From: an uncultured Collinsella sp.
GTDB taxonomy: Bacteria > Actinomycetota > Coriobacteriia > Coriobacteriales > Coriobacteriaceae
DNA: 41,187 nt
Assembly (NCBI GenBank): GCA_934668875.1
Contig: CAKUON010000015.1
Span: 1 to 41,187 of the forward strand
Reading direction: 5' to 3'
Position 1 is the stretch's first letter; each line of letters begins with the position of its first letter. Below the pieces are notes generated by a model that ran no database searches, was not told the origin of the DNA, and saw only the letters and a list, made by a program, of their open reading frames with translations. Shown piece after piece: positions 1 through 41,187 of this stretch. Position numbers and translations under genes: made by a program.

Positions 1-90
1 ATCGAGGCCGGCACGCTCGTGGAAAAGATCAAGTCGTCCTCGCAGACGCTCAAGCAGGAATACCTCGATACATACGAAGGAGGTGAATGA
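1..90 (+). CDS. C-terminal end of an unidentified protein (partial)
   Basis: Frame 1 is open from the window edge to a TGA at 88-90 and encodes a 29-residue tail ending EYLDTYEGGE. The composition is charged and helical. I do not recognise the family. The stop codon lies just past the ribosome binding site (GGAGGTG) of the following small ORF, which starts 1 base later, so the two are probably co-transcribed. Only the C-terminus is visible, so no function can be given. Confidence 0.5.
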   Translation: MEAGTLVEKIKSSSQTLKQEYLDTYEGGE

Positions 91-91
91 C

Positions 92-436
92 ATGAAACTA
101 TTTGAACAGCTGAAGTCCAATGCGTCGCGCATGGCTGTCTAAGCCATCCTCGTGGCAACGGCTTTATGCGGAATCGCGGCACCCGTCTATGCGCTCAACG
201 GGGAGAAAGGCGATGTCGAACCCGCGTACATGGCTTCGACGGTTAAGGACCGGTACAAAGCCTTCTCTGGAGACACGTTTTACGTAGCAGAGTACGACAC
301 GACCTACCGTCAGCTTCGCTACAACAAGGGCTACGACTATCTAGGCGCAGAGGCAATCAGCTATACGTCGGGTTGGTACCGCTCCAACTATGGACACATA
401 ACCCAGTTCAAGTGTAACTACCGTGTGTACAACTAA
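92..436 (+). pseudogene. small exported peptide gene interrupted by an in-frame TAA in the signal peptide
   Basis: ATG at 92 follows a strong ribosome binding site (GGAGGTG). The frame reads 16 codons (MKLFEQLKSNASRMAV), hits TAA at 140-142, and then continues in the same frame as a hydrophobic signal-peptide core (AILVATALCGIAAPVYA) with a plausible cleavage after VYA. About 80 further residues follow, to the stop at 434-436. The mature part is rich in tyrosine (about 13) and aromatic residues, with one cysteine near the end. A continuous signal peptide split by one stop codon indicates a recent nonsense mutation, a sequencing error, or rarely readthrough. The only later start (GTG 152) has no Shine-Dalgarno sequence and would remove the charged n-region. 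Size and secretion would fit a small bacteriocin or surface peptide, but I recognise no family motif. Confidence 0.6.
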
Positions 437-450
437 AGCAACCGGCCGGG

Positions 451-486
451 ACGAGGGGTGACGCAAAAGCGTCGCCCCTCGTTTTT
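451..486 (+). terminator. rho-independent terminator after the exported-peptide gene
   Basis: A 14-bp stem (ACGAGGGGTGACGC paired with GCGTCGCCCCTCGT, one G-T pair) with an AAAA loop runs straight into a T5 tract. Confidence 0.9.
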
Positions 487-690
487 AACCATGTCAACTG
501 AACCTAGTTCAGTTTGGTTGATTTCCGATCTCAGCCGAACACATTGAGCGGAAAGGCCGTTCCCGCAGTCAGTCGAACGTCCCCGGGGCCCTTCTCAGAC
601 CCCGGGGACGGCATTTTCCCAGTTGAAGGAACGGTGGAGATGTGTTTCGATGGGCCAGATTCGTGTCGTTCCGAAAAGACCGTGAACCTT
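487..690. other. intergenic region with two palindromes
   Basis: No convincing gene. At 496-514 there is a perfect 8-bp inverted repeat (AACTGAAC, CTA, GTTCAGTT), the size of a dimeric repressor operator. At 579-609 a 10-bp perfect stem (GTCCCCGGGG / CCCCGGGGAC) with an 11-nt loop is followed by GGCATTTT; it may be a terminator or a GTCCCC-type palindromic repeat. ORFs crossing this stretch lack ribosome binding sites and protein character. Confidence 0.5.
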
Positions 691-719
691 TTGTGGGACG
701 CGCGGCGCCGTGGTACCAT
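691..719 (+). promoter_or_regulatory. probable sigma-70 type promoter of rpmE
   Basis: TTGTGG (691-696) and TACCAT (714-719) are separated by exactly 17 bp. They lie about 85 bp before the rpmE start, so the transcript would carry the structured leader described next. Confidence 0.6.
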
Positions 720-803
720 AGCCGAGTTTGTTGTCTTGGTCGGAAACCAAGACGCCTTATGCGCTGATCGGTAACCAGCGCCTGACCAATAAGGAGTCCT
801 ACC
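720..803 (+). promoter_or_regulatory. candidate bL31 mRNA leader (autoregulatory)
   Basis: The 5' leader between the promoter and rpmE folds into two hairpins. 733-753 is an 8-bp stem GTCTTGGT / ACCAAGAC with a 5-nt loop; 761-781 is a 6-bp stem GCGCTG / CAGCGC. The ribosome binding site (AAGGAG, about 790-796) follows. From memory, comparative genomics has proposed L31 leader motifs, including one specific to Coriobacteria, in which the protein is thought to bind its own mRNA. The match to that motif is inferred from position and structure only. Confidence 0.55.
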
Positions 804-1229
804 ATGAAGCAGGGTATCCATCCCCAGTATGTCGAGTGCACGGTGACGTGCTCCTGCGGCAACACCTTCAAGACGCACGCTACCGTGTCCGAGATGAAGG
901 TCGAGCTTTGCAACGAGTGCCACCCGTTCTACACCGGCCAGCAGAAGTTCGTCGACACCGGTGGACGCGTCCAGCGCTTCGCCGACAAGTTCGGTGGCGC
1001 CGCTGCCGCCCAGCTCAAGAAGGCCGAGGAGGCCAAGGCCGCCAAGGCCGCCAAGGCTGCTGAGGCCGAGGCCGCCCGCAAGGCCGCCGCTGAGGCCAAG
1101 GCTGCCGAGAAGGCCAAGCGTGCCGCTAAGTTCGCCGAGGAGGCTGCTAAGCAGGCCGCCGAGGCTTCCGCAGAGGCTCCCGTCGAGGAGGCCGCTGCCG
1201 AGGCCGAGACCACCGAGGCTGCTGAGTAA
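804..1229 (+). CDS. rpmE: 50S ribosomal protein bL31 with long Ala/Lys/Glu-rich tail
   Basis: Component of the large ribosomal subunit at the intersubunit bridge. Residues 1 to about 66 are a complete zinc-type (C+) bL31: starts MKQGIHPQY, with the metal-binding cysteines C16, C18, C36 and C39. Usual length is about 66-90 residues; this one is 141. The extra 70 or so residues are almost entirely Ala, Lys and Glu and would form a long, charged, probably helical or disordered tail. The start at 804 follows AAGGAG with good spacing, and a strong terminator follows the stop, so the gene is monocistronic. No zinc-free paralogue is visible here. The family assignment is firm; the tail's role is unknown. 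Confidence 0.96.
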
Positions 1230-1264
1230 ATAGCTCGCCGCGGAATCGCTCGCATTCATGGCAT

Positions 1265-1303
1265 AAGGGCCGCGCATCCGTCTGGGTGCGCGGCCCTTTT
1301 CTT
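1265..1303 (+). terminator. rho-independent terminator of rpmE
   Basis: A 12-bp perfect stem (AAGGGCCGCGCA / TGCGCGGCCCTT) with a 10-nt loop is followed by a T-rich tract. The core of the hairpin recurs almost unchanged at 5621-5640. Confidence 0.93.
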
Positions 1304-1370
1304 TTTATTGGTGCAAGCTAACCTGTCCCCGTGGCACCAAATGGCAGAGAGACGGCGTTTGCTCAGATAA

Positions 1371-1407
1371 AACCTGCCAAAATAAACCCGTTCCATTGCG
1401 GCAGGTT
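1371..1407. repeat. 37-bp palindromic-ended repeat, copy 1
   Basis: AACCTGCC and its exact complement GGCAGGTT bound a 37-bp element with the shared interior AAAATAAACC. A second copy of identical length lies at 22408-22444 (31 of 37 positions equal by eye). This copy sits in the rpmE-secA gap. Confidence 0.75.
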
Positions 1408-1536
1408 GGTCATAGTTATTACGTGGCGGTCGAGCTCGACCGTATAGGCCGCGCCTTGTTTGGCTAAAGTACAATCATCTGTGTTTAACTCGCCCGCAGC
1501 TGCACGGCGTGGGCGATGGCCAAAAAGGAAAACCAC

Positions 1537-4344
1537 ATGGGATTCATGTCAAAGCTGCTGTCCTTTGGATCCGATAAGGACCTTAAGCGCTACTACAAGA
1601 TCGTCGACCAGATCAACGGTCTTGAGCCCCAGTTTGAGAAGATGACCGAGGAGGAACTCCGCGGCCAGACCGATAAGTTCCGCGAGCGTTACGCCAACGG
1701 CGAGTCGCTCGACGACATGCTCCCCGAGGCCTTTGCCACCGTGCGTGAGGCTTCCAAGCGCACCATGGGTATGCGCCACTTTGACGTGCAGCTCATTGGC
1801 GCCATGGCACTGCACGAGGGCCACATCGCCGAGATGAAGACTGGCGAAGGTAAGACCCTCGTCTCCACGTTGGCCGGCTATCTCAACGCTATTGCCGGCA
1901 AGGGCGTGCACGTCGTTACTGTCAATGATTACCTTGCCAAGCGCGACTCCGAGTGGATGGGCCGCATCTATAAGTACCTGGGCATGACCGTCGGTCTGCT
2001 CCAGAACAACATGCCGCTCGAGCTCAAGCGCCCGGCCTACCAGGCCGACGTCACCTACGGCACCAACTCCGAGTTCGGCTTTGATTACCTGCGCGACAAC
2101 ATGGTTACCCGTCCCGAGCAGCGCGTGCAGCGCGGCCACAACTACGCCATCGTCGACGAGGTTGACTCCATCCTGATCGATGAGGCTCGCACCCCGCTGA
2201 TCATCTCGGGCGCTGGCACCAAGTCCGCCAGTACCTACAAGGACTTCGCGCGCGCCGTGCGCGGCCTTGAGCGCGGCGAGGACGTGTCGCACGACATGCT
2301 TACCGCCACCGAGGACGTTGAACCCACGGGCGACTACGTCATGGACGAGGCCAAGCACACCATCGCTGCCACCGAGCGCGGTCTTAAGAAGATCGAGCGC
2401 CGCCTGGGTATCGATGACATCTATGCCGATCTCTCCGGCCAGCTGGTCAACCACCTGCAGCAGGCGCTGAAGGCCCAGTACATGTTCCACCGCGATAAGC
2501 AGTACGTGGTCACCAACGGCGAGGTCAAGATCGTCGACGAGTTCACCGGCCGCATTATGGAAGGCCGCCGTTACTCCGAGGGCCTGCACCAGGCCATTGA
2601 GGCCAAAGAGGGTGTGCTCGTGCGCGAGGAGAACCAGACACTCGCCACCATCACCCTGCAGAACTACTTCCGCCTGTATGACAAGCTCTCTGGCATGACC
2701 GGCACGGCGCTCACCGAGGACGCCGAGTTCCGCGAGATCTACAAGCTGCCCGTCGAGGTCATTCCCCCCAACAAGCCCGTGCAGCGTGTTGACCACGAGG
2801 ACCTGGTCTACCGCACCATTCAGGCTAAATACAACGCCGTTGCCGACGACGTTGAGCGTCGTCACGCCAAGGGCCAGCCGGTCCTGGTGGGCACCGTCTC
2901 CATCGAGAGCTCCGAGAAGCTGTCTGCCGCCCTCACCAAGCGCGGCATCGCGCACGAGGTCCTCAACGCCAAGCACCACGAGCGCGAGGCCCATATCGTG
3001 GCCCAGGCAGGACGTTACGGTGCCGTGACCATTGCCACCAACATGGCCGGTCGTGGCACCGACATCCTGCTGGGCGGCAACCCCGACGAGCTGGTGCGCG
3101 AACGCCTGGAGTACGAGGGCCTGACCATGGAAGACGTGACGCCCGAGCAGCTCGAGCAGTTTAACGCCGAGGCCAAGGAGACCTGCAAGGCCGAGCGCGA
3201 GCGCGTGCTTGCCGCCGGCGGCCTGACCGTTATCGGTACCGAGCGCCATGAGTCTCGCCGTATTGACAACCAGCTGCGTGGCCGTTCCGGCCGTCAGGGC
3301 GATCCGGGCGAGACCCAGTTCTACCTGTCGCTCGAGGATGACCTCATGCGCCTGTTCGGCGGCGACAGGATGGACCGCGTCTCCAAGATGATGGTCACGG
3401 CCGACATGGGCGACGACATGCCCATCCAGCACAAGATTATTTCCAAGGCCGTCGAGAGCGCCCAGCACAAGGTCGAGAGCATCAACTTCTCCATGCGTAA
3501 GAGCGTTCTTGAGTACGACGACGTTATGAACAAGCAGCGCCAGGTCATCTACGCCGAGCGCAACAAGATTCTGGACGGCAAGGACCTGACCGACCACATC
3601 ACCGAGGTCATGCACGATACCGTGTACCGCTGCGTGCAGGAGTTCTGCACCAAGGACAGCCACGAGGGCGAGCGCGATCTTGAGGGCCTGCGTAAGTGGG
3701 TCGTCGAGCTGACCGGGCATATCGATACCCCTCAGTTCCCCGACGAGGACTTTGAAGCCCTGGCTGCCGATGTCTTGGCCTATGTTGAGAAGTGCTACAA
3801 CATGAAGGCCGAGCGTCTGGGTGAGGACCTGATGCGCGAGCTCAATACCCAGGTCATGCTGCGCGTCATCGATACCCGCTGGATGAACTACCTGCAGGAG
3901 ATGGACTACCTCAAGACCGGCATCGGCCTGCGCGGCTTTGGCCAGCGCGACCCGCTGGTCGAGTACAAGACCGAGGCCTACGGCGCGTTCCAGATACTCG
4001 TCGATACCATGTACGAGGATTACCTGCGCACGGTTCTGCGCATCGAGATCAAGGCTGCCCCGCGTGCCGTGGAGCACAAGGAGGAGCCCGCGCTCGAGGG
4101 TGCGCACTTCTCCGGTCCTGCCGAGGTCGATGGTGACAACGGCGACTCGGTGCTGCGCAAGCAGGCGCAGGTGCAGGCCCGCACGGCTGTCCAGGGTGGT
4201 CCGGCTGCCGTCAACAACGGTGGCAAGGTGACCACCTATCGCAAGTCCGAGAGCGACGATCCGTACGTCAACGTGGGCCGCAACGACCCGTGCCCCTGCG
4301 GTAGCGGCAAGAAGTTTAAGTACTGCCACGGCAGGAATCGTTAA
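1537..4344 (+). CDS. secA: preprotein translocase ATPase SecA
   Basis: Motor ATPase that pushes unfolded secretory proteins through SecYEG at the inner face of the membrane. Of several in-frame starts I chose ATG 1537 because AAGGA lies 9-10 bases upstream; ATG 1516 has no ribosome binding site. This gives 935 residues, normal for SecA1. Walker A (TGEGKT) is near residues 102-107 and Walker B/DEAD-type DEVD near 207-210, with helicase motifs GRGTDILLGG and RRIDNQLRGRSGRQGD downstream. The C-terminus carries the zinc and SecB/lipid-binding motif CPCGSGKKFKYCHG after a variable linker. This is the housekeeping SecA rather than an accessory SecA2. It overlaps prfB by one base (TAATG), implying translational coupling. 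Confidence 0.98.
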   Translation: MGFMSKLLSFGSDKDLKRYYKIVDQINGLEPQFEKMTEEELRGQTDKFRERYANGESLDDMLPEAFATVREASKRTMGMRHFDVQLIGAMALHEGHIAEMKTGEGKTLVSTLAGYLNAIAGKGVHVVTVNDYLAKRDSEWMGRIYKYLGMTVGLLQNNMPLELKRPAYQADVTYGTNSEFGFDYLRDNMVTRPEQRVQRGHNYAIVDEVDSILIDEARTPLIISGAGTKSASTYKDFARAVRGLERGEDVSHDMLTATEDVEPTGDYVMDEAKHTIAATERGLKKIERRLGIDDIYADLSGQLVNHLQQALKAQYMFHRDKQYVVTNGEVKIVDEFTGRIMEGRRYSEGLHQAIEAKEGVLVREENQTLATITLQNYFRLYDKLSGMTGTALTEDAEFREIYKLPVEVIPPNKPVQRVDHEDLVYRTIQAKYNAVADDVERRHAKGQPVLVGTVSIESSEKLSAALTKRGIAHEVLNAKHHEREAHIVAQAGRYGAVTIATNMAGRGTDILLGGNPDELVRERLEYEGLTMEDVTPEQLEQFNAEAKETCKAERERVLAAGGLTVIGTERHESRRIDNQLRGRSGRQGDPGETQFYLSLEDDLMRLFGGDRMDRVSKMMVTADMGDDMPIQHKIISKAVESAQHKVESINFSMRKSVLEYDDVMNKQRQVIYAERNKILDGKDLTDHITEVMHDTVYRCVQEFCTKDSHEGERDLEGLRKWVVELTGHIDTPQFPDEDFEALAADVLAYVEKCYNMKAERLGEDLMRELNTQVMLRVIDTRWMNYLQEMDYLKTGIGLRGFGQRDPLVEYKTEAYGAFQILVDTMYEDYLRTVLRIEIKAAPRAVEHKEEPALEGAHFSGPAEVDGDNGDSVLRKQAQVQARTAVQGGPAAVNNGGKVTTYRKSESDDPYVNVGRNDPCPCGSGKKFKYCHGRNR

Positions 4345-5492
4345 TGGCTGAGGCTTTAGAGGTAACGCCCGCCGAGCTGGACGCGTTTGCGGACCGGCTC
4401 GGTGAGGTCGAATCGTATCTCCATTTGGACGAAAAGCGCACGCGCGTGACCGAGCTCGAGGCCAAAAGTGTCGCCCCTGGCTTTTGGGATGACGCCGACG
4501 CCGCCCGTGCCACCATGGAGGAAATCGCGCGCACCAAGGAAGATATCGCTGCCGTGGACACCGCACGCGGCGAGCTATCTGACGCCCGCGCGGCGCTGGA
4601 GCTTGCCGAGGAGATGGGGGATGACCCCGACGCCGCCGCATTGCGCGAGGAGGCTGCCGCTACGGCAGAACGCCTGGCCCGCGCTATCGACCAGCTCGAG
4701 CTTTCGAGCTGGTTCACCGGTGAGTTCGATCACGGTGATGCCATTGTGACCATCAAGCCCGGACAGGGTGGTCTGGAGGCCCAGGACTGGACCTTCATGC
4801 TTTTTAAGATGTACATGAAGTACTGCCAGCGTCGCGGTTGGAAAGTCACCATCAACGATTGTCCCGCGGCCGAGGTTATCGGCATCGATCGCGCGACCTT
4901 TACTGTCGAAGGCAAGGATGCCTTTGGCATGCTTCGTGCCGAGGCCGGCGTTCACCGCCTGGTGCGCATTAGCCCCACCGACGACAAGAAGCGCCGCCAG
5001 ACCACGTTTGCCGGCGTCGAGGTCATCCCCGTGCTACCCGATGATATCGACATCGAGATCAGTCCCGACGACATTCGCGTCGACGTGTACCATGCAAGCG
5101 GCCCGGGCGGCCAGGGTGTCAACACCACCGACTCTGCCGTGCGCGTGACGCATTTCCCCAGCGGCATTGTGGTGACCTGCCAAAACGAGCGTAGCCAGAT
5201 CCAGAACAAGGCCGCGTGCATGCAGATCCTCAAGGCTCGCCTGTACGAGATTGAGCTCGAGAAGCGTGCCGAGGCGCTCGATGAGATTCGCGGACCCAAG
5301 ACCACGATCGGTTTTGGCAACCAGATTCGCAGCTACGTGCTCTACCCGTACCAGATGGTCAAGGATCTGCGCTCGGGCGTGGAGACCAGCAATGTCGAGG
5401 CCGTTCTTGACGATGGCGACCTGGACCCGTTTGTTATTGGCTACCATCGCTGGGCCACCGGCAACGCTGACGCGGAGACTCCATCTGCATAA
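4344..5492 (+). CDS. prfB: peptide chain release factor 2 (SPT variant)
   Basis: Class I release factor that reads stop codons in the ribosomal A site and triggers peptidyl-tRNA hydrolysis. 382 residues, normal length. The catalytic GGQ is at residues 255-257. RF2 hallmarks are VAPGFWDD near the N-terminus and RRQTTFAGVEV after the decoding loop. The specificity tripeptide, SPF in typical RF2 and PxT in RF1, reads S210-P211-T212 here (AGC CCC ACC, 4971-4979). Unlike many prfB genes there is no in-frame UGA or programmed +1 frameshift near codon 26: the frame is open throughout, so that form of autoregulation is absent. The start overlaps the secA stop by one base. Confidence 0.95.
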   Translation: MAEALEVTPAELDAFADRLGEVESYLHLDEKRTRVTELEAKSVAPGFWDDADAARATMEEIARTKEDIAAVDTARGELSDARAALELAEEMGDDPDAAALREEAAATAERLARAIDQLELSSWFTGEFDHGDAIVTIKPGQGGLEAQDWTFMLFKMYMKYCQRRGWKVTINDCPAAEVIGIDRATFTVEGKDAFGMLRAEAGVHRLVRISPTDDKKRRQTTFAGVEVIPVLPDDIDIEISPDDIRVDVYHASGPGGQGVNTTDSAVRVTHFPSGIVVTCQNERSQIQNKAACMQILKARLYEIELEKRAEALDEIRGPKTTIGFGNQIRSYVLYPYQMVKDLRSGVETSNVEAVLDDGDLDPFVIGYHRWATGNADAETPSA

Positions 5493-5580
5493 ACCGCCCG
5501 GTTTATGTGGAAATGGATAAAACCCTCCGAGCAGGGTGGTTTTGTATCCAGAATTAACCCTGCGCAGGGGTGGTTTTTGT
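5488..5580 (+). other. cluster of three hairpins after prfB
   Basis: CATAAACC / GGTTTATG (5488-5507) overlaps the prfB stop. ACCCT / AGGGT (5522-5537) is followed by GGTTTT. CCCTGCGCAGGG (5558-5569) is followed by GTGGTTTTTG. The last two look like diverged tandem copies (AACCCT...CAGGG...GTGGTTTT). They are probably imperfect terminators of the secA-prfB transcript. Confidence 0.5.
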
Positions 5581-5618
5581 TTGGCGAATCGGTAGAATCG
5601 AATACAGCAAGAAGTTCG

Positions 5619-5646
5619 AAGCGCATCCGTTTGGGTGCGCTTTTTT
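5619..5646 (+). terminator. terminator or attenuator immediately before the yitT-like ribosome binding site
   Basis: Stem AAGCGCA / TGCGCTT with inner CC/GG pairs, then T6 at 5641-5646. The ribosome binding site of the next gene (GGGAGG) begins 2-3 bases later, so any transcript reaching the gene from upstream must pass this hairpin. Confidence 0.75.
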
Positions 5647-5658
5647 GAGGGAGGTAGC

Positions 5659-6549
5659 ATGGCATATCGTCTGGACATCAAGCGCATTCTTTCGATGAAC
5701 TTCTTTCACGATCTGCCCCAGATCATGTTGGGGTGCGCCTTGGCCGCCATCGCGACCGACCTGTTTTTGATTCCCAACGGTCTTGCCGCCGGTGGCGTTA
5801 CGGGCCTTGCCACCATTATCCAGGCGGTCGGCGCGGCGCGAGGCGTGTCGCTTCCCGTTGGTATTCAGACGATCGTGATGAACGCCTTGCTGTTGCTGGT
5901 CGTTATGCGCGAGGGCGGCATGTTCTACGTGGTGCAGACCGCGACGGGCTTTGTGCTGCTGGGCTTCTTTACCGATCTGTTCGCCCCGTTTGTAGCGCCT
6001 CTGGCACATGCAGACCTGATGCTTCCCGCTATGTGGGGCGGCATTATCACGGGCATCGGTTACGGCATGGTGTTGCGCGCCGGCGCCAACACCGGCGGCT
6101 CGGACACGATTGGCCAAATCATCTCGCGTAACACCTCGCTGCCGGTGGGCTCGACCGTCATGGCAATCGACGTTGCCGTATGTGCAGCATCGGCGCCGGT
6201 CTTCTCGCTCGAAAATGCTCTGTACGCAGGACTTTCGATGGTGATTAGCGGCTATGTGATCGATGCCGTGGTCGATGGCGGCAATAAGCGTCGTATGGTA
6301 CTCATCATCTCGGACAATTTCCCCGATATCGCGGCCGACATCATGTATGGTCTGGGACGCGGCTGCACCAAGTTTAGGGCGACTGGCATGTACTCGGGTG
6401 CCGAGAAGCCGGTGATCATGGTCATTGTGAGCCGCCGCGAGCTCAATACGCTCAAGACGATCGTGCGCGAGCGCGATCCTCATGCCATCGTGACGGTTGC
6501 CGACGTTACGGAAACCTTCGGTGAGGGCTTCAAGGACATTAACGCGTAG
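5659..6549 (+). CDS. YitT family membrane protein (DUF2179 C-terminal domain)
   Basis: Integral membrane protein of the YitT family, function unassigned. The N-terminal part (to about residue 190) has several hydrophobic segments, with the family pattern PNGLAAGGVTGLA near residue 39 and the glycine-rich segment GANTGGSDTIGQII near 145. The C-terminal 90 residues (from KRRMVLIISD) form the soluble DUF2179 domain. 296 residues, usual size. The start at 5659 follows GGGAGG; an upstream in-frame codon at 5635 lies inside the terminator. It stands alone, with its own terminator-like hairpin just before the ribosome binding site. A substrate cannot be named. Confidence 0.88.
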   Translation: MAYRLDIKRILSMNFFHDLPQIMLGCALAAIATDLFLIPNGLAAGGVTGLATIIQAVGAARGVSLPVGIQTIVMNALLLLVVMREGGMFYVVQTATGFVLLGFFTDLFAPFVAPLAHADLMLPAMWGGIITGIGYGMVLRAGANTGGSDTIGQIISRNTSLPVGSTVMAIDVAVCAASAPVFSLENALYAGLSMVISGYVIDAVVDGGNKRRMVLIISDNFPDIAADIMYGLGRGCTKFRATGMYSGAEKPVIMVIVSRRELNTLKTIVRERDPHAIVTVADVTETFGEGFKDINA

Positions 6550-6756
6550 GGCCGACCGCGTCCCATCCAAAAGACGTTCACATTGATAAACCGTTTCATC
6601 AGCGGTTCTGCCTGCTAAATTGTTCAAATAATGATAAAAACTCTGGTAAAGCTTCCAGTTTCCAGCATAATGAAGGACGTACGTGCATCGCGGCTGGGTT
6701 GGGACGACCTTCTGTGCCGTGCGCATCTTGTCTAAAGAGGATGAAAGGAAGGCACA

Positions 6757-7587
6757 ATGAGCGACGAAGAGCTCAAAAAGGTTGCCAACGAGGTAAGGAA
6801 GGGCATCGTCACCGGCGTGCACGCTGCCAAGTCCGGCCATCCGGGCGGTTCGCTCGGCGCTGCCGACATCATGACCTATCTGTACTTTGAGGAAATGAAC
6901 GTCGACCCGGCCGATCCCCGCAAGGCCGACCGCGATCGCTTTGTGCTTTCCAAGGGCCACTGCGCACCGGGCCTCTACGCCGTGCTCGCCGAGCGCGGTT
7001 TCTTCCCCAAGGAGGACCTCGAGACGCTGCGCCACATCGGCAGCCACCTGCAGGGCCATCCCAACATGAACGACACTCCGGGCGTTGACATGTCCACCGG
7101 TTCGCTCGGCCAGGGCATCTCTGCCGCCGTCGGGATGGCGCTCGCCGCCAAGCACTGGGGCGACGGCTACCGCACCTACGCCCTGCTGGGCGACGGCGAG
7201 AGCGAGGAGGGCCAGGTCTGGGAGGCAGCCATGTTCGCCGGCAACCAGCACCTCGACAACCTCTGCGTGATCGTCGACCACAACGGCCTGCAGATCGACG
7301 GTCCCGTCGAGGAGGTCAACGACCCCATGCCGCTCGCCGACAAGTTCCGCGCCTTCAAGTTCCACGTGGTGGAGCTCGCCGACGGCAACGACTTCGACCA
7401 GATCCGCGCCGCCTTCGCCGAGGCCCGCGCCACCAAGGGCCAGCCGACCGCCATTATCGCCGAGACCCTGAAGGGCAAGGGCGTCTCCTTTATGGAGAAC
7501 CAGGTGGGTTGGCACGGCAAGGCCCCCAACGATGAACAGTTTGAGCAGGCCATGGCAGAGCTCACGGCCGCCGGAGAGGAGCTCTAG
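6757..7587 (+). CDS. transketolase, N-terminal (thiamine diphosphate binding) subunit
   Basis: Half of a split transketolase, which moves two-carbon units between sugar phosphates in the pentose phosphate pathway. 276 residues cover the diphosphate-binding domain: SGHPGGSLG near residue 25, SKGHCAPGLYA near 65, and the cofactor motif GDGESEEGQVWEAAMF ending in the DHN segment near residue 175. The start at 6757 follows AAGGAAGG. The C-terminal half begins one base after the stop, so the two subunits are translationally coupled. Split transketolases are common in Firmicutes, Actinobacteria and archaea. The 207-bp upstream region is AT-richer and probably holds the promoter (CATAAT at about 6664-6669), but I could not assign a good -35. 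Confidence 0.95.
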   Translation: MSDEELKKVANEVRKGIVTGVHAAKSGHPGGSLGAADIMTYLYFEEMNVDPADPRKADRDRFVLSKGHCAPGLYAVLAERGFFPKEDLETLRHIGSHLQGHPNMNDTPGVDMSTGSLGQGISAAVGMALAAKHWGDGYRTYALLGDGESEEGQVWEAAMFAGNQHLDNLCVIVDHNGLQIDGPVEEVNDPMPLADKFRAFKFHVVELADGNDFDQIRAAFAEARATKGQPTAIIAETLKGKGVSFMENQVGWHGKAPNDEQFEQAMAELTAAGEEL

Positions 7588-7588
7588 G

Positions 7589-8530
7589 ATGGCAGACGTC
7601 AAGAAAATCGCCACGCGCGTAAGCTACGGCGAGGCCCTCGTCGAGCTGGCTGCCGAGCACGATGACTTTGTTGTTCTCGATGCCGACCTGGCTGCTGCAA
7701 CGCAGACCGGCAAGTTCAAGGCTGCCTACCCCGACCGTTTCTTTGATGTGGGCATCGCCGAGAGCAACCTGATGGGTGTTGCCGCCGGTATCGCGACCAC
7801 CGGCCGCGTTGCCTTTGCGAGCACCTTTGCCATGTTTGCTGCTGGCCGCGCCTTTGAGCAGGTCCGCAACTCCATTGGCTATCCGCACCTCAATGTTAAG
7901 ATCGGTGCCACGCATGCCGGTATCTCGGTGGGCGAGGACGGTGCCACGCACCAGTGCTGCGAGGATATCGCCCTTATGCGCGTCATCCCCGGCATGACCG
8001 TTATCGTTCCCGCCGACGACGTCGAGGCACGCGCCGTGACGCGCGCCGCCTACGAATGCGACGGCCCTGTCTACATGCGCTTTGCCCGTCTGGCCTCGCC
8101 GGTCATCAACGACCCCGAGACCTACAAGTTCGAGGTGGGTAAGGGCATCGTCATGCGCGAGGGCGCCGACGTCACCATCATCGCCTGCGGCCTGATGGTC
8201 GGCGAGGCCCTCGATGCCGCCGAGCAGCTCGATGCCGAGGGCATCGATGCCGAGGTCATCAACATGCACACCATCAAGCCCATCGACGCCGACCTGATCG
8301 TCAAGAGCGCTACCAAGACCGGTCACGTCGTGACCGTCGAGGAACACTCCGTGATCGGTGGCCTGGGCAGCGCCGTCGCCGACGTGCTCTGCGAGCAGTG
8401 CCCGACGCCGCTCAAGAAGATCGGCGTCAACGACACCTTCGGCGAGTCCGGCCCGGGTGCCGAGCTCCTGCACAAGTACGGCCTGGACGCCGCCAACATC
8501 GTGGCAACCACCAAGGAGTTCTTGGCGTAA
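7589..8530 (+). CDS. transketolase, C-terminal (pyrimidine binding) subunit
   Basis: Second half of the split transketolase: pyrimidine-binding plus C-terminal domains. 313 residues from ATG 7589, after GGAGAGGAG inside the end of the upstream gene. Visible motifs are DADLAAATQTG near residue 31, the strand-loop FFDVGIAESNLMGVAAG with the catalytic glutamate near residue 56, and the aromatic/histidine segment ATHAGISVGEDGATHQ near 110. The C-terminal Rossmann-like domain starts near residue 190. An operon with the N-terminal subunit; a terminator follows. Confidence 0.95.
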   Translation: MADVKKIATRVSYGEALVELAAEHDDFVVLDADLAAATQTGKFKAAYPDRFFDVGIAESNLMGVAAGIATTGRVAFASTFAMFAAGRAFEQVRNSIGYPHLNVKIGATHAGISVGEDGATHQCCEDIALMRVIPGMTVIVPADDVEARAVTRAAYECDGPVYMRFARLASPVINDPETYKFEVGKGIVMREGADVTIIACGLMVGEALDAAEQLDAEGIDAEVINMHTIKPIDADLIVKSATKTGHVVTVEEHSVIGGLGSAVADVLCEQCPTPLKKIGVNDTFGESGPGAELLHKYGLDAANIVATTKEFLA

Positions 8531-8583
8531 GGCGGTCTGCTTTGGCCTTAACTTGAGAGCCGCTTCCGCATTGGGCAATGAAC

Positions 8584-8624
8584 AAGCCGGGGCGCCTTCC
8601 ATATGGAGGGCACTCCGGCTTTGT
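8584..8624 (+). terminator. terminator of the transketolase operon
   Basis: A long interrupted stem: AAGCCGG pairs with CCGGCTT, then an inner CCTTCCATATGGAGG palindrome, then TTTGTGTTT. It marks the left edge of the accessory island. Confidence 0.8.
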
Positions 8625-8820
8625 GTTTGGAGACGGCAGGGAAAGAAGCTAGAGAGGTTTTACGGTCGGGGCCAGGGCGCAGTTGCGCAACATTCAGCCC
8701 TAAACCCTAACAGCCAGAGGCGAATCGGAGAGGATTTCGCCCTGAAATGCGATGGCATGCATCCACTCGAAGGCTCGCTGATTCACGCATCCTTGGCGGC
8801 AACGGCCCTCCTTGACATCA
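8625..8820. other. intergenic boundary between transketolase and the ABC operon
   Basis: No gene seen. It contains the small inverted repeats GTTGCGCAAC and GGCGAA / TTCGCC; the latter could be part of a weak terminator for the leftward permease gene. Confidence 0.4.
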
Positions 8821-10074
8821 TCAGGCAACCTGATGGCGTTTGAACGTCCTTATCGCGAGAGCAATGCCCGTCGCGAAAAGCAGGAGGTAGAAAGCGGCGA
8901 GGAACACGGGCAGCTCGACCACGACAGGGCCTATGGCATACGAGACCATGCCGAAGAGGTTGAGGGGGTTCAGTGCGTCGTAGGGGAACAGGTAGATGAT
9001 GCGGTTCGCGATGCTGCTCGTCATCGTCGGCACGAAGATCGGAATCAAGATGAGAGCGACGCCGACTGCGAGGATTCCCATGGGGCTGTCTATCTTGGCT
9101 GACAGTGCGAGCACTATCCCAAGGAGGGCGAGGGTTGCGAGATACCCGACGAGGCAGCATATGAGGGCGGCGGCTGACAGGCTTATGCCGTAGGTGCATG
9201 TGATGTTGTAGATCTGGATGGGTAGACCTGCGCCGTCGGCTCCGTAGAAGACGAGCGTTATTGCCAGGAAGACGAGTGTGAAGACCCAGTATATGGCGCT
9301 TGCCGCGATCATAGAGGCCGCCGCCTTCGCGCGCCCGAGCCTTGATTTGCCGAACTTGGTGGACAGCAGGATGGCGTCGGTTTTGGCCCGGTACTCCCCG
9401 TTGAACACCGATGCGCACGTTATCACGACTGCGAGCATCGCGAATATGAGGAACTGGGCGAGGTTGAGGAAGTCCTCCCATCCTCCTGCGTATCCGTACT
9501 CGATGGGCGTTTGCATGCCTTGCGCCCTCTCGCTCCAGAACGCCCTCTCATCGTCGTTGTACGAGAGGGCCCCGTTCGCGTCGAGCCCGGAGGCTATCTT
9601 CGAGCGGACTCGCCCGTAGAGGTCGACGGTGCCAGTCGTGTCGATAGCGGCTGCCGCGGACACGGGCATCTGGTAGCCTTGCATCCAAGGGCTTGTCAGC
9701 AGCGCCATGAGGGCGCCGTTCTTCGCGCTGAACTCCCAGTACTCGTTCGCCTTCTCCCCGTAGGGCTTCCTGTCCGTCCTGTACTCTTCCTTGACCTCGC
9801 CGTCCGGACCGACGAACTCCTTGAACTCGCGGAGCGCCTCGGTGGCCTCCTCGTCGGTGATGGGGCCTGCGAGCGCTTCCGTGTTTGCCTTTATCTGGGC
9901 GATGGCGGCAGTGCCTTCGAATTCGGTGCCCATCTCCTTGGGGTCGAGGGCGTACTGGGACGTTATGTTGAAGAAGGCTATGACCGCGACCAGCGCCAGG
10001 ACGGCCGCTATGGAAACCTGCGAGACGCGCCTTGAGAGCATCTTCTTGAGCTCGTATCTGATGAGGCTACCCAC
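8821..10074 (-). CDS. ABC-2 type transporter permease
   Basis: Membrane subunit of an ABC transporter. From GTG 10074 (AAAGGAG 8-9 bases upstream) it has 417 residues. One membrane segment lies near residues 18-38 (QVSIAAVLALVAVIAFF). A large extracytoplasmic domain of about 170 residues follows, then five to six membrane segments to the C-terminus. This layout (TM1, big outer loop, TM2-6) is typical of ABC-2 permeases of peptide-resistance or export systems. The start lies 8 bp inside the ATPase gene, so the two are coupled. Codons AGA, AGG and GGA are used more than in the flanking housekeeping genes, suggesting transfer. The substrate is unknown. Confidence 0.85.
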   Translation of the reverse strand: MGSLIRYELKKMLSRRVSQVSIAAVLALVAVIAFFNITSQYALDPKEMGTEFEGTAAIAQIKANTEALAGPITDEEATEALREFKEFVGPDGEVKEEYRTDRKPYGEKANEYWEFSAKNGALMALLTSPWMQGYQMPVSAAAAIDTTGTVDLYGRVRSKIASGLDANGALSYNDDERAFWSERAQGMQTPIEYGYAGGWEDFLNLAQFLIFAMLAVVITCASVFNGEYRAKTDAILLSTKFGKSRLGRAKAAASMIAASAIYWVFTLVFLAITLVFYGADGAGLPIQIYNITCTYGISLSAAALICCLVGYLATLALLGIVLALSAKIDSPMGILAVGVALILIPIFVPTMTSSIANRIIYLFPYDALNPLNLFGMVSYAIGPVVVELPVFLAAFYLLLFATGIALAIRTFKRHQVA

Positions 10075-11014
10075 GGCGCGCTCCTTTCCTGCGTGCGATT
10101 GCGTCCCGTCCCGCTTCCGCTTTCGTCCGCGAAACCGGCAGGCCCCCGGACTGCTCCTGGAAGAGGTAGAGGTAGACGTCCTCCAGCGTCGGCTCCACGG
10201 CGCGCGCGCTCGGATGCGGGCGCTGCTGCGCCACCACGCGAACAATGGCAGAGCCGTCCTGGGCGTAGTGGATGTTGCCCACCGTGAGCGATGCCGACAT
10301 GGCGTCTGCCTCCCTCGGGGCGACAGTGCACTCCCAGACGCATCCCCTGATGTCCCCTGTGATCTCGTCGACCGTGCCCGTCGTGATGATGCCGCCAGCG
10401 CGCATCACGAGGATCTCGTCGGCGATGTACTCCACATCAGAGACGATGTGCGTGGAAAGGATGACGATCTTGTCTTGGGCGAGAGAGGATATGAGGTTGC
10501 GGAAGCGGACGCGCTCCTTGGGGTCGAGCCCTGCGGTGGGCTCGTCGAGCACGAGGACAGACGGGTCGTTGAGCACCGCCTGGGCGATGCCGAGCCGCTG
10601 CTTCATGCCGCCGGAGAAGGTCTTGACCTTCCGCTTTGCGGCCTCTGCGAGACCGACAACTCCCAGGAGTTCGCGCGTACGCACTTTCGCCTGCTGCGCG
10701 GTGAGCCCCTTGAGCGATGCCAGGTACATCATGAAATCGCAGGCCGTGAAGTCCGGGTAGTAGCCGAAGTCCTGGGGCAGGTACCCGAGGCGCGCCCGAT
10801 AGCCGTCGCCAAGCTGGTCTATGGGGGTGCCCCCGAACAACACGCTTCCCGATGTCGGCCTCATGACGTCGCATATCATGCGCATGAGCGTGGTCTTGCC
10901 TGCGCCGTTGGCCCCGAGTAGGCCGTAGACGCCGGGCGTGAAGCTGAAGCTCACGCGGTCGACGGCGATATGGCTGCCGAACTGCTTGGTGAGCCTGTCA
11001 AGCCTGAGTTCCAT
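10067..11014 (-). CDS. ABC transporter ATP-binding protein
   Basis: ATPase subunit that powers the adjacent permease. 315 residues. Walker A GANGAGKT at 34-41, Q-loop LPQDFGYY near 91, signature FSGGMKQR near 140, Walker B VLVLDEPTAGLD near 160, and H-loop STHIVSD near 195. The last 90 residues form a regulatory tail seen in CcmA/BcrA-type ATPases. ATG 11014 was chosen because AAGGA precedes it; an upstream in-frame codon (11050) lacks a ribosome binding site. Third gene in the sigma-membrane protein-ATPase-permease operon. Confidence 0.94.
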   Translation of the reverse strand: MELRLDRLTKQFGSHIAVDRVSFSFTPGVYGLLGANGAGKTTLMRMICDVMRPTSGSVLFGGTPIDQLGDGYRARLGYLPQDFGYYPDFTACDFMMYLASLKGLTAQQAKVRTRELLGVVGLAEAAKRKVKTFSGGMKQRLGIAQAVLNDPSVLVLDEPTAGLDPKERVRFRNLISSLAQDKIVILSTHIVSDVEYIADEILVMRAGGIITTGTVDEITGDIRGCVWECTVAPREADAMSASLTVGNIHYAQDGSAIVRVVAQQRPHPSARAVEPTLEDVYLYLFQEQSGGLPVSRTKAEAGRDAIARRKGARRG

Positions 11015-11062
11015 GTTCGTTCCTTGTCCTTCGTTCGATGTTGCAGGCATGCAGGAGGAGAG

Positions 11063-11848
11063 CTAGAGCGCCGCCTTTGACGGGCGTGGCGAGAGGCCGC
11101 CTGAGACGCAGCGTATGAGCCTTGACGCCTCCAGGGCGGCGAGCGCCATGGAGGCCATGAGCGCCGTGACCCATACGGCGAGAGACGCGCCCTCGTACCA
11201 GAGGGGGAACGCCGTGCTCAGCAGCCAGAGCGCTGCGAGTACGGACATCGCAGGGGCGACGCTGGCGACGAGCGAGTTGCCCGGCAGACGGCGCGCCGCA
11301 TAGAAGCAGGCGGCACACGAGCAGAAGAACGGCGTGCATGCGTACAGCAGTACGCGAAGCGCGTCGATCCCCGCGAGCGTTGGCACTGCCGCAACGGAGA
11401 GCGTAATCCAAAGCACGTCGGCAAGGCCGAAAAGCAAAAGCCTGCTCGCCAACACTTGCACGCAGCTGAACCGGCACGAGTACTCCATCTCGCAGACGCG
11501 GGTCTCGAAGCTCTTGAATACCGATGGTGCCGCTATGGCAACCGAGAGGGCCGATGCCGCCATGACGACGACGGGACTTCCCGAGCGCGGGCCGATCACG
11601 CCGACGAGAACGAGCATGCATGCCAGAAGCGCGATCTGGAGCATCCATGCCCAGGGACGCACGAACCGGACCTGGCTCGCGACGAACCGCCAGAGCGGGA
11701 TGTAATCCGCCTCCCTCGCGCCTCCGCAGGCGCGAGCCGCCTCTGCTTCCACGAGCAGCAAGGTGCGCTTGCGCGCCGAGGCATCGGGGGATGCCGCGTC
11801 GGCGGCGTAGTAGCTCCTCAGCGCATCCTTTAGCTTCGAGTCATCCAT
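11063..11848 (-). CDS. six-helix membrane protein encoded between ECF sigma factor and ABC ATPase
   Basis: 261 residues; no family recognised. The first 65 or so residues are cytoplasmic and charged (MDDSKLKDALRSYYAAD), followed by about six hydrophobic helices (near 66-86, 92-112, 132-155, 165-185, 195-215, 224-244). It overlaps the sigma factor gene by 8 bp and starts after a GAGAAGG ribosome binding site. A gene immediately after an ECF sigma factor, with a soluble N-terminal segment and membrane helices, often encodes the cognate anti-sigma factor, but no zinc anti-sigma motif (HxxxCxxC) is visible. It could equally be a second permease-like subunit. Confidence 0.75.
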   Translation of the reverse strand: MDDSKLKDALRSYYAADAASPDASARKRTLLLVEAEAARACGGAREADYIPLWRFVASQVRFVRPWAWMLQIALLACMLVLVGVIGPRSGSPVVVMAASALSVAIAAPSVFKSFETRVCEMEYSCRFSCVQVLASRLLLFGLADVLWITLSVAAVPTLAGIDALRVLLYACTPFFCSCAACFYAARRLPGNSLVASVAPAMSVLAALWLLSTAFPLWYEGASLAVWVTALMASMALAALEASRLIRCVSGGLSPRPSKAAL

Positions 11849-12377
11849 TGCCTTCTCCCATCAGTTCCTTGAGCCTGCTGAGCGCGCGCCGCTCGATTCG
11901 ATAGAGAGCGAACCTCGACTTCCCCGTCACGGCGGAGATATCGGACATAGGCAGGTCCTGGTCGTAGCGAAGCTCGATGACCTCGCGCTCCTCTTCCGTA
12001 AGGCGGGCGAGGGCACCCGCCATGGTCAGCCGTCCGTCCATGTCTGCATGCCGCACGTCAGGAATTGTCTGCACATCGTCCTCGTCCAAGGCACCAACCG
12101 GTCTCTGACCTCGGTAGAAGTCGGCACAGACATTGCGCGCGCAGGCGTAGAGATACGCAAGGGGCTTTCCATGCTCGGCGTATAGCGCATCGCTCCGCAC
12201 GAGCCGAAGGAACACCTCCTGCGTCACGTCTTGGGCATCCTCTTTCGAGGGGAGCCTTCGCGCGCAGTAGCGGTATACCTTGTCGTAGTGCTCCTCTGCG
12301 AAGCGCCCTACCAAAGAGTCGTTCTCGCGGCCTGGCGCGTCCGCCCTGCCGTTGCTGCCGTATGGAAAGCTATGCAT
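11841..12377 (-). CDS. ECF-type RNA polymerase sigma factor
   Basis: Alternative sigma factor, 178 residues. Region 2 spans about 23-62 (FAEEHYDKVYRYCARRLPSK, with the DAQDVTQEVF helix that binds RNA polymerase and the -10). Region 4 spans about 123-172 (LTEEEREVIELRYDQDLPMS, then the recognition helix KSRFALYRIERRALSRLKE). Start ATG 12377 follows GAGGTGAGGG. First gene of the four-gene leftward operon, so it probably drives its own operon in response to a cell-envelope signal, as in peptide-antibiotic resistance loci. I could not identify a clear autoregulated promoter upstream. Confidence 0.92.
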   Translation of the reverse strand: MHSFPYGSNGRADAPGRENDSLVGRFAEEHYDKVYRYCARRLPSKEDAQDVTQEVFLRLVRSDALYAEHGKPLAYLYACARNVCADFYRGQRPVGALDEDDVQTIPDVRHADMDGRLTMAGALARLTEEEREVIELRYDQDLPMSDISAVTGKSRFALYRIERRALSRLKELMGEGNG

Positions 12378-12697
12378 TCTCTTCCCTCACCTCCTATAGG
12401 GCATAACGTGGTTTGGCGCCGGGATGTGCGCGGAATTTTGAAATTTACATCCCATTTTGTATCCATGCGGCAGCCCTGTGAGTGGCGGGCATTTCACTGA
12501 ATTCCAGCATGTCAGGGATGATGGCTGGGATATTAATGGGGTTAGGGTGCATCCAGAGCTTATTGCATCGGGCGGCTTGAGCGTTTTCGGAGAAGAGATT
12601 GGGCGGTTTATGCGAGAGTATTTAAGAGGTGGCACCGCTCATTAGAAAACCCTAACGTCAGACGAGTATCAGTCTGAGTGGTCTAGGTACAGAATTA
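12378..12697. other. intergenic region between the ECF operon and the toxin-antitoxin module
   Basis: About 320 bp separating divergent operons. It should contain the leftward promoter of the sigma operon. An open frame at 12457-12645 has no ribosome binding site and no recognisable protein character. I see no RNA gene here. Confidence 0.45.
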
Positions 12698-12747
12698 AAT
12701 TGATCTCAAAAGTCAATATTGACCTCAGAGATCAATTGCAATATCCT
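12698..12747 (+). promoter_or_regulatory. 40-bp nested palindromic operator overlapping a promoter
   Basis: 12698-12737 is a perfect nested palindrome: outer arms AATTGATCTC / GAGATCAATT, 4-base spacers AAAA and CTCA, and the central perfect palindrome GTCAATATTGAC. A promoter fits on its right half: TTGACC (12719-12724), 17-bp spacer, TATCCT (12742-12747). The operator covers the -35, as expected for autorepression by the HTH protein encoded two genes down. The predicted start point would be very close to the ribosome binding site, so the exact promoter is uncertain. Confidence 0.7.
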
Positions 12748-12766
12748 TCTATCAAAGGAGGTGGCG

Positions 12767-13081
12767 ATGGATATCGAATATGCAAGCAAGTCGCTGGAGA
12801 AGAGCCTCAAGGATCAGAGGGCGATAACGAGGAACTACGGCAAGATAGCCAAGAACCTCATTCATCGTCTTTCCGATCTGCGGGTTGCGAATGACCTTTC
12901 GCAGATTACCCATCTGCCGCCGCCGCGCAGGCACAAGCTGACCGGCAACTTTGAGGGCTGTTGGGGAATCGACCTAAGCAAGAACATGAGACTGGTCATC
13001 CGTCCCGTCGGGGAGTTTGACCCGGATGACCTTACGACGATCACCAGCGTCTGCATCGTGGATATTCAGGACTACCACTGA
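12767..13081 (+). CDS. HigB/RelE-like toxin
   Basis: Probable mRNA-cleaving toxin of a toxin-antitoxin pair. 104 residues from ATG 12767, directly after an excellent ribosome binding site (AAAGGAGG). The C-terminal half has the HigB/RelE fold pattern: HKLTGNFEGCWGIDLSKNMR followed by LVIRP, then a closing strand ending IVDIQDYH. Basic residues K, R and H lie in the expected catalytic region; I cannot assign individual catalytic residues. Toxin-first order matches higBA. The HTH-ImmA gene follows 22 bp later. GC content is lower than in the flanking core genes, suggesting acquisition. Confidence 0.82.
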   Translation: MDIEYASKSLEKSLKDQRAITRNYGKIAKNLIHRLSDLRVANDLSQITHLPPPRRHKLTGNFEGCWGIDLSKNMRLVIRPVGEFDPDDLTTITSVCIVDIQDYH

Positions 13082-13103
13082 GCTAGGAGAGGAGAAGATA
13101 GCT

Positions 13104-14156
13104 ATGAGTGATTTCATCGTCGCGCCCGGCGAGATCATCAAGGAATACCTTGATGCGCGCGGTTTGACCCAAAAGGAAGTTTCGAAGCGTACCGGCGTGA
13201 GCGAGCGCCACCTCTCCCAGCTTCTGAACGGGAAGACCAGGCTTACCGAGGACATGGCGCTGAAGCTTGAGAAGGTCATGCCCGACGTTCCCGCGAGTTT
13301 TTGGCTTAACTATGAGGTCAAGTATCAGGAGTACCTTGCCCGCGAACGCGAGGAGGCGCATCTGGAGGAGCTTGACCTTAAGGAGATCGCCAAGAGGTTT
13401 CATTTCAAGGAGGTCTTTCCGCGAACGAGCATGTCTTTGGTTGAGCAAGCTGCGGCTATGCTGAAGATTCTGGGCGTTTCGGATTTTGACCGCTACATGA
13501 CTGCAATTCCCGGCGGGATGGAGTTCATGCAGGATGGTGGCAATTCGGAGGCTGTTGCCGTTTGGCTCGGGCTCTGCAAAGAGGAGATTGAGACTCAGAA
13601 TAAGGATTTAAGCGATACTCAATACTCTAGAGAGCTGCTTGAGTCGTCGCTTGGTCGTTTGAAGAAGATTGCCCTGAATCCAGATGTAAACGGTTCTATC
13701 AAGAGCGCACGCAAGTTTCTGAACAGGTGTGGAGTTTACCTAGTTGAGCATGAAGCTATCTCGAACGCTAAAGTACGTGGCGTGTTGACAACCTACTTGG
13801 GTCATCCTGCTATTTTCATCAGCAAGCGATACAAGACTCATGATCATGTCTGGTTTACGGTCGTGCATGAGCTTGCACACCTCTTGTTTCATTACGACCC
13901 CAAGCAGCAAATCGTGTCGATGGAAGAACTTGCAAGCGAAGAGCATAAGGACGAAGAGGCCAATGCGTTCGCAAGGCGTTTCTTCGTAGACCTGGACGAG
14001 TATGAGAGCTTTGTTGCAGCCGGTCATTTTACTGAGGGAAGAATCAGGGAATTCTCGTCCAGCCAGAGGGTGGATCCGGGTATTACGGTCGGCTTTCTTC
14101 AGCATGATGGATGCATCGGGTTTGACGCTTTCTCTAATCTTAAGTCCGCTTGTTAG
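13104..14156 (+). CDS. HTH (HigA/XRE) - ImmA/IrrE metallopeptidase fusion
   Basis: 350 residues. Residues about 9-60 are an XRE/HigA-type DNA-binding domain (LTQKEVSKRTGVSERHLSQL). A helical linker follows, and then an ImmA/IrrE (M78) peptidase domain with the zinc motif H255-E256-LA-H259 and a downstream EEANAFARRF helix near residues 282-291 that supplies the third ligand in this family. Start ATG 13104 follows GGAGAAG; the longer frame to 13017 overlaps the toxin and has no ribosome binding site. The gene position is that of the antitoxin. The family suggests a repressor that may cleave itself or a partner in response to a signal, as ImmA does to ImmR. It probably binds the 40-bp operator upstream of the toxin. 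Confidence 0.9.
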   Translation: MSDFIVAPGEIIKEYLDARGLTQKEVSKRTGVSERHLSQLLNGKTRLTEDMALKLEKVMPDVPASFWLNYEVKYQEYLAREREEAHLEELDLKEIAKRFHFKEVFPRTSMSLVEQAAAMLKILGVSDFDRYMTAIPGGMEFMQDGGNSEAVAVWLGLCKEEIETQNKDLSDTQYSRELLESSLGRLKKIALNPDVNGSIKSARKFLNRCGVYLVEHEAISNAKVRGVLTTYLGHPAIFISKRYKTHDHVWFTVVHELAHLLFHYDPKQQIVSMEELASEEHKDEEANAFARRFFVDLDEYESFVAAGHFTEGRIREFSSSQRVDPGITVGFLQHDGCIGFDAFSNLKSAC

Positions 14157-14169
14157 TAGGTGACGCCCC

Positions 14170-15312
14170 ATGTATGTCCTCACACTAAAGAATCGCCTAA
14201 ATGAGTTCAGGGCCGTACAAAGGCTGCGGGAGCTCGGACTTTTAGACGAAGGGCTTCTGCCTTTGGTCGAGGTGGTTAAGAAGGACGTTGCCTTTGATAA
14301 GCTGGTCGATCCCTCAACGGGTGAGTACGTCAAGGTCAACAAGCCATATAAAAGTGGAAAGCGCAAAGGTCAGCCCCGTATGTGCACGGTAGATGATCTT
14401 GAGACTGAGCGCGATGTCACCTTGGATAACATTAGTGATGCCTTTGCCGGTAAAAAGGTGTTGGTCGACTTCTTCCGCTGCTATATGCCCAAATACAAAG
14501 GCGCCGACCCCTCAAAATGCAAGCTTGTTCTTAAAATGAGCAACGACTTGGCGTTTTACGAGGAGGCGGTTAAGCGGCTTGCCGACTATCGAGATCTCAT
14601 CCCGGTCATCTCGGTGATTGACGAGCTGTCCAACCTCTCACCAAAATCCTTGGAAGCTTTGATTTTGGAGCTAAGGAAGACTTCTTCAAATAAACCAGTC
14701 GCCATCCGGATATCGACATATGAGGGGTACGAGCACATCTTGTCTGACCTTTTGGGGCCGGATGACTACTTGATTTACGACATCAACGAGACCCCGCCCG
14801 CTTCTCGTATCGAAGAGTTTGACGAGTTGGCTGACCTTCATATTGCGGCGCACTCTGTCCTACTGTGTTCGCCGCGCAAACGCGATGACGGGAACAAGGT
14901 GTACGAAGATGGCTGTTTCATCGACAATAGCCACATTCGTGACTTTTCCGAATATGGTTTCGAAGGCGTCGGCGACTATGCCGGGCTTCGTGATTCCTTA
15001 CCGCCCCGTCCGGGCGCGGGGGCCACTGGACGTGCTCTTGCCCTTTTTTATGACGGTTCATCAAATACCTTCAAAAGGTATATCAATCCAGACGTGAAGA
15101 AAGGCCAATCCGGCTACGACGATGTCGTAAAACAGATACTTGCAGACAGGGGCGAGCTGGAAAGACGTGCTGGCGAATGCGCCGTACTGTCTGAAATAGC
15201 TGATCATGCCGCAGCCGGAAACTATGGCGGTTGGCAGACTTGGATTGTGTACACCGTTGTTCGCTACGTGCAGCAGCTCTACCTCGCCCACGGTAACAGC
15301 TACAACCTCTAG
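14170..15312 (+). CDS. sce7725 family protein (beta-protein-like)
   Basis: 380 residues, function unknown. It matches my memory of the sce7725 / phage T4 beta-protein-like family: N-terminus MYVLTLKNRLNEFRAVQRL with PLVEVVKKD, a central LIYDINET segment, and the family block YGFEGVGDYAGLRDSLP followed by a Trp-rich end (GNYGGWQTWIVYTVVRY). The fold is probably an alpha/beta barrel-like protein; I see no obvious catalytic motif. It starts 13 bp after the HTH-ImmA gene, so it is in the same transcript as the TA-like pair. It converges with the sce7726-like gene, sharing a 4-bp overlap. The family name is from recall, not a search. Confidence 0.8.
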   Translation: MYVLTLKNRLNEFRAVQRLRELGLLDEGLLPLVEVVKKDVAFDKLVDPSTGEYVKVNKPYKSGKRKGQPRMCTVDDLETERDVTLDNISDAFAGKKVLVDFFRCYMPKYKGADPSKCKLVLKMSNDLAFYEEAVKRLADYRDLIPVISVIDELSNLSPKSLEALILELRKTSSNKPVAIRISTYEGYEHILSDLLGPDDYLIYDINETPPASRIEEFDELADLHIAAHSVLLCSPRKRDDGNKVYEDGCFIDNSHIRDFSEYGFEGVGDYAGLRDSLPPRPGAGATGRALALFYDGSSNTFKRYINPDVKKGQSGYDDVVKQILADRGELERRAGECAVLSEIADHAAAGNYGGWQTWIVYTVVRYVQQLYLAHGNSYNL

Positions 15313-16130
15313 TACACAATCTCCGGCTCTAGTCTGTTGCGGTAGAACCATTCGTAGTCAATACCGAAGACCTGCGGCTTTACTTTGCAGAAGTGCTCCC
15401 AGTAGGCACCGTAGCGTTGCTTGAGATAGGCCTTAAACAGCCGATTGATTTTGGCTTGGCTGTTCTCGGCAAGACACTCTTGAATGATGGCGGGCTTTGA
15501 CGTGCCCCCGCCGTCGATGCCGAAGGTCTCGCAGAGGGCGCGCTTGGGCATGACCGCGAGCTGCTTTTCGGAGTCCAGGTTGGTGCTTTTGATGGCTTTG
15601 CGCTGTGCCTTGAAGTGATAGGAGCCGTCCCTTGCGTCCTGGCTGTAGGAGTAAATCCCACAGGCCTCGGGGACGTAGCTTGGCAGTTCTTGCCAACGCT
15701 TGTCGGACGTCACGACGTAGACGGTCTCGAACACGTCGAAGTAGTCGCTCAACTGGCCCTCGAGACGATCGAACGTGTCGAGGTCGGTCTTGATCTCGTA
15801 GGCGGCGCTGTGGCCGTTGACCTTACACATGTCCACGCGGCTGTTGCCGATGGGAAGCTCGAAGATGGAGATGTTCGCGGGGCTCAGCGGAAAGAGGACC
15901 CTATCGATGAAATTGGCCTTGATGGTGGCTTCGTTCGGGTAATAACCCATCACCAAGTCGTTGATGGTCCTTCGGGCCGCGTATTTGGAGTCGAGCGCGG
16001 GGGCGAAGTCGCCGAGGACGTCTTGGATGATGGAGATGAGCTTGGATTCGGAGAGAACAGTCGAGTATGAATCGTAGAGCCGCTTTGCAGTCTCCCTCAA
16101 CTCTATGTCATCAAGTAGCATGGTCTCCAT
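15309..16130 (-). CDS. sce7726 family protein, PD-(D/E)XK nuclease-like
   Basis: 273 residues from ATG 16130, preceded by GGAGG. The central region carries a restriction-endonuclease-like core: E91 in FELPIG, then D100 in SRVD, then E112-I-K114 in AAYEIKTD. This spacing fits a PD-(D/E)XK nuclease active site. A helix rich in charged residues follows (FDRLEGQLSDYFDVFETVYV). This is the pattern I associate with the sce7726 family, whose namesake gene neighbours sce7725 in Sorangium, as here. The C-terminal half is basic and unassigned. The gene faces the sce7725-like gene tail to tail, and both stop codons are read from the same CTAG. Nuclease activity is inferred, not shown. Confidence 0.8.
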   Translation of the reverse strand: METMLLDDIELRETAKRLYDSYSTVLSESKLISIIQDVLGDFAPALDSKYAARRTINDLVMGYYPNEATIKANFIDRVLFPLSPANISIFELPIGNSRVDMCKVNGHSAAYEIKTDLDTFDRLEGQLSDYFDVFETVYVVTSDKRWQELPSYVPEACGIYSYSQDARDGSYHFKAQRKAIKSTNLDSEKQLAVMPKRALCETFGIDGGGTSKPAIIQECLAENSQAKINRLFKAYLKQRYGAYWEHFCKVKPQVFGIDYEWFYRNRLEPEIVY

Positions 16131-16339
16131 CGTTACCTCCGATGGGAATTTTACCATGATGGCCCAAAAACGCTTCTTAAGTTCGGTGTGTGTAACCCAG
16201 TGGGACGTATTTCTTCGGGCACTGCCGCCTTGCGGCTCCGATGCGCGGTTGACTTTTTGACGCCCGCCTAGGCTGCTCTTGATGAGTAACCAGGCGGGCA
16301 TCTTGTTGTGCTTGCCGTACGAGCGGAAAGGCGGTTCTC
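16131..16339. other. intergenic, start of degenerate region
   Basis: No gene. It contains an inverted repeat GCCCGCCT (16262-16269) / AGGCGGGC (16292-16299). Confidence 0.4.
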
Positions 16340-16795
16340 GTGAAGGAGGGATCGAATGGCGGGCAAGCGGACGAGGCGCAGCAGCAAGAGGCGGGCTCGG
16401 AAGACGCGCAGGAGCAAGGGGAAGTGACGGCCCTGGGCGGAGCCGGCGACGACTACCAGGCGATGCTTGCGAAGCGGGACGAGCGGATCGCGGAGTTTGA
16501 GGCACAGGTGGCCGATGCCTCCGCTTCCAAGGAGGCTGCCGAGGCGCTTCGCGGTGAGATCGAGGCGGTGAAGACCGCCGCTACGGACGAGCGCGTGGAG
16601 TACGAGCTGCGCCTCGTGGGCGCTCGCAGCGTAACGGCGGCCAAGGCTCTGCTCGCGGATCACGGCGGCGACGTGGTGGCGCTCAAGGTGTCGCGCCATG
16701 TGGGCGACGGCGTGGAGAGCGGGCCAACGCAGGCGGCCCGCGCCGTGCTGGCGGAGCTTAGCGGCGCGGGGATCGCATTCTGCGGGGTGGCGTGA
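16340..16795 (+). CDS. acidic coiled-coil ORF, possible remnant of a phage/ICE scaffold-like gene
   Basis: 151 residues from GTG 16340 (GGAAAGG about 8 bases upstream). An acidic Gln/Glu-rich N-terminus is followed by a heptad-like segment (LAKRDERIAEFEAQVADASA) and then RLVGARSVTAAKALLADHGG. This resembles, from memory, scaffold or minor structural proteins of actinobacterial prophages and integrative elements (LVGARNVxAARALLxDHGGD). The last 40 residues do not fit that pattern, and no partner phage gene is seen, so it is probably a decayed fragment. A 23-residue basic ORF in another frame (16356-16427) has a better ribosome binding site. Confidence 0.4.
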   Translation: MKEGSNGGQADEAQQQEAGSEDAQEQGEVTALGGAGDDYQAMLAKRDERIAEFEAQVADASASKEAAEALRGEIEAVKTAATDERVEYELRLVGARSVTAAKALLADHGGDVVALKVSRHVGDGVESGPTQAARAVLAELSGAGIAFCGVA

Positions 16796-17084
16796 TGCCG
16801 GGGCGGCGCCGATGCGGCGGTCGCTTCTGCCGGACGCGATGAGCGTGCGGGTGCCGTTGGAGGACGGGTTCATACGGCTCGGCGCGGGTCGTAAGGCGCG
16901 TGCGTCCCATGTAATGGGGGAAACCGCAGCCAGCGATGCTTGGTGTGTGGCGGATATGCGAGGGGGTGGCAGGCGGAAAGGGAGCTTATTCACTTTCCCA
17001 AACCGCTCTGGTCATTTGAACGAGGCGCGATCTCTTTGAGCTTCTTGGGAGTCGGGGGCGCAGGTTCAGTGCGACAGAGCTGAT

Positions 17085-17327
17085 ATGTGCTCACGTTCCG
17101 CGCAAAGTTGCCGGATTGTCGATATGAGGAGAATGCCAGACGGGCTTATCGAGGAAACCGGCCTGCTATACGTCGGCGTCACTCGCGCTCGAAAGGCGGT
17201 ATATGCCTCCGCCTCGATGCAACGCAGGACAAAGTTGGGGGACTATCAGGCCACCTGTCCCTCTTGTCTAATGCCTATTCCGGGTATTGCGCCTGTGAGC
17301 TGGGCGGTGATGGATACGGAGAGCTGA
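17085..17327 (+). pseudogene. UvrD/Rep-type helicase fragment (motif VI)
   Basis: The frame encodes LIEETGLLYVGVTRARKAVY, the hallmark helicase motif VI of UvrD/PcrA/AddA superfamily 1 enzymes, followed by RRTKLGDYQATCPSCLMPIP, which resembles the extreme C-terminus of such helicases. About 80 residues remain of a normally 600 or more, with no upstream helicase motifs in any frame. It is therefore a broken remnant, possibly of a larger defence-linked helicase gene that once sat in this island. Confidence 0.65.
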
Positions 17328-17336
17328 CTTCTGGTG

Positions 17337-17465
17337 CTACGAGACGTGTCCGCTATGGCCGTATGGCCGTGAGAGCCGATCGGCCGCCCTGTCTATGACC
17401 TCGCTGAGCATGGCCAGACCGTTCTTCAGCTCGCTCTGCTTGGAGAAGTAGTCCCTGTGCGCCAT
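17337..17465 (-). pseudogene. short reverse-strand ORF fragment next to a perfect inverted repeat
   Basis: Reads 42 residues beginning MAHRDYFSKQSELKNGLAML and ending SGHVS. The amphipathic helix pattern looks protein-like, but there is no ribosome binding site, and the ATG lies inside the left arm of the 18-bp inverted repeat at 17461-17514. Probably the end of a gene truncated by a rearrangement. Family not recognised. Confidence 0.3.
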
Positions 17466-17514
17466 GAATCGTCTGCGCAGGGCTCGGAGCTGCCCGGCGC
17501 AGACGATTCATGGC
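17461..17514. repeat. perfect 18-bp inverted repeat (54-bp hairpin)
   Basis: GCCATGAATCGTCTGCGC (17461-17478) and its exact complement GCGCAGACGATTCATGGC (17497-17514) flank 18 bases that can pair again through GGGC / GCCC. There is no T-tract on either side, so it is not a standard terminator. It lies within gene debris. Confidence 0.8.
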
Positions 17515-17565
17515 CGTTCCCTTGTTGTCGCGATGCCGGAATCTCCCATATCGGCTCCACAAGAT

Positions 17566-17604
17566 AAGAAAAATGCGGCTGAAGGTACAGGTACCCGCAG
17601 CCGC
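17566..17604 (-). terminator. leftward rho-independent terminator-like hairpin
   Basis: On the minus strand GCGGCTG ... CAGCCGC is followed by ATTTTTCTT. It would stop leftward transcription, yet no leftward gene precedes it, which supports loss of a gene from this spot. Confidence 0.55.
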
Positions 17605-17605
17605 T

Positions 17606-17623
17606 AAAAGCCCTAGGGCTTTT
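17606..17623. repeat. 18-bp perfect palindrome
   Basis: AAAAGCCCTAGGGCTTTT, directly beside the leftward hairpin. It could serve as a bidirectional terminator core or a protein binding site. Confidence 0.5.
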
Positions 17624-17831
17624 CACAATGATTGAAGTATGCCCGATTGAGGCGGACGGGGGAAGCGCTTGGAAAGCGCGGACCATCCATCAGAGGAGTT
17701 CGGATGAAGTTGATATTCATGGCGGCCGACGGGAATCCAAGGTGCGCCATGCTTCTTATGTGCAGCAAAGCTAATGCTGCTAAAATACAAAGCGCTCATG
17801 TAGTTTAAACGCACGACGATAAGGAGCACCA

Positions 17832-19052
17832 GTGGGTAACCACTTCCGTACCTCCGGTGCGGGCGATGACGCCCCCAAGACGCAGCCAGGCGTCCAGGGC
17901 AGTCGTTTCGCCACTCCGGATTCAGAGGGCCAGCCTGTTGCTCAGGCCCCCGTTCAGCCGGCAGATCAGGCACAGCCGGCATCCGATCCCTTTGCCTACA
18001 ATCCCACCAGCGATGTCGCGCTTTCCGGCACGGCGGGTTTTGAGCCCGTTCAGGCCGTGACCGCTCGCGTGGAGCAGCCTCAGGCTGGTGCCGCCGCGTC
18101 GCAGCCTACCATGGCCGGCATCCCCGACCCCATGACTCCTGCGACACCGGCTCCTCAGCCTGCGCAATCTGGTCTTTTTGCCGCTATTCCCGACCCCACG
18201 CAGCCCGCTGCGCCGGTGGTCGAGCGCGATCAGGCCGCCGAGGTCGCAAGTCTCGACAACGCGCTCAACAACCCCGATTTTACGTCGGTGTTCGCGCCCA
18301 TCGACCCGCAGGCGAGCCGCAAAAAGATGGCCAAGCAGGCAGGTGTCGAGCCCGTCATCCTTATGGAGCACGTCACCAAGATCTACCCGGCGCAGCCCAA
18401 CAAGCCTGCACTCGACGACATCAACATCGAGATCTATCCGGGCGAGTTCGTCTTCCTGGTCGGTCACTCCGGCTCGGGTAAGACCACGCTGCTGTCGACG
18501 CTCAACCGTGACGTCAAGCCGACGAGCGGCCGCATCCTGGTTGCCGGTCAGGACCTCATGAAGATCAAGAACCGCAAGGTTCCGTTCCTGCGCCGCCAGA
18601 TTGGCGCCGTGTTCCAGGACTTTAAGCTTCTGCCGCAAAAGACCGCCTACGAAAACGTGGCGTTTGCCCTGCAGTGCATCGGCAAGCCCAAGGGCGTCAT
18701 TCGCAGCCAGGTGCCCGAGGTGCTGCGTCTGGTCGGCCTGGCCGATCAGATGGACTCGCTGCCCGACCAGCTTTCCGGTGGCGAGCAGCAGCGCGTTGCC
18801 GTCGCCCGCGCTATGGTCAACCGTCCGCCGCTGCTGATCTGCGACGAGCCGACGGGCAACCTCGACCCGGCGATCTCGCTGGGCATCATGAAGCTGCTCG
18901 AGCGTATTAACCGCACCGGCACCACCGTGATCGTCGCCACGCACGACCGCGAGATGGTCGATAGCATGCACCGTCGCGTGATCGCCCTCGAGGGCGGCCA
19001 CGTTATTCGCGACCAGGAGAGGGGAGGTTACGGCAACTATGGCACCAACTAA
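17832..19052 (+). CDS. ftsE: cell division ATPase FtsE with long N-terminal extension
   Basis: ATPase partner of FtsX; the complex couples divisome assembly to activation of peptidoglycan hydrolases at the septum. From GTG 17832 (AAGGAG upstream) it has 406 residues, against about 225 in typical FtsE. The canonical ABC domain starts near residue 175 (VILMEHVTKIYP), with Walker A GHSGSGKT near 211, Q-loop FQDFKLLP near 261, signature LSGGEQQR near 316, and Walker B LLICDEPTGNLD near 337. The first 165 residues are Pro/Ala/Gln-rich, low complexity and presumably disordered, with a loose internal repeat (IPDPMTP / IPDPTQP). An internal ATG at 18328 would give a normal-sized protein but lacks a ribosome binding site. 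Overlaps ftsX by 14 bp. Confidence 0.94.
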   Translation: MGNHFRTSGAGDDAPKTQPGVQGSRFATPDSEGQPVAQAPVQPADQAQPASDPFAYNPTSDVALSGTAGFEPVQAVTARVEQPQAGAAASQPTMAGIPDPMTPATPAPQPAQSGLFAAIPDPTQPAAPVVERDQAAEVASLDNALNNPDFTSVFAPIDPQASRKKMAKQAGVEPVILMEHVTKIYPAQPNKPALDDINIEIYPGEFVFLVGHSGSGKTTLLSTLNRDVKPTSGRILVAGQDLMKIKNRKVPFLRRQIGAVFQDFKLLPQKTAYENVAFALQCIGKPKGVIRSQVPEVLRLVGLADQMDSLPDQLSGGEQQRVAVARAMVNRPPLLICDEPTGNLDPAISLGIMKLLERINRTGTTVIVATHDREMVDSMHRRVIALEGGHVIRDQERGGYGNYGTN

Positions 19053-19959
19053 CGTGGGCTACTCCTTCAAAGAGGCAATCAGCCACTTCTTCCGTAACTG
19101 GACTACCTCGCTCGGCGCCGTCATCACGATCTTCCTTTCGCTGTTTATCATCGGCCTGTTCATTATGGGTTCCGCGATGCTGAACTCCGTGATCGGTACC
19201 GTCGAGGATCAGGTTGTCATTAATGCCTTTATTAGCGATGACGCCGATCAGGCCGATGTTCAGGCTTTTGAGGCCGAGCTCAAGACGTGGAGCAACGTCA
19301 AGTCCGTGACCTATAAGGACAAGGACGACGCACTGGCCGAGTACACGAGCAAGATGTCGGGCAACGCCGACGCCACCATGAGCGCACTCGATGGCCAGAA
19401 CCCGCTGCCGGCTTCGTTTGCAATTGAGATGGATGATCCGTCCAAGGTCGAGAGCACGGCAGAGAAGCTCAAGAAGGATGCCGATTTCCAGAAGATCGCG
19501 GATGACGGCGACGTCAACGCGAGCGTGCTGTACGGCCAGGAGGAAGTGAGCCGCCTGTTCCAGGTGACCAACTACATCCGCATCGCCGCCGTGGTGCTCG
19601 TTGGCCTTCTGACCTTTATCGCATTCATCTTCATCAACAACACGATTCGCCTGTCCATCACGGCGCGTCGTCGTGAGATTGCGATTATGCGTCTGGTCGG
19701 CGCCAGCAACGGCTTCATTCGCGGCCCGTTTATCACCGAGGGCGTACTGCAGGCCATTTTGGGCTCGCTGCTTTCCATCGGCGTTCTGGAGCTGCTGCGC
19801 AATCTGATGATTCCGCGTCTGCAGGAGAGCATCGGCTGGATGTCGTTTGCCCTGCCGATGCAGTACTACCTGGTGACCTATGCTGCGCTGATTCTGGTCG
19901 GCGTGATTATCGGTCTCTTTGGTTCTGCCATCGCCATGCGCCGCTACCTGCGCGTGTAG
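19039..19959 (+). CDS. ftsX: cell division protein FtsX
   Basis: Membrane subunit of FtsEX. 306 residues with the standard topology: TM1 near 25-47 (SLGAVITIFLSLFIIGLFI), an extracytoplasmic domain of about 140 residues that in the family contacts peptidoglycan hydrolases, then three membrane helices near 182-205, 230-255 and 275-300. The cytoplasmic loop RRREIAIMRLVGAS is the FtsE-facing coupling motif. Start ATG 19039 lies within the end of ftsE after GAGGGGAGG, giving tight coupling. A terminator follows at 19984. Confidence 0.95.
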   Translation: MAPTNVGYSFKEAISHFFRNWTTSLGAVITIFLSLFIIGLFIMGSAMLNSVIGTVEDQVVINAFISDDADQADVQAFEAELKTWSNVKSVTYKDKDDALAEYTSKMSGNADATMSALDGQNPLPASFAIEMDDPSKVESTAEKLKKDADFQKIADDGDVNASVLYGQEEVSRLFQVTNYIRIAAVVLVGLLTFIAFIFINNTIRLSITARRREIAIMRLVGASNGFIRGPFITEGVLQAILGSLLSIGVLELLRNLMIPRLQESIGWMSFALPMQYYLVTYAALILVGVIIGLFGSAIAMRRYLRV

Positions 19960-19983
19960 GCATGCCTGGAATTCATCCCTTCC

Positions 19984-20018
19984 AACGGGTCGTCTCTTAT
20001 GGGGCGGCCCGTTTTTTG
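19984..20018 (+). terminator. terminator of ftsEX
   Basis: Stem AACGGGTCG / CGGCCCGTT (one G-T pair) followed by T6. Confidence 0.88.
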
Positions 20019-20021
20019 ATT

Positions 20022-20096
20022 CCTAGGGGACGGAAGAAAACGGGTCATTGTGGCGCTGGTCTATCTATGTGACCCGCAATCCTGCCGTCCCCTAGG
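20022..20096. repeat. 75-bp palindromic element with nested inverted repeats
   Basis: Outer perfect 12-bp arms CCTAGGGGACGG / CCGTCCCCTAGG, inner perfect 7-bp arms CGGGTCA (20041-20047) / TGACCCG (20070-20076). There is no coding potential. The GGGGACGG/CCGTCCCC ends resemble REP-type elements moved by RAYT (Y1) transposases; that link is an inference. Confidence 0.75.
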
Positions 20097-20151
20097 GATC
20101 ATTTGGGTAGACTCTTGGGATGTAAACGGCAATCGATAGCAAGGAGGCGCC

Positions 20152-22287
20152 ATGGGGCGCAATAACAAGCATAAGCGTGGAGCTCGCAATAAGCGCGGGC
20201 CGGTGCGCAGCGAACGCCGTCCGAGCCTGACCGGGCGCGTGCAGCTCCATGAGCACAGTGCCTATGTCATAACCGAAAACGGCGACTACAGGGTCATGGG
20301 CCGCGGTAAGCGCGAGATCATGGATGGCGATACCGTTGCCGTGAGCATTAAGAACAGCCCGCACGGTGAGCGGCGCGCCGTGATCGAAAGCGTGGTTGAG
20401 CGTGCAGCCATAAGCGTGGTGGGCACGTACCAGACCGCCGGTCCGCTCGGTGTGATCGAGCCGCTCGATTCGCGTCTGAAGGCCGACTTCTTCATTCTGC
20501 CCGAGGATACCTCGGCGGATCGTCTGGGTGTCCACCCGGGTGATGCCGTTGTCGCGCGCATTTTGACCTACCCGACGCGCCTGGAATCGGGCACCGTGAC
20601 GATCGAACGCCGCATTGGCGGAGATGACGCGCCCGATTTGGGCGTTCAATACGTGATGGCGCGTTACGGCTATACCGATAGCTATCCCGAGGCCGCGCTG
20701 GACGAGGCCGAGGGGCTTTCGCTCGATGTGTCCGCGGCGCTTAAGGACCCGCTCCGCCGCGATCTGCGCGACCGCTTTGTCATCACGATCGACCCGGTCG
20801 ACGCGCGCGACTTTGACGATGCCATTTCGCTTGAGCGCACGCCCGAGGGTGGCTACAAGCTGGGTGTGCATATCGCTGACGTTTCTCACTATGTGGCTTG
20901 GGACGGGCATATCGATCTTGAGGCGCGCCATCGCACGACATCGGTGTATCTGGCCGATCGCGTGCTGCCTATGCTGCCCGAGCGCTTGTCGAACGACCTG
21001 TGCTCGCTTCGTCCCGACGAGGACCGTCTGGCGTTTACCGTCGATATCGAGCTCGATGCGCAGGGCCACGTTCGCCACTACGATCCCTATCCCAGCGTGA
21101 TTCGCTCGCGCGTGCGCATGGACTACGATGGCGCCGAGGCGCTGCTGGTGCGTGCCGGCGCGGTGAAGTATGGGGTGCTGGAGGGTGCCGCCGAGGATGT
21201 TGCGGCTGTAGAGACTTCGCGTGAGGAAGCGCTCGATCGCGGGCTTGCGTGCGAGGAAACTGCTCGTGGCTATAACGTCGAGCTGGGTGATTTTCTCGTC
21301 GCTGCCAACGAACTCGCCGAGCTTCGCCGCCACATTCGTCGCGCGCGCGGTTCGGTCGACTTCGATACGGCCGAGATTCGCGCCCTGTTGGACGAGGACG
21401 GTGTGCCCGTGCAGATTGTGGCGCGCGAGCGCTCGTGTGCCACGTCGCTGATCGAGGAGGCTATGCTGCTCGCCAACGAGTGCGTGGCCGAGTGGCTGGC
21501 CGACCGCGATATCGAGGCCTGCTACCGCGTGCATGAAGATCCCAGTCCCGGCAGTCTTCACGGCGCCGCCGTGGCACTGGCTCAGCTGGGTATTATCGAC
21601 GACCGCCGTGCAGCCGGCATCGCCCTGGGAAGTCCCGATGAGCTGCAGGCTGCAGTTGATGCTGCCGCCGGTACGGCCAGCGCACCGCTCGTCAACACAC
21701 TGCTTCTGCGCAGCATGCAGCGCGCACTGTACAAGCCGCGCAACGAGGGCCACTTTGCGCTCGCCGCGCCGTGCTACTGCCACTTTACGAGCCCCATCCG
21801 TCGCTACCCCGATCTGGTGGTGCACCGCGTGCTCAAGCTGCAGCTGGCTTACGAGCAGCTGGGCGGCAAGGACGCCCTGGTCCGCACACCGCGTCTGATC
21901 GGTAAGGGGCGCGAATCGCTGCCGCGCATTCTGCCCCAGATTTGTCGTGCCTGCAGCGATGCCGAGCGCGCGGCCGACGCCGCCAGCCATGCGACACAAA
22001 AGATCAAGATCGCCCAGTACTACGAGGACCGTCTGGGTGAGCGCTATACCGGAACCATCTCGTGGGTCAGCAGCATGGGTCTTTTTGTTCGCTTGGACCT
22101 GACGCAGGTCGAAGGCTTGGTTTCGATCAAGAGCCTGGGCAACGAGTGGTTCGAGTTCGACGAGGATGCGCTTACGCTGACGGGCGCCGACACGGGGACT
22201 CGCTATGAACTGGGCCAGCGCGTGATTATCGAGGTCTCGCGCGTCAATACCACGCGTGGGCACTTGGACTTTAAGCTTATCCATTAG
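20152..22287 (+). CDS. rnr: ribonuclease R (RNB family 3'-5' exoribonuclease)
   Basis: Processive hydrolytic exonuclease that degrades structured RNA and takes part in tmRNA quality control. 711 residues. A basic N-terminus (GRNNKHKRGARNKRG) leads into cold-shock-like domains to about residue 190. The RNB catalytic domain follows, with the metal-binding cluster DPVDARDFDDAIS near 218-230 and HFTSPIRRYPDLVVHR near 543. A C-terminal S1 domain begins near residue 629 (YTGTISWVSSMGLFVRLD). Start ATG 20152 follows AAGGAGG. It is shorter at the N-terminus than the E. coli enzyme (no large helix-turn-helix domain). smpB, a functional partner, lies about 8.5 kb downstream. Confidence 0.95.
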   Translation: MGRNNKHKRGARNKRGPVRSERRPSLTGRVQLHEHSAYVITENGDYRVMGRGKREIMDGDTVAVSIKNSPHGERRAVIESVVERAAISVVGTYQTAGPLGVIEPLDSRLKADFFILPEDTSADRLGVHPGDAVVARILTYPTRLESGTVTIERRIGGDDAPDLGVQYVMARYGYTDSYPEAALDEAEGLSLDVSAALKDPLRRDLRDRFVITIDPVDARDFDDAISLERTPEGGYKLGVHIADVSHYVAWDGHIDLEARHRTTSVYLADRVLPMLPERLSNDLCSLRPDEDRLAFTVDIELDAQGHVRHYDPYPSVIRSRVRMDYDGAEALLVRAGAVKYGVLEGAAEDVAAVETSREEALDRGLACEETARGYNVELGDFLVAANELAELRRHIRRARGSVDFDTAEIRALLDEDGVPVQIVARERSCATSLIEEAMLLANECVAEWLADRDIEACYRVHEDPSPGSLHGAAVALAQLGIIDDRRAAGIALGSPDELQAAVDAAAGTASAPLVNTLLLRSMQRALYKPRNEGHFALAAPCYCHFTSPIRRYPDLVVHRVLKLQLAYEQLGGKDALVRTPRLIGKGRESLPRILPQICRACSDAERAADAASHATQKIKIAQYYEDRLGERYTGTISWVSSMGLFVRLDLTQVEGLVSIKSLGNEWFEFDEDALTLTGADTGTRYELGQRVIIEVSRVNTTRGHLDFKLIH

Positions 22288-22312
22288 CCAAATCTCGACT
22301 CATGGCGGGAGA

Positions 22313-22349
22313 GCGGAGGGCGGTCTTTCGGGGCCGCCCTCCGCATTTG
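22313..22349 (+). terminator. terminator-like hairpin after rnr
   Basis: Perfect 11-bp stem GCGGAGGGCGG / CCGCCCTCCGC with a 10-nt loop, followed by the weak tract ATTTGG. Confidence 0.7.
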
Positions 22350-22407
22350 GATCATGGCTACCTTGCCGTCTGCTCGGCCGCCCGCTTACCTGCTATTTGA
22401 GAGGTAA

Positions 22408-22444
22408 AACCTACCAAAATAAACCTGTCCCTTTTTGGCAGGTT
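22408..22444. repeat. 37-bp palindromic-ended repeat, copy 2, just upstream of a serine recombinase
   Basis: AACCTACC ... GGCAGGTT with interior AAAATAAACC, the same length and ends as copy 1 at 1371-1407. It lies 20 bp before the recombinase start, where a resolvase binding site would be expected. Confidence 0.75.
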
Positions 22445-22464
22445 TACAAGAAAGCGGGGATGAG

Positions 22465-23070
22465 ATGGCGACGGTGTATGGTTATGCGCGGGTGAGTTCG
22501 CGCGATCAGAATCTTAATCGGCAGCTGGATGCGCTGGGCGCCTATGGCGTGGGCTCGGCGAATATTTATGCCGACCATGCGAGCGGCAAGGACTTCGATC
22601 GACCGCGCTATCGCGAGCTGCTGCACGTCCTGGGAGACGGGGACGTGCTGGTGGTGCTTTCTATCGACCGACTTGGTCGTAATTACTCCGAGATTCTTGA
22701 GGAATGGCGTCGCATTACCAAGGAGCTCGGGGTTGCCATTGTGGTGTTGGACATGCCATTGCTTGACACGCGCGCCAGGGCAAGCGGCACGCCGGATGTG
22801 ACTAATGCCCTGATTGCCGATATTGTGCTGCAACTGCTGAGCTATGTGGCGCAGGTGGAGCGCGAGAATATCCATCGGCGCCAAGCGGAGGGAATTGCAG
22901 CGGCGCGGGCGCGAGGGGTCCGTTTCGGTCGACCTCGCAAGCCGTGCCCTCCTCAGTTTGATCTGGTACGGGATAGCTATGAGGCGGGCGATATTACCCG
23001 CAGCCAGGCAGCAAAGTGCCTGGGCGTGTGCGTGGGGACGTTTGATCGCTGGATGCGCGAGGCGGGGTAG
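22465..23070 (+). CDS. serine recombinase (resolvase/invertase family)
   Basis: Site-specific recombinase using a covalent 5'-phosphoserine link. 201 residues. The catalytic domain is at about 1-140: YGYARVSSRDQN gives nucleophile S11, and LVVLSIDRLGRNYSEILEEW near 70-90 carries the conserved SxxRLxR arginines. The long E-helix (DIVLQLLSYVAQVERENIHR) precedes the linker RGVRFGRPRK and a C-terminal helix-turn-helix (SQAAKCLGVCVGTFDRWM). Start ATG 22465 follows an AGCGGGG-type site. No transposase accompanies it, so it may act as a DNA inverter or resolvase. The only candidate site visible is the 37-bp repeat upstream. Confidence 0.9.
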   Translation: MATVYGYARVSSRDQNLNRQLDALGAYGVGSANIYADHASGKDFDRPRYRELLHVLGDGDVLVVLSIDRLGRNYSEILEEWRRITKELGVAIVVLDMPLLDTRARASGTPDVTNALIADIVLQLLSYVAQVERENIHRRQAEGIAAARARGVRFGRPRKPCPPQFDLVRDSYEAGDITRSQAAKCLGVCVGTFDRWMREAG

Positions 23071-23174
23071 GGGTTTGCGTCGCTTTGGCGCTTCCTGTTG
23101 CGATTCAAATTTTGATACGGTGACGATGTCATTTGGGGCTACACTCGCTGATATTCAAAAAAGGAGGTAGGCCC

Positions 23175-23756
23175 TTGGCGCGCGTAAAACAAATAATCGG
23201 ATGGACCGCGATCGTTCTGTTTACTGCAACGCTGGCGGGCATCTGGGTGCTGACGGAGCAAAATGCGGTGGAGACGTCGTTGCTGAGCGAGTCCACCGCG
23301 CATGTGGTGGAGGGTCAGGCTACAGGCGTACAGGCTGCCGATGCCACGGGTGAAGCTCAGACGGAGAACGGAATGACCGGAGGCACCGATTCGGCTGCCT
23401 CGAATGTACGGTCTGGCCGACTTGCTTCCATTCGCATGTGGGTGGGCACGAACGTCCGTCGCGTTGCCCATACCGTAGAGTTTTTCTTCGTCGGATTGTT
23501 CGCCTCGGTGGTCGTGGTTTGCCTTTCCAGGCGTCCGTGGAGCGTATGCTCCCGTTGCCTGCCCGTATTGCTATTTTGCGCCGCCTGCTCCGTTGGCGAT
23601 CAGGTGCATAAGATCTTTGTTCCCGGCAGGCACTTCGACGTTATCGACTTGGGATTCGATGCTGCGGGCTATGTCACCGCCATGCTGTTGGTATTGCTGG
23701 CGGCGGCGTTGGTGCACCATGCGACGCGTCCCATCGGCGCCCATGCGAGGCGCTAG
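23175..23756 (+). CDS. VanZ-like membrane protein
   Basis: 193 residues from TTG 23175, chosen because AGGAGG lies 8 bases before it; an upstream in-frame codon has no ribosome binding site. N-terminal membrane segment (IIGWTAIVLFTATLAGIWVL), then a roughly 60-residue extracytoplasmic stretch rich in Ala, Thr and Gly, then two to three helices with the VanZ core: HTVEFFFVGLFAS and DQVHKIFVPGRHFDVIDLGF, ending DAAGY. VanZ proteins are linked to low-level teicoplanin resistance, but most homologues have no proven role. It stands alone and is followed by its own terminator. Confidence 0.85.
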   Translation: MARVKQIIGWTAIVLFTATLAGIWVLTEQNAVETSLLSESTAHVVEGQATGVQAADATGEAQTENGMTGGTDSAASNVRSGRLASIRMWVGTNVRRVAHTVEFFFVGLFASVVVVCLSRRPWSVCSRCLPVLLFCAACSVGDQVHKIFVPGRHFDVIDLGFDAAGYVTAMLLVLLAAALVHHATRPIGAHARR

Positions 23757-23837
23757 TCGGTAACAAGCCCGTTTCTGATAATGCGATCTTGTTGAATTAT
23801 TTTGTGTCGCGCGTATTTCCGAGCGGTCGGATTTGAG

Positions 23838-23866
23838 GGGCGAGCGGTAGAACGCTCGCCCTTTGT
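23838..23866 (+). terminator. terminator of the VanZ-like gene
   Basis: Perfect 9-bp stem GGGCGAGCG / CGCTCGCCC with a 6-nt loop, followed by TTTGTG. Confidence 0.82.
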
Positions 23867-23885
23867 GCGCCACAATGCGGCACAA

Positions 23886-23916
23886 TGTACCGTAAAAGCT
23901 GTTTATATCCGGTACA
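23886..23916. promoter_or_regulatory. candidate operator of the MurNAc operon
   Basis: Perfect 7-bp arms TGTACCG / CGGTACA separated by 17 bases, about 45 bp before the regulator gene. Just upstream are two direct repeats of the form CGSCACAATG. The position suits autoregulation by the RpiR-type protein. Confidence 0.5.
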
Positions 23917-23960
23917 AATCGTTCGTTAGTCTTTAATTCTTCTCAACGGAGGTGTTTGAG

Positions 23961-24812
23961 ATGGCAAACGGATTGCTTTTGCGGCTTCGCGAGCGTGAGC
24001 TCAGCGCGAGCCCGGCGGAACGCAATGTCATCGCATATGTAAGCGCTCACCCGCACGAGGTGGTCGGGCTGTCCGTCCGCGGTCTTGCCGACGCCACGTT
24101 CTCCTCGCCCTCGAGCATTTTGCGCTTTTGCAAGCGCTTGGGTTTTGCGGGCTACAAGGAGTTTCAGCGCGAACTGATTGCCGAACTGGCGCTCTTGGGT
24201 GACAAGAAAGACGTTGCTCTCGAGGACATCTCCATGGATGACAGCGTCGAACGCATCGTGGGGAAGGTGATGAAAAGCAACGTGCGCACGATCGAGGCGA
24301 CGGCGCGAACGCTCGATTACACCGTCTTGGAGCGATGCGCGGCCCATCTTAAGCGGGCACGCGCGGTCAATCTGTTCGGTATCGGTGCCTCTCGTTTGGT
24401 CGCGCACGATCTGGCGCAAAAGCTCATGCGTGTCGACAAAGAGTGCCATCTGTACGACGACTGGCATGATCAGCTCTTATGTGCCAAGAACATGCATGAG
24501 GGCGATATGGCAATCGCCTTTAGCTACTCGGGCTTGACGCAAGAGGTGCTGGACTGCACCGCCGAGGCTCAACGTCACAGCTGTCCCGTTGTGGCCGTGA
24601 CCAAAGTAGACGGATCGTCCAAGCTTGCCACCATGGCCGATGCCGTGCTCGGCGTCGCTGCGAGTGAACCCTTGGTCCGCAGCGGTGCCATGGCTTCGCG
24701 TATGGCCCAGCTTATGGTTGTCGATGCCCTGTACGCTGCTTACGTTGCCAGCGACTACGAACGGGCGACGCATGTCATTAAGCAAAACTACATCGAGAAA
24801 CAGGAAAGATGA
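23961..24812 (+). CDS. RpiR-family regulator (MurR-like) of MurNAc catabolism
   Basis: Transcription factor, 283 residues. The N-terminal RpiR helix-turn-helix is at about 15-75 (SVRGLADATFSSPSSILRFC, then KRLGFAGYKEFQ). The C-terminal SIS sugar-phosphate domain is at about 110-265 (FGIGASRLVAHDLAQKL; FSYSGLTQEVLD), which in MurR senses MurNAc-6-phosphate. Start ATG 23961 follows GGAGG with 8-base spacing. It is the first gene of a cluster with murQ, murP and mupG, so those are its probable targets. In E. coli MurR represses murQP; activator or repressor status cannot be read from sequence here. Confidence 0.92.
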   Translation: MANGLLLRLRERELSASPAERNVIAYVSAHPHEVVGLSVRGLADATFSSPSSILRFCKRLGFAGYKEFQRELIAELALLGDKKDVALEDISMDDSVERIVGKVMKSNVRTIEATARTLDYTVLERCAAHLKRARAVNLFGIGASRLVAHDLAQKLMRVDKECHLYDDWHDQLLCAKNMHEGDMAIAFSYSGLTQEVLDCTAEAQRHSCPVVAVTKVDGSSKLATMADAVLGVAASEPLVRSGAMASRMAQLMVVDALYAAYVASDYERATHVIKQNYIEKQER

Positions 24813-24822
24813 GGTGAATGAA

Positions 24823-25746
24823 ATGCTCGATTTAACAAAATTCACGACCGAACAGCGCAATCTTAGGTCAATGGACCTCGACACGATGACATCGCTGCAA
24901 ATCGTCACGACGATGAACGATGAGGATCTTCGTGCCGTCCAGTCGGTTACGAAAGTGTTGCCCCAAGTTGCCACAGCAATCGACTGGGCTGCTGAGGCGC
25001 TTGAGCTCGGCGGGCGCGTTTTTTACATGGGCGCAGGCACCAGCGGCCGTCTGGGCGTACTCGACGCTTCGGAGTGTCCGCCCACGTTTGGCGTGTCACC
25101 CGATCTGATTGTCGGGCTCATTGCCGGAGGCGAGACGGCGTTTATCAAGGCTGTCGAAGGTGCCGAAGACAGCGAGGAGCTTGGCGCGAGCGACCTGCGG
25201 AAGCGTGGACTCTCGGACAAGGATCTTGTCGTTGGCCTGGCGGCAAGCGGTCGTACTCCCTATGTGGTGGGCGGCCTTGTGTACGCCAAAGCAACTGGGT
25301 GTAAGACCATTGCAATTGCCTGCAACCAAGGGTCGAAGATCGGGGAGAGCGCAGATCTTGCCATTGAGCCCGTGCCCGGTCCCGAGGTGCTGACCGGCTC
25401 AACGAGGCTCAAGGCGGGAACGGTTCAAAAGCTCATTCTCAACATGATTTCGACCGGTGCCATGGTCAAGATCGGCAAGGTGTACCAAAACCTGATGGTC
25501 GATGTGCAGCAGACGAACGAGAAGTTGGTGGTGCGCGGCCAGAACATCGTGATGGAGGCGACCGGCTGCACGCGCGAGTGCGCTGTTCAGGCGCTTGCAG
25601 ATGCCGGCGGCCACGTAAAAACCGCTATTGTCTCGGTGCTGCTGGACTGCGATGCCGAGCAGGCCGCGGTAGCTCTTGAGCGGGCGCGAGGCCATGTCCG
25701 TGCTGCGGTGAGCGGTCATCAGAAAGACGATTTCCACGCGCAGTAG
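24823..25746 (+). CDS. murQ: N-acetylmuramic acid 6-phosphate etherase
   Basis: Cleaves the lactyl ether of MurNAc-6-phosphate to give GlcNAc-6-phosphate and D-lactate in the cytoplasm. 307 residues, usual length. SIS-domain glycine motif MGAGTSGRLGVLDASECPPT at residues 69-88; conserved acidic residues E84 and E115 (EGAEDS) correspond to the catalytic pair known from E. coli MurQ. The C-terminal helical segment (ATGCTRECAVQALADAGGHV) is the family signature. Start ATG 24823 follows GAGGTG, 10 bp after the regulator stop, so both are in one transcript. Confidence 0.97.
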   Translation: MLDLTKFTTEQRNLRSMDLDTMTSLQIVTTMNDEDLRAVQSVTKVLPQVATAIDWAAEALELGGRVFYMGAGTSGRLGVLDASECPPTFGVSPDLIVGLIAGGETAFIKAVEGAEDSEELGASDLRKRGLSDKDLVVGLAASGRTPYVVGGLVYAKATGCKTIAIACNQGSKIGESADLAIEPVPGPEVLTGSTRLKAGTVQKLILNMISTGAMVKIGKVYQNLMVDVQQTNEKLVVRGQNIVMEATGCTRECAVQALADAGGHVKTAIVSVLLDCDAEQAAVALERARGHVRAAVSGHQKDDFHAQ

Positions 25747-25803
25747 GCGCACGGTGTGAGCTGCCACAACATTCGCACTGCACATTCAATACAAGGAGGA
25801 GTT

Positions 25804-27234
25804 ATGACGAACAAAGAGCTGGCCCAAAAGCTGCTGGACCTTTTGGGCGGTAAAGACAACGTGCTGGCAAACGCGGCGTGCATGACACGCCTGCGCGTGA
25901 CCGTCAAAGATGCGGGCAACGTCGACACAGAGGGTATTAAGGCACTCGATGGCGTAATGGGCCTGGTTGAGGACGATACCATGCAGATCGTGCTGGGTCC
26001 GGGCAAGGTGAATAAGGTGCTCGAGGAGTTCTCCAAGCTCACCGGTCTTGCGAAGGGTGTTGCCGACGAAAACGTGGTCGACGCCGCGGCCACAAACAAG
26101 GCTGCGCAGAAGGCCAAGTACGAGTCCAAGCCGGTTCAGGCCTTCCTCAAGAAGATTTCCAATGTCTTCGTCGCCCTGCTTCCCGGCATCATTGCGGCCG
26201 GCCTCATCAACGGTATCTGCAACGTCATCAATGTCTCGACGGCGGGCGCGCTTGCAGGTGAGTGGTGGTACCAGGGCATTCGTTCCATGGGCTGGGCCCT
26301 CTTTGCCTATCTGCCCATCTTGGTGGGCTATAACGCGGCACGTGAGTTTGGTGGCTCCGCTGCGTTGGGCGGCATCGCCGGTATGATGTGCATCGCCAAC
26401 AGTGCCATGCCCCTGCTTGCGCCTGGCGCGGCTGATCCTGCCGCCGCCATTCTGCTGCCGCTCACCAATGCGCAGTACAACCCCGCTGCAGGCGGTATGA
26501 TCGCGGCTCTCATCGCCGGTGCCTTCTTTGCCTGGATGGAGCGCCAGATTCGCAAGGTTATGCCCAACGCACTCGACACGTTCCTGTCTCCGCTGTTGGT
26601 GCTCATCATCGGCGCCTTTGCTCTGATGCTTGTCATCCAGCCGGTCGGCGCCTGGCTGACGACGGCGATCTTTAGCGTCCTCACCTTCATCTTCGAGAAA
26701 CTGGGCGTTCTGGGCGGCTATATCCTGTCGGCAGGCTTCTTGCCGCTGGTGTCCGTTGGCCTGCATCAGGCGCTTACGCCGATCCACGCGATGCTCAACG
26801 ATCCCGACGGCGCCACCAAGGGTATCAACTACCTGCTGCCCATCCTTATGATGGCTGGCGGCGGCCAGGTTGGCGCCGGTCTGGCACTGTACTTTAAGAC
26901 CAAGAATGCCAAGCTCAAGAAGTATGTCGCCGAGTCTATCCCCGTTGGCATTCTGGGTGTTGGCGAGCCTTTGATGTATGCCGTTACGCTGCCGCTCGTC
27001 CGTCCGTTTGTGACAGCTTGCCTGGGTGCCGGCTTTGGCGGCGCGCTTGCGGCGCTGCTTCACATCGGCACGGTTTCTCAGGGCGTTTCCGGTCTGTTTG
27101 GCCTGCTGATCGTCGTTCCTGGCCAGCAGCTCGGCTACGTTGCCGCTATGCTGCTTGCCTATGCCGCCGGCTTTGTCCTGACGTGGTTCTTTGGCGTCGA
27201 CGAGCAGAAGATCAACGAGTTCTTTGGCGAATAG
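25804..27234 (+). CDS. murP: PTS EIIBC transporter for N-acetylmuramic acid
   Basis: Phosphotransferase permease that imports MurNAc (or a MurNAc-containing sugar) and phosphorylates it at C6. 476 residues. The EIIB domain is at about 1-85, with the phosphocysteine C26 in NAACMTRLRV. A linker at about 85-110 leads to the EIIC membrane domain with about ten helices, including the substrate motif GVGEPLMYAVTLPL near 378. No EIIA domain is fused, as in E. coli MurP, so a separate glucose-type EIIA must donate phosphate. Start ATG 25804 follows AAGGAGGAG. Substrate assignment rests on the murQ/mupG/RpiR neighbourhood; by sequence alone it is a glucose-sucrose superfamily EIIBC. Confidence 0.92.
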   Translation: MTNKELAQKLLDLLGGKDNVLANAACMTRLRVTVKDAGNVDTEGIKALDGVMGLVEDDTMQIVLGPGKVNKVLEEFSKLTGLAKGVADENVVDAAATNKAAQKAKYESKPVQAFLKKISNVFVALLPGIIAAGLINGICNVINVSTAGALAGEWWYQGIRSMGWALFAYLPILVGYNAAREFGGSAALGGIAGMMCIANSAMPLLAPGAADPAAAILLPLTNAQYNPAAGGMIAALIAGAFFAWMERQIRKVMPNALDTFLSPLLVLIIGAFALMLVIQPVGAWLTTAIFSVLTFIFEKLGVLGGYILSAGFLPLVSVGLHQALTPIHAMLNDPDGATKGINYLLPILMMAGGGQVGAGLALYFKTKNAKLKKYVAESIPVGILGVGEPLMYAVTLPLVRPFVTACLGAGFGGALAALLHIGTVSQGVSGLFGLLIVVPGQQLGYVAAMLLAYAAGFVLTWFFGVDEQKINEFFGE

Positions 27235-27301
27235 TTTGATATCGCGAGCCGTGTTGCTCAGGGCTCGCGGCGCGCGGCAGATTTCTTGATGCTATGGTTG
27301 T

Positions 27302-27335
27302 GCCGGCGGGGCTAACTGCTCCGCCGGCCTTTTTT
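27302..27335 (+). terminator. terminator/attenuator between murP and mupG
   Basis: Stem GCCGGCGG / CCGCCGGC with an 11-nt loop and T6 at 27330-27335. The mupG ribosome binding site AAAGGAG starts at once after the T-tract. A second hairpin CGAGCC / GGCTCG lies at about 27245-27267. Confidence 0.8.
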
Positions 27336-27351
27336 AAAGGAGCGTTGAAAC

Positions 27352-28404
27352 GTGAAAACGGGTATTTCGATTTATCTTTCCAGCCCTCTGCAGGATATTG
27401 AGCGGACGATTGAGCACGGTGCCGCGGCGGGTGCGCGCTATGCGTTCACCTCGCTGCATATTCCCGAGGATGGGGGAGCGGCGTATGCCGATAAGGTCCG
27501 TCATGTGCTGTCGCTGCTTTCCGCCCGCGGCATTGCGCTCATCGCCGATGTGGGGCCGCGCACGTGCGATTTGCTCGGGCTTGAGCGCATCGAGGACCTG
27601 CGCGATCTGGGGTTGGAATACCTTCGTTTGGACTATGGCTTTAGCGCGCAGCGGGTCGCGGAACTGTCCGGCGTATTTCGCATTGTGGTTAATGCTTCGA
27701 CGGTGAGCTTTGACGAAATCGCATCGTGGCGCGAGGCCGGTGCCGATGTGTCCCGTTTTGCCGCCTGCCACAATTTTTACCCCAAGCCTTATACCGGTTT
27801 AGCTCTGGAGGACATTGCTCGGGTGAATCTTCGTCTTGCGGCGCTTGGATTCGAAATCATGGCTTTTGTGCCGGGTGATGCCAACGTTCGCGGGCCGGTA
27901 TTCGAGGGACTGCCGACGGTCGAGGCACAGCGCAGTCGCGCGTCAAAGGTTGCCCTCAACATGCTTGAACTCGCACATGGCGCCGATTGCGACATTGTGT
28001 TGGTCGGCGACCCCGATCTTTCCGATGCGGGCTGGGCGCAGTTTGCTCAAGTTTCCGCCGGATACGTGGACCTGCAATGCGAGCTTGAGTCTGGTTATGC
28101 CTATGTACGTGGGCAGATTCATCACGACCGGCCCGATTCGAGCACCCTCATCTTTAGGTCTCAGGAGTCGCGCACGACGCTTAAACCGGATTCCGTGCCG
28201 ATGGATGCCGGTGCCGGCCTGTCGCGAAAGATGGGGTCGATCGCTGTGAGCAATAGCGGCTATGGGCGCTACGAAGGCGAGCTTGAGATTGCGCGGGTCG
28301 ATCTTCCCGGTGACGAGCGCATGAACGTTGCGGGTCATATCACGCCCGAGGCAATGGAGCTGCTGCCGTTCATCAAACGCGGATTCGGGGCACGGTTCGT
28401 TTAG
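27352..28404 (+). CDS. mupG: MupG family 6-phospho-N-acetylmuramidase (DUF871)
   Basis: TIM-barrel enzyme of the former DUF871 family. In Staphylococcus aureus MupG hydrolyses MurNAc-6P-GlcNAc, the disaccharide released in cell-wall turnover. 350 residues from GTG 27352, after AAAGGAG. The barrel is N-terminal (GISIYLSSPLQD; FTSLHIPEDGG; LRLDYGFS; CHNFYPKPYTGL near 143). The C-terminal domain, from about residue 240, is a small beta fold (QIHHDRPDSSTLIFRSQESR). Together with MurP and MurQ it completes a pathway from the disaccharide to GlcNAc-6P. Separated from murP by a terminator-like hairpin, so its expression may be set independently. Confidence 0.9.
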   Translation: MKTGISIYLSSPLQDIERTIEHGAAAGARYAFTSLHIPEDGGAAYADKVRHVLSLLSARGIALIADVGPRTCDLLGLERIEDLRDLGLEYLRLDYGFSAQRVAELSGVFRIVVNASTVSFDEIASWREAGADVSRFAACHNFYPKPYTGLALEDIARVNLRLAALGFEIMAFVPGDANVRGPVFEGLPTVEAQRSRASKVALNMLELAHGADCDIVLVGDPDLSDAGWAQFAQVSAGYVDLQCELESGYAYVRGQIHHDRPDSSTLIFRSQESRTTLKPDSVPMDAGAGLSRKMGSIAVSNSGYGRYEGELEIARVDLPGDERMNVAGHITPEAMELLPFIKRGFGARFV

Positions 28405-28496
28405 CGTGTGACCCGTGGGCTACAATTGGCCCATCATACGAAGGCGTCTCGTGTGGCGTGTGCCTGCGTTGGCCGATCTTTATTCGGAGGATTCCC

Positions 28497-28856
28497 ATGA
28501 CCGTACTGTTTGTTGAATATCCCAAGTGTTCGACCTGTAAAAAGGCCAAGGCATGGCTGGACGAACACGGGGTAGAGTATATCGACCGCGATATCGTTTT
28601 GGACAATCCCACGGCTGATGAGCTTGCGACCTGGATTGCTCGTTCGGGGCTGCCGGTGCGGCGCTTCTTTAATTCGTCGGGCATGAAATATCGAGAGCTG
28701 GGCCTGAAGGCGCGCCTGGACGCAGGAATGACGGATCAGGAGTGCTACGAGCTGCTGGCGACCGACGGCATGCTGGTCAAGCGTCCGCTGTTGGTGGGCG
28801 ACGACTTTGCGATTCCCGGCTTTAGGGAAGCAGCTTGGACCGAGGCGTTGCTGTAG
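28497..28856 (+). CDS. ArsC/Spx family thioredoxin-fold protein
   Basis: 119 residues, thioredoxin-fold ArsC/Spx/MgsR-type protein. CxxC at C11-C14 (PKCSTCKKA), then the ArsC pattern RDIVLDNPTADELATWI, and the conserved arginine segment MLVKRPLLV near residue 98. The CxxC and FNSSG motifs favour an ArsC-like reductase (YffB-type) or a redox regulator of the Spx type; arsenate activity cannot be inferred. No ars genes are nearby. Start ATG 28497 follows CGGAGGA. Upstream, TACAAT at about 28420 may be its -10. Confidence 0.88.
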   Translation: MTVLFVEYPKCSTCKKAKAWLDEHGVEYIDRDIVLDNPTADELATWIARSGLPVRRFFNSSGMKYRELGLKARLDAGMTDQECYELLATDGMLVKRPLLVGDDFAIPGFREAAWTEALL

Positions 28857-28927
28857 CGGCTGCGGAAAGTGCGACCCGTTTTGAGCGCTCAGGGTGGGAC
28901 GTGTTTCCATCGGCGGGCTCGCTCGGC

Positions 28928-29338
28928 TCAATCCTTGAGCTGTGCCCATTCGTGCGGATCGTAGACCTTTACGTGCTTGTTGGGCTTGCCGCTCCAGTAC
29001 TCCTCGTCCATAAAGGGCAGATATGCCTGAACGCCGGGGCAGATAAAGGGGATCCGCTGCTGTTGCAGTCGCTCGCGCTGGCGCTGCTCCAGGTGCGCCT
29101 CGGATATGACGGTCGGCATACCGGACAGCTCGACGAGGCTTGCCTGGATTCGCTTAAGGTCGGGGAGTCCCGCGTGCCATGACATCCGCATGATCAAAAA
29201 GGATGCACGGCGGTATTTTGCCTGCATCACCGTGATGGCGGGGCGCAGAGTGGGATGGATTTTGTCCCGTTCGGGCCAAAGGTCAGCAGTGATCTCGAGG
29301 CCCAGGGTCTCCCATAGGTAATCAAGCTCTTCGTCCAT
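28928..29338 (-). CDS. hypothetical protein resembling the N-terminal region of MarR-type regulators, no HTH
   Basis: 136 residues, complete from ATG 29338 to TGA 28928. The segment SEAHLEQRQRERLQQQRIPF, followed by ICPGVQAYLPFM, strongly recalls the part of certain MarR-like regulators (typically ...IPFIVPGxQLYLP...) that comes before a winged helix. Here the protein ends about 30 residues later, with no helix-turn-helix. It may be a decayed regulator or a stand-alone version of the domain. Ribosome binding is weak (GAGG 4 bases from the start). It is convergent with the ArsC-like gene. Family assignment is from memory. Confidence 0.6.
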   Translation of the reverse strand: MDEELDYLWETLGLEITADLWPERDKIHPTLRPAITVMQAKYRRASFLIMRMSWHAGLPDLKRIQASLVELSGMPTVISEAHLEQRQRERLQQQRIPFICPGVQAYLPFMDEEYWSGKPNKHVKVYDPHEWAQLKD

Positions 29339-29531
29339 GGCGCCTCGATATCTACGTGATCATTGATACTTCGATTGTGTTGCCTGGTGCTATCGTTTTC
29401 GCGGTAGAATCTGCCAACGGTTGACGGCTACCGCTCGCGGCGTTTTGCCCTTCGTGTGCAGCGGTCGACTTCACAGGTCCTTCACGTGTTGGCCGTATTT
29501 GACTGAATTTCAAAAAAGTCAAAATTGGGGC
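29339..29531. other. intergenic region upstream of the tRNA pair
   Basis: No gene. It should contain the leftward promoter of the hypothetical gene. The inverted repeat TTTGACT / AGTCAAA (29498-29504 / 29517-29523) sits just before the tRNA promoter. Confidence 0.4.
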
Positions 29532-29560
29532 TTGCGTCACGGCCGGACTTCCCGTATATT
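29532..29560 (+). promoter_or_regulatory. promoter of the tRNA-Gln/tRNA-Glu operon
   Basis: TTGCGT (29532-29537) and TATATT (29555-29560) with a 17-bp spacer, 44 bp before the first tRNA. Confidence 0.75.
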
Positions 29561-29604
29561 TCTTTCTTGCGCAAAGGCACAGCCGAGCGCAGCGATGCAG
29601 TCAT

Positions 29605-29678
29605 TGGGATGTCGTCTAATGGCAGGACAGCGGATTCTGGTTCCGTCAATGGGGGTTCGACTCCCTCCATCCCAGCCA
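29605..29678 (+). tRNA. tRNA-Gln (anticodon CTG)
   Basis: Acceptor stem TGGGATG / CATCCCA, encoded CCA end, T-loop GGGTTCGACTCCC, and anticodon arm GCGGA-TTCTGGT-TCCGT giving CTG. The usual D-arm GTCTAATGGCAGGAC is present. All canonical elements are in place. Confidence 0.95.
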
Positions 29679-29695
29679 TTGCATTTGCTACATAT

Positions 29696-29772
29696 GGCCC
29701 GTTCGTCTAGCGGTTTAGGACGCCGCCCTCTCAAGGCGGAGATCACCAGTTCGAATCTGGTACGGGCTACCA
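29696..29772 (+). tRNA. tRNA-Glu (anticodon CTC)
   Basis: Acceptor stem GGCCCGT / ACGGGCT (first pair G-T), discriminator A, encoded CCA. Anticodon arm CCGCC-CTCTCAA-GGCGG gives CTC. T-arm CCAGTTCGAATCTGG. It follows tRNA-Gln by 17 bp, in one transcript. Confidence 0.95.
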
Positions 29773-29782
29773 AAATTGAACG

Positions 29783-29811
29783 CCCGGGCCTCGTAAGAGA
29801 CCCGGGTTTTG
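29783..29811 (+). terminator. terminator of the tRNA operon
   Basis: Stem CCCGGGCCTC / GAGACCCGGG (one mismatch) with a GTAA loop, then TTTTG. Confidence 0.9.
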
Positions 29812-29869
29812 TGTATTGACCGATATTTAAGGCGCGCGTTGAGTCTGCCGCCCGGACCGAGGAGTTGTC

Positions 29870-30787
29870 ATGGACCTGCCTATCAGCTTGGAAGACATCA
29901 CGTATGCCGAGAACTATCTGGCGCAGGGCGACCTGGCTACGGCGACGCCGCTGCTTGAGCGTCTGGTGGAGCTCGCCGAGGAGTATATCGACGCTGAGTG
30001 CAAGACGGAGGAGAAGCGCCAGTACTTTAGCTTCGACAGCAAGTTTGAGCGCCTGGCCTATCGCCGCGTGGAGAAGGATCCGCGCGCGCTGGTGCAGGTC
30101 GAGGTTCCCTTTGACCGCCTGTACTCCGACATGGCGTTTGCCTACATTCGCCAGCAGGATTATGTGAGTGCTCGGAATGCCCTGATGCAGGCCGTGCGCT
30201 GGGATCCCATGAACTGCAACTATCGCTTGGATTTGGCTGAGCTGTTCCGCGCGCTCGAGGATAAGCAGGAGTGGGCATCGCTTTCGTACTCGGTGCTGGA
30301 GCGTGCGAGCGATGGTAAGTGCGCCGCCCGCGCCTACGCCAACCTGGGTCAGTACTTCTTGGAGCCCGAGACCGAGAATGTCTCGGCTGCTGTGGGCTGT
30401 GCACGTCTTGCGTTGCGTCTGGCGCCCAACGATTCGCATACGGCGCGCCTGCTCAACAAGATCCATACCACCTATCCGGATGCTGCCGATGAGAGCGACG
30501 ATCATGTGATGGGCGAGCTGGCCCTGCAGGGCGTGCCGACCTCGCCTTCGGCCGAGATTGCGATCTGCCTGATTATGTGCGCGACCGACGCCGCAAACGA
30601 CGGCGACAAGCGTGAGGCGACGCGTCTGACGGTCCGCGCCCGAGACCTGGTGGGCGAGGAGGCCTGTGCGGCGATTATCAAGCTTGTGCGCGAGAGCGAT
30701 GCCGAGCTCAACGCCGAGCGCAAGGCAAAGCGCGAGGCTGCGAACAAGAACGCTGACGGTGCCGAGGAGGCCGGCAATGCCCAGTAA
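29870..30787 (+). CDS. TPR-repeat protein of unknown function
   Basis: 305 residues, helical throughout. Repeat-like pairs are visible: ITYAENYLAQGDLATATPLL near 10-29, YSDMAFAYIRQQDYVSARNALMQA near 85-108, and AYANLGQYFLEPETENVSAA near 154-173. These fit tetratricopeptide repeats used for protein contacts. The C-terminal 40 residues are charged and Ala/Glu/Lys-rich. Start ATG 29870 follows GAGGAG. It overlaps the smpB start by 11 bp, so it is translationally coupled to smpB; whether it has a role in ribosome rescue is unknown. No signal peptide. Confidence 0.8.
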   Translation: MDLPISLEDITYAENYLAQGDLATATPLLERLVELAEEYIDAECKTEEKRQYFSFDSKFERLAYRRVEKDPRALVQVEVPFDRLYSDMAFAYIRQQDYVSARNALMQAVRWDPMNCNYRLDLAELFRALEDKQEWASLSYSVLERASDGKCAARAYANLGQYFLEPETENVSAAVGCARLALRLAPNDSHTARLLNKIHTTYPDAADESDDHVMGELALQGVPTSPSAEIAICLIMCATDAANDGDKREATRLTVRARDLVGEEACAAIIKLVRESDAELNAERKAKREAANKNADGAEEAGNAQ

Positions 30788-31247
30788 GCGCGAGCGCAAG
30801 CTCATCTCCAAGAATCGCTCGGCTCATCACGAGTACCTTATCGATGAGACCTTTGAGTGCGGCATTGAGCTGAGCGGCACCGAGGTCAAGTCGATTCGCG
30901 AGCGCGCCTGCCAGATCACCGACACCTTTGCACTGATTCGTGGCGGCGAGTGCTGGCTTGTGGGCCTGCATATTCACCCTTATAGTCACGGTGGCGTGTG
31001 GAACCGCGACCCTGATCGCCGTCGTCGTCTGCTGCTCCACCGCAAGGAGATCGATTTCCTCGACGGCAAGCTGCGCAACCGCGGCTATGCCTTGGTACCG
31101 CTGGAGCTTTACTTTAATACCGACGGTCGCGTAAAGCTGCTGCTTGGTCTGGGCCGCGGAAAAAAGCTTTACGACAAGCGCGAAGACATGGCCAAACGTG
31201 ATGTCCAGCGCGAGATCGACCGCGCCCTCAAGGAACGCAATCGCTAG
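30777..31247 (+). CDS. smpB: SsrA-binding protein SmpB
   Basis: Binds tmRNA and brings it to stalled ribosomes for trans-translation. 156 residues, standard length. Conserved blocks: KNRSAHHEYLIDETFECGIE at 12-31, LSGTEVKSIRE near 32, ALIRGGECWLVGLHI near 51, YALVPLELYF near 105, GLGRGKKLYDKRE near 125, and the basic tail that enters the mRNA channel. The start at 30777 (ATG CCC) lies inside the end of the TPR gene after GAGGAGG. No tmRNA gene (ssrA) follows within this window; the downstream gap holds a palindromic element instead. Confidence 0.97.
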   Translation: MPSKRERKLISKNRSAHHEYLIDETFECGIELSGTEVKSIRERACQITDTFALIRGGECWLVGLHIHPYSHGGVWNRDPDRRRRLLLHRKEIDFLDGKLRNRGYALVPLELYFNTDGRVKLLLGLGRGKKLYDKREDMAKRDVQREIDRALKERNR

Positions 31248-31259
31248 GCGCTCTCTATA

Positions 31260-31326
31260 AGTTGCGGTGGAATACGGACTGTTTTGCCTGTTTGAGGGGC
31301 TATTCAGTCCCTATTTCACCGCAACT
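31260..31326. repeat. 67-bp palindromic element
   Basis: 22-bp arms (31260-31281 and 31305-31326) are complementary at 20 of 22 positions, with a 23-nt loop. The left arm begins AGTTGCGGTGGAATA; the right arm ends TTTCACCGCAACT. No coding sequence. It lies 12 bp after smpB. Confidence 0.75.
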
Positions 31327-31369
31327 GCGGGCGTCTCGTCTTTCTTGCTGTTCTGACACATATGTCTCA

Positions 31370-31402
31370 AAGGCGGCGTCCGTTATGGGCGTCGCCTTTT
31401 TT
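31370..31402 (+). terminator. terminator downstream of smpB
   Basis: Stem AAGGCGGCGTCC / GGGCGTCGCCTT with mostly perfect pairing, a 5-nt loop, and T6. Confidence 0.85.
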
Positions 31403-31453
31403 GTGGGTACATACATCCATGAGGTTCCAACCCGGGTTAGGGGAGTGATCGTT

Positions 31454-31957
31454 ATGGACAAGACCGCGTTCTTTACCATGCCGAGTGGGCTGTACGTGGT
31501 GAGCGCCGCGGCAGATGGGCTGCGCGCCGGCTGCGTCATCAACACGGCGGTGCAGGTGACGTCCATGCCGCCGCGCATCTCGGTTGCCGTGAACAAGGAT
31601 AACGTCACCTCGGGCGTCATCGCGTCAGCCAAGGCTTTTGCGCTGACCGTGATCGACCAGACGGCCGACATGCTCTACATCGGTAACTTTGGCTTTCGCA
31701 CCAGCAGTGATTACGACAAGTTTGCTAAGTACGAGACCCGCGAGACGGCTCTGGGCATGCCTTATGTGCCTGAGCACGCGGCGGCCCTGTTTAGCTGCCG
31801 CCTGATTGACACCGTGGATGTGGGCACGCACCTACTGTTTATCGGCGAGGTCGAGGATGTCGGGCGTCTGAGTGACGAGACGCCGCTCACCTACGATTAC
31901 TACCACAAGGTCCTGAAGGGCAAGACGCCGCCCAAGGCATCTTCGTATCAGGGGTAG
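31454..31957 (+). CDS. flavin reductase family protein (FMN-binding split barrel)
   Basis: 167 residues from ATG 31454 (AGGGGAG upstream). Flavin-reductase/flavoredoxin pattern: TMPSGLYVVSAAADGLRAGC at 8-27, NTAVQVTSMPPRISVAVNKD near 30-49, and later TADMLYIGNFGFRTSSDYDK near 75-94. It binds FMN and passes electrons from NAD(P)H or a redox partner. The next gene is a mini-rubredoxin. In some anaerobes these two domains are fused (high-molecular-weight rubredoxin in Moorella), so the pair probably works together in oxygen or peroxide detoxification. Confidence 0.9.
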   Translation: MDKTAFFTMPSGLYVVSAAADGLRAGCVINTAVQVTSMPPRISVAVNKDNVTSGVIASAKAFALTVIDQTADMLYIGNFGFRTSSDYDKFAKYETRETALGMPYVPEHAAALFSCRLIDTVDVGTHLLFIGEVEDVGRLSDETPLTYDYYHKVLKGKTPPKASSYQG

Positions 31958-31974
31958 AAATGCTCTAAAAACAC

Positions 31975-32002
31975 TTGCATTATATTATTGAGAATCTATA
32001 CT
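31975..32002 (+). promoter_or_regulatory. promoter between flavin reductase and rubredoxin genes
   Basis: TTGCAT (31975-31980) and TATACT (31997-32002), spacer 16 bp, in a conspicuously AT-rich 40-bp stretch. Confidence 0.6.
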
Positions 32003-32046
32003 AATAAGTGAAGTACATCAGCAGTCACGTTCGAGAGGAGAACATC

Positions 32047-32190
32047 ATGGCTGAGGAGAAGAAGACCTATAAGTTCGTGTGCACCGTTTGCGGTTACGAG
32101 GTCGAGGTCGACACGCCCGAGCTGCCCGAGGATTACGTGTGCCCGGTGTGCGGCGTCGGTCCCGATCAGTTTGAGCTTGTCGAGGAGTAG
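32047..32190 (+). CDS. short rubredoxin
   Basis: 47-residue iron protein for single-electron transfer. Four iron ligands: C12 and C15 (CTVCGY) and C32 and C35 (CPVCG). It is shorter than standard rubredoxins (about 52-54) because the loop between the two knuckles is trimmed to [14 protein letters not shown]. The same short form occurs as a domain in rubrerythrins and high-molecular-weight rubredoxin. ATG 32047 follows GAGAGGAG. It has its own promoter and a strong terminator, so it may be expressed separately from the flavin reductase 89 bp upstream. Confidence 0.93.
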
Positions 32191-32230
32191 CTCGCAGGCA
32201 TACGGCGATTAGCCATACAGAGCTCTGTCC

Positions 32231-32268
32231 AAGGGCCCCGGTCGTATGTTTCGGCCGGGGCCCTTTTT
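32231..32268 (+). terminator. terminator of the rubredoxin gene
   Basis: Perfect 11-bp stem AAGGGCCCCGG / CCGGGGCCCTT with a 13-nt loop and T5. Confidence 0.93.
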
Positions 32269-32296
32269 GGTGCAAGGGGATCGTATTTGTCCGATT

Positions 32297-32353
32297 GTCT
32301 CGATTTGTAATAGCAAGGGGCGGAAATTGGCCCCATCTGTTACAAATCGAGAC
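32297..32353. repeat. 57-bp palindromic repeat, copy 1
   Basis: 16-bp arms GTCTCGATTTGTAATA / TGTTACAAATCGAGAC (one mismatch) enclose 25 bases with an inner GGGGC / GCCCC stem. Homologous copies at 34618-34674 and 34698-34754. It lies between the convergent rubredoxin and mntH genes. Confidence 0.85.
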
Positions 32354-32380
32354 GTTTGGCTGGGCGGGCGTGCAGTTTCG

Positions 32381-33637
32381 TTACATCCCTGCCAGCAGCA
32401 CGGCGTCGAGCGCCGTTACGACAACACCAATCCCTACAAGCAGCACGTTGAGCGGGCGCGAGTTGGCGTATTTGCCCATGACGCGGCGCGAGCTGGTGAG
32501 TCGTATGAGCACGAAGACCGTGATCGGCAGCTGGAGCGACAGTAGCGCCTGGCTCCAGATGAGACCTTCAAAAGGATTCGAAACAACCAGGCAGGCTGCG
32601 ACTGCGCCGGCAAAGCAGAGCACCACGCCAATCGATGAGTGCCGGTCGTGGATGTCGTATTCTTCGTCGAACATGCCGGCCGTAATGGTGCCGGCCGCCA
32701 TGCCCGCCGTCACGCTGCTCGAGAGGCCCGCGAACAGCAGCGCCACGGCAAAGATGATCGAGCTCGCCGGACCCAGGATGGGGGAGAGCGTGGCGGCCGC
32801 GACAGCGAGGTCGTCTACGACGATGCCGTGGGCAAAGAAGGTCGTCGCGGCCAGGATGACCATCGCCGAGTTGATTGACCAGCCCACACCCATCGAAAAG
32901 AGCGTATCGAAGAGCTCGTAGCGCAGGCGCTCCTCGATAACCTGCTCGCCTTGGCCTTCGAAGTGCATGGATTGGATGACCTCGGAGTGCAGAAAGAGGT
33001 TGTGGGGCATGACGACCGCCCCCAGGATGCTGACGACGATGGCGGCCGAGTCGGTGGGCATGCTGGGTGTGGTCCAGCCTGCGGCGGCTTGCGGCCAGTC
33101 GACTTTGACCAGCGCGAGCTCAGCCAAAAACGACAGGCCCACTATGCCAACGAAGGCGATAATCCAGCGCTCGGCACGTTTGTAGGAGCTCGTCATGAGC
33201 ATCGCCATCGATGCCGCCGATACGATGACGCAGCCGGCGCGCACGGGTAGCCCAAAGAGCATCTGGAGCGCGATCGCACCGCCCAGGACCTCGGCCATGG
33301 CGGTGGCGACGGTTGCGAGATACGCACTAGCGAGCACGGCGCGTCCGACGGGGCGGGGGAGATGGCGGGTCGTGGCTTCGGCAAGGCAGGCGCCCGTGGC
33401 GATGCCCAAGTGCGCTGCGTTGTGCTGCAAGACGATCAGCATAATCGTAGACAGCGTGACCACCCACAGTAGCGCGTAGCCAAATTGCGAGCCCGCGGCC
33501 ATGTTGGAGGCCCAATTGCCCGGATCGATAAAGCCGACGGTGACGAGCAGCCCGGGGCCGATGTGCCGGGCGATGTCCAGGCCGCCGTGGCCTCCGGTAC
33601 GGCGCGAACCATAGTGTTGTTTGAGATGGTTGAGCAT
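32381..33637 (-). CDS. mntH: Nramp family divalent metal (Mn2+) transporter
   Basis: Proton-coupled manganese/iron importer in the cytoplasmic membrane. 418 residues, about eleven helices. Metal-binding TM1 motif GFIDPGNWASN near residues 36-46 and TM6 motif VVMPHNLFLHS near 208-218, with Asp, Asn and Met at the canonical ligand positions. Start ATG 33637 follows AGGAG; 12 upstream in-frame codons lack a ribosome binding site. gpmA lies 75 bp upstream on the same strand, with a hairpin GCGCGGCG / CGCCGCGC between them (33660-33694), so mntH may be a separate unit. No MntR or Fur box was clear. Confidence 0.93.
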   Translation of the reverse strand: MLNHLKQHYGSRRTGGHGGLDIARHIGPGLLVTVGFIDPGNWASNMAAGSQFGYALLWVVTLSTIMLIVLQHNAAHLGIATGACLAEATTRHLPRPVGRAVLASAYLATVATAMAEVLGGAIALQMLFGLPVRAGCVIVSAASMAMLMTSSYKRAERWIIAFVGIVGLSFLAELALVKVDWPQAAAGWTTPSMPTDSAAIVVSILGAVVMPHNLFLHSEVIQSMHFEGQGEQVIEERLRYELFDTLFSMGVGWSINSAMVILAATTFFAHGIVVDDLAVAAATLSPILGPASSIIFAVALLFAGLSSSVTAGMAAGTITAGMFDEEYDIHDRHSSIGVVLCFAGAVAACLVVSNPFEGLIWSQALLSLQLPITVFVLIRLTSSRRVMGKYANSRPLNVLLVGIGVVVTALDAVLLAGM

Positions 33638-33712
33638 GGTCGGCTCCTGCGTGCGGACGGCGCGGCGTCGCAAAGGGGTCGTACGGCGCCGCGCGTTGAG
33701 CTTGAGATGGGA

Positions 33713-34486
33713 CTACTTGTGCGCCTTGCCCTGATTGGCAACGGCGTCGATCTTGGCGGCGATGGTTGCCGGGTCACCGATGTAGCGCTTGTCGAGGACG
33801 TTGAAATCGGTGTCGAAGGTGTAGACGAGCGGCACACCGGTGGGGATGTTGACCTTGAGGATTTCCTCGGGCGTGAGATGCTCAAACTTCATGACGAGCG
33901 AGCGCAGGGAGTTGCCGTGTGCGGCGATGAGCACGCGTTTGCCGGCGAGCATTTGGGAGCGAATCTCGTCCTCAAAATAGGGCCAGGCGCGGGCGATTGT
34001 GTCTTTGAGGCACTCGGTGTAGGGCAGCTGGTCGGGTGCGATGTCGCGGTATTGCTCCTGGGTGTGGGGGTCGCGCGTGTCGCCCGGATCGAGCGCCGGC
34101 GGGCAGACATCGAAGGAGCGGCGCCAGATGAGCACCTGCTCATCGCCGTGCTCTGCTGCGGCATCGGCTTTGTTGAGACCCTGCAGCGCGCCGTAGTGAC
34201 GCTCGTTGAGTTTCCAGGACTTGATGACGGGCAGCCACTCGCGGTCCATCTGGCCGAGCACGATGTTGAGGGTGTGGATTGCGCGCTTGAGGCGCGAGGT
34301 GTAGCAGATGTCAAAGTCGAAACCCGCCTCTTTGAGGGCGCGGCCGCCTGCCGCCGCCTCTTCGCGGCCCGTGTCGGTGAGCTCGACATCGGTCCAGCCG
34401 GTGAACAGGTTGAGCTTGTTCCACTCGGATTCTCCGTGACGGATAAGGACGAGTTGCATCGTCTGCTGCTCTGCTTGGTGTGCCAT
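33713..34486 (-). CDS. gpmA: 2,3-bisphosphoglycerate-dependent phosphoglycerate mutase
   Basis: Interconverts 3- and 2-phosphoglycerate in glycolysis through a phosphohistidine. 257 residues. Catalytic LIRHGESEWNKLNLFTGWTD near residues 14-33 (H17), active-site glutamate in ERHYGALQGLNK near 94, and second histidine in IAAHGNSLRSL near 190. Start ATG 34486 follows AAGGAGG. The 8-residue N-terminal extension before MQLVLIRHG is slightly longer than usual, and ATG 34459 is an alternative start without an equally good ribosome binding site. Upstream are two tandem 57-bp palindromic repeats. Confidence 0.96.
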   Translation of the reverse strand: MAHQAEQQTMQLVLIRHGESEWNKLNLFTGWTDVELTDTGREEAAAGGRALKEAGFDFDICYTSRLKRAIHTLNIVLGQMDREWLPVIKSWKLNERHYGALQGLNKADAAAEHGDEQVLIWRRSFDVCPPALDPGDTRDPHTQEQYRDIAPDQLPYTECLKDTIARAWPYFEDEIRSQMLAGKRVLIAAHGNSLRSLVMKFEHLTPEEILKVNIPTGVPLVYTFDTDFNVLDKRYIGDPATIAAKIDAVANQGKAHK

Positions 34487-34617
34487 GGGGGCCTCCTTGA
34501 TCTGGCACAGCGTGCGTGCCGTTTACTTGACGCCGCAAAGGATACCCGTTTTAGGCTCAAAAGTTAACCAAGACTAACAAAATCGTTAATTTGGATATGC
34601 TTGGTGCAAAGGGAATT
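34487..34617. other. divergent intergenic region, gpmA side
   Basis: AT-rich stretch at 34550-34605 that presumably holds the leftward gpmA promoter. No unambiguous -10/-35 pair was found. No gene. Confidence 0.4.
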
Positions 34618-34674
34618 GTCTCAATCTGTAACATCTGGGGGCCGAAGTTGGCTCTATCTGTTACAGATTTAGAC
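34618..34674. repeat. 57-bp palindromic repeat, copy 2
   Basis: Arms GTCTCAATCTGTAACA (34618-34633) and TGTTACAGATTTAGAC (34659-34674), 25-base interior sharing 18 of 25 positions with copy 1. Confidence 0.85.
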
Positions 34675-34697
34675 AAACGGCGCCCGTCCTGCAGAAA

Positions 34698-34754
34698 ATC
34701 TCAATCTGTAACAGTTAGACGTCCAAATGGGCTCCTCGTGTTACAGATCGAGAC
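34698..34754. repeat. 57-bp palindromic repeat, copy 3
   Basis: Arms ATCTCAATCTGTAACA (34698-34713) and TGTTACAGATCGAGAC (34739-34754), again with a 25-base interior. Tandem with copy 2, 23 bp apart. A partial end (CATCTGTTACG) recurs at about 34784-34794. Confidence 0.85.
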
Positions 34755-34897
34755 AATACGCAGCCCTGCCGTCCCCGAGAGACCATCTGTTACGTGCGTT
34801 ACGCGATTGTTTCGAAACGGGTGGGAAACACAACGGGCCGGCGATGCTCCTAGTATGCCTATTCAACTGACTGTCTAATATCTAGGGGAGGATCGCG
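34755..34897. other. upstream region of gltB
   Basis: No gene. GTTTCGAAAC palindrome at about 34809-34818. TAATAT at about 34876-34881 is a possible -10 without a good -35. The ribosome binding site GGGGAGG precedes gltB. Confidence 0.35.
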
Positions 34898-37800
34898 ATG
34901 CAGGCAGATTCCGCTCAGCAGCAGGGCCTTTATCGCCCCGAATTCGACCACGATGCATGTGGCATCGGCGCGCTTGCCGATATCAACGGTGAGCGCCATC
35001 ACCAGATTCTGGACGACGCATTGTCCATTCTGGTCAACTTGGAGCACCGCGGCGGTACGGGACTCGAGAAGAACACCGGCGACGGTGCCGGCATCCTGTT
35101 CCAGGTTCCGCATCACTTTTTCCGCAAAGAGGCTCAAAAGTGCGGCCAGATTCTGCCGGCAGAGGGCGACTATGGCGTGGCTATGCTGTTCTTCCCGCAG
35201 GATGACAAGGGCGTAGAGGATGCCCGTCGCGTGTTTGAGGAGGGCTGCGCCGAGGCCGGCGTGCCGCTGCTCTTTTGGCGCGAGGTGCCCGTCGATCCGC
35301 ACGACCTGGGCGAGACGGCACGCGCCTGCATGCCTACCATCCTGCAGGCCTTCCTGGGCCGCCCCGACGACACGCCCGCCGGTGACGCCTTTGAGCGCCG
35401 CCTGTATGTGTGCCGCCGCACCATCGAGAAGAAGGCCGACGCCGAGTTCGCCCTGCGCGACAAGATCTTCTACGTGTGCTCCATGAGCTCGCGCACCATC
35501 GTGTACAAGGGTATGCTCGTCGCCACGCAGATGCGCCGCTTCTTCATCGACCTCAACGACGCCGCCGTCAAGACGGCCGTGGCGCTCGTCCACTCGCGTT
35601 ACTCCACCAACACCACGCCCAGCTGGGAGCGCGCGCACCCCAACCGCTTTATCATCCACAACGGCGAGATCAACACCCTCAAGGGCAACGTCAACTGGAT
35701 CCGCGCCCGCGAACCCAACCTGTACAGCCCCGTGCTGCAGCACGATCTTGAGCGCGTGATGCCCATCATCAATCGTGAGGGTTCCGACTCCGCGATTCTG
35801 GACAACGTACTCGAGTTCCTAGTCATGAACGGTCGTCCGCTCACGCGCGCCGCATCCATGCTGCTGCCCGAGCCGTGGGATCACAATGACAGCCTGAGCG
35901 AGGAGCGCCGCGCCTACGACGCCTACCAGTCCATGCTCATGGAGCCGTGGGACGGTCCGGCTGCCATCGCCTTTACCGACGGCCGTACCTTGGGTGCCGC
36001 CCTCGACCGTAACGGCCTGCGCCCGGCCCGCTACTACGTGACGCGCGACGGCCGCTTTATGCTGGCGAGCGAGGTGGGCACCATCGAGGTGCGCCCCGAG
36101 AACATCCTGACGAGTGGCTGCCTGGGACCGGGCCAGATGCTCGAGGTCGACTTTGCCCGCGGCCGCGTGATCTACAACGACGAGCTGCGCGCCCGCTACG
36201 CCAAGGAAAAGCCCTACCGCGATTGGATCGCCGAGGAGACGCTGACCGTCGACGCGCTCGACAAGCCCGCTGCTGCAACGCCGGCCGAGGACGCCGAGGT
36301 GCCCGCCGCCGTGCGCATGGCAAAGCTCGGCTATCACTGGGACGACGTCGACGAGGTCGTGCGCCCCATGGCCCAGCAGGGCAAGGCCCCGCTCGCCTCG
36401 ATGGGCATCGATGCTCCGCTGGCCTGCCTGTCCAAGAAGACGCGCTCGTTCTACGACTACTTCTATCAGCTGTTCGCCCAGGTCACGAACCCGCCGATCG
36501 ACGCCCTGCGCGAGCATATGGTCACCTCGACCACGCTCTACCTGGGCAACCACGGCAACCTACTCGAGGACTCCCGCGCCGCTTGCCAGCTGGTGCGCCT
36601 GGAGCGCCCACTGCTCAACGAGGAAGAGTTCGACCGCATCTGCGCCATCGACCGTGTTGGCTTTAAGACCCGCCGTTTCTGTGCCGTCTACCGCCGCGAT
36701 GCCGGCGAGGGCGCGCTGCAGGCTGCGCTCAAGCAGCTTGCCGAGGACGTTGAGGCCGCGGTCCGCGATGGCGTGAACATCGTGGTGCTGAGCGACCGTG
36801 CTGCCGCGGGCGAGGTGCCCGTGCCGTCGCTGCTCGCCGTGGGCTGCGTTCACAACCACCTGATCCGCGCCGGCGTGCGCACCTTTGCCGACATCGTTGT
36901 GGAGTGCGGCGACGCCGTGTCCCCGCACGACTTTGCGGCGCTGGTGGGCTACTCCGCGAGCGGCATCTATCCGTACAACGCGCACGCGTGCATCCGCGAT
37001 CTGGCGGCACGCGGCGACTTGGACGTGACGGCCGAGCAGGGCATCGACAACTACAACAAGGCAGCGACCGCCGGCATCGTCTCCATCATGTCCAAGATGG
37101 GCATCTCCACGGTGCAGAGCTACCATTCGGCGCAGATCTTCGAGGCCGTGGGCTTTACGCCGGAGTTCGTCAACGCGTACTTCGCCGGCACGGTGAGCCG
37201 TGTGGGCGGTATGGGTGTCGAGGACGTTGAGCGCGAGCAGAACGAGCGCTACGACGCCGCGCTCGCCATCCTTAAGAGCCCGGCTCCCGATCAGCTGCCT
37301 ACGCTGGGCCTGACCAAGTGGCGACCGCTCGGCGGCGAGGATCACCTTATCGATCCGCAGACCGTCTACCTGCTGCAGACTGCTTGCCGCGAGGACAGCT
37401 ACGACACCTTTAAGGAGTACAGCGCCCGCTTGCACCGCACCGGCCGTGCCGTGCGCCTGCGCGACCTGCTGGACTTTGACGACAGTGGCCGCACCCCGGT
37501 GGCGCTCGACGAGGTCGAGCCCGCGCTCAACATCGTCCGCCGCTTTAACACCGGTGCCATGTCGTATGGCTCCATCAGCAAAGAGGCACACGAGTGCATG
37601 GCCATCGCCATGAACCGCCTGCACGGCCGTTCCAACTCCGGCGAGGGCGGAGAGGATCCTCGTCGCGAGACCCCGCTGGTCAACGGTGATTCCAAGAACT
37701 CCGCGATCAAGCAGGTGGCAAGTGCGCGCTTTGGCGTGACGAGCCGCTACCTGTGCAGCGCCTTCGAGATTCAGATCAAGATGGCCCAGGGCGCCAAGCC

Positions 37801-39595
37801 CGGCGAGGGCGGTCACCTGCCCGGCAAGAAGGTCTACCCCTGGATCGCCGAGGTTCGTCAGTCCACGCCCGGCATCGGCCTGATCTCGCCTCCGCCGCAC
37901 CACGACATCTACTCTATCGAGGACCTGGCAGAGCTGATCTTTGACCTTAAGAACGCCAACCCCGGCGCACGCGTGTCGGTCAAGCTGGTCAGCGAGGCCG
38001 GCGTCGGCACCATCGCCACTGGTGTTGCCAAGGGCGCTGCCGACAAGATTTTGATCAGCGGCCACAATGGCGGCTCGGGTGCCGCTGCGCGCGATTCCAT
38101 TTGGCACGCCGGCCTGCCGCTGGAGCTCGGCCTTGCCGAGGCTCAGCAGACGCTGCTGCAAAACGGCCTGCGCTCGCGCGTGGTGCTCGAGGCCGACGGT
38201 AAGCTCATGGACGGTACTGACGTCGCCGTTGCCTGCCTGCTGGGTGCCGAGGAGTTTGGCTTTGCGACCATGCCGCTCATCTCCATGGGCTGCCTCATGC
38301 AGCGCGATTGCCAGCAGGACACCTGCCCGGCCGGCATCGCTACGCAGAACTGCCGCCTGCGCCACGGCTTCCGCGGCAAGCCCGAGCACGTTGAGCACTT
38401 TATGCTCTTTGTTGCCGAGCAGCTGCGCGAGGTCATGGCGCGCCTGGGCTTCCGCACCATCGACGAGATGGTCGGCCATCCCGAGTGCTTGCGTCAGATC
38501 GAGGTGCCGGGCAACCGCAAGGCCAACTTGCTGGATCTGACGCCCGTGCTGGCGAGCGCGACCTGCGAGTTCGGTGCCCACATCCCGGGTGCCGACGGTC
38601 GTCACTTCCTGCCGCAGATGGCCGCGGACAGCGAGCTCGACAAGACGCTCGACTCCACGCTGTTCGTGCCCTACACGGCCGACGCCCGCGCACATCTGCG
38701 TCCGATTCGCTTCCGCGCCGATATCGCCAACGTCAACCGCTGCGTGGGCACCATCCTGGGCAACGCGGTGACCAAGGCACATCCCGAGGGCCTGCCTTCC
38801 GGCTCCATCACCATCGATTGCGATGGCTCGGCCGGTCAGAGCTTTGGCGCCTTTTTGCCGCGCGGCGTTACGCTCAACGTGTGCGGCGACGCCAACGACT
38901 ACTTTGGCAAGGGCCTTTCGGGCGGCGAGGTTTCGGTGCGCCCCAACCCGCGTGCGACCTACAAGTTCGACGAGAACATCATCGTGGGCAACGTTGCGTT
39001 CTTTGGCGCCACGAGCGGCCGCGGCTTTATCAACGGCCTGGCCGGCCAGCGCTTTGGCGTGCGTAACTCCGGTGCCACGGTGGTGGTCGAGGGCTGTGGC
39101 AACCACGGCTGCGAGTACATGACGGGTGGCTTGGCACTCATTCTGGGCGAGGTCGGTCAGAACTTCGCCGCCGGCATGACGGGCGGTGTGGCCTATGTCT
39201 ATGACCAGTACGGTACGCTTGATGCCCGCGTGAACCACGAGAGCGTTGAGCTCAAGGCCCCGACGGCCGACGAGCTGGCGCAGATCCGCGTGCTCATCCA
39301 GGAGCACGTGGACGCGACGCAGAGCCCGCGCGGCATTAAGCTGCTCTACAGCTTCGACTCGATGAGCAAGCGCTTTGTGAAGGTCATCCCGACCGAGTAC
39401 GAGCGCGTGCTGGCGATTGTCGCCGCCGCCGAGGCCGCGGGCAAGACGCATGCGCAGGCCGAGGAGCTGGCGTTTGACATTGTGACCGGTCGCGCGAGTG
39501 CCGCGGATGTCGCTCGCTTTGATGTTGCGGGTGGCGCTGGTGCCGCGCCTGCGGCCGCTGCCAGCCCTGTTGCTTCGACCAAGAAGGAGGCGTAA
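34898..39595 (+). CDS. gltB: glutamate synthase, large subunit
   Basis: Makes two glutamates from glutamine and 2-oxoglutarate, using electrons from GltD. 1565 residues, usual length. The class II glutamine amidotransferase domain is N-terminal (to about 420), with the probable nucleophile C21 in HDACGIG, which requires removal of a 20-residue propeptide. The central linker domain is at about 470-780. The FMN-binding synthase barrel is at about 830-1210 (GEGGHLPGKKVYPWIAEVRQ; SGHNGGSGAA), with 3Fe-4S cysteines C1132, C1138 and C1143. The C-terminal beta-helix follows (GGEVSVRPNP; GGLALILGE). The last 40 residues are an Ala-rich tail. Start ATG 34898 follows GGGGAGG. gltD follows 5 bp later in the same operon. 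Confidence 0.97.
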   Translation: MQADSAQQQGLYRPEFDHDACGIGALADINGERHHQILDDALSILVNLEHRGGTGLEKNTGDGAGILFQVPHHFFRKEAQKCGQILPAEGDYGVAMLFFPQDDKGVEDARRVFEEGCAEAGVPLLFWREVPVDPHDLGETARACMPTILQAFLGRPDDTPAGDAFERRLYVCRRTIEKKADAEFALRDKIFYVCSMSSRTIVYKGMLVATQMRRFFIDLNDAAVKTAVALVHSRYSTNTTPSWERAHPNRFIIHNGEINTLKGNVNWIRAREPNLYSPVLQHDLERVMPIINREGSDSAILDNVLEFLVMNGRPLTRAASMLLPEPWDHNDSLSEERRAYDAYQSMLMEPWDGPAAIAFTDGRTLGAALDRNGLRPARYYVTRDGRFMLASEVGTIEVRPENILTSGCLGPGQMLEVDFARGRVIYNDELRARYAKEKPYRDWIAEETLTVDALDKPAAATPAEDAEVPAAVRMAKLGYHWDDVDEVVRPMAQQGKAPLASMGIDAPLACLSKKTRSFYDYFYQLFAQVTNPPIDALREHMVTSTTLYLGNHGNLLEDSRAACQLVRLERPLLNEEEFDRICAIDRVGFKTRRFCAVYRRDAGEGALQAALKQLAEDVEAAVRDGVNIVVLSDRAAAGEVPVPSLLAVGCVHNHLIRAGVRTFADIVVECGDAVSPHDFAALVGYSASGIYPYNAHACIRDLAARGDLDVTAEQGIDNYNKAATAGIVSIMSKMGISTVQSYHSAQIFEAVGFTPEFVNAYFAGTVSRVGGMGVEDVEREQNERYDAALAILKSPAPDQLPTLGLTKWRPLGGEDHLIDPQTVYLLQTACREDSYDTFKEYSARLHRTGRAVRLRDLLDFDDSGRTPVALDEVEPALNIVRRFNTGAMSYGSISKEAHECMAIAMNRLHGRSNSGEGGEDPRRETPLVNGDSKNSAIKQVASARFGVTSRYLCSAFEIQIKMAQGAKPGEGGHLPGKKVYPWIAEVRQSTPGIGLISPPPHHDIYSIEDLAELIFDLKNANPGARVSVKLVSEAGVGTIATGVAKGAADKILISGHNGGSGAAARDSIWHAGLPLELGLAEAQQTLLQNGLRSRVVLEADGKLMDGTDVAVACLLGAEEFGFATMPLISMGCLMQRDCQQDTCPAGIATQNCRLRHGFRGKPEHVEHFMLFVAEQLREVMARLGFRTIDEMVGHPECLRQIEVPGNRKANLLDLTPVLASATCEFGAHIPGADGRHFLPQMAADSELDKTLDSTLFVPYTADARAHLRPIRFRADIANVNRCVGTILGNAVTKAHPEGLPSGSITIDCDGSAGQSFGAFLPRGVTLNVCGDANDYFGKGLSGGEVSVRPNPRATYKFDENIIVGNVAFFGATSGRGFINGLAGQRFGVRNSGATVVVEGCGNHGCEYMTGGLALILGEVGQNFAAGMTGGVAYVYDQYGTLDARVNHESVELKAPTADELAQIRVLIQEHVDATQSPRGIKLLYSFDSMSKRFVKVIPTEYERVLAIVAAAEAAGKTHAQAEELAFDIVTGRASAADVARFDVAGGAGAAPAAAASPVASTKKEA

Positions 39596-39600
39596 GTGCC

Positions 39601-41082
<1,482 letters not shown>

Positions 41083-41111
41083 AGTAGTCATTTAAGAACG
41101 TCCCCGATGAC

Positions 41112-41187
41112 TGAACTGCACCCCAAAACTTGGACGGCTTAAATAAGAACTACGCCGCAAGGGGCTGGCTCCGGAACTCCTCCGGGG
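41112..41187 (-). mobile_element. IS3-family insertion sequence, one end (partial)
   Basis: The terminus reads TGAACTGCACCCCAAAACTT followed by GGACGG, the type of end (TGCACCCCAAAA-TTGGAC) seen in IS3-family elements from memory. Inside it a reverse-strand frame ends in TAG at 41150-41152. The rest of the element lies beyond the window. Confidence 0.75.
41150..41187 (-). CDS. IS3-family transposase OrfB, C-terminus (partial)
   Basis: The reverse frame reads PEEFRSQPLAA then stop, which fits the usual end of the IS3-family DDE transposase OrfB (pattern TPxEYRxQLxLAA). Only 12 codons are visible; the catalytic core is outside the window. Confidence 0.65.
   Translation of the reverse strand, partial: PEEFRSQPLAA

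What the first reader, a model, noticed from the sequence alone, without database searches (positions are those of the whole stretch)
12698..16130. Candidate defence module: HigB-like toxin, HTH-ImmA fusion, sce7725 and PD-(D/E)XK sce7726
Seen: a toxin-like gene, an HTH-metallopeptidase fusion and an sce7725-type gene lie in one direction with 22- and 13-bp gaps. A nuclease-like sce7726 gene meets them tail to tail. The block lies in an island bordered by gene debris, with lower GC and different codons from the flanking housekeeping genes. Known: HTH/M78 proteins paired with small toxins have been reported as phage-defence TA candidates, and sce7725/sce7726 are neighbours in Sorangium. Inference: a four-part system in which the ImmA-type sensor controls a toxin and a nuclease effector.
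Basis: partly seen in the sequence, partly recalled or inferred. Interest (0 to 1): 0.8.

Follow-up and report, generated by a model that had tools for sequence, protein, structure and literature searches.

The report
PD-λ-2-like defence module with nuclease
Four neighbouring bacterial genes form a conserved, co-inherited unit that combines parts of two known anti-phage systems (PD-λ-2 and the gop-beta-cII cassette of satellite phage P4), suggesting that one shared two-gene core is fitted with different toxins.

Summary
Four genes lie at 12767-16130 in a lower-GC block: a HigB-like toxin gene, a HigA-HTH/M78-peptidase fusion, a Beta/sce7725-superfamily gene and, tail to tail, an sce7726 PD-(D/E)XK nuclease gene. 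They are a real unit: all 10 distinct loci fetched with the gene-3 subfamily carry all four, as does L119. Pairwise distances of the four proteins correlate (r 0.80-0.97). A palindromic motif lies at the higB promoter in 12 of 12 four-gene loci. Most of it combines known parts. Gene 2 matches PADLOC PD-Lambda-2_B (5e-31). Gene 3 is a remote relative of P4 Beta and PD-λ-2C. Gene 4 is a relative of P4 cII (tblastn 1e-6), and P4 has the same beta-><-cII layout. In IMG/VR, 60 of 66 distinct sce7726 loci examined have a Beta/sce7725 neighbour, 48 of them convergent; only 2 have HigB/HigA. Best reading: a PD-λ-2-type abortive-infection module plus the Beta-nuclease core of gop-beta-cII. Defence is inferred from tested relatives; the mechanism is untested. 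New variant of a known kind.

The parts
12698..12737 (.). palindrome, candidate operator of the HigA-type HTH
   Evidence: 20-nt arms, 85% complementary; motif TTGACCT-N3-AGGTCAA with 0-3 mismatches around the higB start of 12 of 12 four-gene loci; the motif was read from these promoters, so this is partly circular
12719..12747 (+). promoter-like site TTGACC-17-TATCCT, its -35 box inside the palindrome
   Evidence: 3 sites found in the region, 2.0 expected in shuffles
12767..13081 (+). HigB/RelE-like toxin gene, 104 aa
   Evidence: Pfam HigB-like 17.7 bits (cut-off 27), RelE_StbE 21.3 (27.9), phrog toxin 1.8e-5; C-terminal DYH in 9 of 10 aligned homologues
13104..14156 (+). HigA-type HTH fused to M78 (ImmA/IrrE) metallopeptidase, 350 aa
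   Evidence: TIGR02607 48.3 vs 47.7 bits; Peptidase_M78 34.1 vs 22; PD-Lambda-2_B 5.1e-31; HExxH in 10 of 10 loci
14170..15312 (+). Beta/sce7725-superfamily protein, predicted TIM barrel, 380 aa
15309..16130 (-). sce7726/cII-family PD-(D/E)XK nuclease, 273 aa, convergent with gene 3
   Evidence: NF033832 118.3 vs 70 bits; PADLOC cll 1.4e-22; P4 cII by tblastn 1e-6; model pLDDT 94.5; fold matches

Best explanation
The block is one four-gene anti-phage module of abortive-infection type. HigB and the HigA-M78 protein form a PD-λ-2-like toxin-antitoxin pair: HigA-M78 binds the palindrome over the -35 box through its HTH and represses the operon, and the two proteins hold each other inactive. The Beta-like TIM-barrel protein and the PD-(D/E)XK nuclease form a second pair, as in P4 gop-beta-cII. 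Beta is the infection-sensing or signal-processing part; on infection it lets the HigB/HigA-M78 pair act (HigB mRNA cleavage and/or M78 proteolysis) and licenses the nuclease, which cuts DNA. Shown here: the gene unit, family links, conserved catalytic motifs, shared promoter motif and co-inheritance. Known from tested relatives: the defence phenotypes of PD-λ-2 and gop-beta-cII. Inferred: defence by this very locus, Beta as sensor, the nuclease's target, and the order of events.
For: All four genes in each of 10 distinct loci and in L119. Protein distances correlate between every two genes, r 0.80-0.97, 0 of 2000 permutations. Gene 2 hits PD-Lambda-2_B at 5.1e-31. P4 Beta hits PD-Lambda-2_C at 8e-14, and gene 3 of the four-gene locus L119 hits it at 2.7e-7. 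Gene 4 finds P4 cII by tblastn at 1e-6, 77 bits by profile. Same convergent layout in P4. Tested relatives defend: PD-λ-2, gop-beta-cII. Nuclease residues E91, D100, E112, K114, Q126 invariant in 24 of 24. Two loci with a split Beta gene keep open higB and higA-M78, as expected if Beta is not the neutraliser, like PD-λ-2C.
Against: No phage test of this locus or of any close relative. The window HigB hits no PD-Lambda-2_A model and gene 3 no PD-Lambda-2_C or beta model. Beta and sce7726 occur mostly without HigB/HigA (2 of 66), and HigB/HigA-M78 without Beta or sce7726 in 17 of 25 strong Coriobacteriia matches, so the two pairs can work apart. A weaker gene-3 relative, L120, shows no HigB/HigA. 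The distance correlation did not control for host relatedness. L022 and L003 may simply be decaying.
Confidence: 0.55

Rival explanations
1. Two independent modules travel side by side: a HigB/HigA-M78 pair (addiction or defence) and a separate Beta-nuclease defence pair, with no functional link between them.
For: Each half occurs alone: 17 of 25 strong HigA-M78 matches in Coriobacteriia have no Beta or sce7726 nearby, and 58 of 60 paired viral-contig loci have no HigB/HigA. In L007, L008 and L119 the higBA pair lies on the other side of the nuclease gene.
Against: All 10 loci of the gene-3 subfamily keep both halves although the order differs, and the distances correlate between halves. In PD-λ-2 the Beta relative is needed for defence by the toxin pair.
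Confidence: 0.22
2. The module is an addiction or maintenance element of a mobile island with no role against phages.
For: Lower GC, sparse presence (8 of 396 Coriobacteriia genomes), one copy on a viral contig (L021), broken copies.
Against: Related PD-λ-2 and gop-beta-cII protect against phages in E. coli; an invariant nuclease site is not expected of a pure addiction pair.
Confidence: 0.1
3. One reading: the ImmA-type M78 domain is the sensor. It cleaves the HigA part on infection, which frees HigB and de-represses the nuclease.
For: HExxH kept in 10 of 10; M78 proteins act as regulators elsewhere (recalled).
Against: The nuclease gene is on the other strand, no promoter-like site was found upstream of it and no inverted repeat (region 16080-16260); the nuclease follows Beta, not HigA-M78, across loci.
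Confidence: 0.1

Closest known systems
PD-λ-2 (Vassallo et al. 2022, PMC9519451; passages and section 9 read)
   Same: HigB-like first gene, HigA-HTH/peptidase second gene (PD-Lambda-2_B 5.1e-31), Beta-superfamily third gene, same order and direction
   Different: First and third proteins are not recognised by the PD-Lambda-2_A and _C models; a fourth, convergent nuclease gene is present. The paper describes three components
gop-beta-cII of satellite phage P4 (Rousset et al. 2022, PMC9122126; passages read)
   Same: Beta-superfamily gene convergent with an sce7726/cII nuclease gene
   Different: The gene before Beta is higB/higA-M78, not gop; Beta similarity is remote; [quoted passage not shown]
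Alphaproteobacterial plasmid loci (L026, L033, L035, L207)
   Same: HTH-M78 gene, Beta gene, convergent sce7726; PD-Lambda-2_B for L026 and L035, PD-Lambda-2_C for L026 and L207
   Different: First gene is DUF6932 in L026 and L035, not HigB
sce7725/sce7726 pairs with RES toxin (Moraxella L027, Coriobacteriia L093 and L094)
   Same: Same superfamily pair next to a toxin
   Different: All genes on one strand; RES protein instead of HigB/HigA-M78
HigBA type II toxin-antitoxin
   Same: Toxin gene first, HigA-family HTH second, palindrome at the promoter
   Different: Antitoxin fused to an M78 peptidase; two further genes; HigB below cut-off

Membership tests
PD-λ-2 | first protein recognised as PD-Lambda-2_A | tested here: not met
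   0 PADLOC families at E up to 0.1 and up to 1. A profile of HigB relatives matched a mixed set at hhalign 2.9e-20, but not the two PD-Lambda-2_A members L205 and L206 themselves (E 1.1 and 2.5)
PD-λ-2 | second protein recognised as PD-Lambda-2_B (HigA HTH + peptidase) | tested here: met
   PDLC03982 5.1e-31; HTH_3 and Peptidase_M78 over cut-off
PD-λ-2 | third protein recognised as PD-Lambda-2_C (P4 Beta relative) | tested here: inconclusive
   No hit for the window protein; gene 3 of the four-gene locus L119 hits PDLC03984 at 2.7e-7; profile comparison with Beta proteins, probability 91%
PD-λ-2 | A-B-C order on one strand | tested here: met
PD-λ-2 | abortive-infection defence; B toxic, A rescues, C needed for defence | not testable with these tools
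   needs plating and expression assays
gop-beta-cII | gop gene before beta | tested here: not met
   the gene before gene 3 is HigA-M78
gop-beta-cII | Beta protein | tested here: inconclusive
   no direct hit; 2 of 32 relatives hit PADLOC beta, best 2.7e-4; profile comparison
gop-beta-cII | cII/sce7726 gene convergent with beta | tested here: met
   PADLOC cll 1.4e-22 (that 'cll' is cII of gop_beta_cII is inferred from the names), tblastn to P4 cII 1e-6, convergent in the window and in P4
sce7726 family (NF033832) | score over the curated cut-off | tested here: met
   118.3 vs 70 bits
sce7725 family (NF033831) | score over the curated cut-off | tested here: not met
   no hit for the window protein; 5 of 32 relatives hit, best 1.9e-4
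HigBA type II toxin-antitoxin | HigB toxin over the curated cut-off | tested here: not met
   17.7 vs 27 bits
HigBA type II toxin-antitoxin | HigA antitoxin over the curated cut-off | tested here: met
   TIGR02607 48.3 vs 47.7 bits
HigBA type II toxin-antitoxin | toxicity and neutralisation | not testable with these tools
   needs expression assays
PD-(D/E)XK nuclease superfamily (gene 4) | conserved D, ExK and Q | tested here: met
   D100, E112, K114, Q126 invariant in 24 and 47 sequences
PD-(D/E)XK nuclease superfamily (gene 4) | core fold | tested here: met

The most novel reading that the evidence does not exclude
Beta/sce7725 TIM-barrel proteins and sce7726/cII nucleases form one old, toxin-independent immune core. 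Beta reads an infection signal, probably a small molecule or nucleotide bound or converted at its conserved barrel mouth, and then both licenses the nuclease and lets an exchangeable toxin act: Gop, HigB/HigA-M78, DUF6932 with HTH-M78, or RES. PD-λ-2 and gop-beta-cII would be two faces of this one family, and the window a copy that carries both halves.
Probability: 0.33. Interest if true: 0.78.

Novelty: new variant of a known kind. Interest (0 to 1): 0.58.

Why it matters
PD-λ-2 and gop-beta-cII are published and listed as separate anti-phage systems; the searches made here found no held paper that ties them together. The window and its relatives link them: the same Beta-superfamily and nuclease pair stands next to different toxin genes. 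If right, it predicts that a poorly understood 'antitoxin' (Beta) is an enzyme-like TIM-barrel sensor, that cII/sce7726 is its nuclease partner, and that many unannotated sce7725/sce7726 pairs are defence systems. This can be tested in a laboratory E. coli strain with gene deletions.

Tried and rejected

The published E. coli PD-λ-2 locus was not fetched, so whether it has a convergent cII gene stays open. Among plasmid loci with an HTH-M78 gene that were looked at, four have Beta and sce7726 (L026, L033, L035, L207), two have Beta without an annotated nuclease (L203, L204), and in nine others no Beta is annotated (L030-L032, L199-L202, L205, L206; not all tested by profile).

The idea that the gene before Beta is always a toxin was not upheld: 21 of 48 convergent viral-contig loci show no same-strand ORF just upstream of Beta (some end at a contig edge). 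Of 29 neighbour proteins listed, 21 were sent to Pfam and 2 were RES. Seven of 48 convergent loci have an upstream ORF of 111-149 aa with a hydrophobic segment in its first 50 residues, like Gop (my threshold).

Results against the reading: sce7726 without a detected Beta/sce7725 partner in 6 of 17 Coriobacteriia genomes (two at contig ends, one a partial hit) and in 6 of 66 viral loci (two cut by the contig end); no annotated Beta beside sce7726 in L029, L036 and L038.
Full report
WHAT IS THERE. The window is from Coriobacteriia, by an L31-Coriobacteria leader and by the nearest held genome, whose class also holds the Slackia, Gordonibacter and Atopobium contigs. The host assembly itself is not held. 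Four ORFs lie at 12767-13081, 13104-14156 and 14170-15312 on + and 15309-16130 on -, with gaps of 22 and 13 nt and a 4-nt tail overlap. GC falls to about 0.50.

GENES. Gene 1 is HigB/RelE-like, below curated cut-offs, with a phage toxin family hit of 1.8e-5. Its C-terminal DYH is shared by 9 of 10 aligned homologues; that this resembles HigB catalytic residues is recalled, not tested. Gene 2 has a HigA-type HTH over the NCBI cut-off and an M78 domain; its best PADLOC match is PD-Lambda-2_B, 5.1e-31, and HExxH is kept in 10 of 10 loci. Gene 3 has no direct model hit; of 32 relatives 5 weakly hit sce7725_fam, 8 Beta_protein and 2 PADLOC beta. Profile comparison with eight Beta-type proteins aligns 314 columns (probability 91%, E 1.1e-6 for one comparison). 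Gene 4 is sce7726 family (118.3 vs 70 bits).

A REAL UNIT. The genome-contig scan with the gene-3 alignment gave 8 loci and the search of 396 Coriobacteriia genomes gave 8 genomes. Six are the same places, and the one viral-contig locus L021 repeats L004, so there are 10 distinct places (L002 and L003 near-identical). All 10 carry all four genes, though gene 3 is split in L022 and L003. L119, found through its nuclease, adds an eleventh. A weaker relative, L120 (gene-3 profile E 1e-12), shows no HigB/HigA. In L007, L008 and L119 the higBA pair lies on the other side of the nuclease gene. The 34 homologues of the protein search carry no context and were not counted. Across 10 loci including the window, pairwise protein distances correlate between every two genes (r 0.80-0.97; 0 of 2000 permutations); host relatedness was not controlled.

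PROMOTER MOTIF. A 40-nt palindrome, arms 85% complementary, spans 12698-12737. Its second half holds the -35 box of the only promoter-like site found upstream of higB (TTGACC-17-TATCCT). The motif TTGACCT-N3-AGGTCAA was read from these promoters, so its recurrence is partly circular. It occurs with 0-3 mismatches around the higB start in 12 of 12 four-gene loci. In the window there are 5 matches at up to 3 mismatches where 0.77 are expected; two are in the palindrome. In 13 pair-only loci the same region matched with 3 mismatches in 2, with 4-5 in 7 and not in 4; five of the 13 show TTTACC-N5-GGTAAA instead.

LINK TO KNOWN SYSTEMS. PD-λ-2 has a HigB-like, a HigA-peptidase and a P4-antitoxin-related protein; overexpressed B was toxic, A rescued it, and C was not needed for neutralisation but was needed for defence against λvir (PMC9519451, section 9 read). 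P4 carries gop, beta and convergent cII, and RefSeq names beta and cII 'beta family' and 'sce7726 family'. gop-beta-cII protects against λ and P1 (PMC9122126, passages read). P4 Beta hits PADLOC PD-Lambda-2_C at 8e-14. Gene 4 finds P4 cII by tblastn at 1e-6, and a profile of its relatives scores cII at 77 bits. So genes 2 and, remotely, 3 are PD-λ-2-like, while genes 3 and 4 repeat the beta-><-cII half of P4. Gene 1 is HigB-like but outside the PD-Lambda-2_A models. Alphaproteobacterial plasmids also join an HTH-M78 gene, Beta and sce7726, with DUF6932 in place of HigB in the two tested. Rac-SA53, pSTEC1024_3 and Pasteurella phage Pmp11 have beta-><-cII too.

HOW WIDE IS THE CORE. An sce7726 scan of IMG/VR returned the best 80 of 143 loci. 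Removing identical nuclease proteins leaves 66: 60 have a Beta/sce7725 gene within 300 nt, 48 convergent and 12 on the same strand; 6 have none. The Beta profile was iterated on ORFs of these same loci, so weak members were pulled in by design. Only 2 of 66 have HigB/HigA (L118, which is the locus L004 again, and L119). In Coriobacteriia sce7726 is in 17 of 396 genomes: 8 in the four-gene unit, 3 beside sce7725 (two followed by a RES protein), 6 without a detected partner. PD-Lambda-2_B matches 48 of 396 genomes at E up to 0.001; of 25 matches with E at most 3.7e-18, 8 lie in the four-gene unit and 17 do not. None of those 17 shows Beta or sce7726 on the stretch fetched (several contigs are short), and HigB is seen in 13. 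Others have seen sce7725, sce7726 and a RES protein together on a Pseudomonas element (PMC9394441, passage read).

NATURAL BREAKS. In L022 a 357-aa ORF lies between two pieces of the Beta gene, and in L003 a 438-aa ORF follows a Beta gene with a changed end; both ORFs look transposase-like by eye (no family search), and higB and higA-M78 stay open. In L003 the nuclease ORF is shorter with an unusual start. This fits a Beta that is not needed to keep the toxin pair quiet, as for PD-λ-2C, and differs from P4, where gop was reported toxic without beta. Two cases are few, and general decay is possible.

VERDICT. A genuine, conserved four-gene module, probably anti-phage, made of known kinds of parts in a combination not found described by the searches made (open-licence papers only, no preprints). 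It is not filed as a member of PD-λ-2 or of gop-beta-cII, since a defining feature of each was not met, but it probably works like both. The strongest new point is the shared Beta-nuclease core that links them. Function and mechanism at this locus are inferred.

Noticed in passing
window 16340-16795: ORF with a weak Phage_scaffold match (29.4 bits, cut-off 35), possibly a phage remnant beside the module.
   Followed up: no
window 17085-17327: Short ORF like the C-terminal end of UvrD/Rep helicases, below cut-off (20.5 vs 25.6 bits).
   Followed up: no
window 761-796: L31-Coriobacteria ribosomal protein leader candidate, 35.1 bits against a gathering score of 33, E 0.057.
   Followed up: no
L022 8963-10036; L003 9048-10364: Two different transposase-like ORFs lie in or at the end of the Beta gene of two four-gene loci.
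   Followed up: partly
L101, L105, L109, L112, L113 upstream of higB: HigB/HigA-M78 pairs without Beta show another palindrome, TTTACC-N5-GGTAAA, in 5 of 13 loci, as if operator and HTH changed together.
   Followed up: partly
L201 3770-5014: A PD-λ-2B-like HTH-M78 gene beside Tn7-like tnsD/tnsE genes, near blaNDM-1, on an Acinetobacter plasmid; described only.
   Followed up: no
L031 4670-7468: A RelE-like gene, a HigA-M78 gene and a Fic gene in a row after restriction-modification genes on a Deinococcus plasmid: another third partner for the pair.
   Followed up: no
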